A stretch of 64,000 nt of DNA, from the NCBI GenBank assembly GCA_025060635.1, contig JANXBN010000002.1, positions 124,001-188,000 on the forward strand, given 5' to 3'. A model generated the notes under the pieces. That model did no database searches and was not told the origin of the DNA. It saw only the letters and a program-made list of their open reading frames with translations. The DNA comes from Candidatus Kryptonium sp. GTDB lineage: Bacteria; Bacteroidota; Ignavibacteria; Kryptoniales; Kryptoniaceae. Made by a program: the position numbers and the translations under genes. This document shows, piece by piece, positions 1 through 64,000 of the stretch (position 1 is the stretch's first letter; every line of letters begins with the position of its first letter).

Positions 1-1056
1 ATAAAGAAAGTTGGAAGGATCGGTGGGAAAACGCTTGGATACTATATTGTCACTACGGCGTTGGCTATCACTATTGGTCTTTTGGTTTCAAACCTGATTA
101 AACCTGGGGATAAAATCTCTGCAGATGTAAGAGATAGAATCGCCGCTGAATATCAAGCGGATGTCTCTGAAAAAATACAACAAGAGCTTGGTATTAATAT
201 AATTGATTTCCTTGTCAATATCGTTCCGACCAACCCTATAAACGCGATGGCAAACGGGAACATGTTGCAAATCGTTTTCTTTGCAGTTATATTCGGAATT
301 ACGCTTACTATGATTGATAAATCTAAATCTGAACCTGTGATAAAATTTCTTGATGGTGTAAGTGATACGATGATTAAAATGGTTGACCTTGTTATGAAAA
401 TAGCTCCGTATGGTGTTTTTGCTTTGATTTCCGCAACGGTTGCGGAGTTTGGTTTCGGGATCATATCAACTTTGTTATGGTATATAGTGACTGTTTTAAT
501 TGGTTTAGCGATTCATTTGTTTGGTGTTTATTCATTTGCGGTAAAATTTCTCGGTGGGATGAGCCCATTGAAATTTTTCAAAGGAATGAGAGATGCTCAA
601 ATAATCGCTTTCAGCACAAGTTCAAGTGCAGCAACCTTGCCTGTTAATTTTGAGTGCACAGAAAGAAATCTTGGTGTGCCGAAACAAATAACAAGTTTTG
701 TCCTACCACTTGGTGCGACAATAAATATGGATGGGACAGCTTTATATCAGGGTGTTGCTTCTGTTTTTATAGCTCAAGTTTATGGATTTAATCTTGATAT
801 AACGCAACAACTTACAATAGTTTTAACTGCAACTCTGGCTTCAATTGGAACCGCTCCTGTTCCTGGAGTTGGTATAATAATGCTCGTTATGATCTTAAAA
901 GCAATTCATGTCCCAGCCGAGGGGATTGCGCTTATCCTTGGCGTTGATAGAATTCTTGATATGTGTAGGACAGTTGTAAATATCACTGGAGACGCAACCG
1001 CATCCGTTGTGGTCGCAAAAAGTGAAAAATTGATGGGAAGCGATGAGAAAAAATAA
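1..1056 (+). CDS. Dicarboxylate/amino acid:cation symporter (DAACS family), 5' end cut by window edge
   Basis: Secondary transporter of the GltP/DctA family, which imports dicarboxylates or glutamate with Na+ or H+ across the inner membrane. The reading frame is open to base 1 (reading IKKVGRIGGKTLGYY), so the N-terminal helices lie outside the window; 351 residues are visible. Family hallmarks are present: the serine-rich re-entrant loop FSTSSSAATLPVN near bases 610-648 and the NMDGT motif near 724-738, followed by the SIGTAPVPG loop. Several hydrophobic helices are evident. The 3' end overlaps the next gene by 14 bases. The substrate cannot be told from sequence; the family call is firm. 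Confidence 0.93.
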   Translation: MKKVGRIGGKTLGYYIVTTALAITIGLLVSNLIKPGDKISADVRDRIAAEYQADVSEKIQQELGINIIDFLVNIVPTNPINAMANGNMLQIVFFAVIFGITLTMIDKSKSEPVIKFLDGVSDTMIKMVDLVMKIAPYGVFALISATVAEFGFGIISTLLWYIVTVLIGLAIHLFGVYSFAVKFLGGMSPLKFFKGMRDAQIIAFSTSSSAATLPVNFECTERNLGVPKQITSFVLPLGATINMDGTALYQGVASVFIAQVYGFNLDITQQLTIVLTATLASIGTAPVPGVGIIMLVMILKAIHVPAEGIALILGVDRILDMCRTVVNITGDATASVVVAKSEKLMGSDEKK

Positions 1057-2155
1057 CTTTAAAAAGTTTGGAAGCAGTTTAATTTGTTTACTTTTTTTGT
1101 GGTTATCTTATAGTGCTTTTTCAGAATCGCATGTGTACCGCTATGATGTTAGGCATAGCGGAATTTATAAGGGAGAAAAATTACCGACGCTTGCTAAATT
1201 GAGATGGAAGTTCAAAACAAATGGGACAATTTATTCAAGTCCTGTTATAGCTCAAGGCACGGTTTTCTTTGGTTCAAACGATGGAAATTTTTATGCCGTT
1301 GATTTTAAAACTGGAAAATTAAAATGGAAATTTCGCACAGGAAACACGATTGAAACATCACCGACATATTTTGATGGAAGAATTTATTTTGGTTCAAATG
1401 ATAAAAATTTTTACTGTCTTGATGCTACAACCGGAAAAGTTGTTTGGAAATTTCAAGTTGAAGGTTGGCTTATGAGTTCACCTATCATTGTTGATGGAAT
1501 CGTTTATTTCGGTTCCGGAGAAGGAGTTCTCTATGCAGTTTCAGCATCAAATGGGAAACTTATATGGAAGTTCCAAACTCAAAAGGCGATTTATTCATCA
1601 CCTGCTTATTATGATGGGAAAATTTATTTCGGTTCACTTGATAAAAATTTTTACGCTGTTGACGCTAAAACTGGAGATCTTGTTTGGGTAGTTGCAACAA
1701 ATGGAATGATAAATAGTTCGCCGGTTATTTCTGCAGGTGTAGTTTTCTTTGGTTCAACTGATGGTAATCTTTATGCTGTTGATTCTAAAACGGGATGGGT
1801 GAAGTGGAAGTTTCAAACCAAAGGACAGATAACTCAAACACCATCAGCTGATGAAAAAGCTGTTTATTTCAGCTCAGCTGACGGAGTTTTCTACATTGTT
1901 TCACACACTGGAAAACTTATTTGGAAAATTGGACTTGAAGAGGTTTCAATATGGAGCCCTCCAATCGTTGCTGGTGATTTTATTTACGCTTGTGTTAATA
2001 CCGCATTTTATTCAGGTGTTTATAAGCTAAGTGTTAAAACTGGTAAAATGGAATCAGCGTTTGATCTTAAAAGCCGTGCGTTTGCTTCTCCCTTGATCGT
2101 TGATGGAATTTTATTTATTGGTTCAAAAGATGGCTACTTGTATGCTATAGAGTAA
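1043..2155 (+). CDS. Secreted PQQ-repeat beta-propeller protein
   Basis: A 370-residue protein with an N-terminal signal peptide (about residues 1-28, hydrophobic core LICLLFLWLSYSAF) followed by seven to eight repeats of about 40 residues. Each repeat carries G-x-L-x-WKF, then SSP, then V/I-Y-F-GS-x-DG and YAVD. This is the PQQ-like (BamB/YVTN-type) beta-propeller pattern, so an eight-bladed propeller outside the cytoplasm is likely. The repeats are very similar to one another. Residues for true PQQ binding or dehydrogenase activity are not evident, so a scaffolding or binding role is as plausible as catalysis. It overlaps the symporter by 14 bases, so they are probably co-transcribed. The specific function is unknown. 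Confidence 0.85.
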   Translation: MRKNNFKKFGSSLICLLFLWLSYSAFSESHVYRYDVRHSGIYKGEKLPTLAKLRWKFKTNGTIYSSPVIAQGTVFFGSNDGNFYAVDFKTGKLKWKFRTGNTIETSPTYFDGRIYFGSNDKNFYCLDATTGKVVWKFQVEGWLMSSPIIVDGIVYFGSGEGVLYAVSASNGKLIWKFQTQKAIYSSPAYYDGKIYFGSLDKNFYAVDAKTGDLVWVVATNGMINSSPVISAGVVFFGSTDGNLYAVDSKTGWVKWKFQTKGQITQTPSADEKAVYFSSADGVFYIVSHTGKLIWKIGLEEVSIWSPPIVAGDFIYACVNTAFYSGVYKLSVKTGKMESAFDLKSRAFASPLIVDGILFIGSKDGYLYAIE

Positions 2156-2203
2156 TTTTGTAATTTGATGCACTAATACAAAAACAAATTTTGATTTGAT
2201 TTA

Positions 2204-2857
2204 GTGATAGCGCTTTTAGCTGGCATAATTTTCGGGATTATCATTTCAGTGCCAATTGGTCCGATAAATCTTACGATTCTAACGAAGGGAATGAGAGATG
2301 GATTTAAACCTGCATTTTGGACTGGTGTTGGTGCAGCGGCGATGGAATTTCTTTATTGTCTTCTTGCGATGTTTGGCATGGGAGCGATAGTAGAGTATTC
2401 TCTTGGAAATATAATTGTCCAAACTTTTGCTTTTTTAATTCTTCTTTTCTTTGGACTTCGTAACTTGATTATTCATCCAAAGAAAATTTATAATGGCGAG
2501 CTTGCACTTAACAATGGGAATGGCAGATTAAGCTTTATTAAAAGACATCATATTCATAATACATTTCTCGTTGGTGCGGTTCTTTATGCCTTGAACCCGA
2601 CATTTATAATTTTCTGGATAACTGTCGCAGGCTTTGTTCAATCAACGAGCTTGATTGGAAACTCTTTTGATAACTTTTTCTTTGCTTTTGGCGTTGGACT
2701 TGGGGTCGTGCTTTGGTTCTATATGTTGTTAAAATTTATTCACAACTTCGTTGAATTCAGAGCGAAGACAATTGCTTTTTTCCATCGGATCTCAGGGATA
2801 ATTATACTTGGTTTCGCGTCGTATCTTGCTTTTGAAATTTTGAGAAAATTAATATGA
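2204..2857 (+). CDS. LysE/RhtB family amino-acid exporter
   Basis: A 217-residue inner-membrane protein starting at GTG. The N-terminus contains the LysE-family signature: a hydrophobic helix, then VPIGPINLTIL, then KGMRDGFKPAFWTGVGAA. About six transmembrane segments can be counted, matching the family's usual size of 190-220 residues. LysE/RhtB proteins export basic or neutral amino acids; the substrate is not predictable here. A 48-base gap separates it from the propeller gene upstream, and its stop overlaps the ogt start by four bases (ATGA), which suggests translational coupling. Confidence 0.85.
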   Translation: MIALLAGIIFGIIISVPIGPINLTILTKGMRDGFKPAFWTGVGAAAMEFLYCLLAMFGMGAIVEYSLGNIIVQTFAFLILLFFGLRNLIIHPKKIYNGELALNNGNGRLSFIKRHHIHNTFLVGAVLYALNPTFIIFWITVAGFVQSTSLIGNSFDNFFFAFGVGLGVVLWFYMLLKFIHNFVEFRAKTIAFFHRISGIIILGFASYLAFEILRKLI

Positions 2858-3369
2858 GGGGGAACATGCTTTATTGCACATCTTTTGAAACCATCATCGG
2901 GATTATCTATATTGCTTCTTCTGAAAAGGGGGTATGCAAAATTTCTTTGACACTTGAGGCAGCTGAAGAATTTAAAACCTGGATAAAAAAGTACTTTAAT
3001 GAAACCGAAATTGTTGAAAGTAGGAAAGAAAACAAAGAAGCAATTGAGCAAATTAAACTTTACTTAGCAAGAAAATTAAAAAAGTTTGATCTTGAACTTG
3101 ATATTATAGGAACGGATTTTCAAAAAAAGGTTTGGTATGAAACGATGAGAATTCCGTATGGAGAAACTTTGACATATTCGGAGCTTGCAAGGAGAATTAG
3201 GAAACCAAATTCTCAAAGAGCGGTTGGAAACGCACTTGCTTCAAATCCACTGCCAATCGTAGTTCCCTGCCATCGGGTTATCGCTTCGGACGGTTCGCTC
3301 GGTGGATATACCGGTGGAATTAAAATCAAAGAATTTTTGCTCGGTCTTGAAGGCGCAAGAGATATTTAA
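2854..3369 (+). CDS. ogt: Methylated-DNA--protein-cysteine methyltransferase
   Basis: Suicide repair protein that moves the methyl group from O6-methylguanine to its own cysteine. The C-terminal half has the diagnostic PCHRV motif (VVPCHRVIASDGSLGGYTGG) and the DNA-binding helix with SQRAVGNALASNP, i.e. the Arg-finger region. Length (171 residues) fits Ogt-type proteins without the Ada regulatory domain. ATG at 2854 overlaps the previous stop; a second in-frame ATG at 2866 has an AGGGGG purine run just upstream and may be the real start. The family call is firm. Confidence 0.94.
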   Translation: MRGNMLYCTSFETIIGIIYIASSEKGVCKISLTLEAAEEFKTWIKKYFNETEIVESRKENKEAIEQIKLYLARKLKKFDLELDIIGTDFQKKVWYETMRIPYGETLTYSELARRIRKPNSQRAVGNALASNPLPIVVPCHRVIASDGSLGGYTGGIKIKEFLLGLEGARDI

Positions 3370-4126
3370 TGCTTTTCTTATCCTGAGCTTCTTTTCAGTT
3401 TCAAATGCCCAAGTTAAAGTTGTTGATTCAAAAGGGTTGAACTTTGGAATTTTAAGAGCAAGTTTTTACGAGCCGAAGATGGGGATTATGAAGTATTTTA
3501 ATAGAAATAGTTTAAAAGTTGACATTGGAAATTCGCTTGATCTAATTGAATTTAAAGAGAAGAATTTTCTTCTCACCGCTGGGGTTGATTTTTTTGCTTA
3601 TACTCTCGTTAACAATCATGGGTTTTTAATTTTGAGAGTTGAAGCAGTTGATGGTTTCTTCGGCGGGAATTTATCTTTTCGTAGCGAAAAATTTTCAACT
3701 CGCTTTAGAGTTCTCCATAGGAGCGCTCATATCGTTGATGAATATGGAGAACTTGATCATAAACCGTTTCCATTTACAGGTGAATTTTTTGATTTAATTT
3801 TTGCTTTTGCTGGGGAGTTTTACAAGCTGTATGGTGGATTTTCCCAAGTTTTTAGAATTAAGCCATCAAACATTGAAAGATTTTATTTTCAGACAGGATT
3901 TGAACTTTTCAAAGAATCTAAAGTATTTAACCTGATTTTTGCAAGTGATGTAAAGTTCATTAACAAAATTATCGGTTTTAACACAGTTGGTGGGGTTAAG
4001 ATTGGGCGGTTGAATTCAAGAGGAATTTTTGTTTATCTTAACTTTTACAGCGGTTTTGATATTTATGGACAATACTTTAATTTAAAAAAAGAGTTTGGTG
4101 GATTGGGTTGTTCGTTTGAGTTTTAA
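3347..4126 (+). CDS. Secreted DUF1207-like protein of unknown function
   Basis: A hypothetical protein of about 259 residues. The open frame extends upstream to GTG 3302, deep inside ogt; the signal peptide (hydrophobic NAFLILSFFSV, then SNAQ) makes TTG at 3347 a more sensible start, still overlapping ogt by 23 bases. The body is rich in aromatic, alternating-hydrophobic stretches typical of a beta-barrel or beta-rich envelope protein. The stretch RSAHIVDEYGELDHKPF recalls the SAHLGDEY signature of DUF1207 proteins of Bacteroidota, an assignment from memory. No catalytic motif is seen. Location is probably periplasmic or outer membrane. Confidence 0.6.
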   Translation: MKAQEIFNAFLILSFFSVSNAQVKVVDSKGLNFGILRASFYEPKMGIMKYFNRNSLKVDIGNSLDLIEFKEKNFLLTAGVDFFAYTLVNNHGFLILRVEAVDGFFGGNLSFRSEKFSTRFRVLHRSAHIVDEYGELDHKPFPFTGEFFDLIFAFAGEFYKLYGGFSQVFRIKPSNIERFYFQTGFELFKESKVFNLIFASDVKFINKIIGFNTVGGVKIGRLNSRGIFVYLNFYSGFDIYGQYFNLKKEFGGLGCSFEF

Positions 4127-4137
4127 AAAATAAATTT

Positions 4138-5373
4138 TTGAACGAAAGATTGATTGAGATAAAAGAAAGAATAAAAAAGCACACATTAACTTTATTTGAT
4201 AATGTTCAGTTTATCTACGAGCTCGCTTTAGCACAGCTTGAACTTGAATCCTTTGGCGTTAATTTTGAGATTACAAATGGGCTTAGAGAATTTGGCGTAA
4301 TTGGTGATGTTGAACTTCAGGTGCTTAAAAGAAGGTTGGCTTATTTTAAGTCTATTGATGGGATATATACCGATTATTACAAAATTACATCCAAAAACAG
4401 AACAAAATCGGTAAATCAGTACTTGACGCATTGGATTTATCCGTATAAGGGAAAATTCCATCCTCAAATGATTCGTGCTTTATTGAATATAATTGGAGTG
4501 GTTTCTGGTGAAACAGTGCTTGATCCTTTTATTGGTAGTGGCACTACGGCATTGGAGGCGCAATTGTTAGGAGTAAACTGTATTGGATTTGACATTTCAC
4601 CTTTATGTGTTCTTCAAAGTAAAGTGAAAACTGAGTCAATCCAATCTCTTAATGCAATAATTGCATTGAAGGATGAAATTGAGTTAAGTTTTTTCTTCAA
4701 TGCTGATGAAAATAAGCTTGATAAATTTATAGCAAGCATAGAAGATGAAGTTATTAGGAACTTTTATTTGATGGCTAAACTTGTCGCTATAAGTGATAAC
4801 GCTCGGAGAAAAAGAGAATTTCAAAATTCTTTCCTAAAAAATCTTAAAAGGATGATCCTTTCATTAAGGGATTATTCTGATGTTGTAGAGCAATTAGGTC
4901 TTAAGTTAGGTAATGTTGATATTAGAGTTGGTGATGCTAGAAATTTACCGCTTCCTGATGGTAGTGTTGATGGGATCATAACTTCCCCTCCTTATTCTGT
5001 TGCGCTTGATTATGTTAAAAATGATGAGCATGCCTTGAAAGCCCTCGGATATGATGTAGAAAGTTTGAGAGAGGAATTCATTGGAGTTAGAGGGAAAGGC
5101 AAGGATAGGTTAGATCTTTACAATGAAGATATGAGAAAATCTATTGATGAAATGTATAGGGTTTTAAAATCGGGAAGGTATGCGGTTATAATCATAGGAA
5201 ACGCAACATATCAAGGAAAAGAGATAAAAACTACAGAGTTTATAATTGATCGCGCGGAAGAGGCTGGTTTTACGCTGGTTAAGAACATAGATAAAATCAT
5301 CTTTGGATTATATAATGTTATGCAGAAGGAAAACATTTTAATTTTTAAAAAAGATGAGAAACGAAGGCGCTAA
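4138..5373 (+). CDS. DNA methyltransferase (N4-cytosine/N6-adenine type) of a probable restriction-modification pair
   Basis: A 411-residue amino-methyltransferase starting at TTG. The SAM-binding motif I is DPFIGSGTT at residues 129-137, preceded by a motif X-like YPYKGKFHPQMIRALL. The catalytic motif IV is TSPPY at residues 282-286. The roughly 145 residues between them probably hold the target recognition region, giving the X-I-TRD-IV order of alpha-class enzymes. The SPPY form favours N4-cytosine or N6-adenine methylation, not C5. Its 3' end overlaps the next gene, a nuclease-like protein, by 20 bases, which is the classic arrangement of a type II system. The recognition sequence is unknown. 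Confidence 0.88.
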   Translation: MNERLIEIKERIKKHTLTLFDNVQFIYELALAQLELESFGVNFEITNGLREFGVIGDVELQVLKRRLAYFKSIDGIYTDYYKITSKNRTKSVNQYLTHWIYPYKGKFHPQMIRALLNIIGVVSGETVLDPFIGSGTTALEAQLLGVNCIGFDISPLCVLQSKVKTESIQSLNAIIALKDEIELSFFFNADENKLDKFIASIEDEVIRNFYLMAKLVAISDNARRKREFQNSFLKNLKRMILSLRDYSDVVEQLGLKLGNVDIRVGDARNLPLPDGSVDGIITSPPYSVALDYVKNDEHALKALGYDVESLREEFIGVRGKGKDRLDLYNEDMRKSIDEMYRVLKSGRYAVIIIGNATYQGKEIKTTEFIIDRAEEAGFTLVKNIDKIIFGLYNVMQKENILIFKKDEKRRR

Positions 5374-6016
5374 ATACATAAAACAGCTTGAAGACATTAT
5401 CAGCAAATTTCTTGAGCCGATTAAGAATATCCCATATCGGCTGGCAATAAAAGCTTTAACGGGTTGTGAGGTTTTAAAATTTGATCTTGCTTTAAAAGAA
5501 AACAAAGAGTTGATAGAACTACTAAAAAGATCTGCTAAAATCGCTGGAGAAAATGCACGCGAAAGTGGGATTCAAGCAAAAAGACCAAACGAAGCTGGTA
5601 ATAAAATTGAACCTTTTGTGATAGATGCCTTGAAGAAAGTTGGATTAAGTGCAGATAAGCCTAAAACGAAATCAGGCAGAAAAAAGGTAAGTGGGTATCC
5701 AGATATTGAGATTTCATACAATGGTAAGACAATTTATCTTGATTGTAAAACTTACAGCGAAATCACGAAACAACAATCTTTTAGAACTTTCTACTTTTCT
5801 CCTTCAAAAGATCCTAAAATTGTAAAAGATGCCTATCATTTGCTCTTAAGTTATGAATTAAAACAAGTTACTAAAAACAAGAAGCAGGTTTATATCCCCG
5901 TTTCATGGCAACTTTATACATTAGAGAATTTATCTGTTCAGATAAAACACGAGTTCAACGCAAGCAATAAAGATATTTATAGAAAAGATTTTTTGTTAGC
6001 CGAGGGGCGATTTTAA
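5354..6016 (+). CDS. Probable type II restriction endonuclease, PD-(D/E)XK fold
   Basis: A 220-residue protein whose start lies inside the methyltransferase gene. A nuclease core is visible: GYPDIEI with Asp117, then LDCKTY with Asp130 and Lys132, giving PD-x12-D-x-K on adjacent beta strands. The upstream helix NKIEPFVIDAL could supply the usual acidic residue. I do not recognise the specific family. The function rests on the motif plus tight linkage and overlap with a DNA methyltransferase; the methylase-first order is common in such systems. It could also be an inactive or divergent nuclease. No signal peptide or membrane segment is seen. Confidence 0.72.
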   Translation: MRNEGAKYIKQLEDIISKFLEPIKNIPYRLAIKALTGCEVLKFDLALKENKELIELLKRSAKIAGENARESGIQAKRPNEAGNKIEPFVIDALKKVGLSADKPKTKSGRKKVSGYPDIEISYNGKTIYLDCKTYSEITKQQSFRTFYFSPSKDPKIVKDAYHLLLSYELKQVTKNKKQVYIPVSWQLYTLENLSVQIKHEFNASNKDIYRKDFLLAEGRF

Positions 6017-6042
6017 ATACATACAAAGTAACTTTAAACAAA

Positions 6043-7959
6043 ATGCGTATCCCGGAAGACAAAATAGAAGAAATAAGAACTGCGGTTGACATAGTTGATT
6101 ATATAAATCAGTTTGTTCCGCTAAAGAAGGTAGGGAAAAACTATGTTGGCTTATGTCCTTTTCATACGGAGAAAACTCCTTCTTTCACGGTAAGTCCAGA
6201 TAAACAACTTTATCATTGCTTCGGATGCGGTGCTGGTGGAAATGTCTTTAATTTTATTATGCAATACGAAAAAGTTTCATTCTTTGAGGCAATTAAAAAA
6301 GTAGCACAATATGTTGGCATAGAACTACCGAAGCCAGAAAAGAAAGAAAAATGGATTGAAACAGAATTTGAAGAACTCTACGAGGCGAATCGCTTCGCAC
6401 ATGAATTTTTCGTTAGAAGTTTGATGAAAACATCGGAAGGTAAAAAAGCAATTGAGTATCTCTACAAACGCGGAATTAACGATGCGACCATTAAAAATTT
6501 TGGACTTGGCTATTCACCCGACCAGTGGGATGCGCTTGTTCAATATGCGATAAAACACGATTTCCCACTTGAAACACTTGAAAAAGCAGGTGTTCTGGTA
6601 AAAAGGGAGGATGGAGCGTACTATGATAGATTTAGAGGTAGAGTGATATTTCCGATTTTTTCAATCACAGGTCGTGTTATAGCTTTCGGCGGAAGAAGAT
6701 TGAAAGATGATGAAAGTATACCGAAATACATAAATTCGCCGGAAACAAAAGTATATACAAAAAGCAAAGTTTTATATGGGCTCTATCAAGCTAAAGATGC
6801 AATCAGAAAAAAAGGATATGCAATTCTTGTTGAAGGTTACATGGATTGTATCTCACTGTTTCAATCCGGAATTGAAAATGTTGTTGCTTCTGGTGGAACA
6901 GCTTTGACTGAGGATCAAGTTAGATTGATCTCAAACTACACTGATACCATTTATTTTCTCTACGATGCTGATTCAGCGGGAGCAAGGGCGATGATGCGTG
7001 GAGTTGATATTATACTTGCACAGGGACTTGATGTTTATATCGTTAAATTACCTGAAGGTGAAGATCCTGATTCGTTCATAAGAAAACATTCAGTATTTGA
7101 ATTTGAAGAGCAAATTAAAAATGCTATCAATTTCGTTGAGTTTAAAGCGTTGACATATCAGCAACTTGGAAAGTTTGACGATCCAAATGTGAAAGTTAAA
7201 GCCATTCGTTCACTTGTTGAATCAATCTCAAAAATTCCAGATGAGCTTAAAAGAAATGTATTGATTCGTGAGGTTTCGTCAAAATATAAAATTCCTGAGA
7301 ATGTTCTTGCCAACGAGCTTGAGATGATGATCTTAAAGAAGCGCAAAGAATCAGCAAGGAAAGAGGTGGAGACATCTACTGAAAATTCATCTTTTGCAAA
7401 ATTTAAGTCAATCCCTGCAGAGGAAAAAGACCTTGCAAAAATTTTGCTTGATGCGAATGAAGTTGTCTTGAAGTTTGTTTTTGAATATGTGAAATTAAAC
7501 GATGTCTCAAGTGAATATGTTAAGTTAATTTACCAAAAAGTTAAAGAAGAGTTTGAAAGATGTAAGGAGACGGGGGAGTATAAAAAAGTCAATGTCAATG
7601 AGCTATTAAGCCAGAGTGAGAGCGATGAGTTCAGGGGATTTTTAACAAACATCGTTTTAAGCAAGTATGAAGTTAGTCAATTTTGGAATGAAAAGAAAGG
7701 TTGGTCTGAAGAGGATGAGATTGAAGAGATGTGGAAGGCGGTTGACGATGTTTTGACAAAGTTTTATCTTCGCAAGATACAGAAAATAGAAACTGACTTG
7801 ACTGAAAAGATAAAAGAAGCGGAGACGACGAAGGACGATGAAAAGTTATTAGAACTTATTGCTAAAAAGAGCGAGATCGCACGGAAGAAAAACATACTCA
7901 GCAACAGAGGGTTTAAGGATATAATCCAAAGATATCTTAAATCACTAAATCAGGTATGA
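6043..7959 (+). CDS. dnaG: DNA primase
   Basis: Synthesises RNA primers at the replication fork. The N-terminal CHC2 zinc finger is intact: Cys38, His41, Cys59, Cys62, with the FGCGAGGN context. The catalytic core follows, with the toprim elements EGYMDCISLF (catalytic Glu) and DADSAGARA (metal-binding DxD-like acidic pair). The C-terminal third is charged and helical, as expected for the DnaB-helicase interaction region. Length (638 residues) is normal. The ATG start follows the endonuclease stop by 26 bases, so transcription may read through from the restriction-modification pair. Confidence 0.97.
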   Translation: MRIPEDKIEEIRTAVDIVDYINQFVPLKKVGKNYVGLCPFHTEKTPSFTVSPDKQLYHCFGCGAGGNVFNFIMQYEKVSFFEAIKKVAQYVGIELPKPEKKEKWIETEFEELYEANRFAHEFFVRSLMKTSEGKKAIEYLYKRGINDATIKNFGLGYSPDQWDALVQYAIKHDFPLETLEKAGVLVKREDGAYYDRFRGRVIFPIFSITGRVIAFGGRRLKDDESIPKYINSPETKVYTKSKVLYGLYQAKDAIRKKGYAILVEGYMDCISLFQSGIENVVASGGTALTEDQVRLISNYTDTIYFLYDADSAGARAMMRGVDIILAQGLDVYIVKLPEGEDPDSFIRKHSVFEFEEQIKNAINFVEFKALTYQQLGKFDDPNVKVKAIRSLVESISKIPDELKRNVLIREVSSKYKIPENVLANELEMMILKKRKESARKEVETSTENSSFAKFKSIPAEEKDLAKILLDANEVVLKFVFEYVKLNDVSSEYVKLIYQKVKEEFERCKETGEYKKVNVNELLSQSESDEFRGFLTNIVLSKYEVSQFWNEKKGWSEEDEIEEMWKAVDDVLTKFYLRKIQKIETDLTEKIKEAETTKDDEKLLELIAKKSEIARKKNILSNRGFKDIIQRYLKSLNQV

Positions 7960-7962
7960 GAT

Positions 7963-8160
7963 ATGGTAATAATCAAAGACAATAAATGCGATTTTTGCGG
8001 TTGCTGTGTTGGTGTTTGTCCAGAAAATTGTATTGAATTGTATGAGTCAAAAATTGAAATAATAGATGAACTTTGCACGGACTGCGGCAAATGTGTTTGG
8101 GCGTGCCCTTTTGATGTTCTTGAACTACATATAACAAAAAAGAAAAAAGAGGGATTTTGA
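7963..8160 (+). CDS. Small 2[4Fe-4S] ferredoxin
   Basis: A 65-residue bacterial-type ferredoxin with two cluster motifs: Cys9-x2-Cys12-x2-Cys15-x3-Cys19-Pro and Cys38-x2-Cys41-x2-Cys44-x3-Cys48-Pro. An extra cysteine occurs at 14 (CGCC) and another at 23. It ends just upstream of a geranylgeranyl-reductase-type flavoprotein (3-base gap), so it probably supplies low-potential electrons to that enzyme. It is cytoplasmic. The functional pairing is inferred from position; the cofactor call is seen directly. Confidence 0.93.
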   Translation: MVIIKDNKCDFCGCCVGVCPENCIELYESKIEIIDELCTDCGKCVWACPFDVLELHITKKKKEGF

Positions 8161-8163
8161 TAG

Positions 8164-9354
8164 ATGACCTTTGGCAAAAATTTTCCAAGGTTTGATTATT
8201 ATGACATCATTGTTGTTGGTGGTGGTCCTGCGGGGACAACCGCTGCGAGATTCGCTGCGCTCAGTGGTGCGAAGGTTCTAGTCCTTGAGAAAGACAGAGA
8301 TATCGGATATCCTGTTAGATGTGGCGAAGCAGTAAGTCATGAGGGGTTAATTCAATTTATTGAGCCAGATCCAAAATGGATCGCAAGCACTGTTAAGTAC
8401 TTTAAACTTGTAGCTCCAGATGGAACCGTTGTAAAACCGAACATTGAAGGCTTCGGTTATATACTTGAAAGAAGAATTTTTGATTACGAACTTGCTAAAA
8501 TTGCTGCTCAAAATGGAGCAGAAATTGTGACGAAGGCTTATGTCAACGGTTTGATAATTAATGATGGAAAAGTTGAAGGTGTAAAGGTTTTGATGAATAA
8601 TTCCGAACAAATTGAAATAAGGTCAAAGATAGTAATTGGTGCGGATGGAGTTGAATCAAGAGTTGGAAGATGGGCAGGGCTTAATACAACATGTAAACTT
8701 CAAGATATGGAATCAGCAGTTCAAATGACATTGACAAACATAGAGGTTGAGCCGGACACTTGTTATTTTTATTTCGGAGAGAAAGTCGCTCCCGGTGGTT
8801 ATCTGTGGGTTTTTCCAAAAGGCAGGAACACAGCAAATGTCGGTCTCGGGATCGCTGGAATTTATGGTAGACAAAGACACGCATTGAGTTATCTTGAAGA
8901 ATTTGTTGAGAAAAATTTCCCTCAAGCATCCATTTTAACTGTAATAGCTGGTGGAGTTCCTTGCGCAAAGACAGCTGATAAAATTGTAACTAATGGTCTT
9001 ATGCTTGTCGGTGATGCGGCGCATCAAGTGAATCCTGTTTCTGGAGGTGGAATAATAAGCGGAATGATAGGTGGAAAAATAGCTGGTCAAATTGCAGGAC
9101 AAGCGGTGAAAGAAAACAATCTTAACTTAATTTTCAAATACGAAGACGAATGGAGAAAAACGCTTGGGCAAAGACACGAAAGATATTACAAAATAAAGCA
9201 ATTCATCTACAAATTCCCTGACGAGAAATTAAACGAGATAGCAAGAGAGCTTGCAAAAATTCCATACGAAAAGCTAACATTGAAAAATCTATTTCTCACA
9301 GCTGTCAAAACTCAACCATCGCTAATAATTGAAGTAATGAGGTTGTTTATATGA
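8164..9354 (+). CDS. Geranylgeranyl reductase family FAD-dependent oxidoreductase
   Basis: A 396-residue flavoprotein. The Rossmann motif VVGGGPAGTTAARFAA lies near residues 17-32, followed by an acidic strand end (LEKD). Family hallmarks are the conserved cysteine in YPVRCGEAVS, the substrate-channel motif GYLWVFPKG (YxWxFP type) and the second FAD motif GLMLVGDAAHQVNPVSGGGI. Such enzymes reduce isoprenoid chains of archaeal-type lipids, chlorophyll or menaquinone side chains. No chlorophyll genes are in view, so a menaquinone or membrane-lipid isoprenoid is the more likely substrate (inference). The adjacent ferredoxin is the likely electron donor. Confidence 0.88.
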   Translation: MTFGKNFPRFDYYDIIVVGGGPAGTTAARFAALSGAKVLVLEKDRDIGYPVRCGEAVSHEGLIQFIEPDPKWIASTVKYFKLVAPDGTVVKPNIEGFGYILERRIFDYELAKIAAQNGAEIVTKAYVNGLIINDGKVEGVKVLMNNSEQIEIRSKIVIGADGVESRVGRWAGLNTTCKLQDMESAVQMTLTNIEVEPDTCYFYFGEKVAPGGYLWVFPKGRNTANVGLGIAGIYGRQRHALSYLEEFVEKNFPQASILTVIAGGVPCAKTADKIVTNGLMLVGDAAHQVNPVSGGGIISGMIGGKIAGQIAGQAVKENNLNLIFKYEDEWRKTLGQRHERYYKIKQFIYKFPDEKLNEIARELAKIPYEKLTLKNLFLTAVKTQPSLIIEVMRLFI

Positions 9355-9403
9355 TGCGTTTGAAAATAGTTGCGAATTTTGTGATGGTTTAGTAAATTTT
9401 CAA

Positions 9404-9435
9404 GGAGTAGCTTAATTTCAAGCTACTCCCTTTTT
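9404..9435 (+). terminator. Rho-independent terminator after the ferredoxin/reductase genes
   Basis: A 10-bp perfect stem (GGAGTAGCTT at 9404-9413 paired with AAGCTACTCC at 9420-9429) with a 6-base loop, followed by C and TTTTT. It lies 50 bases after the reductase stop and separates that unit from rsmB. Confidence 0.88.
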
Positions 9436-9491
9436 ATTTTCAAAGGGAGGTGCGATTTTTAAATTCAAACAAAAAAGAACTTCTCAAAGTT

Positions 9492-10841
9492 ATGGAACCA
9501 CAAGAATTTTACAAAGGACCTCGTGGGATAGCAGTTAAAATTTTAAATCGTGTTGAGAGAACAGATTCGTATCTTGATAAACTCCTTGACATTGAGCTTA
9601 AATCAGATGAGCTCAATGAACTTGACAAAAGATTTTTAACCGAATTGACGCACGGGGTTATAAGATGGAAAACACGCCTTGATTTCATTATTGAACACTT
9701 TTGTAAGAACAAATTTGCAATGCAAGATCCAAACATAAGAAATGCAATGAGAGTTGCACTTTATCAGATCTTGTTTTTGAGCAAAATTCCGCATGCAGCT
9801 GCAGTAAACGAAGCTGTTGAATTCGTAAAGAAAATTCGTGGACAAAAAGCTGCAAATCTCGTCAATGCTGTGTTAAGAAATATAATTCGCAACCTTGGAA
9901 AACTCCCAACGCCTGATAGCGAAGCAGATCCAATTCAATATCTATCAATTATGTATGCGCATCCGACTTGGATTGTCAAAAGGTGGGTTGAAAGATATGG
10001 GTTTTATGAGACGGAGCAATTGCTTGCTGCCAACAACGAACGTCCCACAATAGTTGTGCGAGCAAACTCTCTTAAAATAACATCTGATGATCTCGCAAAA
10101 CTTTTTGATGAAAGAGGGATAAAATATGTAAAATCAAAATATCTTGACGAGTTTCTTAAAGTCGGGCATCTATCTGGAATTTATAACCTTGATCTTTTCA
10201 ATCAAGGTTATTTTTCAGTGCAAGATGAAAGCGCTGGACTTGTTGTCAAGCTTCTTGATCCAAAACCAGGTGAAATGGTGATTGATCTTTGCTCCGCACC
10301 TGGTGGAAAAACGACATATATTGGTGAGATGATGAAAAACGAAGGAAAAATAATAGCGGTTGATAAATATGAACACAGGCTGAATCTCGTCAAACAAAGT
10401 TGTGAACGACTTGGCATAACAAATGTTGAGTTTATCGCAGAAGATGCAACGACTGCAAATTTTGGAGGGAAGGCAGATAAAGTTCTCGTTGACGCACCGT
10501 GTTCAGGTTTCGGTGTGCTTCAGAAGAAGCCAGATATAAAATGGCAAAGGGAACTTTCAGATATTAAAAATCTCGTTAAAACTCAAATTGAACTTCTTGA
10601 GACGGCAAGTAAACTTGTTAAAACTGGTGGTGTCGTAGTTTATAGCACTTGCACAATTGAACCAGAAGAAAACATAGAAGTTGTTAAATCATTTCTTGAA
10701 AGACATCCAGAGTTTGAAATTGACGACGCACGGAAATATCTCCCCTCTGATGTTGTAACTGATGGCGGTTATATGGAAACATTCCCACATAAACATGATA
10801 TGGATGGAGGGTTTGCGATAAGATTAATTAAAGTGAAGTAA
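9492..10841 (+). CDS. rsmB: 16S rRNA (cytosine-967-C5)-methyltransferase
   Basis: Methylates C967 of 16S rRNA using SAM. The N-terminal NusB-like helical RNA-binding domain (about residues 10-140) is followed by the NOL1/NOP2/Sun catalytic domain: motif I DLCSAPGGKTT, motif IV VDAPCSGFGVLQKKPDI with the product-release cysteine, and motif VI STCTIEPEEN with the catalytic cysteine. I chose ATG 9492 (449 residues). The frame is open back to GTG 9450, but the AGGGAGG purine run abuts that GTG with no spacing, so it is a poor start. A terminator lies just upstream. Confidence 0.94.
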   Translation: MEPQEFYKGPRGIAVKILNRVERTDSYLDKLLDIELKSDELNELDKRFLTELTHGVIRWKTRLDFIIEHFCKNKFAMQDPNIRNAMRVALYQILFLSKIPHAAAVNEAVEFVKKIRGQKAANLVNAVLRNIIRNLGKLPTPDSEADPIQYLSIMYAHPTWIVKRWVERYGFYETEQLLAANNERPTIVVRANSLKITSDDLAKLFDERGIKYVKSKYLDEFLKVGHLSGIYNLDLFNQGYFSVQDESAGLVVKLLDPKPGEMVIDLCSAPGGKTTYIGEMMKNEGKIIAVDKYEHRLNLVKQSCERLGITNVEFIAEDATTANFGGKADKVLVDAPCSGFGVLQKKPDIKWQRELSDIKNLVKTQIELLETASKLVKTGGVVVYSTCTIEPEENIEVVKSFLERHPEFEIDDARKYLPSDVVTDGGYMETFPHKHDMDGGFAIRLIKVK

Positions 10842-10847
10842 AATTTT

Positions 10848-12437
10848 ATGAGAAATAACAGAAAACCTCGGCTCGTCGTAATTGACGGCGAAACATTAAC
10901 TCCCGAAAAAGTTTTTGATGTCGCAGTTAATTTTGCACCTGTTAAATTATCACCAGATGCTATATCAAAAATACAAAAATCAAGGAAACTCGTTGAAAGT
11001 TGGGTTGAGAAAAATGAAACCATTTATGGAGTTACGACTGGTTTCGGGGATTTTGCTACCGTAAAGATAGAGAAAGATGAAATAGAAAAATTACAACAAA
11101 ACCTGATATTTAGTCACTCTGCTGGCGCTGGTGAACCATTGCCTCCAGAAGTCGTCAGGGCTATGATGCTTTTAAGAGCCAATGCTTTGGCAAAAGGTTA
11201 TTCGGGGGTGAGAGTTGAAACCGTCAATATGTTGATTGAGCTTTTAAATCACCATATAACTCCTATAATTCCATCTCAAGGTTCTGTTGGTTCAAGCGGT
11301 GATCTTGTTCAACTTGCTCATCTTGTGCTTGCAATGATGGGCAAAGGTGATGTTTGGATCGGCGCGGATGTAAAGAATTTGAAAAAAGTGAAAGCGTACA
11401 CAGCGCTTAAAAAATTTGGATTGAAGCCAATTAAACTTTCTGCGAAAGAGGGACTTGCTCTTATAAATGGGACACAGATGATGACAGCTTACGCTTGTTT
11501 AATAGTTAAGCAAGCAAAGGACTTATGCAAAATCGCCGATATCGCTGCTTCACTTAGCATTGAAGCTTTGAAGGGAACAGACAGAGCTTTTGATGAAAGA
11601 ATTCACAAATTAAGACCTTATCAAGGACAGCAAAAGGTTGCACGAAATATATTAAGAATGATGAGAAACAGTGAAATTCGGCTTTCTCATCTTTATGATG
11701 ATCCGAGAGTTCAAGATGCCTATTCTTTAAGATGTGTTCCTCAAATTCACGGTGCATCAAGAGATGCTATTGATTATGTTTATAACATCGTTTCAATTGA
11801 GATAAATTCAGCAACCGATAATCCTTTAATTTTTCCTGAAGATGGTGTTCATCTTGAAGGCGGGAATTTTCATGGACAGCCAATCGCACTTGCGATGGAC
11901 TTCATAGCTATAGCGTTATCTGAACTTGCCAATGTTTCCGAAAGAAGAATTGAGAGACTTGTAAATTCACAATTAAGCGGTTTGCCAAAGTTTTTAACAG
12001 TGCAAGGTGGGTTGAACTCAGGGTTGATGATCGCTCAATATACAGCAGCGTCACTTGTTTCGGAAAACAAAGTTTTATCTCATCCAGCAAGTGTTGATTC
12101 AATTCCGACATCTGCTAATCAAGAAGATCACAACAGCATGGGATCAATTTCAGCTCAAAAAGCATACAGAATTTTAAAGAATGTTCAAACGGTTATAGCA
12201 ATTGAAATCATGTGCGCTGCTCAAGGAATTGATTTCGCAAAGGTTGATCCCAAGACGGGCAAGATTATGAAATGCGGTGTCGGCTCGCAAGCAGCATATG
12301 AGTTTATAAGAAGAAAAATAAAACATCTTGATGAAGACAGAATTTTACACGATGACATCATAAAAGCGCTTGAGATCGTAAAAACTGGCGAAATCATTAA
12401 AGCAGTTGAAGATGCAATTGGAGAAGAACTTGAATAA
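10848..12437 (+). CDS. hutH: Histidine ammonia-lyase with Ser-Ser-Gly MIO precursor
   Basis: Removes ammonia from histidine to give urocanate, using an MIO cofactor cyclised from a tripeptide. The tripeptide is normally Ala-Ser-Gly; here it is Ser149-Ser150-Gly151 in GSVGSSGDL. The remaining active site is HAL-like: catalytic Tyr loop IYGVTTGFG, the selectivity pair Ser89-His90 (FSHSAGAG) that favours histidine over Phe or Tyr, LINGTQ, and Glu426 in NQEDHNSMG. Length (529 residues) is slightly above the usual 510. No other hut genes are adjacent; it sits between rsmB (6-base gap) and recG. An aminomutase or another aromatic lyase is a less likely alternative. Confidence 0.88.
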   Translation: MRNNRKPRLVVIDGETLTPEKVFDVAVNFAPVKLSPDAISKIQKSRKLVESWVEKNETIYGVTTGFGDFATVKIEKDEIEKLQQNLIFSHSAGAGEPLPPEVVRAMMLLRANALAKGYSGVRVETVNMLIELLNHHITPIIPSQGSVGSSGDLVQLAHLVLAMMGKGDVWIGADVKNLKKVKAYTALKKFGLKPIKLSAKEGLALINGTQMMTAYACLIVKQAKDLCKIADIAASLSIEALKGTDRAFDERIHKLRPYQGQQKVARNILRMMRNSEIRLSHLYDDPRVQDAYSLRCVPQIHGASRDAIDYVYNIVSIEINSATDNPLIFPEDGVHLEGGNFHGQPIALAMDFIAIALSELANVSERRIERLVNSQLSGLPKFLTVQGGLNSGLMIAQYTAASLVSENKVLSHPASVDSIPTSANQEDHNSMGSISAQKAYRILKNVQTVIAIEIMCAAQGIDFAKVDPKTGKIMKCGVGSQAAYEFIRRKIKHLDEDRILHDDIIKALEIVKTGEIIKAVEDAIGEELE

Positions 12438-14631
12438 TTCAATTGTAAATAAATCCGCGAAAAAATCGCCTGTCTCACTTGAACTTGATATAAGGTATCT
12501 TAAAGGGATCGGCGAGAAAAGGTCGCAAGCACTACGGGATGTAGGGATAGAGAAACTTGTTGATTTGCTTTATTATGCTCCAATTAAATACATTGACAGG
12601 AGCACAGTTATAAGTGTTGCTAACTTGAAAAGAAATTGGTGGGAGTTTTACCGCAAATCTGGGGCAGTCACATTCATTGGGCGAGTCGTGGAGAAAAAAA
12701 TTCTCTTAAGTTCAGGGGGAAGGGAAATTCTTGAGATTGTAGTTGATGATGGGACGGGCAAATTAAGCTGTGTTTGGTTTAACAAAATTGAGTATTTCAA
12801 AAGACAATTTGATATCGGCGATCTCGTTGCAGTTTTCGGCAAACCGACAGCATTCAAAGGGAAAATAAATCTTGTTCATCCTGAATTTGATTTTTTAACT
12901 GAAGCAGACAGTGTGAACATACACACGGGAAGGATCGTCCCTGTTTATCCTTCAACATCAAAATTGAAATCCCTCGGACTTAACACCTTAAAACTCCGTG
13001 AACTTATAAGCAATGTTATCAATAACTACATTGATCAGGTTGAGGAAACTTTACCTGAAAAAATTCTTTCAAAGTATGATCTCGTGCCGTTGAAGTTCGC
13101 AATAAAATCAATTCATTTCCCAGAAACCCACAATGAATTAAATCTCGCTTTGAAAAGATTGAAGTTTGAAGAATTATTTTTCCTTCAACTTCTTCTTGCG
13201 AGGAAGCATTACGAGCTTAAGCATTTTGAAAAGGGAATATCTTTTAAAAAAATCGGTGATCTCGTCCACGGATTTAGCAAAATTTTACCTTTCAAACTTA
13301 CCGAAGCCCAAAGGCGAGTAATTCGTGAAATATGGAATGATATGAAATCTGATAAACCAATGAATCGCTTGCTTCAAGGTGATGTCGGAAGTGGCAAAAC
13401 AATCGTAGCTTTGATTGCAATGTTAATCGCTGTTGACAACGGCTATCAATCTGCATTTATGGCTCCGACCGAAATTCTTGCTGAACAACATTATGCCACC
13501 TTTTTGAGCTTATTAAATTCTTTGCCCGTTAAAGTTCGCCTTCTCATCGGAAGTTTAAAATCAAAAGAGAAAAAAGAAATTTTGAGCGAAATTGAAAGTG
13601 GCGAAGCACAAATAATAATTGGAACACATGCTTTAATTCAAGAAAGAGTCAACTTCAAAAATCTTGGGCTTGTCGTTATTGATGAACAACATCGTTTTGG
13701 AGTAATGCAAAGAGCATCACTTATTGAAAAAGGATACAATCCTGATGTTTTGATAATGACAGCGACACCAATTCCACGGACACTTGCCTTTACACTATAC
13801 GGAGACCTTGATGTTTCAATAATAGACGAAATGCCAAGAAAAAGAAAAGTTAAAACCGAACTTTTACCCGACACCGAAAGAGAAAGAGTTTATGAATTCG
13901 TTCGCTTAAAGGTAAAGGAAGGGCATCAAGCATATATTGTCTATCCATTGATTGAGGAATCAGAAAAGCTTGATCTTGAATCTGCGATTGAAGGCTATGT
14001 GCGCTTGAAAAACGAAATTTTTCCGGAATTTAATGTCGGTTTAATTCACGGCAAAATGCCAGGGACAGAGAGACAAGAAATTATGCTTGCTTTTAAAGAA
14101 GGGAAAATTCAAATCCTTGTCGCGACAACTGTAATTGAAGTTGGGATTGATATCCCAAACGCTACTATAATGATCATAGAGAATGCTGAAAGATTCGGGC
14201 TTGCTCAACTTCACCAGTTGCGAGGTAGAATTGGAAGAAGCGAGAAGCAATCATACTGTTTTTTGATTGCAAAATCAAGTTTATTTAAAAAAACAACAGA
14301 TGAAACTTTATTTGATTATGAAACGCTTGAAGAAAGCAAGGCAATTGAAAGATTAAAGGTTATTGAATCAACGATGGATGGTTTTAAAATCGCTGAAAAG
14401 GACCTTGAACTTCGCGGTCCTGGTGAATTCTTTGGCACGAGGCAAAGCGGATTTATAAAATTTAAATTTGCTGATATCTCAAAAGATAAAAATTTGCTTG
14501 AGATCGCTCGCTCCGAGGCATTTGAAATTATCAAAGAAGATCCAAACTTATTAAAACCTGAACATTTTATTTTGAGAAAACAATTTTTGAAACTCTATTC
14601 GGACAGCGTTGATCTCGCAAAAGTAAGCTAA
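12430..14631 (+). CDS. recG: ATP-dependent DNA helicase RecG
   Basis: Branch-migrating helicase that regresses stalled replication forks. Order: HhH/OB-fold wedge domain (about residues 10-190, with YLKGIGEKR), then the SF2 helicase core with Walker A GDVGSGKT, motif II DEQHRFG, motif III TATPIPRT and the C-terminal core VATTVIEVGIDIPNA and QLRGRIGRS. Start choice: TTG 12430 has GGAG six bases upstream and overlaps hutH by 8 bases; ATG 12412 in the same frame lacks a ribosome site and overlaps by 26. About 733 residues, normal for RecG. Confidence 0.96.
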   Translation: MNNSIVNKSAKKSPVSLELDIRYLKGIGEKRSQALRDVGIEKLVDLLYYAPIKYIDRSTVISVANLKRNWWEFYRKSGAVTFIGRVVEKKILLSSGGREILEIVVDDGTGKLSCVWFNKIEYFKRQFDIGDLVAVFGKPTAFKGKINLVHPEFDFLTEADSVNIHTGRIVPVYPSTSKLKSLGLNTLKLRELISNVINNYIDQVEETLPEKILSKYDLVPLKFAIKSIHFPETHNELNLALKRLKFEELFFLQLLLARKHYELKHFEKGISFKKIGDLVHGFSKILPFKLTEAQRRVIREIWNDMKSDKPMNRLLQGDVGSGKTIVALIAMLIAVDNGYQSAFMAPTEILAEQHYATFLSLLNSLPVKVRLLIGSLKSKEKKEILSEIESGEAQIIIGTHALIQERVNFKNLGLVVIDEQHRFGVMQRASLIEKGYNPDVLIMTATPIPRTLAFTLYGDLDVSIIDEMPRKRKVKTELLPDTERERVYEFVRLKVKEGHQAYIVYPLIEESEKLDLESAIEGYVRLKNEIFPEFNVGLIHGKMPGTERQEIMLAFKEGKIQILVATTVIEVGIDIPNATIMIIENAERFGLAQLHQLRGRIGRSEKQSYCFLIAKSSLFKKTTDETLFDYETLEESKAIERLKVIESTMDGFKIAEKDLELRGPGEFFGTRQSGFIKFKFADISKDKNLLEIARSEAFEIIKEDPNLLKPEHFILRKQFLKLYSDSVDLAKVS

Positions 14632-14673
14632 GCATCGCTCTTAAAAACTTTAAAATAAATTCTGTAGTTTGCG

Positions 14674-15078
14674 ATGAAAGATGAAATCAAAGAGATTTTA
14701 ACGAAGTATAAGACAATCGCAATTGTTGGACTATCGGACAAGCCGGATAGAGATAGCTATATTGTAGCGGAATATCTTTTGAGAAACGGCTATAAAATTA
14801 TCCCAGTTAATCCAAACATTGATTCAGTTTTCGGATTGAAAGCTTATCCTGACCTTTTAAGTGTTCCTGACGAGATTGATATTGTTGATATATTTAGAAG
14901 GCCTGAGTTTGTGGAGGAGATAGTTGATCAAGCGATTCAAAAGAAGGCGAAAGTTGTGTGGATGCAGTTAGGAGTATTAAATGAAAAAGCGGCAAAGAAA
15001 GCTCAAAGCGCTGGTTTGAAAGTTGTGATGAATAAGTGCATAAAAGTTGAGCACATGTATAGATTTGGTGATTTTTAA
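14674..15078 (+). CDS. CoA-binding domain protein (YccU type)
   Basis: A 134-residue single-domain Rossmann protein of the CoA_binding_2 family. The nucleotide-binding region is TIAIVGLSDKPDRDSYIVAEYL, followed by GYKIIPVNPN, and the C-terminal strand contains KVVWMQLGVLNEKAAKKA and the conserved N-K-C at MNKCIKVEH. Stand-alone members bind CoA or act in uncharacterised regulation; a catalytic role is not established. The gene is convergent with the minus-strand transglycosylase gene, the two 3' ends overlapping by four bases. Confidence 0.88.
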   Translation: MKDEIKEILTKYKTIAIVGLSDKPDRDSYIVAEYLLRNGYKIIPVNPNIDSVFGLKAYPDLLSVPDEIDIVDIFRRPEFVEEIVDQAIQKKAKVVWMQLGVLNEKAAKKAQSAGLKVVMNKCIKVEHMYRFGDF

Positions 15079-16205
15079 TAAACAGGGATCTTAAGTATTT
15101 GTCCAGGTCTTAGCTTTTTACCTTCAAGTTTGTTTAATTCAATTATGTCTTCCACTCTTACATTGTATTTTTGAGCGATTGAATCAAGAGTTTCACCAGT
15201 TTTAACCCGATGATTTAGTGTTTTTTCAGGGATCACGATTATTTCGCCATTCTGAAATATAACTCTTGAGCCTTTGTATTTGTATTCTGCGATGTTCAAT
15301 TCTTGCGGTTTGGCATCAACAGGTAGAGCGATCTGAAATTCTCCAGCTGGAAGTGATGACTTCAAGATCCAAGGATTTAGATATTTCAATGTTTTATAAT
15401 TAGTTCCTTGCATCTTAGCCCAAAGAGCGAGGTTTTGAATTGGTCCTTTGACGGTGACATATTTAACATTTTGTGGTTTAAAAAGTTTTGCTGTGTCAAG
15501 AGTAAATCCGTATCTATGGGCGTTTGAGATTAATTCTTTTATTGCAGCGACTCTAAATACAAATCTTGAAGTTTCACGATTTAAATGTAAATCAAAATAA
15601 TTATCAACCCATTGAAATTGCATCGCATCTGTTATTCGTGCTTCACCAGCGTTATAAGCAGCTAAGACAAGTGCCCAATTGTTAAATTTTTTGTATAAAT
15701 CCTGAATATATGAAAGAGCAGCTTCTGTTGCTTTTTGAATGTGAAGTCGCTCGTCAATATATTCGTCAACTCTGAGACCGTATCTTCTTGCGGTTTCAGG
15801 CATCAGTTGCCATAGTCCCGCAGCTCCTTTGCTTGAGTATGCGTTTTCAATCAAGCGACTCTCGGCAATTGCAAGATATTTTAAATCAGCTGGCAACCCT
15901 TTTTCTTTCAGTTTGCTTTCAATATATGGCATGTATTTCCCACATCGTTTAAGATCAAGTATAAGTTGGTTTTCATCAAATTCAAGGTAAAATTCACGCT
16001 CAAATCTTTCCCTTACATCTGGAATTTCAAGTGGGATCCTTTCACCACATAGAAAAATTATATCTGGCGGATGAACAATGGTTAGATGGTTTATCAGGAC
16101 ATTTTCAGTTGGTTTAGGATTGTTTATCTCTTTAAAATTTTTAGTCGCTATGAACAACGCGAATATAAAAGCGCCGACGGAGAAGAGGTTTAAAATTTTA
16201 TTCAT
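15075..16205 (-). CDS. Membrane-bound lytic murein transglycosylase with LysM domain (MltD-like)
   Basis: A 376-residue cell-wall enzyme cleaving the MurNAc-GlcNAc bond of peptidoglycan to form anhydro ends. An N-terminal hydrophobic segment (FSVGAFIFALFIAT) acts as signal or anchor. The SLT/GH23 domain has the catalytic glutamate in AIAESRL, then GAAGLWQLMPETARRYGL and LAAYNAGEARI. One C-terminal LysM (HRVKTGETLDSIAQKYNV) binds glycan. E. coli MltD has two or more LysM repeats; only one is clear here. The gene start overlaps the end of the upstream CBS-domain gene by eight bases, so they form a minus-strand operon. Confidence 0.93.
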   Translation of the reverse strand: MNKILNLFSVGAFIFALFIATKNFKEINNPKPTENVLINHLTIVHPPDIIFLCGERIPLEIPDVRERFEREFYLEFDENQLILDLKRCGKYMPYIESKLKEKGLPADLKYLAIAESRLIENAYSSKGAAGLWQLMPETARRYGLRVDEYIDERLHIQKATEAALSYIQDLYKKFNNWALVLAAYNAGEARITDAMQFQWVDNYFDLHLNRETSRFVFRVAAIKELISNAHRYGFTLDTAKLFKPQNVKYVTVKGPIQNLALWAKMQGTNYKTLKYLNPWILKSSLPAGEFQIALPVDAKPQELNIAEYKYKGSRVIFQNGEIIVIPEKTLNHRVKTGETLDSIAQKYNVRVEDIIELNKLEGKKLRPGQILKIPVY

Positions 16206-17418
16206 GGTATTTCAAAGGAGTTAGTTTTAGAGAGTTTATCCGTGTCCTTGTTGCGCTTAATATCGTTATTTTAAAATCGTGGATTATAAACTCCTCACCT
16301 TTTGATGGGATTCTACCTATGTTATTTATCACGAAACCAGAAATCGTCTCATAATCTCCCTTTGGTATGTTAAGTTTGTATTCTTCATTCAACTGATCAA
16401 TTTCAACGAGACCACTTAAAATAAATGTGTTAGGCTCAATTTTCTGAATTAGTTTCTTGCTGACATCAAATTCATCTTCAATTTCTCCAACGAGTTCCTC
16501 AATTACATCTTCAAGCGTTATAAGACCTGAAACACCACCAAATTCATCAACAACAATCGCCATTGATATATTTTTTTCTTTGAAATCTTTGAGTAATTCA
16601 ATACATCTTTTCTTCTCGGGGACGAAATACGGTTCTTTCAAGATCTCGTCAATGCTCTTGGGATTTTTGAAAAGGTCTTTAACATAGATTATTCCAATTA
16701 TGTTATCTATTGTTCCATCATAAACAGGCAATCGCGAGTGACCTGACTTTGAAAAAGTTTCAAATATCTCTTTCATCGTCATATTTTTGTCAACCCCGAC
16801 GATTTCTGTCCTTGGTCTCATTGCTGATTCAACAGCCAAGTTTTCAAGTTTAAAGACCCTTGAGAACGGTATGTCAATTTTTATGTGTTCGTTCATTTCG
16901 CTCTCTTTGAGAAGAATTTCAAAATCTTTTTTGCTGAAGAACTGTTCAATGGTTTCAGTTTTAAGTTTGAAAATTTTTAAAAACTTTTCTGAGACGAACT
17001 TAAGCAATCTCACTGCTGGTAAAAATATAAAATAAATCAACTTCAGAGGAAGTGATGCGAATAACACAAAACCATCAGCTGATTCCCTGCCGATTGTTTT
17101 TGGTATGGATTCGCCAAAAATGAGAATAAGAAGCGTAAGAAGGATCAAAATTGAGAAATCGTTTAAGTTAGCTATGGTTTTTAAAATATAGGTTAAAATT
17201 GAGCTAAGTGCTATGTTAACGAAGTTATTTCCGATAAGTATGGTGACAAGAAATGTTTCAGGTTTTTTAGCGAAATCGTTTGCTATTTTCGCAGTTAATG
17301 ATGAACGAGATTTTATTTCAAGTTTTATTTTATTGGCAGTTATAAAAGCAATTTCGCTTGCTGAGAAGAAAGCGGAAAAGAATAATAAAACGAAAGCAAG
17401 TATGATTTCGGTTTGCAT
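16198..17418 (-). CDS. CNNM/CBS-domain/CorC-HlyC membrane protein (hemolysin C-like, GldE-like)
   Basis: A 406-residue protein with the order CNNM (DUF21) transmembrane domain (about residues 1-180, SAFFSASEIAFITANK), CBS pair (about 195-320, with GHSRLPVYDGTIDNIIGIIYVKDLF and VVDEFGGVSGLITLEDVIEELVGEIEDE), and C-terminal CorC_HlyC domain (330-406). Family members are linked to Mg2+/Co2+ export; in gliding Bacteroidota the relative GldE supports gliding and secretion. Which role applies is unclear. The start is ATG 17418. It shares an operon with the transglycosylase and lies below the terminator of tonB. Confidence 0.87.
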   Translation of the reverse strand: MQTEIILAFVLLFFSAFFSASEIAFITANKIKLEIKSRSSLTAKIANDFAKKPETFLVTILIGNNFVNIALSSILTYILKTIANLNDFSILILLTLLILIFGESIPKTIGRESADGFVLFASLPLKLIYFIFLPAVRLLKFVSEKFLKIFKLKTETIEQFFSKKDFEILLKESEMNEHIKIDIPFSRVFKLENLAVESAMRPRTEIVGVDKNMTMKEIFETFSKSGHSRLPVYDGTIDNIIGIIYVKDLFKNPKSIDEILKEPYFVPEKKRCIELLKDFKEKNISMAIVVDEFGGVSGLITLEDVIEELVGEIEDEFDVSKKLIQKIEPNTFILSGLVEIDQLNEEYKLNIPKGDYETISGFVINNIGRIPSKGEEFIIHDFKITILSATRTRINSLKLTPLKYHE

Positions 17419-17440
17419 TTTGAGAAGAGAGGCTTATTTT

Positions 17441-17478
17441 TAAATAAAAAGGCACAGAGTTAAAAAACCCTGTGCCTT
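17441..17478 (-). terminator. Rho-independent terminator of tonB (minus strand)
   Basis: A 9-bp stem, AAGGCACAG (17449-17457) with CTGTGCCTT (17470-17478), loop 12 bases. Read on the minus strand it is followed by TTTTTATTTA, so it terminates the tonB transcript about 40 bases after its stop codon. No T tract follows on the plus strand. Confidence 0.82.
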
Positions 17479-17517
17479 AGAGTTAAAGAGGGGAAGTATT
17501 TTAAAAAAACTTCGGAA

Positions 17518-18192
17518 TTATTTTTTCAGCTTAAACCTTATCGGTATCATTACCCGGACTTTAACAGGTTTACCACGCTGTTTTCCTGGTTTAAATTTTG
17601 CTTTCATAACCGCAGCGACAGCAGCTTCATCACATCCAGCGCCAATTCCTTTGACAACATCCGCCCTTACGACATTTCCATTCTCATCCACAAATGCCAT
17701 TACATAAACAGTTCCCTCAACCCCAGCTCTTATTGCAATTTCTGGATAAACAACATTTCGTTGAATTGACTCAAGACCACCAATTATCTCTGGCATTTCC
17801 TCAACAACCATAAAGAACTGCTCTTCAAAGGGTATATCTTCTTCTTTCTTTGTCAATTCCTCTTTCGGCGGTGGTGGAGCTACTTCCTTCGTGATATCAA
17901 GCTCCGAGCTTATGTCAATGTTGATATCCTCCAAAGCTTCATCACTTGGAGCTTCAATTGGGATTGGTGGTCTTGGTGGTGGCGGTGGTCTGTTTTCTTG
18001 TCTGGTTTGTGGAATTTCTTCAGGTTTAATTATCTCTTGCTCAACCGTCAAGAGTTTCTTCGCACGACCTATATCTTTCGGGAAGAATCTAAACGCAACA
18101 ATTGAAAGAAGCAAAGCAATCACAAGCCCAAGCTCAATCCACTTCCGCCACCTTAACCTTAAATCCGCCTCTGGCTTTTTGATGACTGGCAT
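17518..18192 (-). CDS. tonB: Energy transducer TonB
   Basis: A 224-residue protein linking the proton-motive force at the inner membrane to outer-membrane TonB-dependent receptors. One N-terminal transmembrane segment (ELGLVIALLLSIVAFRF, about residues 17-33) follows a basic cytoplasmic start. A proline-rich periplasmic spacer contains RPPPPPRPPIPIEAP, and the C-terminal TonB domain (about 135-224) has EGTVYVMAFVDENGNV and a final VRVMIPIRFKL strand. A strong Shine-Dalgarno GGAGG precedes the ATG on the minus strand. No exbB or exbD is adjacent. Confidence 0.93.
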   Translation of the reverse strand: MPVIKKPEADLRLRWRKWIELGLVIALLLSIVAFRFFPKDIGRAKKLLTVEQEIIKPEEIPQTRQENRPPPPPRPPIPIEAPSDEALEDINIDISSELDITKEVAPPPPKEELTKKEEDIPFEEQFFMVVEEMPEIIGGLESIQRNVVYPEIAIRAGVEGTVYVMAFVDENGNVVRADVVKGIGAGCDEAAVAAVMKAKFKPGKQRGKPVKVRVMIPIRFKLKK

Positions 18193-18233
18193 TTTAATTA
18201 ACCTCCAAGATAATTTTTTATAGTGCTGGTATT

Positions 18234-18262
18234 AAGTTAAAAAATTTGAAACAAATTTTCAA
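18234..18262 (-). promoter_or_regulatory. Candidate tonB promoter
   Basis: On the minus strand, TTGAAA (18262-18257) is 17 bases from TAACTT (18239-18234). The -35 box is half of a TTGAAA-n5-TTTCAA dyad (18246-18262). It lies about 42 bases upstream of the tonB ATG. This is an AT-rich region, so chance matches are possible. Confidence 0.4.
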
Positions 18263-18353
18263 GTTTAATTCAACCAAAGTTTCACTTCCATTTAAAATAA
18301 ACAAAAAACATTCAAAGATGTTTCTCAAAGCGATGAAATTAAAAATTTCTAAC

Positions 18354-18383
18354 TTGATTTGCTTTGTTAATTCTACTTAAATT
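18354..18383 (+). promoter_or_regulatory. Candidate promoter of the bd-type cytochrome pair
   Basis: TTGATT (18354-18359) is 18 bases from TAAATT (18378-18383), about 35 bases upstream of the ATG at 18419, which has a GGAG ribosome site. It is divergent from the tonB promoter; the 226-base region 18193-18418 holds no gene. Confidence 0.35.
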
Positions 18384-18418
18384 TATGACAAGTTCAAAAC
18401 AAAATTCGGAGTGCATCC

Positions 18419-19744
18419 ATGAACTATCCATTCTGGGATGTTCCGGTAATTGGTGGTGGAATTTTAATCGGTATAATTGCGATAATCCATGTCTTTGTCT
18501 CGCACTTTGCGGTGGGTGGAGGACTTTATTTGGCTTTGACAGAAAGAAAAGCAATTAAGGAAAACGATCAGAAGTTAATTGAATATTTAAAGAAGCATTC
18601 AAGATTTTTCCTCCTTTTAACTGTTGTATTAGGTGCTTTGTCAGGCGTTGGAATTTGGTTTTCTATCGGGCTTGTCCATCCATTGGCGACTTCAACTCTT
18701 ATTCATAGCTTCGTTTTTGGATGGGCAATTGAATGGGTATTTTTTATAGTTGAAATTTCAGCAATTTTAATTTACTATGCAACGTGGGATAAACTTGATC
18801 CAAAAACACACAACATAATTGGTTGGATCTATTTCGCAGGTGCATATCTTAGCCTTGTGATTATCAATGGTATATTGACATTTATGCTCACTTCTGGTGG
18901 TTGGATTAATATTCCGTTTACTGAAGCATCAAAGAAATTCTGGGCTGGCTTTTTCAATCCTTCATACTTCCCATCGCTTTTCATTAGAACAGGTGTAACT
19001 TTAGCGCTTGCTGGTTTGTATTCTCTGATAACTGCAACTCGTTTGAAAGATGAAGAATTAAGAACGAAGCTTGTTCAGTATTCTGGAAAGTGGCTTATTC
19101 CAGCATTTATCCTAATTCCTACTGCTGGAATTTGGTATATCTTGGTTATTCCACCGCTTGCTCGCGTGATAATTACTGGTGGAGCTCCAGCTGTCACAAT
19201 TTTCGCTGGGTTAAGCATATTGTTCTCTGTCATTATAGCCTTATTCTCCTGGCTTGGTCCGATTAAAACACCAAAGCAAACATCTTTTGCTTTCGCTCTT
19301 GGACTTCTTGTCATGGGATTCTTAGTTACCGCTGTAACTGAGTGGATGCGAGAGGCAATAAGAAAGCCATACATAATTTATGACTATATGTATTCAAACT
19401 CCGTTATTAAAGCTCACGCTGATAAGATAAATGAAATTGGATCCCTAAAATTTGCCAAATGGGTTACAGTTAAAGAAGTAACAGAGGAAAATATGTTGAA
19501 AGCAGGGGAGGAAATTTTCAAAATTCAGTGTCAGAGTTGCCATACAATTGATGGTTATAATGGGATAAAGAAACTTATTAGTGGATGGAGCGAAGATTAC
19601 ATTGATCTTCAACTTCAATATCTTGATATGCTAAAGGGATTCATGCCACCGTTTTTTGGAACTGAACAAGAAAGAAAAGCCCTTGCGAAATGGCTTTATA
19701 ATTTGAACAATGAGGAAAAAACAAAATATGGGTTTGGAAAATGA
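18419..19744 (+). CDS. Cytochrome bd-superfamily subunit I (CydA-like) with C-terminal cytochrome c domain
   Basis: A 441-residue membrane protein with about nine helices and a C-terminal c-type domain. CydA-like marks: IIHVFVSHFAVGGG with His24 and His29 in helix 1, the Glu pair in AIEWVFFIVEISAI followed by ATWDKL (compare the CydA pattern ending FGWDRL), and REAIRKPYIIYDYMYSNS, a relative of the GRQPWVVYG quinol-loop motif. At about residue 362 lies CQSCH, a heme c site, with FMPPF as a possible Met ligand. This architecture fits the quinol-site-divergent bd relatives with heme c (OR-C type), so the donor may be cytochrome c or quinol. It overlaps the next gene by four bases. Confidence 0.8.
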   Translation: MNYPFWDVPVIGGGILIGIIAIIHVFVSHFAVGGGLYLALTERKAIKENDQKLIEYLKKHSRFFLLLTVVLGALSGVGIWFSIGLVHPLATSTLIHSFVFGWAIEWVFFIVEISAILIYYATWDKLDPKTHNIIGWIYFAGAYLSLVIINGILTFMLTSGGWINIPFTEASKKFWAGFFNPSYFPSLFIRTGVTLALAGLYSLITATRLKDEELRTKLVQYSGKWLIPAFILIPTAGIWYILVIPPLARVIITGGAPAVTIFAGLSILFSVIIALFSWLGPIKTPKQTSFAFALGLLVMGFLVTAVTEWMREAIRKPYIIYDYMYSNSVIKAHADKINEIGSLKFAKWVTVKEVTEENMLKAGEEIFKIQCQSCHTIDGYNGIKKLISGWSEDYIDLQLQYLDMLKGFMPPFFGTEQERKALAKWLYNLNNEEKTKYGFGK

Positions 19745-20856
19745 ATCAACAAATCATAATACCAGAACCAGATCCAATACCTTTGCCAGCACCATTTTGG
19801 CTTTTAAAATTTTTGCTTGTTTTGACCTTTATACTTCATATAATTGCAATGAATTTTGCTCTTGGCGGAGGTATAATTGCTGGAATCACTGATTTGATCG
19901 GTAGAAAAAAGAACAGTCAATTTCATCTTAATCTCGCTCGTTCTCTTTCAAAAATGCTTCCAATAGCTACTGCCTTCACTATAACGCTTGGAATTGCACC
20001 ATTGTTGTTTCTCCAGGTGCTTTACGGACAATACTTTTACACATCTTCAATTATTATCGCTTGGCCCTGGTTGAGCGTTATTTTGCTTTTCCTGATTGGT
20101 TATTATGGATATTATATCTATCAGTTCAATTTTGAGAAATTGCAAGGTGTAAGAGCTTGGATTGTTCTTGGGAGCGCAATTTTGTTTGCGATAATTGGGC
20201 TTATATATACAAATAACCTTGTTTTGATGTTAACACCTGAGAAGTGGGCTCAAAAGTATTTTGCAAATCCACATGGGACTAACCTTAATTTTGATGATCC
20301 AACTGTAATCCCAAGATATCTGCATTTCTTTGTTGCATCTATCGCAGTTGCTGGTTTACTCGTGTTAATTTATGGACTTGTTAAATTGAAAGCAGATGAA
20401 AAATTTGGAAGATGGGCAATTAGATATGGTGGCTTGTGGTTTGTCATTGGGACAGTTGTTCAATATGCGGTTGGGATATGGTTTTTGCTTGCTTTAAGAA
20501 GAGAACATATGATGCTGTTTATGGGTGATAATGTTTTTGCAACTGTTGTTTTTGGTGTTTCTGTTTTACTGTCGCTTATAAGTTTGATTCTAATTTTATT
20601 GTCTTTCAACGCTCAAAACCCAAAGATACTCTCAATTTCCGGTATAGCTATGCTTTTCCTGACAATAGTTGGTATGTCCATAATGCGCGATGTCTTAAGA
20701 GATGCCTATCTCAAAGATTATTTCAATCCGGAACAATTTACGGTTGAACCTCAAATTTCTGTCCTTATAGTTTTTGCTGTTGTTTTTGTTGCTGGTTTGA
20801 TCACAGTTGGATATATGCTATCTAAAGTTCTAAAGGCAAAACCGGCAACTACTTAA
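19741..20856 (+). CDS. CydA-related polytopic partner subunit
   Basis: A 371-residue membrane protein with about nine helices and no CXXCH. Its first helix, FILHIIAMNFALGGG, aligns with that of the upstream gene (IIHVFVSHFAVGGG): His33 matches His24, while the second His is Asn38. Near the C-terminus MRDVLRDAYLKDYF resembles the partner's MREAIRKPYIIYDYM. The two genes are therefore divergent paralogues that probably form a heterodimer in the cytoplasmic membrane, comparable to paired CydA-type subunits. The ATGA overlap implies coupled translation. The heme content of this subunit is uncertain. A terminator follows directly. Confidence 0.72.
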   Translation: MNQQIIIPEPDPIPLPAPFWLLKFLLVLTFILHIIAMNFALGGGIIAGITDLIGRKKNSQFHLNLARSLSKMLPIATAFTITLGIAPLLFLQVLYGQYFYTSSIIIAWPWLSVILLFLIGYYGYYIYQFNFEKLQGVRAWIVLGSAILFAIIGLIYTNNLVLMLTPEKWAQKYFANPHGTNLNFDDPTVIPRYLHFFVASIAVAGLLVLIYGLVKLKADEKFGRWAIRYGGLWFVIGTVVQYAVGIWFLLALRREHMMLFMGDNVFATVVFGVSVLLSLISLILILLSFNAQNPKILSISGIAMLFLTIVGMSIMRDVLRDAYLKDYFNPEQFTVEPQISVLIVFAVVFVAGLITVGYMLSKVLKAKPATT

Positions 20857-20867
20857 AAATAAATTAA

Positions 20868-20896
20868 CCCCGAGGGCTAAACCTCGGGTTTTTTTT
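20868..20896 (+). terminator. Rho-independent terminator after the bd-type pair
   Basis: Stem CCCGAGG (20869-20875) with CCTCGGG (20882-20888), 6-base loop, followed by eight T (20889-20896). It lies 12 bases after the stop and immediately before the 3' end of the convergent peptidase gene. Confidence 0.9.
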
Positions 20897-20899
20897 AAT

Positions 20900-23800
20900 T
20901 TAAAAAGTTTTCTCAAATCCGACTACCCATCTGAACTTTAATCTCTTTTCTCCACTTACAGGATGGCTTACATAGATGGGGAAATCAATTCTTATTGCAT
21001 CAAACCTGATTTCGGAAAACAAATTTGTTATTTGTGAAAGCTCTCCAAACACATCACTTCTTATCCCAAAGCCGAAATCGTATTTTATATCTCTTAAGCT
21101 CGCCCTTTGATTCTGACCCCAAAGTTTGCCAGCATCAAAGAAAATTGCCGTTTTGAAAAGAGAACCAATAGCAGGCAAATTCTTAACAAATGGGAAAAGG
21201 GTCGGGAAGCTTAACTCAACATTTAATGAATATATCCTATCTTCTGAAATGTTTTGGTCAATATATCCACGCAATCCGGCACCTCCAAACGGTTGAATGT
21301 GTTTTCTGAAATCCCCAGGGAAGATTTTGCTTCTATAAAGCGGTTTGTAAAATTGCTCAATTGGCGATGATGTCGCAATGAAAAATTTTGTTTGCGCAGG
21401 GATTGAGCCATTACCATATCCAGCAAACAATCTAACTGCAAATCTATAACCCGAAGCGATGTGAAATGTTTGAATAATATCTGAGTGGATTTTTGAATAA
21501 TTAAAATCGCTCAAAACAGTTGAAGATTCAAGGAAAATAGAAAATCTTGTTTGCCATTTTTCGCCATAATTAAAATAGGTATAGCCAGCGATGATTCTCG
21601 TTAATCTTCCAGCATCCCATTTATAAATCTGATCCACATAATCATTTTTCAACGATCTTAAAAGTTGAATTCTGAAGTTAAAACCATGAATTGGTGGAAT
21701 TGTCAATGTTCGTGAAAATTGTTTTCTAAATTCAAAACTTCCAGAATATCTACCTTCAATTTTGAGTATCTCCATTTCTGCAAATGTGTTTTTGCTAATT
21801 TCAAAGGGAATCCTTCTGCTAGCATTGAAGTAAAAATCAAATTCATTTGATCTCGTTCCGTAGAGAACCCAAAATTTATGTGAAATAATATCATCAAGAT
21901 AAGCCCCATTTGACTTTAACCCTGCTTTGAATCCATCAATTATATTATACCAAATTGAAGGTCTCCATCTTATCCAATAAGCATCAAGAGGAGCGAGCAA
22001 TTGCGTCAAAGCGATCGTGTTGTCAAAAGAAATTTTTACCTTAGGAAATGGGTATGTGTTGTTTAATCTATTTATGTCTGAAATCCTCAAATCTGGATTT
22101 ATCTCTGCTGAGATGGGTTTAGAGGGAAGTTCAATTTTTATTTCGTTTTCCCATTCATCATTAAGCCAAATGTCAACAGGAATTTTTATATTTTGGGTTT
22201 CACCATTTTTCATTTTTATGGCGATGTCAAGAGGCATAATTGCTCTTCCATATCTTGCGATCTTAATGCTTGTTTCATAAACTTCATTACCATTCTTTTG
22301 GATCATTTTTGAATTCATAGATTTTATCCCATAATCGCAAGTGTAAGTTTTGTAAAACCATTGATCAAAAAACCACCTTAAATCTCTACCACTTATTTCC
22401 ATTGCAAGATTGAAAAAGTCATCTGGATATGGGCGTTTTAATTTCCATCTGTTGTAGTATTCTTTCATTAATTGTGAAAAGATTGAATCCCCAAGGACAT
22501 ATTGTAACATGAATATAACTGAAGCTGTTTTGGGATAGAAAGCTGTTGTCGCAGGATAATTCTCAAGCCAGTAATCTGCATGTGTTAATATCGGCTCTTC
22601 ATAACCAGTCTTTGCAAGCATTAGATACTGGCGCTGGTTGCTTTCTCTTTCATCGGTTGAAATTCCAATTGAGCGAATATACCATTGCTCGTGATCAAGA
22701 AGATTATTCTTTTTCCCATAGTATTCTTCAAAAGCAAGAGTTGTGATAAATGTAGTGAAACCCTCATCCATAAATGCAAACTCTGTTTCGTTGCTATTAA
22801 TCATCATTGGATACCATTGATGTCCAAGTTCGTGAACTATGACTCCAAATAATCCTCTATAAGGTGAGTTTGTAATGTCGTGCCCAATGAAGACGATTCC
22901 TGGATATTCCATTCCACCTCGGACCGCAAAGCTTGACATAACAAACGCATTTGGGTAAAGATATAAACCAAAGTTCTCGCTAAAAAATTTTATGGCATGT
23001 AAAGAAAAAGCAACCGCTGAATCTTTCCAGTTCTTTTCATTTTCTTTAAAGTAAAGCGCATGAATCATAACTCCACCATGCGGATGTTTATCATTTTTCC
23101 AAAACGCGGCATCCCAAATATATTTCTCGTAAGCACTAAATGCGAAATCACGGACATCTTTAGCTATGAATTTCCAAGTCACATAATTTGTTTTCTCATC
23201 CTCTTTTATCTTTCTGTCTGAAAAATCAGCAATGCGATAGATTTTTTCAGGATTATTTCTTGCTTCTTCAAGTTTTTTGAGCACTGAATCAGGTAGAACT
23301 TCATCATAGTTTACAAGCTCACCGCTACCAGTGACTATGAAACTTTTAGGGATTTCAATTTCTACCTCAAAATCTCCATAATCATTGTGAAATTCGCCTG
23401 TTCCAATATATTGATCTTTATGCCATCCATATTTATCGTAAACGGCGATTTGTGGATACCATTGTGCGATATCAAAACATCTATTGCTTACCCCTGTTCT
23501 CATTCCAGGACCTGGTGGTATTTCAGCTTCCCATTCAATTTTAAAGATAGATTTTTCATTTGTTTTTAACGGCTGAGGTAAATTTGCCTCAAGAATAGTA
23601 TCGTCAATCTTATAATCAAGTGGCGTCTCTTTGTTGTTTAAAACGATTGAAAAATTTTTAAGTAGAACGCCTTTATATTCTTTTTCTTTATTTAGCCGAG
23701 CATACATTTTCCTTTTCTCGGCGTATTTCCAACCATGGCTATTCTTTTTGAAGATATTCCAGTATAATCTAAAATAAACCTTATCAATCTGATCTGGAGA

Positions 23801-23968
23801 ATTGTTGGTATAAATCAGTGTTTCCGAACCTATAAGTATTTTTTTATCCGGGTCAAGTCGGACTTTAATTTTGTAATGAACATGTTGTTGCCAGTAGTTT
23901 GAGATCTGGGATGGGAAAGATTGATGAAGGGGCAAGAGTGTGAGGAGTATAATTATTAGATTTCTCAT
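20900..23968 (-). CDS. M1-family metallopeptidase fused to a C-terminal outer-membrane beta-barrel
   Basis: A 1022-residue protein with a signal peptide (NLIIILLTLLPLHQSFPSQ). The N-terminal two thirds form an M1 aminopeptidase: zinc site HELGHQWYPMM plus the third ligand in FMDEGFTTF, giving HExxH-x18-E, and an exopeptidase-type motif RGGMEYPG. From about residue 640 to the end the sequence becomes beta-rich, with GGAGLRGYIDQN (the GG-x-x-LRGY signature of surface-antigen/BamA-type barrels) and a terminal phenylalanine. It is probably an outer-membrane-anchored aminopeptidase. The family of each half is recognisable; surface orientation is inferred. Monocistronic on the minus strand, divergent from rimP. 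Confidence 0.87.
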   Translation of the reverse strand: MRNLIIILLTLLPLHQSFPSQISNYWQQHVHYKIKVRLDPDKKILIGSETLIYTNNSPDQIDKVYFRLYWNIFKKNSHGWKYAEKRKMYARLNKEKEYKGVLLKNFSIVLNNKETPLDYKIDDTILEANLPQPLKTNEKSIFKIEWEAEIPPGPGMRTGVSNRCFDIAQWYPQIAVYDKYGWHKDQYIGTGEFHNDYGDFEVEIEIPKSFIVTGSGELVNYDEVLPDSVLKKLEEARNNPEKIYRIADFSDRKIKEDEKTNYVTWKFIAKDVRDFAFSAYEKYIWDAAFWKNDKHPHGGVMIHALYFKENEKNWKDSAVAFSLHAIKFFSENFGLYLYPNAFVMSSFAVRGGMEYPGIVFIGHDITNSPYRGLFGVIVHELGHQWYPMMINSNETEFAFMDEGFTTFITTLAFEEYYGKKNNLLDHEQWYIRSIGISTDERESNQRQYLMLAKTGYEEPILTHADYWLENYPATTAFYPKTASVIFMLQYVLGDSIFSQLMKEYYNRWKLKRPYPDDFFNLAMEISGRDLRWFFDQWFYKTYTCDYGIKSMNSKMIQKNGNEVYETSIKIARYGRAIMPLDIAIKMKNGETQNIKIPVDIWLNDEWENEIKIELPSKPISAEINPDLRISDINRLNNTYPFPKVKISFDNTIALTQLLAPLDAYWIRWRPSIWYNIIDGFKAGLKSNGAYLDDIISHKFWVLYGTRSNEFDFYFNASRRIPFEISKNTFAEMEILKIEGRYSGSFEFRKQFSRTLTIPPIHGFNFRIQLLRSLKNDYVDQIYKWDAGRLTRIIAGYTYFNYGEKWQTRFSIFLESSTVLSDFNYSKIHSDIIQTFHIASGYRFAVRLFAGYGNGSIPAQTKFFIATSSPIEQFYKPLYRSKIFPGDFRKHIQPFGGAGLRGYIDQNISEDRIYSLNVELSFPTLFPFVKNLPAIGSLFKTAIFFDAGKLWGQNQRASLRDIKYDFGFGIRSDVFGELSQITNLFSEIRFDAIRIDFPIYVSHPVSGEKRLKFRWVVGFEKTF

Positions 23969-24042
23969 TTTTTGTTTCGTTTTTATTTTTACAGACGAAG
24001 GTTTAAATAGCGTGTTTCAATTTAAAGTTTTAAGCGCCTAAT

Positions 24043-24071
24043 TTGCAAATTGTGGCGGATTTTTTTATATT
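24043..24071 (+). promoter_or_regulatory. Candidate promoter of the rimP-nusA-infB operon
   Basis: TTGCAA (24043-24048), 17-base spacer, TATATT (24066-24071). Transcription would start near 24078, upstream of the leader hairpin. The spacer and -10 area closely resemble the candidate tkt promoter at 33568-33596. Confidence 0.5.
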
Positions 24072-24095
24072 TTTTAAAAACTTTAAAACATCCAC

Positions 24096-24123
24096 AGTGG
24101 GCTAAAAACCCACTATTTTTTTT
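24096..24123 (+). promoter_or_regulatory. Terminator-like hairpin in the rimP leader (possible attenuator)
   Basis: Stem AGTGGG (24096-24101) with CCCACT (24109-24114), 7-base loop, then A and eight T (24116-24123). The T run ends one base before the rimP ATG at 24125. No plus-strand gene precedes it for more than 3 kb and the neighbouring peptidase gene diverges, so the element cannot end an upstream gene. This suggests attenuation of the translation-factor operon. A rimP leader with a terminator is known in gammaproteobacteria. Confidence 0.6.
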
Positions 24124-24124
24124 G

Positions 24125-24592
24125 ATGATGAATATTGAAGAAATCAAGTCCAAGCTCCACGAAATAATTACGCCAATAGTTGAAAGCTCAGGTGCTTATT
24201 TAGTTGATATCAATTTGAAGGGCGTTGGGAAAAAGCTAACTGTAGAGGTACTTGTTGATACCGATGATGGGATTACGATTAAAAAATGTGAGGAGATAAG
24301 TAGGAAAATTTCAGACGCTCTTGACTTTCACGATCTTATACCTGGAAGTTATCGCTTGGAGGTATCGTCGCCTGGTGTTGGAAATCCGTTTAAGGTCAAA
24401 AGACAATACTTTACAAACATTGGGAGATTCCTCAGAGTTAAGTATATTGATGAGACAACTGGGCAAGTGCGCGAAGTGTTGGGTAAACTTACAACAGCGG
24501 GAGACGAAACAATTGAGTTGTTAATTGAAGGAAATTTAATTGTATTAAAATACGGACAAATTATTGAATCTAAAACTGAAATTGTTTGGTAA
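24125..24592 (+). CDS. rimP: Ribosome maturation factor RimP
   Basis: A 155-residue 30S assembly factor. The N-terminal alpha/beta domain has ESSGAYLVDINLKGVGKKLTVEVLVDTDDGI and the conserved SPGVGNPF, followed by the C-terminal SH3-like domain. The frame extends upstream to 24050, but homology starts at MMNIEEIKSKL, so ATG 24125 (or 24128) is the start. No Shine-Dalgarno precedes it; the leader hairpin's T run does. First gene of the rimP-nusA-infB-rbfA-truB-ribF operon. Confidence 0.93.
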   Translation: MMNIEEIKSKLHEIITPIVESSGAYLVDINLKGVGKKLTVEVLVDTDDGITIKKCEEISRKISDALDFHDLIPGSYRLEVSSPGVGNPFKVKRQYFTNIGRFLRVKYIDETTGQVREVLGKLTTAGDETIELLIEGNLIVLKYGQIIESKTEIVW

Positions 24593-24616
24593 AATTAAAA
24601 TCCAGAAGGTGAAATT

Positions 24617-25900
24617 ATGAATCGGGAAGTAGTTGAAGCATTCACACAACTCGCAAAAGAGAAAAAAATTGAAAAGGATAAAATCGCCTTTATACTTGAA
24701 GATGTTTTTAAAACGCTCATGAGGAAAAAATACGGTGAGAACGCCGAATTTGACATAATTGTTAATATGGAGCGAGGCGATATTGAAATTTTTCTGATTA
24801 AAGATATAGTTGATGTTGTAAGGGATCCAGTAAGGGAAGTGTCGCTTGAAAAGGCAAAAGAATCGGATCCCACACTTGAACTTGGTGAAAAGTTTGCAGA
24901 AAGAATTGAAGTAAAAGATTTTGGCTTGAGGTTGATATCTCAAGCAAAGCATTTGTTTATTCAGAGGCTGAGCGAATATGAGCGTGATTCAATTATGAGA
25001 GAGTATGAATCATATAAAGGTGAAATTTTGATAGGTGAGGTTTATCAAGTTTATATGGGGAAAGATGGAAAACCTGAATTAGTTCTTTTGATGCATAATA
25101 AAAATGAGATGATATTGCCACGAAGCGAGATGATCCCTGATGAGAGATATAGAAAGAACGAAAGTTTAAGAGTTCTCGTTAAGGAAGTCAAACCACCAAG
25201 CTTCAAAGATGAAAGAAGAGGTGCTGGTCCACAGATTATAGTTTCAAGAGCTGATCCTCAATTTTTGGTAAAATTATTTGAACTTGAGATACCAGAGGTT
25301 TACGATGGTATAGTTATAATAGAAAGCGTAGCCAGGATACCCGGCAAGAAATCAAAGATTGCGGTTGCCTCAACCGATGAAAGAGTAGATCCAGTTGGAG
25401 CATGTGTTGGGATGAAAGGAGTCAGAATTCATTCCATAGTTAAGGAGCTTAACAATGAGAACATAGATGTAATTGCATACAGCGCTGATCCAGCAATCTA
25501 TGTTGCGAGGGCTCTACAACCTGCAAAACCGAAGGGAGTTGAAATTGACCCGAAGGAGAAAAGGGCAATAGTTTATGTGCCACCTGAAGAAGTTGCAACT
25601 GCAATTGGAGATGAAGGTATAAATGTCAAACTAGCTTCTATGTTAACTGGATATAACATTGAGGTTATTTCAACTGAAGGAGAAAAGAAAGATGTCCAAA
25701 AAATTATTCGTCTGTCTGATTTGAAAGATCAAATTGGAGAGGAAATTTACCAACGCCTTAAGGACGCCGGAATTGAAACAAACAGAGATTATCTTGCTCT
25801 ATCGGATGAAAACATAAAGTCAATTCTTTCAGGTTTACAGGGAGTTGATGAGAGAAAGATAAAAAGATTGAGAAATATAATAAGAAAAGCTTCAAGATAA
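24617..25900 (+). CDS. nusA: Transcription termination/antitermination factor NusA
   Basis: A 427-residue RNA-polymerase-binding protein controlling pausing, termination and antitermination. Order: N-terminal RNAP-binding domain (1-130), S1 domain (about 135-205, GEVYQVYMGKDGKPELVLLMHNK), KH1 (about 225-285, CVGMKGVRIHSIVKEL) and KH2 (about 300-360, VYVPPEEVATAIGDEGINVKLAS), then one short helical HhH-like repeat. The two acidic repeats of E. coli NusA are not both present. A 24-base gap from rimP, with an AGAAGG-type ribosome site. It could itself act on the leader hairpin upstream of rimP. Confidence 0.96.
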   Translation: MNREVVEAFTQLAKEKKIEKDKIAFILEDVFKTLMRKKYGENAEFDIIVNMERGDIEIFLIKDIVDVVRDPVREVSLEKAKESDPTLELGEKFAERIEVKDFGLRLISQAKHLFIQRLSEYERDSIMREYESYKGEILIGEVYQVYMGKDGKPELVLLMHNKNEMILPRSEMIPDERYRKNESLRVLVKEVKPPSFKDERRGAGPQIIVSRADPQFLVKLFELEIPEVYDGIVIIESVARIPGKKSKIAVASTDERVDPVGACVGMKGVRIHSIVKELNNENIDVIAYSADPAIYVARALQPAKPKGVEIDPKEKRAIVYVPPEEVATAIGDEGINVKLASMLTGYNIEVISTEGEKKDVQKIIRLSDLKDQIGEEIYQRLKDAGIETNRDYLALSDENIKSILSGLQGVDERKIKRLRNIIRKASR

Positions 25901-25921
25901 CCTAAACAAACCGTAAAAGTC

Positions 25922-28774
25922 ATGCCGAAAAGAATATATCAAATAGCGAAGGAGCTCAATATATCAGCCGATGATATAGTTAATTTCCTGCAGAAGCAGG
26001 GATTTTCTGAGGTGAAGAACTATTTGTCGCCTGTTGATGAAAAAATGCTTGAGCTGATAAACCGGCACTATAAGCATGAAAGGGAAGTAGCAGAGCGTCA
26101 AAAGAAGAAAAGGGCTAAAGAGGAAAGACAACCTAAAGAAATTGAAACCAAACCAGTAGTTGAAGAAGCCAAAACAGTAGAAGTAACAGAAGTCGCTGAA
26201 GATAAATCTGTTCAGCCAGTCACAGAGATAGAACCAACCAAGGAAGAAAAGGAAGTTGTTGAAGTACAAGAGCAAGTTCAAATTGAACAAACTGTGGTTG
26301 AAGAAATAACACTTGAGGAAGTTGAAGAAAAAATTGGTAAAGAGGAAAAAGAAACAGTTGAATTATCGGAAGCGACAGCTCAAGTTGAGGAAACCGTCAT
26401 AGCTCAAGATCAATCTAATGTAATTTCACAAGCTCAGGAGGAAGAAAAATCATCAAAAGATGAAGCAATTTTAACTGAACCGGAGCTGAAATCGTCAGAG
26501 TCTGAGAGATTGCACAGAAGGGAAGAGATGGTTTATGTTAAGGTTGAGGAAAGGCGAGGACCAAAGGAGAAAAAATTTGATAGAGATAGAGAAAGATCTA
26601 GAGAAAGAGATAGAAAAAGAAGAGAAAGAAGGGGTGAAAGGGAACCGAGAAAAATAGAAGGGGTTAGAACGAGACCAGTTAAAGAAGAAGCTGTTGGGGG
26701 AATTGTTCATGCTCCTGAAATTGAAACAATAAAGGAAGAAACAAGAAGGAAAAAACAAGCCCGAGAAAAAGAGGAAAAGAAAAAGAAATTTGTTGAAATT
26801 GAAGATATTGAAATAAAGAAGCCGGTTAAGAAAACTCGGAAGAGCAGAATTGAAATTAACGAAGAAGAAATTTTGCGAAGAATTGATCAAACACTTGCCG
26901 AAATGGAAGATGCAGGTCCAGATATAAGGGAGATAATTAAAAAACGCAAGAAAAAAGAAAGGCAGGAAAAAGAAGAGAAAAAAATAGAACAAATTGAACG
27001 AGAGAAGAGGAAAATTAAAGTTGCTGAATTTATCACTGTTAATGAACTTGCGAATTTAATTGGTGTTTCAGCAAGCGAAATAATTAAAAAATGTCTTAAC
27101 TTGGGGCTTGTTGTTTCAATCAACCAACGCCTTGATTTTGATACAATAACTCTGATTGCAAGTGATTATGGATTTGAGGTTGAAAGAGCTGAAGAATATC
27201 TTGAAGATATTATTGCAGAGGAACCCGACAAACCTGAAGATCTTGAGCCAAGACCGCCCGTTGTAACAATAATGGGTCATGTTGATCACGGAAAAACAAC
27301 GCTTCTTGATTATATCAGACAAAGCAACATAGTGGCAGGTGAAGCGGGTGGTATAACTCAACATATTGGTGCTTATCAAGTGACGCTTCCAAGCGGAAAA
27401 CAAATCACATTCATTGATACACCTGGACACGAAGCCTTTACAGCTATGCGCGCTCGTGGTGCTCAAGTTACAGATATAGTTGTTCTCGTCGTCGCAGCTG
27501 ATGATGCAGTGATGCCTCAAACTGTTGAAGCGATCAACCACGCTCTTGCTGCAAATGTTCCGATAATAGTTGCTATAAATAAAATTGATAAGCCAGAAGC
27601 AAATCCAGATAAAATAAGACAACAGCTTGCTGAAAGGGGTGTTTTGGTGGAGGACTGGGGAGGTAAATATCAATGCGTTGAAATTTCCGCGAAATATGGG
27701 AAAAATGTTGACCTTCTTCTTGAAAAGATTCTGCTTGAAGCTGAATTAATGGAGCTTAAAGCGAATCCAAAGAAAAAAGCTCGTGGCGTCGTAATTGAAT
27801 CAAAACTTGACAAAGGGCGTGGTCCTGTTGGAACTGTCCTTGTGCAAAATGGAACCTTGAAAATTGGCGATATATTCGTTGCCGGAACTACATTTGGAAG
27901 GGTAAGAGCAATGTTTGATGAAAGAGGGAACAGAGTAGAAATAGCAAAGCCATCAACCCCTGTTCAGGTCATAGGTTTTGATCAACTTCCTGAAGCTGGC
28001 GATTCATTTGTTGTAGTTGATGATGAAAAAGTAGCGCGTGAAATAGCAAACAAGAGAGCCCAATTGAAACGAGAACAAACATTTAGACAATTGAGAGCTA
28101 TCTCCTTGAACAAACTATCGGAGCAAATCAAGGAAGGAAAAGTTAAAGAATTGCCAGTTATAATTAAAGCTGATGTAAACGGATCGGTTGAAGCCTTGAC
28201 TGATTCGTTGATGAAAATTTCAACTCAAGAAGTTAAAGTAAGAATAATTCACAGGGCGGTTGGAGCTATAAGTGAATCCGATGTTTTGCTTGCTCAAGCA
28301 TCGGGTGCAATTATAATTGGTTTCAATGTCAGACCAACATCCGGAGCTAAAAAGCTTGCGGAAAGCGAGAATGTTGAGATACGACTTTACAATATCATCT
28401 ACAATGTGATTGAGGATGTTAAGAAAGCTCTTGAAGGAATGCTTGAACCGGAAAAAAGGGAAGAATTTCTTGGAACTGCGGAAGTCAGAGAGACATTCAA
28501 AATTTCAAAAGTTGGAACTGTTGCGGGTTGTTTCGTAACTGAGGGTAAAATCTTAAGAAACGCTCGTGCCCGCCTCATAAGAAATGGAATTGTAATTTAC
28601 GATGGTAAAATAGCATCGCTTAAGCGCTTTAAAGATGATGTCAAAGAAGTTGAAGCCGGACTTGAATGTGGTATCGCTCTTGAAAATTATAACGATATAA
28701 AAGTCGGTGATGTCATAGAAGCATATAATATCCTTGAGATCAAAAGAAAGCTTGAAGAGGTGAATAAATCCTAA
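25922..28774 (+). CDS. infB: Translation initiation factor IF-2
   Basis: A 950-residue GTPase that brings fMet-tRNA to the 30S subunit. The N-terminal IF2_N-like helical module (residues 1-50) is followed by a long charged linker (about 60-360) including an Arg/Asp/Glu-rich low-complexity run around 220-245. A second IF2_N (365-415) precedes the G domain with [22 protein letters not shown] and NKIDKP, then domains II, III and IV. Length is typical for IF2-alpha-like forms with an extended N-terminus. It follows nusA after 21 bases. Confidence 0.97.
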
Positions 28775-28803
28775 ATTTTTTCAGAACTTAAAGAGGATCG
28801 GGA

Positions 28804-29199
28804 ATGAGTAGCATAAGAGTGGAGAGAGTCGCATCATTAATCAAAGAAGAGGTTTCATCAATAATCTCTAAAGTTCTTGAGCATGAGACAGTGGGGTTTT
28901 GGACGGTCACAAATGTAAAACTTAGCTCAGATCTAAGATATGCTAAAATCTACATAAGCATCTACGGCGACAAAGTTACGCAACAAAACACGATGAAGAA
29001 AATTGAATCGTTAAAAAAAACCATAAGACACCGATTAGGTTCGCGTTTGCATTTAAGGTTTGTACCTGAAATTGAATTTCACCTTGATGATACGCTTGAA
29101 CATGTTGATAGAATAAATGCTCTCCTGAAACAGATTGAAGATAGAGAAAAGAACAATAAGAAAGGTGATGACGCTGGCACAGAGGATAAAGCAAGGTGA
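28804..29199 (+). CDS. rbfA: 30S ribosome-binding factor A
   Basis: A 131-residue KH-like cold-shock and 30S maturation factor. It shows the family pattern: RVERVASLIKEEVSSII at the start, then LSSDLRYAKIYISIYGD, and the C-terminal LRFVPEIEFHLDDTLEHVDRI. Length is normal. ATG 28804 follows infB by 29 bases, with a GAGGA-type site upstream. The 3' end overlaps truB. Confidence 0.95.
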   Translation: MSSIRVERVASLIKEEVSSIISKVLEHETVGFWTVTNVKLSSDLRYAKIYISIYGDKVTQQNTMKKIESLKKTIRHRLGSRLHLRFVPEIEFHLDDTLEHVDRINALLKQIEDREKNNKKGDDAGTEDKAR

Positions 29200-29860
29200 A
29201 ATAATCCTTGTGAATAAACCTGCTGGATGGACATCTTATAAAGTCGTTGATAAAATAAAAAAGTGGTTTAAGGTAAAAAAAGTAGGGCATGGTGGAACAC
29301 TTGATCCATTCGCAACCGGCCTGCTCATAATTGCTACTGGAAAAATGACAAAGGAACTTTCAAAGATAATTCAACTTGATAAGGAATATGAAGGCGTTAT
29401 GGAACTTGGTGCTATAACTAAAAGCTACGATCCAGAAACCGAGATAATAGAAAGAAGAAATCTTGATGGAATAACAGAAGAAAAGATAGTTGAAACGACA
29501 AAATGTTTCATCGGGGAGATTGAACAAATTCCACCAATGTATTCCGCAGTTAAGTATAAGGGTGAACCTCTTTACAAGCTCGCAAGGAAAGGCATCAACA
29601 TAGAAAGGAAGCCCAAAAGGGTGAAAATTTACGATTTTAAGATACTTGAGGTAAATCTTCCAGAAGTTCGCTTTCGCGTGAATTGTTCAAAAGGGACATA
29701 TGTTAGAACGCTTGTCTATGACTTTGGGGAAAAGCTCGGTTGCGGTGCTTATTTAAAATCGCTCGTTAGGACAAGGATAGGTAATTATAAACTTGAGGAT
29801 GCACTGACGATTGATCAACTAAAGAAAATCTCAATGCAGGAAACCAATGGAAATAGTTAG
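29168..29860 (+). CDS. truB: tRNA pseudouridine-55 synthase
   Basis: Makes pseudouridine 55 in the T-loop of tRNAs. The catalytic Asp lies in GHGGTLDPFATGLL, followed by the KEYEG strand and the PPMYSAVKYKG and GTYVRTLVYDFGEKLG motifs. The frame opens at 29135, but the protein homology begins at ATG 29168 (MTLAQRIKQGEIILVNKPAGWTS), overlapping rbfA by 32 bases. About 230 residues, a short form without an extended C-terminal PUA domain. Confidence 0.94.
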   Translation: MTLAQRIKQGEIILVNKPAGWTSYKVVDKIKKWFKVKKVGHGGTLDPFATGLLIIATGKMTKELSKIIQLDKEYEGVMELGAITKSYDPETEIIERRNLDGITEEKIVETTKCFIGEIEQIPPMYSAVKYKGEPLYKLARKGINIERKPKRVKIYDFKILEVNLPEVRFRVNCSKGTYVRTLVYDFGEKLGCGAYLKSLVRTRIGNYKLEDALTIDQLKKISMQETNGNS

Positions 29861-30791
29861 AAATATCAACAAAATTGTGAAAGATCCGAAAACAATTGTG
29901 ACGGTTGGTGTTTTTGACGGAGTTCATGTTGCACATCAGGAAATTTTGAAAAGAATGAGAGAAGAGAAGTTAAAAAATGGAATGAGAACAGTTCTTGTCA
30001 CATTTGATCCCCATCCACAAGAGGTTCTTCATCCGAGAGAGAAATTTCATATTTTAACGACCATTGAAGAAAGAGTTGAACTTTTGAAGGAATATGATCT
30101 TGATATTGTTTTTGTTGTAAATTTTACACCTGAATTTGCAAGCATAACTGCGGAGGAGTTTTGTAAAGATATTATGCTTGGCAAAATTGGATTAAGCAAG
30201 GTTATTGTCGGTTACAATCACGCTTTTGGGAAAGATAGGGAAGGAAATCCGGAGAAATTGAAAGAGTTTAGCAAAAAATACGGTTTTGAAGTTGAGTTGA
30301 TACCACAACTTCTTGTTGAAAATAATCCAGTAAGCAGTTCAAAGATAAGGGCAATTTTAAATCAAGGAGATGTTAAACTGGCTTCAAAATTACTTGGAAG
30401 ATATTATTTCATAAATGGAATCGTTGTGAAAGGAACTGGGCGTGGCAAAGGACTTGGAATTCCAACTGCAAACATAGAGCCAACATCGCTGAGGAAACTC
30501 ATTCCTAAAAATGGAGTTTATGTCGTTCGGGTGACGATTGATAGAAAAAATTATTTTGGCGTTATGAACATAGGTTATAGACCGACATTTGAACTTGATA
30601 GCCAAAGGGTTATGGAAGTGAATATATTCAACTTTGATGAGGAGATTTATTTTAAGCATATAAAGGTTGAGTTTATAGAAAGATTGAGAGACGAAGTGAA
30701 GTTCTCATCTATTGATGAACTCGTCGCGCAAATCCAGAAAGATAAGCAAAGAGCGCTTGAAATAATTGGAAAAGAATTTGTTAGTGTGTAA
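29847..30791 (+). CDS. ribF: Bifunctional riboflavin kinase/FMN adenylyltransferase
   Basis: A 314-residue enzyme converting riboflavin to FMN and FAD. The N-terminal nucleotidyltransferase domain (1-185) has TVGVFDGVHVAHQEIL with the HxxH-like nucleotide site and a late SSSKIR motif. The C-terminal riboflavin kinase domain (190-310) has GRGKGLGIPTANIEP and GVMNIGYRPTF. It overlaps truB by 14 bases, and the truB-ribF(-rpsO) order is conserved in many bacteria. Last gene of the rimP operon unless transcription continues into rpsO. Confidence 0.95.
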   Translation: MEIVRNINKIVKDPKTIVTVGVFDGVHVAHQEILKRMREEKLKNGMRTVLVTFDPHPQEVLHPREKFHILTTIEERVELLKEYDLDIVFVVNFTPEFASITAEEFCKDIMLGKIGLSKVIVGYNHAFGKDREGNPEKLKEFSKKYGFEVELIPQLLVENNPVSSSKIRAILNQGDVKLASKLLGRYYFINGIVVKGTGRGKGLGIPTANIEPTSLRKLIPKNGVYVVRVTIDRKNYFGVMNIGYRPTFELDSQRVMEVNIFNFDEEIYFKHIKVEFIERLRDEVKFSSIDELVAQIQKDKQRALEIIGKEFVSV

Positions 30792-30876
30792 ATTTTATGG
30801 GTTTTTATGAACAGTTTTGCGAAGAAAAGTAAAAGGTTAGAGGTAAGTTTTACGCTTTTTCCCCGTCGGATGTAAG

Positions 30877-30882
30877 TATAAT
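30877..30882 (+). promoter_or_regulatory. Possible -10 box upstream of rpsO
   Basis: A perfect TATAAT lies 39 bases before the rpsO ATG, in the 129-base gap after ribF. No convincing -35 box is found at the usual distance, so this is weak. Confidence 0.25.
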
Positions 30883-30920
30883 TTGATCTCAAAAATTAAA
30901 AACAAAAACAAAAAAGGAAT

Positions 30921-31190
30921 ATGCCATTGACAAGCGAGCAGAAGAAAGAGCTTGTGAAAAAATATGGTAAGCATGAAAAAGATACTGGTTCCCCCGAGGT
31001 TCAAATTGCAATCTTGACAGCAAGGATTAATCAATTAGCAGAACATTTTGAAAAACATCCAAAAGATAAGCATTCAAGAATGGGCTTGATCAAAATGATC
31101 GGAAAAAGAAGACGATTGTTGAAATATCTTGAGGAAACGAACTACGAAAGTTATAAGCGAATCCTTGAGGAACTTGATTTAAGAAAATAA
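30921..31190 (+). CDS. rpsO: 30S ribosomal protein S15
   Basis: An 89-residue primary 16S rRNA-binding protein of the platform. The whole length matches the family: [38 protein letters not shown] and [18 protein letters not shown], with the conserved H-x-K-D-x-H-S-R rRNA contact. ATG 30921 is preceded by an AAAAAGG site. It is followed 25 bases later by pnp, the widespread rpsO-pnp order. Confidence 0.97.
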
Positions 31191-31215
31191 AAAAATCAAA
31201 GGCGGTGGTGTTGTT

Positions 31216-33441
31216 ATGAATTATTTTAAGAAAGAAATTGAAATTGGTGGCAAAATTCTTTCGTTTGAAATAGGGAAATATGCGAAGCAAGCAGATGGAG
31301 CAGTTATGGTAAGATATGCAGATACGATGGTACTTGCCACTGCGGTTGCGGAAGAGGAGCAAAAGGAAGACATTGATTTCATGCCTCTTTCCGTTGAATA
31401 TAGGGAAAAAACATCAGCCGCAGGTAAAATTCCAGGTGGATTTGAAAAAAGAGAAGGGAAACCTACGGAAAAAGAAATTCTATCTGCAAGGCTGATTGAT
31501 AGAGCTTTGAGACCTCTTTTCCCAAAGGAGTTCAGGTGCGAGACGCAAATAACGGTTACGGTTTTTTCATTTGATCTTGAAAATGATCCAGATGTCATCG
31601 GTGGAATTGCAAGCTCAACAGCATTGATGATTTCGGACATTCCTTGGAATGGACCAATTGCAGAAGTAAGGGTTGGAAGAATAGATGGACAATTTGTTAT
31701 AAATCCGACGATCTCGCAGCTTGAAAAAAGCGATCTTGATCTTGTCGTTGCAGGGACAATTGATTCAATTGTGATGGTTGAAGGCGAAGCGAAGGAGATC
31801 TCTGAAAAAGATATGGTTGAGGCGATAAAATTTGCTCATGAATACATCAAAAAAATTTGTGAAGTTCAAATTGAGATAGCAAAAGAAATCGGTAAACCGA
31901 AGCGGGAACTCGTTAAAGAAGAGATACCTGAAAAAATTATCAATGATGTCAAGGAAATAGCCGAGCCGAAGATCAAGGAACTTAACAGGACACCGATGAA
32001 AAAACTTGAGCGTGCTGAGAAAATGGATATGATCGTAAATGAAACTATTGAATTGCTCAAGCAGAGATATTCAACTGAAACGATCTCTGATGAATCTGGG
32101 AATGTTGTTCCGCTGATAACATTGTATCCCAAGCTTGAATTTTGGGTGAAGCAAGTGATAGGAGAAATTGAGCGTGTTGATATGAGATATATGGTTCTGC
32201 GTGAGGGACGAAGAATTGATGGAAGAGGGCCAAGTGACATAAGACCTGTGACAGCAGAGGTTGGGATTTTACCAAGAACTCACGGTTCAGCTTTGTTCAC
32301 AAGAGGAGAAACTCAATCGCTTGCGACGGTAACTCTTGGAACAAAGATGGATGAACAATTGATAGATGGATTATTGCCGGAGTATACTAAAAGATTTATG
32401 CTTCATTACAATTTTCCACCGTTCTCAGTTGGTGAGGTTGCACCATTTCGTGGACCAAGCAGGAGGGAAATTGGCCACGGAAATCTTGCTGAAAGAGCTC
32501 TGAAAAATTTGATACCATCAGAAGAGGAATTTCCATACACGATAAGAGTTGTTTCAGATATTCTTGAATCAAATGGTTCTTCCTCAATGGCGACGGTTTG
32601 TTCTGGGACGCTTGCGCTTTTGGATGGTGGAATTCCGCTTAAAAAACATGTTGCCGGGATCGCAATGGGGCTTGTTAAGGAGGGAGATGAAGTTGTTATC
32701 TTAACTGATATACTTGGGAATGAGGATAAGCTTGGTGATATGGATTTCAAAGTTGCTGGAACTCGGGATGGGATCACGGCTTTTCAAATGGATATAAAGA
32801 TAAGTGGGATAAGTTATGAGATTTTTGAGCGTGCCCTTGAACAAGCAAGAGAAGCGAGGATGAAGATACTTGATATACTTGAGCAAACAATTCCAGGGCC
32901 TCGTCCTGAAATTTCCCCCCATGCCCCGAGGTTAATAACTACAAGAATTCCAGTTGAGATGATCGGATGGGTGATCGGTCCAGCTGGGAAAAACATTAAA
33001 ATGATGAAACAAGAATTTGGAGCCGAGGTGTTCATTGAAAATGACGGATTGGTTTGGATAAGTGGGCCAAATAAAGAAGCATGCGAGAAAGCAAAGCAAA
33101 TGGTTGAACAGCTTGCCGAGGTTCCAGAGGTTGGAAAAGTTTACAAAGGAATCGTTCGTAAAATTGTTGATTTTGGTGCATTTGTTGAGATATTGCCTGG
33201 CAAAATTGGATTGCTTCACATTTCCGAGATTGATTACAAGAGAATTGAGAAGGTTTCAGATGTGCTTAAAGTTGGAGATGAAATTGAAGTTCAGATATTA
33301 ACGATTGATGATATGGGGAGATTTACTTTAAGTAGAAAATCTTTGCTTCCGAAATCGGAACAGAAAACACAACAAAGACCATCTCAAACTACGCAATCGG
33401 AGCAAACTCAATCAAATTCATCTAACAGAACCAGAAGATAA
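31216..33441 (+). CDS. pnp: Polyribonucleotide nucleotidyltransferase (PNPase)
   Basis: A 741-residue phosphorolytic 3'-5' exoribonuclease of the RNA degradosome. Order: first RNase PH domain (1-215), helical linker, second RNase PH domain (about 320-545, with FPPFSVGEVAPFRGPSRREIGHG and the active-site loop SDILESNGSSSMATVC), KH domain (about 565-625, IGWVIGPAGKNIKMM) and S1 domain (about 630-700, GIVRKIVDFGAFVEI). The Ser/Thr/Gln-rich tail is unstructured. A terminator follows immediately. Confidence 0.97.
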   Translation: MNYFKKEIEIGGKILSFEIGKYAKQADGAVMVRYADTMVLATAVAEEEQKEDIDFMPLSVEYREKTSAAGKIPGGFEKREGKPTEKEILSARLIDRALRPLFPKEFRCETQITVTVFSFDLENDPDVIGGIASSTALMISDIPWNGPIAEVRVGRIDGQFVINPTISQLEKSDLDLVVAGTIDSIVMVEGEAKEISEKDMVEAIKFAHEYIKKICEVQIEIAKEIGKPKRELVKEEIPEKIINDVKEIAEPKIKELNRTPMKKLERAEKMDMIVNETIELLKQRYSTETISDESGNVVPLITLYPKLEFWVKQVIGEIERVDMRYMVLREGRRIDGRGPSDIRPVTAEVGILPRTHGSALFTRGETQSLATVTLGTKMDEQLIDGLLPEYTKRFMLHYNFPPFSVGEVAPFRGPSRREIGHGNLAERALKNLIPSEEEFPYTIRVVSDILESNGSSSMATVCSGTLALLDGGIPLKKHVAGIAMGLVKEGDEVVILTDILGNEDKLGDMDFKVAGTRDGITAFQMDIKISGISYEIFERALEQAREARMKILDILEQTIPGPRPEISPHAPRLITTRIPVEMIGWVIGPAGKNIKMMKQEFGAEVFIENDGLVWISGPNKEACEKAKQMVEQLAEVPEVGKVYKGIVRKIVDFGAFVEILPGKIGLLHISEIDYKRIEKVSDVLKVGDEIEVQILTIDDMGRFTLSRKSLLPKSEQKTQQRPSQTTQSEQTQSNSSNRTRR

Positions 33442-33443
33442 AT

Positions 33444-33480
33444 CTGTGGGTTTGTTTCAAACCCACAGGTTTTTCTTTTC
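33444..33480 (+). terminator. Rho-independent terminator of rpsO-pnp
   Basis: A 10-bp perfect stem, CTGTGGGTTT (33444-33453) with AAACCCACAG (33459-33468), 5-base loop, followed by G, TTTTT, C and TTTT. It starts three bases after the pnp stop. The remaining gap to 33723 holds no gene that I can see. Confidence 0.93.
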
Positions 33481-33567
33481 AAATTTAATTCCTCTATTCA
33501 TACCTTCTGTTTACCATTCTGAACCAAATGTTAGGGGTTGCGCTTTGACTGTTAAAAAGATGTCAAA

Positions 33568-33596
33568 TTGTTTTTTATTGTGGGAATTTTTATATT
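33568..33596 (+). promoter_or_regulatory. Candidate promoter of the transketolase genes
   Basis: TTGTTT (33568-33573), 17-base spacer, TATATT (33591-33596). It lies about 128 bases before the ATG, giving a leader of about 120 bases. The spacer/-10 segment (ATTGTGGGAATTTTTATATT) is strikingly similar to the rimP promoter. Confidence 0.5.
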
Positions 33597-33723
33597 TTTC
33601 TGCTGCATTTTGACTTTGAGCAAAAATTTCTAAAACTTTGCGACGATCTTTTGCCGAGCGCAATTAGTTTCATTTTTTAACAGATTCTGCAAAGTTTAAT
33701 TAAAAATTAAAGTCAATGGATGA

Positions 33724-34581
33724 ATGCAAAACTCAATTTTTGATCTCAAAGTTATTGCAACGAAGATCAGGATTGACATAATCAAAATGCTAAACAAGGC
33801 TGGATCAGGTCATGCTGGCGGTTCACTTTCTTGTGTTGAAATTCTCGTTGCGCTATTTTGGGAGAAAATAAAAAGAACACCTGAAAACGCACTTGATCCT
33901 GACAGAGATCGTTTCATATTGTCAAAAGGACATGGGGTTCCAGCTCTTTATGCTGTTTTAGCGCATAGGGGAATCATACCTTATGATGAACTTTTCACAT
34001 TGAGAAAAATAAACTCACGACTTCAAGGTCATCCATCACGAGTTGACCTTCCATATGTGGAAGCTTCTACTGGTTCACTTGGACAAGGTTTATCAATTGC
34101 ACAGGGGATAGCGCTCGCTGGAAAAATTGATGGGAAAAATTATCGCGTCTACTGTCTCCTTGGTGACGGCGAAATGCAGGAAGGTCAGGTATGGGAGGCG
34201 ATAATGTCAGCTCCAAAATTTAAGCTTGACAATCTTTGTGCAATCGTTGATTACAATAAAGGTCAAATTGATGGTTATGTTAAAGATGTAATGGATATTG
34301 AACCTCTTGCTGATAAATTGAAAGCATTTAATTGGAATGTAATTGAGATTGATGGACACGATTTTGAGCAGATTTTGTTTGCACTTAATGAAGCTGAACT
34401 TGTGAAGGGTAAACCGACTTTCATAATTGCGCATACGATCAAAGGAAAAGGAGTTTCATTTATGGAAGATAACCACGAGTGGCATGGCAAAGCTCCAAAT
34501 GATGAAGAAACTAAGCTTGCCCTTGCAGAGCTTGAGCAACAATTGAACGAACTTTTATCACAAAAAGTGGAGGTGAAATAA
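33724..34581 (+). CDS. tktA: Transketolase, N-terminal subunit
   Basis: A 285-residue thiamine-diphosphate-binding half of a split transketolase of the non-oxidative pentose phosphate pathway. Visible: AGSGHAGGSLSCVEIL, SKGHGVPALYAVLAHRG, ASTGSLGQGLSIAQGIALAG and the ThDP/Mg motif LLGDGEMQEGQVWEA with NYNKGQIDG-like Asn (DYNKGQIDGY). The last base of its stop overlaps the first base of the next start (TAATG), so the two halves are coupled. Split transketolases are common in archaea, clostridia and thermophiles. Confidence 0.94.
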   Translation: MQNSIFDLKVIATKIRIDIIKMLNKAGSGHAGGSLSCVEILVALFWEKIKRTPENALDPDRDRFILSKGHGVPALYAVLAHRGIIPYDELFTLRKINSRLQGHPSRVDLPYVEASTGSLGQGLSIAQGIALAGKIDGKNYRVYCLLGDGEMQEGQVWEAIMSAPKFKLDNLCAIVDYNKGQIDGYVKDVMDIEPLADKLKAFNWNVIEIDGHDFEQILFALNEAELVKGKPTFIIAHTIKGKGVSFMEDNHEWHGKAPNDEETKLALAELEQQLNELLSQKVEVK

Positions 34582-35504
34582 TGCCAGCTAAAGCAACGCG
34601 TCTTTCTTTTGGTGAAGCACTTGAAGAACTCGGTGAAAAAAACCATGATATAGTAGTCCTTGACGCAGATCTTTCAAAATCAACTATGTCAATTAAATTT
34701 GCGAAGAAATTCCCTCATAGATTTTTTGAAATGGGAATCGCAGAGCAAAACATGATTGGGACGGCAGCAGGACTTGCGTTGGCTGGAAAAATTCCATTCG
34801 CATGTAGTTTTGCTTGTTTTTTGATTGGAAGATATGAAACAATTAGAGTATCAGTAGCATATAACAATGCAAATGTTAAACTTGTCGGAACTCACGCTGG
34901 TATCGGGATAGGGGAAGATGGATATAGCCAAATGGGACTTGAAGATATCGCTCTTATGAGAGCTCTACCGAATGTCGTTGTTGTTCAACCAGCAGACGAT
35001 ATTGAAACAAAACAAGCAGTAGAATATATTGCGTCATACAAAGGACCAGTGTTTTTGCGTTTGACAAGACAACCGCTTGAAGAAATTAATCCATCTAACT
35101 ATAAATTTCAATTTGGAAAAGGTGTGGTTCTAAAAGACGGAAAAGATGTAACTATTTTTGCAACTGGTGGAGTTGTTTTTAATTCTTTGCTCGCAGCTGA
35201 AGAACTTGAAAAAGAAGGAATAAGCGCAAGAGTTGTAAATATACACACGATTAAACCGATAGATGAAGAACTTGTAATAAAGTGTGCAATTGAAACTGGA
35301 AAAATAGTCACTGTTGAAGATCACAGCATCTTTGGCGGACTCGGTTCAGCAGTGATGGAAGTCTTGAGTGAAAATTATCCAGTCAAGGTGAAAAGAATTG
35401 GGATGAGAAAGTTTGGGGAGTCCGGGAGCCCGAAAGAACTTTATGAAAAATACGGACTTGATCCTAAAGGGATTGCGAAAGTAGTTAGGGAATTTTTGAA
35501 ATAA
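34581..35504 (+). CDS. tktB: Transketolase, C-terminal subunit
   Basis: A 307-residue pyrimidine-binding and C-terminal half of the split transketolase. The catalytic glutamate is in FFEMGIAEQNMIGTAAGLAL, followed by THAGIGIGEDGYSQMGLEDIALMRALPN and the C-terminal domain with VTVEDHSIFGGLGSAVMEVL. Together with the preceding gene (one-base overlap) it makes the full enzyme of about 590 residues. DXS-like alternatives are excluded by the split architecture and the THAGI..EDG loop. Confidence 0.94.
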   Translation: MPAKATRLSFGEALEELGEKNHDIVVLDADLSKSTMSIKFAKKFPHRFFEMGIAEQNMIGTAAGLALAGKIPFACSFACFLIGRYETIRVSVAYNNANVKLVGTHAGIGIGEDGYSQMGLEDIALMRALPNVVVVQPADDIETKQAVEYIASYKGPVFLRLTRQPLEEINPSNYKFQFGKGVVLKDGKDVTIFATGGVVFNSLLAAEELEKEGISARVVNIHTIKPIDEELVIKCAIETGKIVTVEDHSIFGGLGSAVMEVLSENYPVKVKRIGMRKFGESGSPKELYEKYGLDPKGIAKVVREFLK

Positions 35505-35521
35505 TTTCGTTTTTAAAGAAT

Positions 35522-37678
35522 ATGAAAGATTTTTTGAAAGATCTTAACAATCAGCAAAGAGAAGCTGTAAAGTGGGTAAACGGACCTATTTTGATACTAG
35601 CTGGACCGGGGAGCGGAAAAACGAGAGTTTTAACTTACAAGATTGCATATCTTTTATCGCTCGGCGTTAGACCTTGGGAAATACTTGCCTTGACATTTAC
35701 GAACAAGGCAGCTAACGAGATGAAAGAACGTGCAGTTAAACTTGTTGGAGATGTTGCTAAAAATGTCACGATTGGGACTTTTCATTCCGTGTTTGCGAAA
35801 ATTTTAAGATATGAAGCTGAGAAACTTGGTTATACTAAAGGTTTTACAATCTACGATCAGGACGATAGTTTGAGCTTAATAAAAAGCGTGATCAAAGAAC
35901 TTAACTTTTCAGAGGACAGCATAAATCCATCGGTTGCTCAAGCGAAAATAAGTAATATAAAAAACGCCCTAATTTCCCCAGAACTTTTCTTAACACTTGC
36001 AGAAAACCAATTTGATGTTAAAATTGGTCAAATTTACAAATCTTATCAATCTTCTCTCTTCCAGAGGAACGCGATGGATTTTGATGACCTTTTGATCAAA
36101 TCAATTGAACTTTTTGAGAGATATCCAGATGTGCTTGAAAAATACCAGACGAAGTTTAAGTATATACTCGTTGATGAATATCAAGACACAAATCGCGTTC
36201 AATATATCTTGTTGAAGATGCTTTCTGCGAAACATAGAAACTTGTGTGTCATTGGAGATGATGCTCAAAGTATTTATTCGTGGCGTGGTGCTGAAATAAG
36301 AAACATACTTGATTTCAAGTCAGATTTCCCAGATTGCAAGATCTTCAAACTTGAGCAAAACTATCGTTCAACTAAGAAAATTCTTAGAGCAGCGGATTCC
36401 GTTATAAAAAACAACACTGAACAAATACTTAAAAACCTGTGGACTGAAAACAGCGAAGGTGAGCCAATAGTTGTGCTTGAGTGCAAGGACGACCGAGATG
36501 AAGCAGAAAAGGTCGTTTATTTTATCAAGGAAGAAATTCGCAAAAATAAGTATAATCTTCGTGATTTCGTAATTCTCTATAGAACAAACGCACAATCAAG
36601 ATCATTTGAAGATGAACTGCGTCGCCAGGGTTTTCCATATACGATCGTTGGTAGCGTTGCTTTCTATAAAAGAAAGGAAGTTAAAGATTTGCTCGCCTAT
36701 CTCAAAGTTATTGTTAATCCAAGAGATGATGAAAGTTTGTTAAGAATAATAAACTTTCCAAACCGTGGTATTGGTGAGGTCACTATAGAACGGATTAAAT
36801 CTTTCGCAAGCGCAAAGGGGATATCACTTTTTGAAGCAATGTGCCGGGCATATGCGATCCCAGGGCTTACCGATAGGGCGAGGAAAAGTATACATAATTT
36901 TTGTGATTTGATCGGTAAATACATTGATTTGAAAAATAAAATAAGTGCAAGTGAACTTGTTAGAGCCCTCGTTGATGATATCGGCCTTATCAGATATTAT
37001 AAACAAGAAGGAACGCCGGAATCTCAACAAAGAATTGAAAACATAGAAGAGCTTTTATCTGCGATAACCGAATTTTCAATTCAAAATCCAGATGATGGGG
37101 CGATTGAAAGGTTTCTTGAGGAAGTTTCCTTGATAGCTGACATTGATACATGGGAAAATAAAAGAGATGCGATAACTTTGATGACGCTTCATAGTGCAAA
37201 AGGACTTGAATTCCCAGTCGTTTTTATCACAGGACTTGAAGAGGGACTTTTCCCAATTGCAAGCTCTTTTTATAATACGAAAGAACTTGAGGAAGAAAGA
37301 CGGCTTTTCTATGTTGGAATAACACGAGCGATGAAAAAACTTTATTTTTCATATGCGAAAAGAAGAATGAGGGCTGGAAATATATTTGAATCAAAAAGAT
37401 CAAGATTCCTTGACGAGGTTCCTGAAGACCTTGTTGTATATCATCACTCAAAGAGCGAGCGAAAGGAAAGGTATTATGAGAGCAAAGCAAACAATCTTAA
37501 AACATCAATTCCAAATCTTGTCCCAGGATTGCTCGTTGAGCATGAAATTTTCGGAATCGGTGTTGTAAGAGAGGTATCTGGATATGCAGACAATACTCGC
37601 GTTGTTGTTGATTTCCACAACTTCGGGCGAAAGCTTTTGCTTTTGAAATATGCAAATTTGAAAATTGTAAGTTTTTAA
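35522..37678 (+). CDS. UvrD/PcrA-family ATP-dependent DNA helicase
   Basis: A 718-residue superfamily 1A 3'-5' helicase of DNA repair and replication. Motifs in order: Q-motif LNNQQREAV, Walker A AGPGSGKTRVL, TFTNKAANEMKER (Ia), DEYQDTNRVQ (II), GDDAQSIYSWRGA (III), LEQNYRST (IV), MTLHSAKGLEFPVVFITGLEEG (V) and FYVGITRAMKKL (VI). The C-terminal tail contains a Tudor-like segment (PGLLVEHEIFGIGVVREVSG), as in PcrA. The family call is firm; PcrA versus UvrD naming is arbitrary here. Confidence 0.95.
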   Translation: MKDFLKDLNNQQREAVKWVNGPILILAGPGSGKTRVLTYKIAYLLSLGVRPWEILALTFTNKAANEMKERAVKLVGDVAKNVTIGTFHSVFAKILRYEAEKLGYTKGFTIYDQDDSLSLIKSVIKELNFSEDSINPSVAQAKISNIKNALISPELFLTLAENQFDVKIGQIYKSYQSSLFQRNAMDFDDLLIKSIELFERYPDVLEKYQTKFKYILVDEYQDTNRVQYILLKMLSAKHRNLCVIGDDAQSIYSWRGAEIRNILDFKSDFPDCKIFKLEQNYRSTKKILRAADSVIKNNTEQILKNLWTENSEGEPIVVLECKDDRDEAEKVVYFIKEEIRKNKYNLRDFVILYRTNAQSRSFEDELRRQGFPYTIVGSVAFYKRKEVKDLLAYLKVIVNPRDDESLLRIINFPNRGIGEVTIERIKSFASAKGISLFEAMCRAYAIPGLTDRARKSIHNFCDLIGKYIDLKNKISASELVRALVDDIGLIRYYKQEGTPESQQRIENIEELLSAITEFSIQNPDDGAIERFLEEVSLIADIDTWENKRDAITLMTLHSAKGLEFPVVFITGLEEGLFPIASSFYNTKELEEERRLFYVGITRAMKKLYFSYAKRRMRAGNIFESKRSRFLDEVPEDLVVYHHSKSERKERYYESKANNLKTSIPNLVPGLLVEHEIFGIGVVREVSGYADNTRVVVDFHNFGRKLLLLKYANLKIVSF

Positions 37679-37695
37679 AAATTAACATTTGAAAG

Positions 37696-38427
37696 ATGAG
37701 ACTTGGCGAAGAGATAAAACTTCCAACTCTCGGGGGAACAAACTCAACGAAGCTTTTATGCTCCAAGATTGAAATAAAGGAAGGATCAAATGTTTTAATT
37801 GCAAGTGTAAACTTAAGGGATAGCGTTGTATACATCGCGAAAAATTTCAAGTGCAATGTCTATGGCATACATGAATTGCCTTATATTGTCGTGTCTGCGA
37901 AAAGCGAAGTAGCAAACGCTGGGCTTGAAGAGTTCGTGAAGATCAAACTTATGAGCCCGGTTTCACTTGATTTCAAGAATGAAACTTTTGACCTGATAAT
38001 ATCAGAAGGAATTTTGAGTCAATATAAAAAAAGCAAGATTTTGAAAGAATTTAGTAGGGTCTTAAAAAGTGAATCCTTCATCGGGATAGCTGATTTTTAT
38101 TGGAAGAAAACACCAGTGCCAACTTATGTGCAAGATGCTTGGTATGTTGAAGGTGGTGCTATTGAGACGCTTGAGGAAAAATTAAAAATTTTGAAAGATT
38201 ATGGATTTGAACCTGTATTCGTTGAGGATATCAGCAACGAACTTGTAAAATATTATTCAAAATTTAGAAGCATAATCAAAACCTCGCTGAAGGAGAGAAA
38301 ATTTACCAAAGACGAATTCAAGGATGTCAAGAAGTTCAAGCATGAAGTTAGTGTTTTCCTGGATCAAGGCGGGGACAAATGGATGGGATATGTTGCTATA
38401 GTCGCGAAAAAGTGGAAAAACCTTTGA
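37696..38427 (+). CDS. Class I methyltransferase-fold protein with degenerate SAM motif
   Basis: A 243-residue protein. Strand order and motifs resemble UbiE/arsenite-type SAM methyltransferases: NVLIASVNLRDSVVYIAKNF in the place of motif I, VYGIHELPYIVVSAKSEV as motif II, FDLIISEGILSQYKKSKILKEFSRVLKSESFIGIADFYW as motifs IV-VI. The glycine-rich loop of motif I (usually GxGxG) is absent, so SAM binding may be altered or lost. The C-terminal 90 residues are charged and helical. It lies 17 bases after the helicase gene. The substrate is unknown; I give no gene name. Confidence 0.6.
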   Translation: MRLGEEIKLPTLGGTNSTKLLCSKIEIKEGSNVLIASVNLRDSVVYIAKNFKCNVYGIHELPYIVVSAKSEVANAGLEEFVKIKLMSPVSLDFKNETFDLIISEGILSQYKKSKILKEFSRVLKSESFIGIADFYWKKTPVPTYVQDAWYVEGGAIETLEEKLKILKDYGFEPVFVEDISNELVKYYSKFRSIIKTSLKERKFTKDEFKDVKKFKHEVSVFLDQGGDKWMGYVAIVAKKWKNL

Positions 38428-38475
38428 TTATTCGGGCTCTTTAAGTAAATTTTAGGCAAATAAATCGCAAATTAT

Positions 38476-38763
38476 ATGCCAGTGTTAAATTTACATAAAT
38501 TGAACATTGAATTAAATTGTCATTACGGCGAAACAATTTTTGATGTCGCTATTAGAAATTCAGTTCCACTTGCTGAATCATGCGGAGGCAGTAAAATTTG
38601 TGGGCACTGTCGTGTTGTTGTAATTCAAGGAGCTGAAAATTTATCAAAGCCAGATTCTGAAGAAGCCAAATTGATGCAAGAGAAAAAATTCCTTGATAAT
38701 GAACGCCTCGCATGTTCAGCGAAAATTTATGGCGATGTTAAAATCACAACATCTTACTGGTGA
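38476..38763 (+). CDS. Plant-type [2Fe-2S] ferredoxin
   Basis: A 95-residue beta-grasp ferredoxin. Cluster ligands follow the pattern SCGGSKICGHCRVVV (Cys-x5-Cys-x2-Cys) plus a distant cysteine in RLACSAK. The spacing and the GAENLSKPDSEEAKLM linker resemble the ferredoxin domain of ASKHA-domain or adrenodoxin-like proteins. It is a soluble electron carrier with unknown partner. Its stop overlaps the start of the next small gene by one base. It heads a run of small redox proteins ending in nth. Confidence 0.87.
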   Translation: MPVLNLHKLNIELNCHYGETIFDVAIRNSVPLAESCGGSKICGHCRVVVIQGAENLSKPDSEEAKLMQEKKFLDNERLACSAKIYGDVKITTSYW

Positions 38764-39017
38764 TGAGCAAAATAACTCTTGCGGTTGGTAAAGGCTTTTC
38801 CGGTGAAATTTTTAGATATGAAATTGATAGTGAATTTAATGTCGGTGAGATGATTAAGAAATTCGTTAATGATATTTACCACGGTGGTAGAGATGTAAAG
38901 GATTTTGTGCTTTTTAATTTGTCTCAAGGTTTTGAATATAAAACCGATGAAACATTTGCAGGCACAGGAACAAAAAACGGAGATATAGTTTTGTTAATTG
39001 ATTTACGAGAAAGTTAA
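38763..39017 (+). CDS. Small ubiquitin-fold (YukD/EsaB-like) protein, function unknown
   Basis: An 84-residue acidic protein with no cysteine. ATG 38763 shares one base with the ferredoxin stop; GTG 38760 is an alternative. The pattern of a beta hairpin (ITLAVGKGFSGEIFRYEID), a helix (NVGEMIKKFVNDIY), then FVLFNLSQGFEYKTDETF and a final TKNGDIVLLIDLRE matches the ubiquitin-like beta-grasp fold; GTGTKNGDIVLLI resembles YukD/EsaB C-termini. It lacks a C-terminal Gly-Gly, so it is not a sulfur carrier or conjugated modifier of the usual kind. Its place between two Fe-S proteins suggests a redox-complex accessory role (inference). Confidence 0.5.
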   Translation: MSKITLAVGKGFSGEIFRYEIDSEFNVGEMIKKFVNDIYHGGRDVKDFVLFNLSQGFEYKTDETFAGTGTKNGDIVLLIDLRES

Positions 39018-39036
39018 AACAAAATTCCGATGGTAG

Positions 39037-39423
39037 ATGAGATTTAAAAAGCATATCTTCATCTGCACAAACACTCGTCCGCCTGATCATCCTCGGGGAT
39101 CATGCGGTAGAAAGGGAGCAGAGGATTTGTTAAACAAGTTCAGAAAAAAAGTCGCAGAGATCGGTTTAAATAAATATGTTCGCGTTAATTCCGCAGGTTG
39201 TCTTGATGCCTGTGAATACGGACCGAGCTTGGTAATTTATCCAGAGGCAATTTGGTATGGCAGAGTTAATGAAAACGATATAGATAAAATTGTAAATGAG
39301 CACTTGTTGGAAGGAAAAGTGATTGAGGAACTTTTGATTTATGATGAAAAATTTAAGCCGGAACTAATGAAGGTCTCAAAGATTGAACCGTTGAAAGATA
39401 TCCAAGAACAATCTGGGGAATAA
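39037..39423 (+). CDS. Thioredoxin-like [2Fe-2S] ferredoxin
   Basis: A 128-residue protein with the thioredoxin-like ferredoxin signature: HIFICTNTRPPDHPRGSCGRKGAE with the first two cysteines about 12 apart, and SAGCLDACEYGPSLVIYPEAIWYG carrying the second Cys-x3-Cys pair. It is related to the NuoE C-terminal domain and to Azotobacter-type 2Fe-2S ferredoxins. A charged C-terminal tail (residues 105-128) is extra. It follows the ubiquitin-fold gene by 19 bases and precedes nth by 3. The partner is unknown. Confidence 0.87.
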   Translation: MRFKKHIFICTNTRPPDHPRGSCGRKGAEDLLNKFRKKVAEIGLNKYVRVNSAGCLDACEYGPSLVIYPEAIWYGRVNENDIDKIVNEHLLEGKVIEELLIYDEKFKPELMKVSKIEPLKDIQEQSGE

Positions 39424-39426
39424 AAT

Positions 39427-40092
39427 ATGGCGGTTAAATCTCAATTTGCAAAGGAAACAACACAAGACAAGAAGAAAAGGGTTCGTAAGATCATAAATGT
39501 CTTGAAAAAACTTTATCCAGATGCGAAAACTCATCTTAGGTTTTCCAATCCGCTTGAACTTCTCGTTGCGACTATACTTGCAGCGCAGTGCACAGATGAG
39601 AGAGTTAACAAGGTCACAGAATATCTTTTCAAAAAATATCGCACCGCCCATGATTATGCCGACGCAGATCTCAAAGTTCTTGAACAAGAGATAAAACCGA
39701 CAGGATTTTACAGAAATAAAGCAAAAGCGATCAAAAATTGTTGTAAGGTCCTTGTTGAAAAATATGATGGTCGTGTCCCAGATACGCTTGAAGAACTTGT
39801 TGATCTACCTGGTGTTGGCAGGAAAACGGCAAATGCTGTTCTTGCGAACGCCTTCGGAAAACAAGGAATAATAGTTGATACACATCTTAAAAGAGTCACC
39901 ACACGACTTGGGCTTGTAAAGAGCAAGGATCCAGATAAAATTGAGTTTGAACTTATGGAAATAGTCCCGAAAAATAGTTGGACTCTTTTTTCCAACATAA
40001 TTGGTGAGCATGGAAGATATGTTTGCGAGGCAAGAAAGCCAAAGTGTTCCATCTGTAAAATTAGCAAGCTTTGTCCATCGGCAAAGGTGTGA
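39427..40092 (+). CDS. nth: Endonuclease III
   Basis: A 221-residue DNA glycosylase/AP lyase for oxidised pyrimidines. The helix-hairpin-helix VDLPGVGRKTANAVLANAFG carries the catalytic lysine, and the catalytic aspartate is in GIIVDTHLKRVTTRLGL. The C-terminal [4Fe-4S] loop Cys-x6-Cys-x2-Cys-x5-Cys is intact (CEARKPKCSICKISKLC). It is probably co-transcribed with the preceding ferredoxin-type gene (3-base gap). Confidence 0.96.
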   Translation: MAVKSQFAKETTQDKKKRVRKIINVLKKLYPDAKTHLRFSNPLELLVATILAAQCTDERVNKVTEYLFKKYRTAHDYADADLKVLEQEIKPTGFYRNKAKAIKNCCKVLVEKYDGRVPDTLEELVDLPGVGRKTANAVLANAFGKQGIIVDTHLKRVTTRLGLVKSKDPDKIEFELMEIVPKNSWTLFSNIIGEHGRYVCEARKPKCSICKISKLCPSAKV

Positions 40093-40121
40093 ATTTATAA
40101 TTAAAACAAAATTCGTTTAAA

Positions 40122-40952
40122 ATGAGAGAAATAACCATTGCACATAGCCCGGATTCAGATGACGCATTTATGTTCTATGCTTTAGTAAACAACAAAATTG
40201 ATACCGGCGATCTAAAATTCATAAATATTTTAAACGATATTGAAACTTTGAACCGGAAGGCTTTTGAAGGTGCTTACGATGTGACGGCGATATCCTTTCA
40301 TGCTTATGCTTATGTTTCAGATAAATATATGCTTCTTCCGTGCGGTGCGAGCATGGGGATTGGTTATGGACCAATTTTGGTTTCAAAAAAGCAATTTGAA
40401 TTAAATGATTTAAAGAAATTAACAGTTGCGGTTCCAGGGACATTAACAAGTGCTTTTTTGGTATTGAAAATTTTTGAGCCAGATGTTAAGTATAAAGTGG
40501 TTCAGTTTGATAAAATAATAGATGCTGTTTTGAACGATGAGGTCTCTGCTGGGCTTTTGATTCATGAAGGGCAATTGACATATTCAAAATCTGGTCTTGT
40601 TAAAATAATTGATCTCGGCGAATGGTGGTATAAAGAAACTGGTTTGCCACTTCCTTTGGGAGGGAATGCCGTAAGGAAAGGCCTTGATGAGCAGTTGATC
40701 AAGCGAATTTCAAAATATCTTTATGAAAGTATAAAATTTGCACTTGAAAATAGAGCCCAAGCGCTTGGATACGCATTACAATTTGCAAGGGGAATGGACG
40801 ATAATCTTGCAGATAAATTTGTTGGAATGTATGTAAACGAATTGACGCTTGATTATGGCGAAAGCGGAAGAAGAGCAGTTCAATTGTTTCTTGACATCGG
40901 CTTTGAAAGGGGATTGATACCGAGAAAAGTCAAAGTTGAATTCGCAGATTAA
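40122..40952 (+). CDS. mqnD: 1,4-dihydroxy-6-naphthoate synthase
   Basis: A 276-residue enzyme of the futalosine pathway for menaquinone, converting cyclic dehypoxanthinylfutalosine to 1,4-dihydroxy-6-naphthoate. It has the family start ITIAHSPDSDDAFMFYAL, then ISFHAYAYVSDKYMLLPCGASMGIGYGP and AVPGTLTSAFLVLK, in a periplasmic-binding-protein-like fold without a signal peptide. Its presence implies that the organism respires with menaquinone made by the futalosine route. The other mqn genes are not in this window. Confidence 0.93.
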   Translation: MREITIAHSPDSDDAFMFYALVNNKIDTGDLKFINILNDIETLNRKAFEGAYDVTAISFHAYAYVSDKYMLLPCGASMGIGYGPILVSKKQFELNDLKKLTVAVPGTLTSAFLVLKIFEPDVKYKVVQFDKIIDAVLNDEVSAGLLIHEGQLTYSKSGLVKIIDLGEWWYKETGLPLPLGGNAVRKGLDEQLIKRISKYLYESIKFALENRAQALGYALQFARGMDDNLADKFVGMYVNELTLDYGESGRRAVQLFLDIGFERGLIPRKVKVEFAD

Positions 40953-40969
40953 CAAAATTTGGTTGATAA

Positions 40970-42154
40970 ATGATTGAAAAGTTGAAAAAATTAGCTGAAA
41001 AAAATCCCAAAACTATAATTGGGTTGATGTCAGGAACATCGGCAGATGGAGTTGATGTCGCAGTGATAGAAGTTTTAAACAGTGGACGACAAACAAAGGT
41101 AAAAACCATTGGCTGGCGAACATTTGATTTTGAAAGCGATCTAAAAAATATGATCTTAAGAAATTCACAACCTGAATCAAGCAGGGTTGATGAAATTTGT
41201 AGGTTAAACTTTTTGCTTGCTCATGTTTACGCTGATTCAATCTTCAAGACTCTTGATGATCTTGGAATGAAAATAACCGATGTTGATCTAATAGGTTCGC
41301 ATGGTCAGACGGTACAGCATTTGCCTGTTGGGGTTGAAATGTTTGGTTATAAGGTCAAAGCGACGCTTCAAATAGGTGATCCTGGGGTTATCGCTAAGTT
41401 AACGGGGGTTCCAACTGTTGGAAACTTTAGGGTCGGGGATGTGGCTTTAGGTGGGGAAGGTGCTCCGCTCGTTCCTTATTTTGATTATCTTGTCTTCTCT
41501 TCAAGTGATTTAAATAGATTAGTTCTTAACATTGGAGGAATTGCCAATTTTACAATTTTGAAAAGAAATTGCGATGTTGAAGATGTGGTTGCTTTTGATA
41601 CTGGACCTGGAAATATGGTCGTTGATGCCCTTGTAAGGATATTTTTCAATCGTGATTACGACAAAGATGGAGAGATTGCAAGAAGTGGAAAGGTTTCGGA
41701 TGATTTGCTTCAAAAGATGATGGAGCATCCGTTCATCACAAAAAAACCACCGAAATCAACGGGGCGGGAGGAATTTGGATCATCTTTTGTCAGTCAAGTT
41801 TTAAAATGGGGGGCGGAACTTTCGCTTTCACCTGCTGATATAATCGCAACCGCAACTGAGTTCACCGTCTATGCGATATTTAAAAATTATGAGCTCTTCA
41901 TAAAACCAAATACCGAGATAAACGAAGTAATTGTAAGCGGTGGCGGAGCAAAAAATAAATTTATGCTTAACTCGTTAGAGAAATACTTCAAAGTCCCAGT
42001 TCGTATAACTGATGAGTTTGGAGTTTCATCGGATGCCAAGGAAGCAATTTGCTTCGCTGTTTTTGCAAATGAGACAGTGATGGGTAATCCAATTAACATA
42101 ACTTCGGTCACCGGCGCAAGAAGTAGAACGGTTCTTGGAGGAATTTATTTTTAA
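40970..42154 (+). CDS. anmK: Anhydro-N-acetylmuramic acid kinase
   Basis: A 394-residue sugar kinase that recycles anhydroMurNAc from murein turnover to MurNAc-6-phosphate. ASKHA-fold motifs: IGLMSGTSADGVDVAVIE (phosphate 1), IGSHGQTVQHLP, NIGGIANFTIL and FDTGPGNMVVDALV, and late VSGGGAKNKFMLNSLEKYF. It overlaps the 3' end of the convergent glycosyltransferase gene by four bases. Functionally it fits with the lytic transglycosylase at 15075-16205, which produces the anhydro-muropeptides. Confidence 0.95.
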   Translation: MIEKLKKLAEKNPKTIIGLMSGTSADGVDVAVIEVLNSGRQTKVKTIGWRTFDFESDLKNMILRNSQPESSRVDEICRLNFLLAHVYADSIFKTLDDLGMKITDVDLIGSHGQTVQHLPVGVEMFGYKVKATLQIGDPGVIAKLTGVPTVGNFRVGDVALGGEGAPLVPYFDYLVFSSSDLNRLVLNIGGIANFTILKRNCDVEDVVAFDTGPGNMVVDALVRIFFNRDYDKDGEIARSGKVSDDLLQKMMEHPFITKKPPKSTGREEFGSSFVSQVLKWGAELSLSPADIIATATEFTVYAIFKNYELFIKPNTEINEVIVSGGGAKNKFMLNSLEKYFKVPVRITDEFGVSSDAKEAICFAVFANETVMGNPINITSVTGARSRTVLGGIYF

Positions 42155-43185
42155 AATTTTAACTCAGAAAAACGCTTTTTCCCGAGGACGAAGTGCTCTA
42201 TCACGATGCTTCCTTTAAAGATGAGGTTGTTATCTATTTTTCTCATTTTTATGTTTTTGCGGTTTTCAATTCTCTTTTTTATCCATTTGTGTTGCTTAAG
42301 CCAAAAGTCAAGGTGTGCTTTGAATACTGCGATGAAATCGCCAAAGTTCCCTTTAAAGAGGAAAACGAAAGCTGATAATATGTCAAATAAAAGACGCAAT
42401 GGGATTACGAAAAGAAGCTCAATAAGTGCTAAGTTTTTCTCAAGCATTATCAAACTATTCCTGTAATTGAAAAAAGTTTTCTTTGGGTTTGTTTTCGGCA
42501 AAGTCCCACCGCCTACATGGTAAACGACGCTTTGGGGAATGCAAAAGATTTTATATCCGTGAAGGTTCGCTCTCCAACAGAGATCAATTTCTTCCATATG
42601 GGCAAAAAAATCTTCATCAAGGAAGCCAATTTCATCAAGAAATTTTTTTCTGATCACCATACAAGCACCAGTTGCCCAAAAAACTTGTTTTATTTCGTCA
42701 TATTGTCCAAGATCTTCTTCACAATAATTAAAAATTCTTCCGCGGCAGAATGGATAGCCAAGTTTATCTATGAAACCACCACTTGCTCCTGCGTATTCAA
42801 ATCGGTTTCTTTCAAAATAAGATAAAAGCTTGGGTTGGCAAGCAAATACATCTTTGTTTTCTTCCATAAAGTTTATGATCGGATTCAACCAATTAGGGGT
42901 GACTTCAATATCTGAGTTTAGAAGCACGACATATTCTCCACTTGCAAATTTAACAGCCCTGTTGTATCCTCCGCAAAAGCCGTAATTTTTATCAAAAGTT
43001 ATAAGTTTTACATTTTTGAAATTTTCTTTAACGAAATTGGCACTTCCATCTGTTGAGCCGTTGTCGGCGACGATGACCTCAAGATTAGGATAATTCGTTT
43101 GTATGACCGTTGGCAGAAATTCTGCGAGGAAATGCTTCGTGTTCCAATTTAGTATGATTACGCTTACCTTCGGCTGGGACATCAA
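42151..43185 (-). CDS. Glycosyltransferase family 2 (rhamnosyltransferase-like)
   Basis: A 344-residue GT-A enzyme for envelope glycan synthesis. The N-terminus has VSVIILNWNTKHFLAEFLPTV, ADNGSTDGSANFV and the metal-binding-type region VVLLNSDIEVTPNWL (NSD variant of DxD), then FFAHMEEIDLCWRANLHGYK and VYHVGGGT, all typical of WbbL-like dTDP-Rha transferases. A hydrophobic segment near residues 255-285 and a basic tail suggest membrane association. A lone minus-strand gene between anmK and the HIT gene. The acceptor is unknown. Confidence 0.88.
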   Translation of the reverse strand: MMSQPKVSVIILNWNTKHFLAEFLPTVIQTNYPNLEVIVADNGSTDGSANFVKENFKNVKLITFDKNYGFCGGYNRAVKFASGEYVVLLNSDIEVTPNWLNPIINFMEENKDVFACQPKLLSYFERNRFEYAGASGGFIDKLGYPFCRGRIFNYCEEDLGQYDEIKQVFWATGACMVIRKKFLDEIGFLDEDFFAHMEEIDLCWRANLHGYKIFCIPQSVVYHVGGGTLPKTNPKKTFFNYRNSLIMLEKNLALIELLFVIPLRLLFDILSAFVFLFKGNFGDFIAVFKAHLDFWLKQHKWIKKRIENRKNIKMRKIDNNLIFKGSIVIEHFVLGKKRFSELKF

Positions 43186-43232
43186 GTGAAGTTTTTAATA
43201 AAATTTAAATCAAGCGCACTGTAAAAACAAAA

Positions 43233-43261
43233 TTGTTATTTATCCGCAGTTTGATTAAATT
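43233..43261 (+). promoter_or_regulatory. Candidate promoter of the HIT protein gene
   Basis: TTGTTA (43233-43238), 17-base spacer, TAAATT (43256-43261). Transcription would begin near 43268, which argues that the upstream start GTG 43268 is not used and supports the ATG at 43352. Confidence 0.4.
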
Positions 43262-43351
43262 TAATCCGTGATGAAAAACTTTTTTCGCTACATAGCTTTC
43301 TGGATTTTTCAAGTGAAAAATTTTCCGGGAAGAAACACATTAAGAAAAATT

Positions 43352-43807
43352 ATGGAAGCAAATTTGAAGGGAAGCTGTGTGTTTTGTAAAATTGTGAGAG
43401 GCGCGGAGAGAGCCGAAATTCTTTACGAAAATGAACATGCGCTTTCAATTCTTGATATCAATCCGATTAATTTTGGACATGCACTTGTAATTCCAAAAGA
43501 GCATTATGAAAACTTTTTATCTTTGCCCGAGGAAATATACTTTGATCTTTTAAAGGCTGTTAAAATTGTTTCGCAAGCGATCATGGATTCAATAGAGCCG
43601 AAACCTGAGGGATTTAATATCTTATCAAACAATGGCTTTGTCGCTGGGCAAAGAATATTCCATTTTCATTTTCATATAATCCCAAGGTATTCTGGCGATG
43701 GATTGAAGTATAAACCTGTCGTAAAAAGATACGCAAAGGGCGAGTTTGAAAGATATGCGAGTTTAATAAGACAAAAAATAAATGAAACCAAAATTCAAGT
43801 AACTTAG
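43352..43807 (+). CDS. HIT family (histidine triad) nucleotide-binding protein
   Basis: A 151-residue hydrolase or transferase on nucleoside-phosphoramidate-type substrates. The zinc-type pair CVFCKI at the N-terminus and the catalytic triad FHFHFHIIPRY (HxHxHxx) near residue 105 are clear, with INFGHALVIPKEHYE between. The frame extends to 43268, but the extra 28 residues are atypical and overlap the likely transcription start, so ATG 43352 is preferred. It is followed by icd after 16 bases. Confidence 0.9.
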   Translation: MEANLKGSCVFCKIVRGAERAEILYENEHALSILDINPINFGHALVIPKEHYENFLSLPEEIYFDLLKAVKIVSQAIMDSIEPKPEGFNILSNNGFVAGQRIFHFHFHIIPRYSGDGLKYKPVVKRYAKGEFERYASLIRQKINETKIQVT

Positions 43808-43823
43808 CAGGAGGTAAAAAGTT

Positions 43824-45107
43824 ATGCCATACGAAAGATTAGTGCCACCTTCAGAAGGAGAAAAAATAACAGTCAAAGACGGAAAATTACATGTGCCAGA
43901 TAATCCAATAATTCCGTTTATTGAGGGAGACGGGACAGGACCTGATATATGGAGAGCTGCTCAAATGGTATTTGACGCCGCAGTTGAAAAGGCATATGGA
44001 GGGAGAAGAAAAGTCGTATGGTTTGAAATCTACGCTGGTGAAAAAGCAAATAAAGTTTACAATCGCGAGATATGGCTTCCAGATGATACGCTTGAAGCAA
44101 TCAAAGAACATATAATTGCTATCAAAGGACCTCTGACAACACCAGTTGGAGGAGGAATTAGAAGTTTAAATGTCACATTAAGACAAGTTCTTGATCTATA
44201 TGCGTGCGTCAGACCTGTTAAGTATTATGAAGGTGTTCCAAGCCCGATGAAACGACCTCAGGATGTTAATGTGGTTATTTTCAGAGAGAATACCGAAGAT
44301 GTCTATGCTGGGATTGAATGGAAAATGGGATCAGCTGAAGCTTTGAAGATGATTGATATACTTGATAGGGAGTTTGGGATCAAGGTTAGGAGAGATTCTG
44401 GTATCGGTGTTAAGCCGATGTCGGAATTTGGTTCAAAGCGACTTGTCAGAAAGGCGATAAAATACGCAATTGAAAATGGACGAAGGAGCGTAACACTTGT
44501 TCACAAAGGAAATATAATGAAGTTTACAGAAGGTGCTTTTCGTGAATGGGGATACCAAGTTGCGCTTGAAGAGTTCAGAGAATATGTTATAACTGAAGAC
44601 GAACTAAACAAAGATTACGGAGGGAAACAGCCAGATAGCAAAATCGTTATCAAAGATAGAATTGCTGATAATATGTTTCAACAGTTGATCACAAGACCGG
44701 CTGAATATGATGTCATAGCAACGCCGAATCTAAATGGAGATTACCTTTCGGATGCCGCAGCTGCGCTTGTTGGAGGACTTGGGATTGCGCCTGGTGGAAA
44801 CATAAGTGATTTTTACGCTGTATTTGAAGCAACTCATGGAACTGCACCTAAATACGCAGGACTTGATAAGGTGAATCCAGGTTCCGTTATTCTTTCTGGC
44901 GTTATGATGTTTGAATACATTGGATGGAAAGAGGCAGCTAAATTGATTGAATATGGATTGGAAGAAACGATAAAGCAAAAATATGTCACATATGATTTCG
45001 CAAGGCAGATGGAAGGAGCTATTGAAGTTAAGACAAGTGAATTTGCTCAAAAGATGGTTGAAAACATGATGAAGTGCGATTTAGAGGAAGTTTTATCAGC
45101 GAAGTGA
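43824..45107 (+). CDS. icd: Isocitrate dehydrogenase (NADP+)
   Basis: A 427-residue TCA-cycle enzyme making 2-oxoglutarate. It begins with [13 protein letters not shown] and has the substrate-binding serine in [12 protein letters not shown], the [16 protein letters not shown] block, [16 protein letters not shown] and the metal-binding Asp region. NADP specificity is supported by [17 protein letters not shown] (Lys-Tyr of the E. coli 344-345 pair) and TYDFARQM (Tyr and Arg equivalents of 391 and 395). A strong AGGAGG site (43809-43814) lies nine bases before the ATG, implying high expression. Confidence 0.96.
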
Positions 45108-45128
45108 TAAAATAATTGGTGGCCAAAT

Positions 45129-45824
45129 TTGAAGGATATAATTTTGCGAGCTGAAAACATACATAAAATCTTTTGGCTCGGTAAAAATGTTAAAATTCAT
45201 GTCTTGAAAGGTATAGATCTTGAAATTGAAAGAGGAGAAGTGGTTGCGGTGGTAGGTGCTTCTGGAGCTGGGAAGAGCACACTTCTTCATATTCTTGGAG
45301 CTCTGGACAGACCAACCGATGGAAAGGTTTTCGTTAACGGAGTTGATGTTTTCCAAATGAACGATGTTGAACTGGCTAAATTTAGGAATAAAAAAATTGG
45401 TTTTGTGTTTCAGTTTCATCATCTTTTGCCGGAATTCACCGCAATTGAAAATGTTGCAATGCCAGCAATGATAGCAGGTAAAAGGTTTGAAGAAGTTAAA
45501 GGCAGGGCTTATGAGCTTTTAAAGGAGGTCGGTCTTGCAGATAGAATAGAACATAAGCCATCAGAGTTGTCCGGTGGTGAACAGCAAAGGGTTGCTGTTG
45601 CGCGAGCATTGATGAATTCTCCTGAGATAGTTCTTGCGGATGAACCATCAGGAAACCTTGATAGTAAAAACGCAGAAGCACTTCATGATTTAATTTTTGA
45701 ACTTAATGAAAAACATGGTCAAACATTTATAATTGCAACGCACAACGAAAAACTTGCAGAAAGAGCCGATAGAATTGTGAAAATAGTTGATGGAAAAATA
45801 CAAGAAGTCGTGACAGCAAAATAA
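45129..45824 (+). CDS. lolD: LolD-type ABC transporter ATP-binding protein
   Basis: A 231-residue ATPase of the MacB/LolD/FtsE class, starting at TTG 45129. Walker A GASGAGKSTLLHILG, Q-loop VFQFHHLLPEFTAIENV, signature LSGGEQQRVAVARAL, Walker B IVLADEPSGNLD and switch His in IIATHNEK are all intact. LolD drives the release of lipoproteins from the inner membrane. No LolC/E permease is adjacent; the next gene encodes a 58-residue membrane protein instead. The exact exporter is therefore inferred. Confidence 0.88.
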   Translation: MKDIILRAENIHKIFWLGKNVKIHVLKGIDLEIERGEVVAVVGASGAGKSTLLHILGALDRPTDGKVFVNGVDVFQMNDVELAKFRNKKIGFVFQFHHLLPEFTAIENVAMPAMIAGKRFEEVKGRAYELLKEVGLADRIEHKPSELSGGEQQRVAVARALMNSPEIVLADEPSGNLDSKNAEALHDLIFELNEKHGQTFIIATHNEKLAERADRIVKIVDGKIQEVVTAK

Positions 45825-45849
45825 AATTCAAAACAAAAAGATAAGAACA

Positions 45850-46026
45850 ATGAAAAAGGAAGTTAAAATCGTTCTCGCTGGTTTGACAGCTCTTGGAGTT
45901 GGACTTGCGGTCGGATATATGATCGCAAACTGGTTGATTAACGATTTGATGAAAGAAATATCGGTTGATTTAGATGAGGAAGAGGTAGCAAGCGAGCTTC
46001 ATCAACAGGTGGAGGAGGAATCGTAA
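45850..46026 (+). CDS. 58-residue single-pass membrane protein, function unknown
   Basis: A short gene between lolD and tgt: ATG 45850 to TAA 46024-46026. The protein starts MKKEVKIVLAGLTALGVGLA, continues into VGYMIANWLIN as one transmembrane helix with glycines at small-residue spacing, and ends in an acidic tail (DLDEEEVASEL, VEEES). It is in line with the operon, 25 bases after lolD and 23 before tgt. The basic-start/acidic-tail layout supports a real small protein. No family is recognised. Confidence 0.6.
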   Translation: MKKEVKIVLAGLTALGVGLAVGYMIANWLINDLMKEISVDLDEEEVASELHQQVEEES

Positions 46027-46040
46027 AAATTGAGATTTGA

Positions 46041-47192
<1,152 letters not shown>

Positions 47193-47292
47193 CCTTTAAG
47201 TGAGATGATGAATGTTGCGACATGCTAAAATGAAAATTTGTGGCTATTTTGACCTCCAAGACTTACAAAAATTAAAAAAATTTAAAAATTTT

Positions 47293-47320
47293 TTGTTTGG
47301 CATAAAAGTTGTGATAACTT
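47293..47320 (+). promoter_or_regulatory. Candidate promoter of the multiheme cytochrome gene
   Basis: TTGTTT (47293-47298), 16-base spacer, TAACTT (47315-47320), about 50 bases before the ATG at 47370. It lies in the 177-base gap after tgt, where nothing else is seen. Confidence 0.35.
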
Positions 47321-47369
47321 ATTTTGCGTTTTTGCTGATAAGTTGAAAAATTAAATTATAGGTGCAAAA

Positions 47370-49457
47370 ATGAAACTAAAAGCAACGGCTTTATTAATTC
47401 TTTTGATTTTACCACTCGTTCTTTTAGCTCAACCAAAGGCGTATATCAAAATTGAAGGTATGTCTCCATATCGCCTCCAGCAGGAAAGGGGCATTACAAA
47501 TCTTGATTCCATATCAACTGGGCTTTCCGTTGTTGGTACTGGAACTGTGGTATGGCTTTCTGGATGGGATGTTTCTGGAGATACTACTTTTAAAGTAGCG
47601 TCATCATATTCGTGGTCGCTTATAGGCAAACCAACAGGTTCTAATGCTGTTCTTTCAAGCACAAATACGCAATGGACAACTTTCGTGCCCGATGTTAAAG
47701 GAACATATCAAATAAGACTTGTAGCGGGTGGAGATGACACAACAATCACAATTATAGCAGCTGACTATACTGGGGTTAATTGGAAAGATATTTCTGGAGC
47801 AGCTCTTAACTGTGCAACCTGCCATAAGAGCGCAACTCCTGAAATTTACTCAAAGTGGAAGTCATCAAAGCATGCGACTATGTTTGAGCGTGCAATGAAT
47901 GGTCAGGTTGTCCCGACTGTTTGGACTCCAGAAAGATGTGGAAGATGTCATACAACTGGCTATAATACCATGGCAAATAACAAAGGGTATGATGATGTCG
48001 CAAGACAAGTTGGATTTGACTGGAGTCAATGGAGACCACCAAGGCCAGGTTTATATGATTCATTACTAACAACTGATAAAAAAGGATTGAGCTTAGTTGC
48101 GACAATCGGTTGCGAAAGCTGTCATGGTCCGTATAATCCATCTCACTTTGGAGCAGGAACTCAGCCTGAAACGATGAGTTCGGAAGTTTGTGCACAATGT
48201 CACAATCAACCATGGAGATATAATGAGTATGTCCAGTGGGAATATTCAGGACACTCACGTGGACCATGGTCAACTACATTTAGAACTTCACCTGCTGGAC
48301 CAATTCAACCAGGACAATACAATCTTAACGCTTGTGTCCGTTGCCATGATGGCGCTGCGTTTGTAAGTTTTGTCAGAAACGAATCTTTTGATAACAGAGC
48401 AGCAACAGGTTATAGCAGAATTAAACTCACATCTATAACTTGCCAAACCTGCCACGATCCACACTCAGGTGAATTAAGAGAAGCTCCAGTATCAGCAGAC
48501 ACGCTTGGTAACGGATTTAATTATTCGCAAATTAACCTTGGTAAAGGAAAGATTTGCTTTAATTGCCACAAATATCGCAGAGGCGCATTAACTTATGTTA
48601 ATACAACAGCTTTAAGTGGCACTTGGGGTCCACACTACAGGGGTGCAGCAGATGTTTACCTTGGTCAAAATGGTTATACTTGGGGTGAAACAGTTCCAAG
48701 CAGTGTTGCTCACCGTCTCATTGAAAATTCTTGTGTCGGTTGCCATATGTCAGCAACCCCAGACACAGGACATGTTGCAAGAGATAAAATTGGTGGACAT
48801 ACTTGGAAAATGACATATATAGCTCCTGATGGTAAAAGATATGATAACATTACTGGATGTGTGCAATGCCACACTGGAATCACGAAATTTGATGATATCA
48901 TGGCAGGTTATGATTATGATATGGATGGTACGCTTGAACCATTTACCAAGGAAGTTGAAGGTCTTACTGAAATGCTTGCAAGAGCACTTCCGCCAAGAGG
49001 ACAACCTACGGTTGATTGGGCACAGATAAGAACTGATCCCGACTCCGTTAGACTGAAGCAAGCTTTCTGGAACTATTTGTATGTCTATAGAGATAGAAGC
49101 TATGGTATCCACAATCCGAAGTATGTCGTGAGATTATTACAACTTTCAATAAGCAAATTAACAGGCATTGAATTCCCAACACCAGATATGCCTGTTAAGT
49201 TTGAACTATATCAAAACTATCCAAACCCATTCAACCCAAGCACAAAGATTGGATTTGCTTTGCCGAAAGATGCGAGAGTTAAACTTGAAGTATTTAATGC
49301 TCTTGGTGAAAGAATCGCTGTCTTGAAAGATGAATACATGAGGGCTGGTGTTCATACCGTTGAATTCAACGCGAGAGGACTTGCAAGTGGAGTTTACTTC
49401 TATAGATTAACGGCTGATGATTTCGTCGCGACGAAGAAGATGTTGTTGATCAAGTAA
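47370..49457 (+). CDS. Exported nine-heme cytochrome c with T9SS C-terminal sorting domain
   Basis: A 695-residue protein: signal peptide (LLILLILPLVLLAQPKA), an Ig/PKD-like beta domain (about 30-135, TWSLIGKPTG-type strands), a multiheme region (about 148-510) with nine CXXCH sites (CATCH, CGRCH, CESCH, CAQCH, CVRCH, CQTCH, CFNCH, CVGCH, CVQCH), and a C-terminal type IX secretion type A tail (about 608-695, FELYQNYPNPFNPSTKI to VATKKMLLIK). It is therefore likely exported across the outer membrane and anchored or released there. The heme order resembles cytochrome c554/nitrite-reductase-like families, but the enzyme type is unclear. Monocistronic, with its own promoter and terminator. Confidence 0.88.
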   Translation: MKLKATALLILLILPLVLLAQPKAYIKIEGMSPYRLQQERGITNLDSISTGLSVVGTGTVVWLSGWDVSGDTTFKVASSYSWSLIGKPTGSNAVLSSTNTQWTTFVPDVKGTYQIRLVAGGDDTTITIIAADYTGVNWKDISGAALNCATCHKSATPEIYSKWKSSKHATMFERAMNGQVVPTVWTPERCGRCHTTGYNTMANNKGYDDVARQVGFDWSQWRPPRPGLYDSLLTTDKKGLSLVATIGCESCHGPYNPSHFGAGTQPETMSSEVCAQCHNQPWRYNEYVQWEYSGHSRGPWSTTFRTSPAGPIQPGQYNLNACVRCHDGAAFVSFVRNESFDNRAATGYSRIKLTSITCQTCHDPHSGELREAPVSADTLGNGFNYSQINLGKGKICFNCHKYRRGALTYVNTTALSGTWGPHYRGAADVYLGQNGYTWGETVPSSVAHRLIENSCVGCHMSATPDTGHVARDKIGGHTWKMTYIAPDGKRYDNITGCVQCHTGITKFDDIMAGYDYDMDGTLEPFTKEVEGLTEMLARALPPRGQPTVDWAQIRTDPDSVRLKQAFWNYLYVYRDRSYGIHNPKYVVRLLQLSISKLTGIEFPTPDMPVKFELYQNYPNPFNPSTKIGFALPKDARVKLEVFNALGERIAVLKDEYMRAGVHTVEFNARGLASGVYFYRLTADDFVATKKMLLIK

Positions 49458-49480
49458 TGAAGTCGTAAAGGTTGAAAGTG

Positions 49481-49511
49481 AAAGGGCAGGCAGTATGCCT
49501 GCCCTTTTTTT
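49481..49511 (+). terminator. Rho-independent terminator of the multiheme cytochrome gene
   Basis: Stem GGGCAGGC (49484-49491) with GCCTGCCC (49497-49504), 5-base loop, extended by AAA/TTT pairing, followed by seven T. The final T residues form part of the stop codon of the convergent phosphorylase gene. Confidence 0.93.
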
Positions 49512-50838
49512 ATTCCCAATTTCTTATCCCAGCGTCATCAATTATTGTTTTTACCAACTTTGGTAACTCAGGTTTTGATTCTTTAATTTTAAATGCTTTT
49601 GAAAGTCGCTCCTTCGCTATTTTTATGACATCATCTCTATCTGTGTAAAAAACAGCAATTTGTTCCCCAGATTCAACTTTGTCTCCGACCTTCTTTTTTA
49701 AAACGATCCCAGCTTTTGGATCAATAATATCATCTACTTTTGTTCTTCCAGCTCCGAGCATAACCGAGACCAGCCCAATTTCCAAGGCGTCAATTTCATA
49801 GATATAACCATCAAACATGCTTTTAATTTCAATTGAATGCTTGGGAAGCGGATATTTTTCGGGATTTTCAATATAGCTTGTATCTCCACCTTGTTTTTTT
49901 ACAAGTTGAATAAATTTTTCATAAGCTTCGCCTGAATGAACTGCTTTTTTAGCAATTTTTATTCCATCTTCTATAGAATTCGCTTTTCCACCAAGCATTA
50001 TCATAGCTCCAGCGAGAACATAGGTGACATACATCAGGTCTGGTACATCATAACCGCGTAGACACTGAATTGATTCAACAACTTCAAGCCAGTTTCCAAC
50101 TGCATATCCAAGTGGTTGGTTCATATCCGTTATAAACGCAATTACTTTTTTACCAAAGTTTTTCCCTATTGTGAAGAGAGTTTGCGCAAGTTGAAGAGAT
50201 TTTTCATATTCCTGCATGAAAGCTCCTTGCCCCGTTTTCACATCAAGGACAAGAGCATCAATCCCTTCAGCAAGCTTTTTGCTCATTATGCTTGCTGAAA
50301 TCAAAGGTATTGATTCAACAGTTGCTGTAACATCACGAAGGGCGTAAATTTTCTTATCTGCAGGTGCAATTTCTTTTGTTTGACCTATCATGACAAGACC
50401 AATTTCAGAAATAACTCTTTTATATTCGTCAATGGAAAGATTTGTCCTAAAGCCAGGGATTGACTCCAATTTGTCAAGAGTTCCACCTGTATGACCAAGT
50501 CCGCGACCCGAAATCATCGGCACAGGAATACCTACCGACGCGACAATCGGCGCAAGAATTAGCGAGACCTTATCACCAACTCCGCCAGTTGAATGCTTAT
50601 CAACCTTTATACCTGGGACATCTGATAAATCAACAACCTGTCCAGAGTTTAACATTATTTCAGTAAGATAAGTTGTCTCTTCAAAATCCATTCCTTGAAA
50701 ATATACCGCCATCAAAAAAGCGGACATTTGATAATCGGGAATTGTTCCATTTAAATAGCCATTAACGATGAATAAAATTTCATCTCGTGTTAATCTTTTA
50801 CCATCTCTTTTTCTGCGGATGATTTCCTGAGGTAGCAT
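49510..50838 (-). CDS. Pyrimidine-nucleoside (thymidine) phosphorylase
   Basis: A 442-residue enzyme splitting thymidine or uridine with phosphate to free base and (deoxy)ribose-1-phosphate. The signature KVDKHSTGGVGDKVSL is followed by PMISGRGLGHTGGTLDKLESIPG and the catalytic region DVTATVESIPLISASIMSKKLAEG. The C-terminal PYNP domain is intact. The frame opens at TTG 50880 inside the upstream gene; ATG 50838 fits the usual N-terminus (MLPQEIIRRKRDG). It is the last gene of a three-gene minus-strand cluster, and its stop lies in the T run of the convergent terminator. Confidence 0.93.
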   Translation of the reverse strand: MLPQEIIRRKRDGKRLTRDEILFIVNGYLNGTIPDYQMSAFLMAVYFQGMDFEETTYLTEIMLNSGQVVDLSDVPGIKVDKHSTGGVGDKVSLILAPIVASVGIPVPMISGRGLGHTGGTLDKLESIPGFRTNLSIDEYKRVISEIGLVMIGQTKEIAPADKKIYALRDVTATVESIPLISASIMSKKLAEGIDALVLDVKTGQGAFMQEYEKSLQLAQTLFTIGKNFGKKVIAFITDMNQPLGYAVGNWLEVVESIQCLRGYDVPDLMYVTYVLAGAMIMLGGKANSIEDGIKIAKKAVHSGEAYEKFIQLVKKQGGDTSYIENPEKYPLPKHSIEIKSMFDGYIYEIDALEIGLVSVMLGAGRTKVDDIIDPKAGIVLKKKVGDKVESGEQIAVFYTDRDDVIKIAKERLSKAFKIKESKPELPKLVKTIIDDAGIRNWE

Positions 50839-50857
50839 TTTTGGTATGAATTTGTTT

Positions 50858-52705
50858 TTAAATTTTTTGGAGTATTTCAATTGCTATATGATACTTTTTA
50901 AATGGTGGGAGAAGATAAACTCCTTGAACAAGTGATTTCGCCTCTTTTAAAAATTGTGCTGAGATTTCAATCCCTATTTTCCCAGCATCATCACGGGCAA
51001 GGAAAAGTTTCTCGCGAACCCAATCTGGAATGTTGATTCCAGGAACCTCGTTATGGAGAAACTCGGCGTGTTTATAGCTTCTCAAAGGTAAAATTCCAAG
51101 CATTACGGGAATTTTTAAATGTTCAATTTTTTTCATAAAAAGTTCAAGTGTTTTCATTTCATATAATGGCTGTGTGAATACAATTTGAGCACCTGCCTCA
51201 ACTTTTTGTTCAAGTCGCGAAATTTCATAATCAAGATTTTGACTTGTTGGATTTGTTGCACATGCTATTAAAAAATTCGTTGGCTCATTGATTGTATTTC
51301 CCATTGCGTCCAGACCGTGGTTCATGTTTTTCAAAATTTTTATAAGCCCAATTGAGTCAACATCTAAAACGGTTGTGGCATGTGGGAAATCACCTATTTT
51401 TGCGGGATCTCCAGTTATGGCAAGTATGTTTTTTATCCCGAGAGCCCACGCTCCAAGAAGCAACCCTTGTAATCCGATCAAGTTTCTGTCTCTACAGGCG
51501 ATGTGAGTGATGGTTTCAATTTCAGCTTTCGTTTGGACAAGATGAGATATTGCAACAGGATCCATTCTAAATCTTGCTCTTGCTCCATCTGTTATGTTTA
51601 CTGCGTCAATTCCATTTTGCTTTAAATACTTCGCTCCTTCAATCACAGAACTCATATCAAGCCCGCGCGGGATATCAAGTTCAACAGTCGTTAAAAATTT
51701 TTTCCCGATCTTTTTTGAAAATTCGGAAATTCTATCTTCTGATATTATCTCTTGCGCTTTGAGCTCGTTTATATATTGTGCTTTCTCGCTATCAGATTCT
51801 TTTATTTTTATGTTAATTTTTGCTCTTTTCAATTTTAAATGGCTTACTGCATTCGCAATTGCTTTGATATGTGAAGGTGTTGAACCGCAACAAGCACCGA
51901 TTATTTTAACTCCAGCTTCAACGAGTTGCTTGGCGTAGGTTGCAAGGTATTCGGGACTTGCATGATAAACGGAGCGTCCATCAACGAGAGTTGGAATTCC
52001 CGCAGCAGGTTGAGCAGAAAGAATTACATCATCTTGATACATTGCTTTTATAATTGAAAACATCCTCTGCGGTCCAACCGTGCAGTTTGAACCAACAACT
52101 GTTACACCTTTTTCTTTTATGTGTTTTACGACCTCAATCGGGAAATCTGTCGCAAGGATTGCCCCATCTTCTGGAAATGTCTTCTGCGCAATGATTGGGA
52201 TTTCGTTAGATATTTCTTTTACTGCTTCAATTGCCGCATCAAGCTCGTTTAAGCTAACAAATGTCTCAAGGATTATAAGATCAACGCCTGATGAAATTAA
52301 AATTTCCGCTTGCTCTTTAAATACATCCTTGACCTGCTGAATTTTTATTTTTCCAAGCGGTTCAAGTAATTTTCCTGTTGGACCGATTGAGCCAGCAACA
52401 TATACATTTTCCCCAGCAACCGACTTGGCTATTTCAACTCCAGATTTGTTAATTTCTTTAATTTTATCTTGAAGGTGATAAAACTCAAGCCGAAACCTAT
52501 TCGCATCAAATGTATTTGTTTCAATTATTTCCGCTCCTGCTTCAATATATTCACGGTGGATCCTTGCAACTATATCGGGATTTAATATATTGTGGATACA
52601 TCTCGGTTGCTCATGGTATTCATAAAGATCAAGCATTGTCCCCATTGCACCATCACAGATTATAGGTCTATCATCTTGTAATCTTTCCAGAAATGACCTT
52701 TTCAT
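50858..52705 (-). CDS. Bifunctional homocysteine S-methyltransferase/methylenetetrahydrofolate reductase
   Basis: A 615-residue fusion for methionine synthesis and C1 metabolism. The N-terminal half (1-290) is a cobalamin-independent-type homocysteine methyltransferase with ICDGAMGTMLDLY, ETNTFDANR, the first zinc cysteine in VVGSNCTVGPQ and the pair in KIIGACCGSTPSHI. The C-terminal half (about 330-615) is an MTHFR TIM barrel with TTVELDIPRGLD, HIACRDRN, LAITGDPAKIGDFP and QIVFTQPLYE. The same fusion (YitJ-like) occurs in Bacillus and many thermophiles. It follows the HisA-like gene by 18 bases. Confidence 0.93.
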   Translation of the reverse strand: MKRSFLERLQDDRPIICDGAMGTMLDLYEYHEQPRCIHNILNPDIVARIHREYIEAGAEIIETNTFDANRFRLEFYHLQDKIKEINKSGVEIAKSVAGENVYVAGSIGPTGKLLEPLGKIKIQQVKDVFKEQAEILISSGVDLIILETFVSLNELDAAIEAVKEISNEIPIIAQKTFPEDGAILATDFPIEVVKHIKEKGVTVVGSNCTVGPQRMFSIIKAMYQDDVILSAQPAAGIPTLVDGRSVYHASPEYLATYAKQLVEAGVKIIGACCGSTPSHIKAIANAVSHLKLKRAKINIKIKESDSEKAQYINELKAQEIISEDRISEFSKKIGKKFLTTVELDIPRGLDMSSVIEGAKYLKQNGIDAVNITDGARARFRMDPVAISHLVQTKAEIETITHIACRDRNLIGLQGLLLGAWALGIKNILAITGDPAKIGDFPHATTVLDVDSIGLIKILKNMNHGLDAMGNTINEPTNFLIACATNPTSQNLDYEISRLEQKVEAGAQIVFTQPLYEMKTLELFMKKIEHLKIPVMLGILPLRSYKHAEFLHNEVPGINIPDWVREKLFLARDDAGKIGIEISAQFLKEAKSLVQGVYLLPPFKKYHIAIEILQKI

Positions 52706-52723
52706 TTTTTTATAAAATTTATT

Positions 52724-53440
52724 TTACAGATCCACCTCCGCTTCTATCACACGCCAGAGTTGCTGACAGGGAAATTTATTATAGTAAAGTGATTTGCTAA
52801 GTATAATTGAATCAATCCCCCAGCTTTCAAACTCCATAAGTTTTTTCAAATCGTTGTATCCATTTAACTCACCTTCAGCGGTTATTTTTATGTTGGTTTT
52901 TTCAGCCAAATTTTTAAGTGCCTCAAAATTTAGCGTTTCATCTTCGTTAACATCATGATAAATGATCCTTTCAATTCCAAACTCCATTACTTCTTTTGCA
53001 ATTTCTATCGCACTTAGATTAAAATCGGCCACATATCCATTTTTTGCTTCAATTAACAGTGCGATTCTCGTTGAGCTTAATTCGTTTACAATTTCCTTTA
53101 AAAGCTTAGGGGTTTTAAGTATCACGGCATCAAGTGCAATTCTTAAGGCGCCGCAATCAATCGCAAGTTTTATGTTTTCATAGTCTTTTAAGCCACCGCT
53201 TAACATTATTGGTATATCAACAGCATCAACGATTTTTTTTATGGTTTCAAGGTTTTGCAATTTTCCAGAAATTTTTGCATCAGTATCAACGACATATAAA
53301 GTTTTCGCATTTTCCTTCCTCCATATTTTCGCAACTTCTACAGGATCGTCTGGATAAGATTTTGGACTTTCTGGCAATCCTTGAATGATGCGCGCACATT
53401 TTCCACTCTTTATTTCAATTGTCGGTATTACAAGGATCAT
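52724..53440 (-). CDS. HisA/HisF-like TIM-barrel protein with altered catalytic residues
   Basis: A 238-residue (beta-alpha)8 barrel clearly related to HisA (ProFAR isomerase). In true HisA the catalytic acids are Asp8 (VPAIDL) and Asp127 (T. maritima numbering). Here the equivalents are Glu9 (IPTIEIKSG) and Glu131 (LLIEAKNGY). The N-terminal phosphate loop is kept (LSGGLKDYENI), but the second one is changed (AEGELNG in place of A-A-G-G-I, and LSKSLYYNKF for the GRAF segment). It may be a different isomerase or a non-histidine paralogue. It heads the minus-strand cluster with MTHFR and phosphorylase; no other his genes are near. Confidence 0.75.
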   Translation of the reverse strand: MILVIPTIEIKSGKCARIIQGLPESPKSYPDDPVEVAKIWRKENAKTLYVVDTDAKISGKLQNLETIKKIVDAVDIPIMLSGGLKDYENIKLAIDCGALRIALDAVILKTPKLLKEIVNELSSTRIALLIEAKNGYVADFNLSAIEIAKEVMEFGIERIIYHDVNEDETLNFEALKNLAEKTNIKITAEGELNGYNDLKKLMEFESWGIDSIILSKSLYYNKFPCQQLWRVIEAEVDL

Positions 53441-53573
53441 CTCATCTTTGCTCCTTAATTATGCTTGACTAAATTTATTGAAAATCGCCACCTTTTTCAA
53501 GGAAAAATCTTTTTAGAAAAGTTGTTTTAACATGGTGAAAACTTCATTGGGCTTTGAATAAGTAGCGCGAAAT

Positions 53574-53602
53574 TTGACTTTTATTTTTCAAAGTATTAAA
53601 TT
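53574..53602 (+). promoter_or_regulatory. Candidate promoter of the cytochrome oxidase operon
   Basis: TTGACT (53574-53579), 17-base spacer, TAAATT (53597-53602). The -10 box lies inside the left arm of the dyad at 53596-53626. It is 49 bases before the cupredoxin start. Confidence 0.5.
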
Positions 53603-53626
53603 AGGAGTGTATTTATCCTAATTTAA
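53596..53626 (+). promoter_or_regulatory. 11-bp inverted repeat over the cox promoter -10 (possible operator)
   Basis: TTAAATTAGGA (53596-53606) is repeated as TCCTAATTTAA (53616-53626) with a 9-base spacer. The arms are a perfect match. It covers the -10 box and start region of the cox promoter, where a repressor dimer would block transcription. No T tract follows, so it is not a terminator. Confidence 0.5.
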
Positions 53627-53650
53627 AAACAAACTTGGTGATCGTTAAAA

Positions 53651-54349
53651 ATGTATAAGGCAATTTTTCTGTTTTTAGTTTTCATCACATCTTTTGTTTT
53701 CGGTCAAAACGCAATATTAAAAGGGGTAGTTAAGTTCGTCGGCGAAGCTCCAAAACCAAGGTTAATAAGTATGAAAGCCGACAGACAATGCGATGCACTT
53801 CATAGTGGCAAGCAGCTTCCAGCAGAAGATATCGTTGTTAACCAAAATAAAACATTAAAATGGGTTTTTGTGTATGTGAAGGAGGGAGTGAAAGGAAAAT
53901 ATAATCCACCTGCGGAGCCAGTTGTTCTTGATCAACAAGGTTGCTGGTATCATCCACATGTTTTTGGAATAATGGTTGGACAAAAGCTTGAGATAAGAAA
54001 CAGCGATCCATTGCTTCATAATGTTCACGCAACACCGAAAAAGAATAAACCATTTAACATTGGACAGCCTGTAAAGGGGATGAAAAGTTATTATACTTTT
54101 ACAACTCCTGAAATTATGGTTCCTTTCAAATGTGATGTTCATCCTTGGATGAGCGCATATGCGGGTGTTCTTGATCATCCGTTTTATTCGGTTACGAATG
54201 ATAAAGGAGAATTTGAAATTAAAAATCTTCCGCCTGGAACATATATAATTGAAGCATGGCATGAGAAACTCGGGACGCAAACTCAAACAGTAACTGTGAA
54301 GGCGGGTGAAGTTAAAACGATTGAATTTACCTTTGAGAGAAAAAAATAA
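53651..54349 (+). CDS. Periplasmic cupredoxin/plastocyanin-like protein with carboxypeptidase-regulatory-like C-terminus
   Basis: A 232-residue exported protein, first gene of the cox operon. Signal peptide KAIFLFLVFITSFVFG. Type 1 copper ligands appear as His in PLLHNVHATP and Cys, His, Met in FKCDVHPWMSAY. The last 60 residues (GEFEIKNLPPGTYIIEAWHEKLG) form a carboxypeptidase-regulatory-like beta sandwich. It could deliver electrons or copper to the aa3 oxidase encoded downstream (inference from position). Close relatives are often annotated only as plastocyanin-like. Confidence 0.82.
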   Translation: MYKAIFLFLVFITSFVFGQNAILKGVVKFVGEAPKPRLISMKADRQCDALHSGKQLPAEDIVVNQNKTLKWVFVYVKEGVKGKYNPPAEPVVLDQQGCWYHPHVFGIMVGQKLEIRNSDPLLHNVHATPKKNKPFNIGQPVKGMKSYYTFTTPEIMVPFKCDVHPWMSAYAGVLDHPFYSVTNDKGEFEIKNLPPGTYIIEAWHEKLGTQTQTVTVKAGEVKTIEFTFERKK

Positions 54350-54367
54350 ACTTAAGGGTTAAAAGTC

Positions 54368-55216
54368 ATGTTTCAGCGACAAAGTAGGTTTCATGGTTTG
54401 TTGTTTATATTTTTCTTCGTTATTGGTATAATTGCGAGTATATGGGTAGTTATTAGAAACGGATGGTGGCTTCCAGAGCTTGCGTCGGATAGAGAAACGA
54501 TTGATAAAATTTTCGTAACTATATTTATCATTGCGGGTATTTTATTTATTTTGAGCGAACTGGTCCTCTCTTACTTCGTTTTTAAGTACGCTGGTGAGCC
54601 AGGGCGTAAGGCTTTTTACCTTCCAGGAAACACGAAAAAAGAAATTTTATGGTCAATACTTCCAGGAACAATCGTTGTTATAATTCTTGAGATAAGCGCT
54701 GAATTTCTCGGCGGAGCTTCTATATGGGGAAAAATTCATGGTGAAGTTCCCAAAGATGCGTTTCTTGTTGAAATAACAGGAGAACAGTTTGCGTGGAGCA
54801 TAAGATATCCAGGACCTGACGGTAAATTTGGAAAAACAGATCCAAAACTTATTTCATACGATAATCCATTAGGCATTGATATAAGCGATGAGTCAGCTAA
54901 AGATGATATAGTTTTTCCAGCAGGTCAAGGGGTTATGTATCTACCATTGAATCATCCTGTTGTCTTCCTAATAAAATCAAAAGATGTAATTCATAGCCCT
55001 TATTTGCCGAATTTTAGAGTTAAGCAGGATGCGGTTCCAGGGATGACCACAAGAACTTGGTTTATCCCGAAAAAAGAAGGTGAATTTGAACTTGCATGTG
55101 CCGAGCTATGTGGACTTGGACATTATAGAATGAAATTACCGGTTATAGTTGAACCGATGGAGAAAGTGCAAGAATGGTTAAGTCAACAAACACCGGCGGG
55201 CGACATTTATTATTAA
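54368..55216 (+). CDS. coxB: Cytochrome c oxidase subunit II
   Basis: A 282-residue subunit with two N-terminal transmembrane helices (about residues 10-30 and 55-80) and a periplasmic CuA domain. CuA ligands: His in DVIHSPYLPNF, and Cys244, Glu246, Cys248, His252, Met255 in CAELCGLGHYRM. There is no C-terminal cytochrome c domain, so electrons must come from a separate carrier; the cupredoxin upstream is a candidate. It follows that gene by 18 bases. Confidence 0.95.
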   Translation: MFQRQSRFHGLLFIFFFVIGIIASIWVVIRNGWWLPELASDRETIDKIFVTIFIIAGILFILSELVLSYFVFKYAGEPGRKAFYLPGNTKKEILWSILPGTIVVIILEISAEFLGGASIWGKIHGEVPKDAFLVEITGEQFAWSIRYPGPDGKFGKTDPKLISYDNPLGIDISDESAKDDIVFPAGQGVMYLPLNHPVVFLIKSKDVIHSPYLPNFRVKQDAVPGMTTRTWFIPKKEGEFELACAELCGLGHYRMKLPVIVEPMEKVQEWLSQQTPAGDIYY

Positions 55217-55238
55217 AAAATTAATGGAGCTCATACAG

Positions 55239-57005
55239 ATGAAGCATGAACATACTGTAGCTGAAGTCCATCATAAGGAAAATTTCATAACTAAATATAT
55301 ATTCAGCACCGATCATAAAACAATAGCAAAGCAATATCTTATCACTGGGATTGCATGGGGATTTATAGGGATGGTTTTATCATGGTTTATGAGATTACAA
55401 CTTGCTTATCCAAATCAGCCGATTCCATTTCTTGAAAAGATCCTTGGGAAATGGGCAGAAGCTGGGATTTTGAAGCCGGAGTTTTATGCTGCGCTAATAA
55501 CGATGCATGGGACGATAATGGTATTTTTCTTATTAACAGCTGGCTTAAGTGGGACATTTTCAAATTATTTAATTCCATTGCAGATAGGTGCAAGAGATAT
55601 GGCTTTCCCAGTTCTAAATATGCTTTCTTACTGGGTATTTTTCGCTGCTTCGGTTGTAATGTTGGCTTCTTTCTTTGTTCAAACAGGACCTGCTGGCGCT
55701 GGTTGGACAATGTATCCGCCATTAAGTGCTTTAAAAAATGCTATTCCTGGTTCTGATGTTGGGACGACTCTTTGGCTTGTGAGTATGGCTTTATTTATTG
55801 TTTCGTCTTTGCTTGGTGCTTTGAATTATATTACAACTACATTGAACTATAGAACTGTTGGACTGTCTATGTGGCGATTGCCTATAACGGTTTGGGGTAT
55901 GTTTATAACTGCAATTTTGGGGTTGCTTGCTTTCCCAGTTTTGCTTGCAGGCGCGATAATGTTGATTTTTGATCGTGAATTTGGGACGAGCTTTTTTGTC
56001 CCAAGTGGACTTGTTCTCGGTGGACAACCGGTTCAACATGAGGGCGGAAATCCAATTTTATGGCAACATCTTTTCTGGTTTTTAGGACATCCGGAAGTTT
56101 ACATTGTTTTGCTTCCCGCAGTTTCACTTGTTGGTGAAATCTTGGCAACAAATGCAAGAAAACCGCTTTTCGCATATAAAGTTTCAGTTGCCTCTCTGAT
56201 TGGCATTGGTGCTTTGAGCATGATCGTTTGGGGGCATCATATGTATGTAAGTGGTATGAATCCAATCCTTGGTGAAGTTTTTGTCATAACTACGCTTGCG
56301 ATATCTTTCCCAACGGCAATTCTTATATTTAATTATCTTGTGACAATATGGCGTGGAAATTTGCGGTTAACATCTGCGATGTTGTTTGCGCTTGGTTTTC
56401 TTGGTTTGTTTATTCCTGGTGCTTTGACAGGTGCTTTTCTTGCAACTGCACCTGTTGATATTCAACTTCATGATACTTATTTCGTCGTTGCTCATTTTCA
56501 TTTCACAATGGCAACAGCTGCTACATTTGGTATGTTTGCAGGGGTTTATCATTGGTTTCCTAAAATGTTTGGGCGAATGATGAATGAAAAACTTGGTAAG
56601 ATTCATTTCTGGGGCACATTTATAGGTGTGTATCTTATTTTCTTCCCGATGTTCTTCCAAGGTATAGCTGGGGTTCCGAGAAGATATTACTCATTCACTG
56701 AATATAATTTCACATCTCAATTTTTAGGCTTGAATAAATTCATTACAATTGCAGCTTTTATCGCTGGTGCAGTGCAAATTCTCTTCATTTTCAATTTCTT
56801 CTGGAGCATGTTTAAGGGTCCAAAAGCAGAAAAAAATCCGTGGAAAGCTAATACGCTTGAATGGCAAACCGATTCACCACCTCCCCACGGCAATTGGGAT
56901 GGTGAACTTCCAGTTGTTTATCGTGGACCTTATGAATATAGTCCTCCTGGCGTTGAGGAAGACTATGTGCCTCAGACAGTTCCAATTAAGGCGGATTCCA
57001 AATGA
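55239..57005 (+). CDS. ctaD: Cytochrome c oxidase subunit I (aa3 type)
   Basis: The heme-copper catalytic subunit, about 588 residues and twelve helices. Ligands: low-spin heme His in TMHGTIMVFF and VAHFHFTMA; CuB His in FLGHPEVYIVLLP (with cross-linked Tyr and the proton-channel Glu) and WGHHMYVSG; heme a3 His in HDTYFVVAHFHF. The HPEVY Glu marks an A1-type oxidase. ATG 55224 is also in frame, but ATG 55239 has GGAG nine bases upstream. A Pro-rich C-terminal tail ends the protein. Located in the cytoplasmic membrane. Confidence 0.97.
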   Translation: MKHEHTVAEVHHKENFITKYIFSTDHKTIAKQYLITGIAWGFIGMVLSWFMRLQLAYPNQPIPFLEKILGKWAEAGILKPEFYAALITMHGTIMVFFLLTAGLSGTFSNYLIPLQIGARDMAFPVLNMLSYWVFFAASVVMLASFFVQTGPAGAGWTMYPPLSALKNAIPGSDVGTTLWLVSMALFIVSSLLGALNYITTTLNYRTVGLSMWRLPITVWGMFITAILGLLAFPVLLAGAIMLIFDREFGTSFFVPSGLVLGGQPVQHEGGNPILWQHLFWFLGHPEVYIVLLPAVSLVGEILATNARKPLFAYKVSVASLIGIGALSMIVWGHHMYVSGMNPILGEVFVITTLAISFPTAILIFNYLVTIWRGNLRLTSAMLFALGFLGLFIPGALTGAFLATAPVDIQLHDTYFVVAHFHFTMATAATFGMFAGVYHWFPKMFGRMMNEKLGKIHFWGTFIGVYLIFFPMFFQGIAGVPRRYYSFTEYNFTSQFLGLNKFITIAAFIAGAVQILFIFNFFWSMFKGPKAEKNPWKANTLEWQTDSPPPHGNWDGELPVVYRGPYEYSPPGVEEDYVPQTVPIKADSK

Positions 57006-57040
57006 AATCATTTTAAAATTAAAAGTTTGAATCTTTAAAA

Positions 57041-58090
57041 ATGTATTCAAAAGCTTTACATCGCTTTTCGCTTTTAACGGCAGTGTTTACAGTATTCCTG
57101 ATCGCCGTCGGTGCTTCTGTTACAAGCACGGGTTCAGGTGATGCAGTGCCTGATTGGCCACTTTCTTATGGGACGCTTTTTCCAAGAATGGTTGGTGGGG
57201 TTTTATATGAGCATGGACATCGGCTTGTTGCTGGGACAGTCGGAATTTTAATAACAATACTTATGATCTGGTTGTTAAAGAGTAAACAACCTAAATATGT
57301 TAAAGTCCTCGGAGTTATCGCCTTCATTTCTGTGACTTTACAAGCAATACTTGGTGGATTAAGAGTTCTTATTATTTCGGATCCTGAATTACAAGATACT
57401 GCTACAAGGATACTTTCAGTTAGCCATGTTGAACCAGTTAAAATAGCTGTTGCCATCGTTCATGCAACGCTTGCTGAGATAGTTCTTTGTATGACTTTTT
57501 TAATTTCTTTGTTTACATCAAGGGCTTGGAAAAATTTTGAAATTGAACGAATAAATACGGGATTTAAGATCGCAAGATTATATACTTTGACTTTTGTTTT
57601 TGCTTTTATTCAGCTCCTTCTTGGTGCACTTGTAAGGCATACTCAATCTGGAAGCATCATTCCTGATTTTCCTCTTTCATTTGGGAAAATAATACCGCCT
57701 TTTAACGATCTTCCTTATGATCCAAACGCACCTTTCCCAATTACTTATGCTGAACTTCAATTTAAAGTTGCTATACATTTCGCTCATAGAACTTGGGCAT
57801 TTGTAGTAGCTGGAGTTGGAATTTATACATCTATCCTTGCTATAAGAAAAGGTGTTAAGATACTTGGAAATTTTGCGAGTTTATGGATTTTTTTAGTTGT
57901 TTTACAAATTTTACTCGGGGCTTTTGTCATATGGACTAAGCTTTCCGTCGTGGTTACAGTTTTGCATGTTGCAACAGGTGCAACACTTCTTGGGACGACG
58001 CTTATACTTGCTGTGCTGGGATGGAAAGGAGTAATAAGTTCCGTTGCTCTTGAACAAAGAGAGTTAATTCCCTCAAAATTGGGAGTTTAA
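57041..58090 (+). CDS. ctaA: Heme A synthase (COX15/CtaA)
   Basis: A 349-residue, eight-helix membrane enzyme that oxidises the heme O methyl group to formyl, supplying heme A to the oxidase. Conserved blocks: VGASVTSTGSGDAVPDWPLSYG, EHGHRLVAGTVG, then the second half repeat GALVRHTQSGSIIPDFPLSFGK and HFAHRTWAFVV. The four heme-ligand histidines are present. It is directly after ctaD (35 bases). Confidence 0.94.
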   Translation: MYSKALHRFSLLTAVFTVFLIAVGASVTSTGSGDAVPDWPLSYGTLFPRMVGGVLYEHGHRLVAGTVGILITILMIWLLKSKQPKYVKVLGVIAFISVTLQAILGGLRVLIISDPELQDTATRILSVSHVEPVKIAVAIVHATLAEIVLCMTFLISLFTSRAWKNFEIERINTGFKIARLYTLTFVFAFIQLLLGALVRHTQSGSIIPDFPLSFGKIIPPFNDLPYDPNAPFPITYAELQFKVAIHFAHRTWAFVVAGVGIYTSILAIRKGVKILGNFASLWIFLVVLQILLGAFVIWTKLSVVVTVLHVATGATLLGTTLILAVLGWKGVISSVALEQRELIPSKLGV

Positions 58091-58094
58091 ATTT

Positions 58095-58961
58095 ATGGTA
58101 TTCCAAAAATTTTCAAAATTTTTCAAGGATTTTCTTCTCTTGATAAAACATCGCTTGACAACGCTTGTGGTATTTACGACCGGAATGGGATATTTGATCG
58201 CAAGGAAGGGAGAGATAGATTTATTAAACTTTGTAATCACAATTCTTGGAGTTTTCCTTGTTGTCGGTTCTGCGAATGCGATGAATCAAGTTTTTGAGCA
58301 AAAAGTTGATGGAATGATGAAAAGAACTGCCGGAAGACCTTTGCCAAGTAATAGAATGAAAAAAGAAACCGCAGTTTTAATTGCAGTTTTGATGTTAATT
58401 TTCGGAGAGTATATGCTTTACAAATTTGTAAATTCTATAAGCGCAATACTTGCGTTGATTGCTTTCATAATCTATGTTTTCGCTTATACTCCGTTAAAGA
58501 GGATAACTCCGTTTTGCACATTTATCGGCGCTATTCCAGGAGCAATTCCGCCTGTTATCGGTTGGACTGCGGTAAGGGGACAAATAGAGTTAGGAGCGAT
58601 TATTTTGTTTGGGATTCAATTTATATGGCAATTTCCACATTTTTGGTCAATTGCTCTCTTGTGCAAATCTGATTATGAAAGAGCTGGCTTCAAAGTGTTG
58701 CCGTCTTCTAATGATAGAGTGACGGCAATAAATCTTGTTATTTACACATTTATGCTTTTACCTATGGGATTGATGCCAACTATAGCTGGTTTTGCGGGGA
58801 AATATGCACTTGTTATTTCAATTTTAGTAGGAAGTTTATTTTTCCTTCAAACGCTTTCGCTTTTGAGGGAAAATTCAACACGCTCTGCGAAAAAAATCAT
58901 GGTTATGGCTGAAATTTATCTTCCGTTAATTCTCGTCTTTCTTCTTATTGATAAAATTTAA
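58095..58961 (+). CDS. ctaB: Protoheme IX farnesyltransferase (heme O synthase)
   Basis: A 288-residue UbiA-superfamily prenyltransferase that adds a farnesyl group to heme B, the step before CtaA. The first Asp-rich motif appears as NAMNQVFEQKVDGMMKRTAGRPLPS and the second region as YTPLKRITPFCTFIGAIPGAIPPVIGW. About eight to nine helices. The start is four bases after the ctaA stop. Confidence 0.95.
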   Translation: MVFQKFSKFFKDFLLLIKHRLTTLVVFTTGMGYLIARKGEIDLLNFVITILGVFLVVGSANAMNQVFEQKVDGMMKRTAGRPLPSNRMKKETAVLIAVLMLIFGEYMLYKFVNSISAILALIAFIIYVFAYTPLKRITPFCTFIGAIPGAIPPVIGWTAVRGQIELGAIILFGIQFIWQFPHFWSIALLCKSDYERAGFKVLPSSNDRVTAINLVIYTFMLLPMGLMPTIAGFAGKYALVISILVGSLFFLQTLSLLRENSTRSAKKIMVMAEIYLPLILVFLLIDKI

Positions 58962-58985
58962 AAACAATTCTTGAGGCAGTGAATT

Positions 58986-59627
58986 ATGGTGAATGAAAAA
59001 AGAAGCATATCTTCAAATATAGATTCTGGAAAAATTTTTAACAACGGAGGTGCTGGGGGTGCTGGCGGGCATTCTTATTCATATGCCCTGCCAGTCAACC
59101 CTGCAAAATTTGGATTATGGTTATTTATAGCTGCGATAATTATGCTTTTTTCAGCCTTAACAAGCGCTTATATTGTAAGACATTCTGCTGGAAATTGGTT
59201 TGAATTTGAATTGCCCGTAATTTTCTGGTTTAACACTTTGATTTTGATATTAAGCAGTGTGACGATTCAAGTAAGTTATTTTAAGTTAAAAAATGGCGAT
59301 CTTGTTGGATTTAAGTCATTTTTCTTGCTTTCGGCCTTGCTTGGTGTTTCTTTTTTGATTGGACAAATAATTGGTTGGAATCAACTCGCTAAGATGGGGG
59401 TTTATGTAAGCACAAATCCATCAAGTTCGTTTTTTTATCTTTTAACGGGTGCGCATGCTGTTCATCTTGCAGGTGGGGTTATCGCTTTGATTTATGTTAT
59501 GATCAAAGCACTACTTGGTTATTATAACTCACATAACAAACTTGGTGTTGAACTTTGCATAACTTATTGGCATTTTCTTGACATTCTATGGCTCTATCTT
59601 TTCGTTTTTATAAACCTAACAACATAA
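58986..59627 (+). CDS. Cytochrome c oxidase subunit III, copy 1
   Basis: A 213-residue five-helix subunit III-like protein. The N-terminus has a polar, glycine-rich run (NNGGAGGAGGHSYSYALP) before the first helix. Family motifs: KFGLWLFIAAIIMLFSAL, GAHAVHLAGGVIALIY and the final YWHFLDILWLYLFVFI. It lies 24 bases after ctaB and 24 before a second subunit III gene. Whether both enter the same complex is not known. Confidence 0.88.
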   Translation: MVNEKRSISSNIDSGKIFNNGGAGGAGGHSYSYALPVNPAKFGLWLFIAAIIMLFSALTSAYIVRHSAGNWFEFELPVIFWFNTLILILSSVTIQVSYFKLKNGDLVGFKSFFLLSALLGVSFLIGQIIGWNQLAKMGVYVSTNPSSSFFYLLTGAHAVHLAGGVIALIYVMIKALLGYYNSHNKLGVELCITYWHFLDILWLYLFVFINLTT

Positions 59628-59651
59628 AAACAAATTGAGGAAATTGATAGA

Positions 59652-60317
59652 ATGACCCAAGAATTGATGCTTGAGCAGGAAAAAGTCCTGAAATCACCTT
59701 GGGGTGGTGGAAGATCACCTTTCGGTGTGTCAAGGGATAAATTTACTATGTGGATTTTTATACTTTCTGATGCTTTTACATTTGGAGGGTTGCTTGCTGC
59801 ATATGGTGCTTTGAGGGCAAGTTTACCAAGTTGGCCAAGTAGGATTGAAATTTTTTCCGCTTTTCCATTTACAAGTGCGAAATTACCACTTCTTTTTGTC
59901 AGCATAATGACATTTATTCTAATCTGTAGTAGTTTAACAATGGCTCTTGCTGTTGATGCAGGAAAAAGAATGGATAGAAAAGGTGTGCTTAAATATCTTT
60001 TACTTACAATAGGCGGTGGTTTATTGTTTTTAATGTGTCAGGCATACGAATGGGGACATTTGATTCATGAAGGAGCGCGTCTTACAAGTAATCCTTGGGG
60101 TGTTCCGTTGTTTTCTGCTTCTTTCTTTGTTATAACAGGATTTCATGGCTCACATGTTTTGAGTGGCGTTATCGTTTTAATTGTCATGGCAATAAGAGTT
60201 GCGAAGGGAATTTATGATAAACGAGGTTCATATGAGGGTGTTGAAGTTGCCGGACTTTATTGGCATTTCGTTGACCTTGTTTGGGTTTTCATTTTTGCGT
60301 TTTTCTATCTTCTTTAA
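59652..60317 (+). CDS. ctaE: Cytochrome c oxidase subunit III, copy 2
   Basis: A 221-residue subunit III with motifs TMWIFILSDAFTFGGLL, CQAYEWGHLIHEG (the conserved Glu), FFVITGFHGSHVLSGV and GLYWHFVDLVWVFIFA. It is more canonical than copy 1 and only distantly similar to it. Position and order (III-III-IV) match oxidase operons of Chlorobiota and Bacteroidota, in which two COX3-family genes are common. Membrane-embedded; it stabilises subunit I. Confidence 0.92.
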   Translation: MTQELMLEQEKVLKSPWGGGRSPFGVSRDKFTMWIFILSDAFTFGGLLAAYGALRASLPSWPSRIEIFSAFPFTSAKLPLLFVSIMTFILICSSLTMALAVDAGKRMDRKGVLKYLLLTIGGGLLFLMCQAYEWGHLIHEGARLTSNPWGVPLFSASFFVITGFHGSHVLSGVIVLIVMAIRVAKGIYDKRGSYEGVEVAGLYWHFVDLVWVFIFAFFYLL

Positions 60318-60338
60318 AAAATAATTTGACATTTAACT

Positions 60339-60653
60339 ATGAGTGAAACAATCCATCAATCATCTAAAAAGGTTTATTGGCGCGTTTGGTTTCAACTCTT
60401 GGCAATTACTATCGTAGAAATACTTGTAGCTTTTCTTCCAATTTCGCATTCTTTAATGGCTTTGCTCTTTACAATAATGGCGTTGATGAAAGCAGTTTTA
60501 ATTGCTGGATATTTTATGCATCTGAAGTTTGAAAAGATTGGGTTCATTTATTCAATAGTTTTGCCGTTAATTATACTTGTTGCTCTCGCGGCAGCTCTTA
60601 TACCGGATGGGAGCGTCGCTCTTTTAATGCGACTTGGGCTTGGATATTATTAA
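60339..60653 (+). CDS. Cytochrome c oxidase subunit IV (prokaryotic type)
   Basis: A 104-residue, three-helix protein of the COX4_pro/caa3-subunit IV family. Typical elements: YWRVWFQLLAITIVEILVAFL, then LLFTIMALMKAVLIAGYFMHLKFE and a last hydrophobic helix. It assists assembly or stability of the oxidase. Spaced 22 bases after subunit III. Confidence 0.88.
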   Translation: MSETIHQSSKKVYWRVWFQLLAITIVEILVAFLPISHSLMALLFTIMALMKAVLIAGYFMHLKFEKIGFIYSIVLPLIILVALAAALIPDGSVALLMRLGLGYY

Positions 60654-60671
60654 AAAAATTTTTGTTAAAAG

Positions 60672-61274
60672 ATGCCAGGAAGAAGAATCGTTATAATAAT
60701 TTTGAGCATCGCAATTGGAGTTTTTATTGCTTTGAGAATTCAAATTTGGAAAGTTTCGTCCGCTGCTACTTTACCAGTTTATGGTGAAATTCCTGAATTC
60801 AGCTTAATTGATCAAAACGGTGAAAAAATTGCTCTTGAAAGATTGAAAGGAAGTATTTGGGTTGCTGATTTTTTCTTCACGAGTTGTGCTGGGATTTGTC
60901 CAAGGATGACAGAACAAATGAGCAGAGTTCAAGAAGCATTTAAAGATAATCCTAAAATCAAACTTGTTTCATTTACAGTAGATCCTGAAAGAGATTCCGT
61001 TTGGGTCCTCTCGGAGTATGCAAAGGGTTGGGGAGCGATTAACGGTAAGTGGTTTTTCGTTACCGGGGAGAAAAAGAAAATTTACGAGCTTGCAAGACAA
61101 GGTTTCAAACTTCCAGTTGAAGAAGGAGATGGTGGACCGGAGGATTTCATACATAGTGATAAATTTGTCCTTGTGGATTCAAAAGGCAGAATAAGAGGTT
61201 ACTATTCCGGGATAGAAGCCGAGGATGTAGATAGATTAATTAAAGATGTAAAATTAATTTTGCGTGAAAAATGA
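60672..61274 (+). CDS. SCO1/SenC copper chaperone
   Basis: A 200-residue thioredoxin-like protein with an N-terminal membrane anchor (VIIILSIAIGVFIALRI). It delivers copper to the CuA site of subunit II. The copper-binding Cys-x3-Cys is FFFTSCAGICPRMT and the distal histidine is in DFIHSDKFVLVD. It overlaps the next gene by four bases (ATGA). Periplasmic face of the cytoplasmic membrane. Confidence 0.94.
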   Translation: MPGRRIVIIILSIAIGVFIALRIQIWKVSSAATLPVYGEIPEFSLIDQNGEKIALERLKGSIWVADFFFTSCAGICPRMTEQMSRVQEAFKDNPKIKLVSFTVDPERDSVWVLSEYAKGWGAINGKWFFVTGEKKKIYELARQGFKLPVEEGDGGPEDFIHSDKFVLVDSKGRIRGYYSGIEAEDVDRLIKDVKLILREK

Positions 61275-61687
61275 TCAAGTTTTTGCCGACATTAAATGCA
61301 TTTTTAAATATGTTAAGTTTTTTGTTCCTTTTGCTTGGATTTTTTAGCATAAAGAAAAAAGATGTGGCAAAACACAAGAAATTTATGCTTTCTGCATTTG
61401 TTTCGTCAGCGCTTTTTCTAATCAGTTATCTTATTTACCACTATAGCGCTGGGATAACGCGCTTTCAGGGGCAGGGTTTCTGGCGATTTGTCTATTTTTC
61501 TATTTTATCGTCCCATACTTTTCTGGCGATATTTGTTCTTCCATTGGCTATAATTACGCTGATTTTTGCTTTGATGAAGAAGTTTGATAAACATCCTAAA
61601 GTTGCAAGATTGACTTTGCCTATATGGATGTATGTTTCAGTAACAGGAGTTTTAATTTATCTGATGCTTTACCATATTTTCAAATAA
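61271..61687 (+). CDS. DUF420 membrane protein (CtaM-like)
   Basis: A 138-residue protein with four helices. It carries the DUF420 pattern: LPTLNAFLNMLSFLFLLLGFFSIKKKD, then KHKKFMLSAFVSSALFLISYLIYHY, HTFLAIFVLPLAIITL and the KHPKVARLTLPIWMYVSVTGVLIY ending. DUF420/CtaM proteins are needed for oxidase assembly in Firmicutes; the position after sco supports the same role here. The exact function is not fixed. Confidence 0.88.
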   Translation: MIKFLPTLNAFLNMLSFLFLLLGFFSIKKKDVAKHKKFMLSAFVSSALFLISYLIYHYSAGITRFQGQGFWRFVYFSILSSHTFLAIFVLPLAIITLIFALMKKFDKHPKVARLTLPIWMYVSVTGVLIYLMLYHIFK

Positions 61688-61694
61688 AATCACA

Positions 61695-61955
61695 ATGCGA
61701 GAGATGAAGCGAGCAATTTTAATTTTTGTAGCGATAATTGTAATAAATCTTCTCTTGCCTTTTGAATATGTTTATTCACAATGTGCAATGTGTAAGCAAA
61801 ATGTCACAAGTTCAGATGAAGGAATGAAACTTGCAAGTGGTTTAAATGATGGCATAGTTTATTTGCTCGTTGTCCCATATCTTATTTTTGCAGGATTTGC
61901 TATTGCAATTTATGTTTCTTCAAAAAGGAAGAAAAAGACATTTTATCTTAACTGA
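61695..61955 (+). CDS. Small CxxC membrane protein of the cox operon
   Basis: An 86-residue protein: an N-terminal hydrophobic stretch (ILIFVAIIVINLLLPF) and signal-like YVYSQ, then CAMCKQNVTSSDEGMKLASGLNDGI with a Cys-x2-Cys pair, then a second helix (VYLLVVPYLIFAGFAIAIYV) and a basic tail. The Cys pair would sit on the periplasmic side. Small proteins of this kind are common near oxidase genes in Bacteroidota and relatives but lack a described function. A role in heme or copper handling is inferred. Confidence 0.65.
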   Translation: MREMKRAILIFVAIIVINLLLPFEYVYSQCAMCKQNVTSSDEGMKLASGLNDGIVYLLVVPYLIFAGFAIAIYVSSKRKKKTFYLN

Positions 61956-62002
61956 TTTTTCGTTCTTTCTCAAGCGGGTAAATTCTAAATAGGGAATGTT
62001 TT

Positions 62003-62031
62003 TTGAAAAAGTCGCCCAGTTTTTGTATATT
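62003..62031 (+). promoter_or_regulatory. Candidate atpD promoter
   Basis: TTGAAA (62003-62008), 17-base spacer, TATATT (62026-62031), about 102 bases upstream of the atpD ATG. It is the same -10 as the rimP and transketolase promoters. Confidence 0.5.
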
Positions 62032-62059
62032 TTAGCGAAATTGGCAAACCTTTTGAAAT

Positions 62060-62091
62060 CTCCCGAAGTAGGTTTTGATTTTACTTGGGAG
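62060..62091 (+). promoter_or_regulatory. Leader hairpin upstream of atpD
   Basis: CTCCC-g-AAGTA (62060-62070) pairs with TACTTGGGAG (62082-62091), a 10-bp stem with one bulged G and an 11-base loop. No T tract follows, so it is a 5' UTR structure, perhaps for mRNA stability, and not a terminator. Confidence 0.5.
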
Positions 62092-62129
62092 AAAGAAATG
62101 AAAAAGAAAACTAAAACAAATTAAGTTAA

Positions 62130-63542
<1,413 letters not shown>

Positions 63543-63543
63543 T

Positions 63544-63873
63544 ATGGATAAATTAATCCAAGTTGAAATTTTAACACCTGAAAATGTTATATATCGTGGT
63601 AAGGTCAAGAGCATAACACTTCCTGGAGTAATGGGTAGCTTCCAAGTTCTCTATAATCATGCTCCGTTGATAAGTATACTTGAGGTCGGTAGGGTTAAGA
63701 TAGTAGAAGAAACTGGGAACGCGCTTTATTTTGTTATTTCTAATGGATTTGCCGAAGTTAAAAATAATGTTGTATCGGTCTTTGTTGATTCAGCGGAACA
63801 AGTTGAAAAATCTAAAGTCGCTGATCTCTTAAAGGAAAAGAGAAAGGAAATTTTTAGCAAAGATGTCTTTTAA
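63544..63873 (+). CDS. atpC: F1 ATP synthase epsilon subunit
   Basis: A 109-residue protein with the N-terminal beta-sandwich (VEILTPENVIYRGKVKSITLPGVMGSFQVLYNHAPLIS) and FVISNGFAEVKNNVVSVFVDSAE. The C-terminal helical pair is short. ATG 63544 lies one base after the atpD stop; TTG 63535 in the same frame would overlap atpD. It couples rotor to catalytic head and may inhibit hydrolysis. Confidence 0.93.
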   Translation: MDKLIQVEILTPENVIYRGKVKSITLPGVMGSFQVLYNHAPLISILEVGRVKIVEETGNALYFVISNGFAEVKNNVVSVFVDSAEQVEKSKVADLLKEKRKEIFSKDVF

Positions 63874-63891
63874 AATTAATTTTTCGTAAAA

Positions 63892-64000
63892 ATGTCTCAA
63901 GTTAACATAGAGAAACAAGCGACAAGGAAAAAAGTTAAACTTGTAGCTGTTGTTAATCCGGTTGGTTGCACAGGATGTGAGGTATGCATTGAGTTCTGTC
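63892..64000 (+). CDS. Ferredoxin-type 4Fe-4S protein, cut by right window edge
   Basis: Starts at ATG 63892, 18 bases after atpC; 36 residues are visible. It has a basic leader (EKQATRKKVKLVAVVNP) and then CTGCEVCIEFC, a Cys-x2-Cys-x2-Cys-x3-Cys cluster motif. The extent and second cluster, if any, are outside the window. Partner unknown. Confidence 0.8.
   Translation, partial: MSQVNIEKQATRKKVKLVAVVNPVGCTGCEVCIEFC

Follow-up and report, generated by a model that had tools for sequence, protein, structure and literature searches.

A gene pair for two CydA-like proteins, one with a fused heme c domain, as a probable bd-type cytochrome c:O2 reductase

Results

Two overlapping genes of the cytochrome bd superfamily

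The window, a stretch of 64,000 nucleotides, carries two overlapping open reading frames at positions 18,419 to 20,856, each of which matches CydA, as expected from the original prediction of a two-gene module of the cytochrome bd superfamily. The pair stands alone between a divergent TonB-like gene on one side and a convergent gene of 1,022 aa on the other. Its main features are as follows.

18408..18411, + strand: GGAG, probable ribosome-binding site of gene 1 (direct sequence)
18419..19744, + strand: gene 1, CydA-superfamily subunit with a C-terminal cytochrome c, 441 aa (Pfam, AF2, structure comparison)
18452..19402, + strand: CydA-like 8-helix core of gene 1, residues 12-328 (VIA-align, 314 residues on 5doq_A, rmsd 2.4 A)
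19481..19726, + strand: cytochrome c6-like domain of gene 1, residues 355-436 (against cytochrome c6, Z 7.5, rmsd 2.8 A, 77 residues; Pfam)
19741..19744, + strand: ATGA, 4-base overlap of gene 1 stop and gene 2 start (direct sequence)
19741..20856, + strand: gene 2, 371 aa with 9 predicted TM helices, a paralogue of CydA type that lacks heme c (5doq_A match, AF2)

Gene 1 matched two Pfam families, Cyt_bd_oxida_I (PF01654, E = 2.6e-14, over the cut-off) and Cytochrome_CBB3 (PF13442, E = 1.4e-8), and its sequence matched the solved CydA 5doq_A at E = 4e-7. The Pfam scan placed gene 2 in no family over the cut-off. Gene 2 can nevertheless be identified as a paralogue of gene 1 because it matches 5doq_A (E = 0.0029) and also aligns with gene 1 at 26% identity (E = 1.5e-10 and 8.6e-12).

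Predicted folds agreed with these matches. The AF2 model of gene 1 had a mean pLDDT of 91 (alignment of 56 homologues), and its top matches among solved structures were CydA chains, with Z scores of 30-33; for most of them, about 314 residues superposed with rmsd values of 2.4-2.7 A. The model of gene 2 (mean pLDDT 95, alignment of 66 homologues) also had the CydA chain 5doq_A as its top match, with Z 30.1 and an rmsd of 3.0 A across 351 residues; in the Foldseek ranking, CydA stood above the CydB chains. The predicted architecture, a CydA-like core with a fused C-terminal cytochrome c in gene 1 and the same fold without heme c in gene 2, is thus borne out. The N terminus of cytochrome bd is periplasmic, so the eight TM helices in the gene 1 model would place the heme c domain on the periplasmic side.

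Active-site ligands are retained in gene 1, and the quinol site is not

In E. coli bd-II, His186 and Met393 bind heme b558, Glu445 binds heme b595, and His19 binds heme d (PMC8585947). Conservation at the corresponding positions was counted in an alignment of 87 homologues for gene 1 and in 83 rows for gene 2. The gene 1 residues of interest are encoded as follows.

18488..18490, + strand: codon of H24, TM1 heme ligand (E. coli H19), in 83 of 87 homologues and missing only in the f16 lineage
18731..18754, + strand: codons of E105 to E112, TM3 acidic pair, aligning with the 5doq_A pair at an identical spacing of 7
18986..18988, + strand: codon of R190, invariant in 87 homologues; the adjoining column is that of H186, a b558 ligand (qOR alignment)
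19340..19369, + strand: codons of E308-P317 (EWMREAIRKP), with E312 at the E445 heme ligand position and R315 as the GRQPW Arg (alignment)
19529..19543, + strand: heme c motif CQSCH, C371-H375 (direct sequence), in 83 of 87 homologues
19643..19645, + strand: codon of M409, probable distal heme c ligand, present with CxxCH in 82 of 83 homologues (one gap) and gone with CxxCH in f16

Aligned to the qOR structures, H24, E105, and E312 of gene 1 are the predicted ligands of two active-site hemes. Within the acidic pair, E105 was lost in f16 only, and E112 was found in all 87 homologues. The positions that serve heme b558 and quinol are different. In the alignment with qOR, the H186 column holds I189 in gene 1 rather than His, the M393 column has no conserved Met among gene 1 homologues, and the stretch between TM6 and TM7 measures 21-31 residues in gene 1 homologues compared to 84-95 in qOR, which amounts to loss of the Q-loop. 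As the b558 ligand columns are changed and the Q-loop is reduced, heme c probably replaces heme b558.

Several details of the original prediction need correction in light of these alignments. The CQSCH motif lies at residues 371-375, not near residue 362. The segment 'REAIRKPYIIYDYM', described as a changed quinol-loop motif, aligns instead with AE(V/I)GRQPW, which holds the heme ligand Glu445/Glu378 and the Arg of GRQPW (REAIRKPY is that segment), and the real change at the quinol site is the missing Q-loop. Attention had also been drawn to a second His in TM1; this residue, H29, corresponds to no known heme ligand of bd enzymes and is His in 68 of 87 homologues, and the ligand is the first His, H24, which gene 2 keeps as H33.

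One lineage has lost the ligands jointly

A group of four homologues (f16; L059-L062) has lost H24, E105, E312, R315, CxxCH, and M409 altogether, while its gene 1 keeps E112, R190, E308, R311, and P317. Every one of the other 83 homologues has H24, E105, E312, R315, and CxxCH. Joint loss in four of four compared to joint retention in 83 of 83 indicates that these residues act as one functional unit, and the ligand assignment gains support because f16 lost its heme c together with the catalytic ligands. The f16 gene 1 is still an intact open frame; its cluster includes Rieske and cytochrome b genes, and COX1 and COX2 genes adjoin it. With heme-copper oxidase genes this close, the dead f16 protein may have turned structural there.

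Gene 2 has a partial heme site

Candidate residues in gene 2 are encoded as follows.

19837..19839, + strand: codon of H33, TM1, possible heme ligand, in 82 of 83 gene 2 rows (one gap)
20323..20325, + strand: codon of H195, aligned with H186, a b558 ligand (gene 2 row counts by Rieske-cytochrome b context)
20686..20700, + strand: codons of R316 to R320, counterparts of gene 1 R311 and R315, 95-96% conserved

H33, R316, R320, and usually H195 make up a partial heme site. The TM3 Glu is missing, and the M393 column of the alignment offers no second ligand that is conserved. A series of polar positions in TM2-TM3 is conserved. Both folds, predicted as single chains, are CydA-like with conserved candidate ligands, which is not the outcome that the earlier work named as refuting (a predicted structure without buried heme ligands in either subunit).

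The occurrence of H195 followed gene context. It was found in 59 of 60 gene 2 rows that lacked Rieske and cytochrome b genes beside the pair, in 2 of 19 rows that had them, and in none of the four f16 rows. That the Rieske and cytochrome b genes caused its loss is only a lead, as the change amounts to just two events on the gene 2 tree, as the independent-pair test has no power, and as the gene 2 proteins of Thermus and Methylosinus lack H195 yet have no adjacent bc pair.

Relatives keep the pair together in many phyla

A scan of one genome per species yielded at least 547 confirmed relatives, and we examined 91 loci, consisting of the best 80 of these and 11 from a phylum sample. Gene 2 lay beside gene 1 in 88 of the 91, across many phyla, and strong matches to the two genes fell in exactly the same 12 of the 198 genomes in the phylum sample. 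The architecture seen in the window is one heme c on gene 1 with gene 2 adjacent. Rieske and cytochrome b genes accompanied the pair in 25 of the 91 loci, mostly in the order gene 2-Rieske-cytochrome b-gene 1, in Chlorobi, Acidobacteriota, Verrucomicrobiota, Armatimonadota, and Cyanobacteriota, and their position within the pair suggests a bc-bd unit.

Gene 1 carries two to eight heme c motifs in other loci. Versions with two to four occur in Desulfuromonadales, Acidobacteriota, and others, and in an arrangement seen mostly in Desulfobulbaceae and Bacteroidota, gene 2 precedes a gene 1 that has eight CxxCH, of which seven belong to a multiheme extension. Examples of the long C-terminal extension with seven further CxxCH are L089:8001-10640, L107:3187-5838, and L142:7932-10661 (Desulfobulbaceae, Bacteroidota, and others); Pfam gave MtrC/MtrF-like and c7-type matches for the two that were scanned.

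Other variants were also seen. Gene 1 is present as a tandem duplicate upstream of gene 2, with heme c on each copy, at L064:8001-11722 (an Ignavibacteriae MAG) and L066:8001-11729 (a MAG), and a gene 2 homologue at L058:6091-7440 has its own C-terminal heme c, giving one on each subunit. The g3 proteins (L041, L042, L044, and L051), relatives of gene 2 of about 450-470 aa from the same bacterial class, lack the TM1 His and carry heme c at the C terminus; in one genome (G039), g3 lies near COX1 and NrfD genes.

In our tree, gene 1 rows formed one clade (branch support, 98) separate from qOR (99) and OR-N (99). Gene 2 and the g3 proteins lay across a branch with a support of 100 from gene 1, making gene 2 a deeper paralogue. 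Gene 1 thus falls inside the bd superfamily beside qOR and OR-N, in agreement with the assignment that the tree had been proposed to check. Among the matches listed, the closest to the window pair, by scan and tree, were from Ignavibacteriota.

The genome offers a possible electron supply

The genome contains one CydA (gene 1), one COX1, one cytochrome b, and genes for cytochrome c assembly. CydB (PF02322) had no match anywhere in the genome, with positive controls. A separate aa3 oxidase was predicted elsewhere in the window, and its genes lie at 54368-60317. About 0.75 kb past the window end is a set encoding a Rieske protein, cytochrome b6, a subunit IV-like protein, and an 866-aa cytochrome with eight CxxCH (L153:2755-7696, equivalent to G000:C2:188754-193695), and the only cytochrome b of the genome belongs to this set. 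Alternative complex III was considered as a donor and rejected; the sole NrfD gene adjoins an iron-sulfur protein gene, and no other genes of that complex were recognized.

Discussion

By combining ligand conservation, predicted folds, and gene neighborhoods, we arrive at a reading of the pair as probably a two-subunit bd-type cytochrome c:O2 reductase, with its own heme c as the entry point for periplasmic electrons. Gene 1 and gene 2 would form a heterodimer in which gene 2 takes the place held by CydB in cytochrome bd. A periplasmic donor would reduce heme c, acting in the role of heme b558, and electrons would then reach the heme pair of gene 1, the proposed site of O2 reduction with cytoplasmic protons. 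Such a reaction would move one charge per electron, with no pumping. The usual electron acceptor of a Rieske/cytochrome b complex is a cytochrome c, and the likely upstream quinol oxidizer in this organism would be the Rieske, cytochrome b6, subunit IV, and 8-heme cytochrome set past the window end. The heterodimeric reductase fed through heme c that was originally proposed remains the best reading by tree and folds, although the quinol-loop motif offered with it was misidentified and the heme site of gene 2 is only partial; the finding was sound, and its interpretation was mostly correct.

The pair is best read as an enzyme of the OR-C kind, a family of the cytochrome bd superfamily said to have been named by Murali, Gennis, and Hemp in 2021 in ISME J 15:3534. 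Recognized bd subfamilies include qOR, OR-C, and OR-N (PMC13189123). Gene 1 resembles OR-C (PMC10839748, PMC13189123) in having a CydA core that keeps the active-site ligands, in lacking a quinol site, and in carrying a C-terminal heme c. A search of titles and abstracts for bd-like proteins with CxxCH returned nothing on an OR-C-type family, and we found no biochemical or enzyme-level study of OR-C in the literature searched.

The OR-N enzymes, or CydAA', of Nitrospirota and Nitrospinota also consist of two CydA paralogues that are proposed to pair, have no quinol site, and have a proposed cytochrome c donor (PMC10839748, PMC12342949, PMC6606698). They are treated as probable cytochrome c-oxidizing O2 reductases without experimental confirmation (PMC10839748), and in Nitrospira, where the bd-like genes lie near complex III genes, a complex III-bd-like supercomplex has been suggested (PMC6606698). 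The window pair shares with them the two CydA paralogues, co-conserved here in 88 of 91 loci, and the missing quinol site, but OR-N proteins form their own clade, are 583-647 aa long in the rows examined, have His in the H186 column, and carry no fused heme c. The archaeal CydAA' of Caldivirga, reportedly described in the abstract of Murali et al. as a quinol-dependent oxygen reductase of two CydA paralogues without heme c, resembles the window pair in its paralogues and differs in its quinol dependence and lack of heme c. Canonical CydAB enzymes of the qOR type (5doq, 6rko) share the subunit I fold and diheme ligands; compared to them, the window pair lacks the Q-loop and the b558 ligands H186 and M393, has an added heme c, and has a second subunit that by sequence is CydA-like rather than CydB. 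In the bcc:aa3 and bc1:caa3 supercomplexes, Rieske/cytochrome b proteins feed an oxidase via a bound cytochrome c (PMC8361435), as we propose for the clustered relatives. The oxidase of those relatives is bd-type rather than heme-copper, however, and the window genome has no such single cluster.

A broader version of this proposal is possible and is put forward tentatively. The pair may be the oxidase half of a modular bd respiratory unit. Together with Rieske and cytochrome b proteins (25 loci), it would make up a self-contained quinol:O2 supercomplex of the bc-bd type; multiheme additions would let it draw on other periplasmic carriers; and the heme-dead f16 remnant would persist in a bc-caa3 assembly, in a structural role.

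Other functions deserve consideration. Many relatives with extra heme c motifs belong to Desulfobulbaceae and Desulfuromonadales, lineages usually regarded as anaerobic, where O2 reduction may at most be scavenging or the substrate may be another one. Extended to the pair as a whole, this would mean a detoxification enzyme that scavenges O2, or a reductase acting on NO or on some oxide of nitrogen or sulfur, in place of an energy-conserving terminal oxidase. Members of the bd group are involved in NO and O2 defense, the genome already has an aa3 oxidase, and relatives with eight hemes c come from Desulfobulbaceae and Bacteroidales, groups rich in anaerobes. We nevertheless consider such a function unlikely, as the ligands match those at the O2-reducing site of bd enzymes, relatives cluster with Rieske and cytochrome b genes, and no nitrogen-oxide enzyme was recognized among the genes beside the pair.

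Quinol oxidation through gene 2 seems a rather poor prospect as well. Such an enzyme would bind quinol and heme b with H33, H195, and the conserved Q92, Y95, and Y100, pass electrons across to gene 1, and use heme c as a side route in or out. The conserved polar run in TM2-TM3 fits this arrangement, and H195 is distributed as if a bc part had replaced it, but two tree events and the Thermus and Methylosinus counterexamples weaken that pattern, the Q-loop is absent, and gene 2 has no conserved second ligand at the M393 position. A noncatalytic electron-transfer or scaffold complex with the bd fold is very improbable. The intact f16 frames that persist with Rieske and cytochrome b next to COX1 and COX2, and the g3 proteins, with heme c and no TM1 His, are what such a complex might look like; the window protein and all 83 homologues outside f16 have the full ligand set.

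Although the OR-C branch was already known from sequence, its constant partner and probable second subunit is identified here, and the lineage that lost them all together supplies a set of residues that marks out the predicted OR-C active site. If the cytochrome c:O2 reductase reading is confirmed, cytochrome c oxidases would count among the bd-type enzymes, a different donor would be available for comparisons of O2 affinity and inhibitor tolerance, and a predicted oxidase would be added in many phyla. The neighborhood evidence makes the function directly testable, and cultivated hosts are available: pairs are carried on plasmids of Thermus thermophilus (L178:6235-8801), Methylosinus sp. C49 (L179:8983-11604), and Agrobacterium tumefaciens LN-1 (L180:8932-11495). 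One cultivated Thermus carrier is T. thermophilus SNM1-7. Gene 1 is annotated in these hosts only as "cytochrome c" or "c-type cytochrome," and its partner is annotated as "hypothetical protein" or "cytochrome C." The Methylosinus pair lies near methanobactin genes, and both the Methylosinus and Agrobacterium pairs are followed by genes for an ATP-binding protein resembling a sensor kinase and a response regulator.
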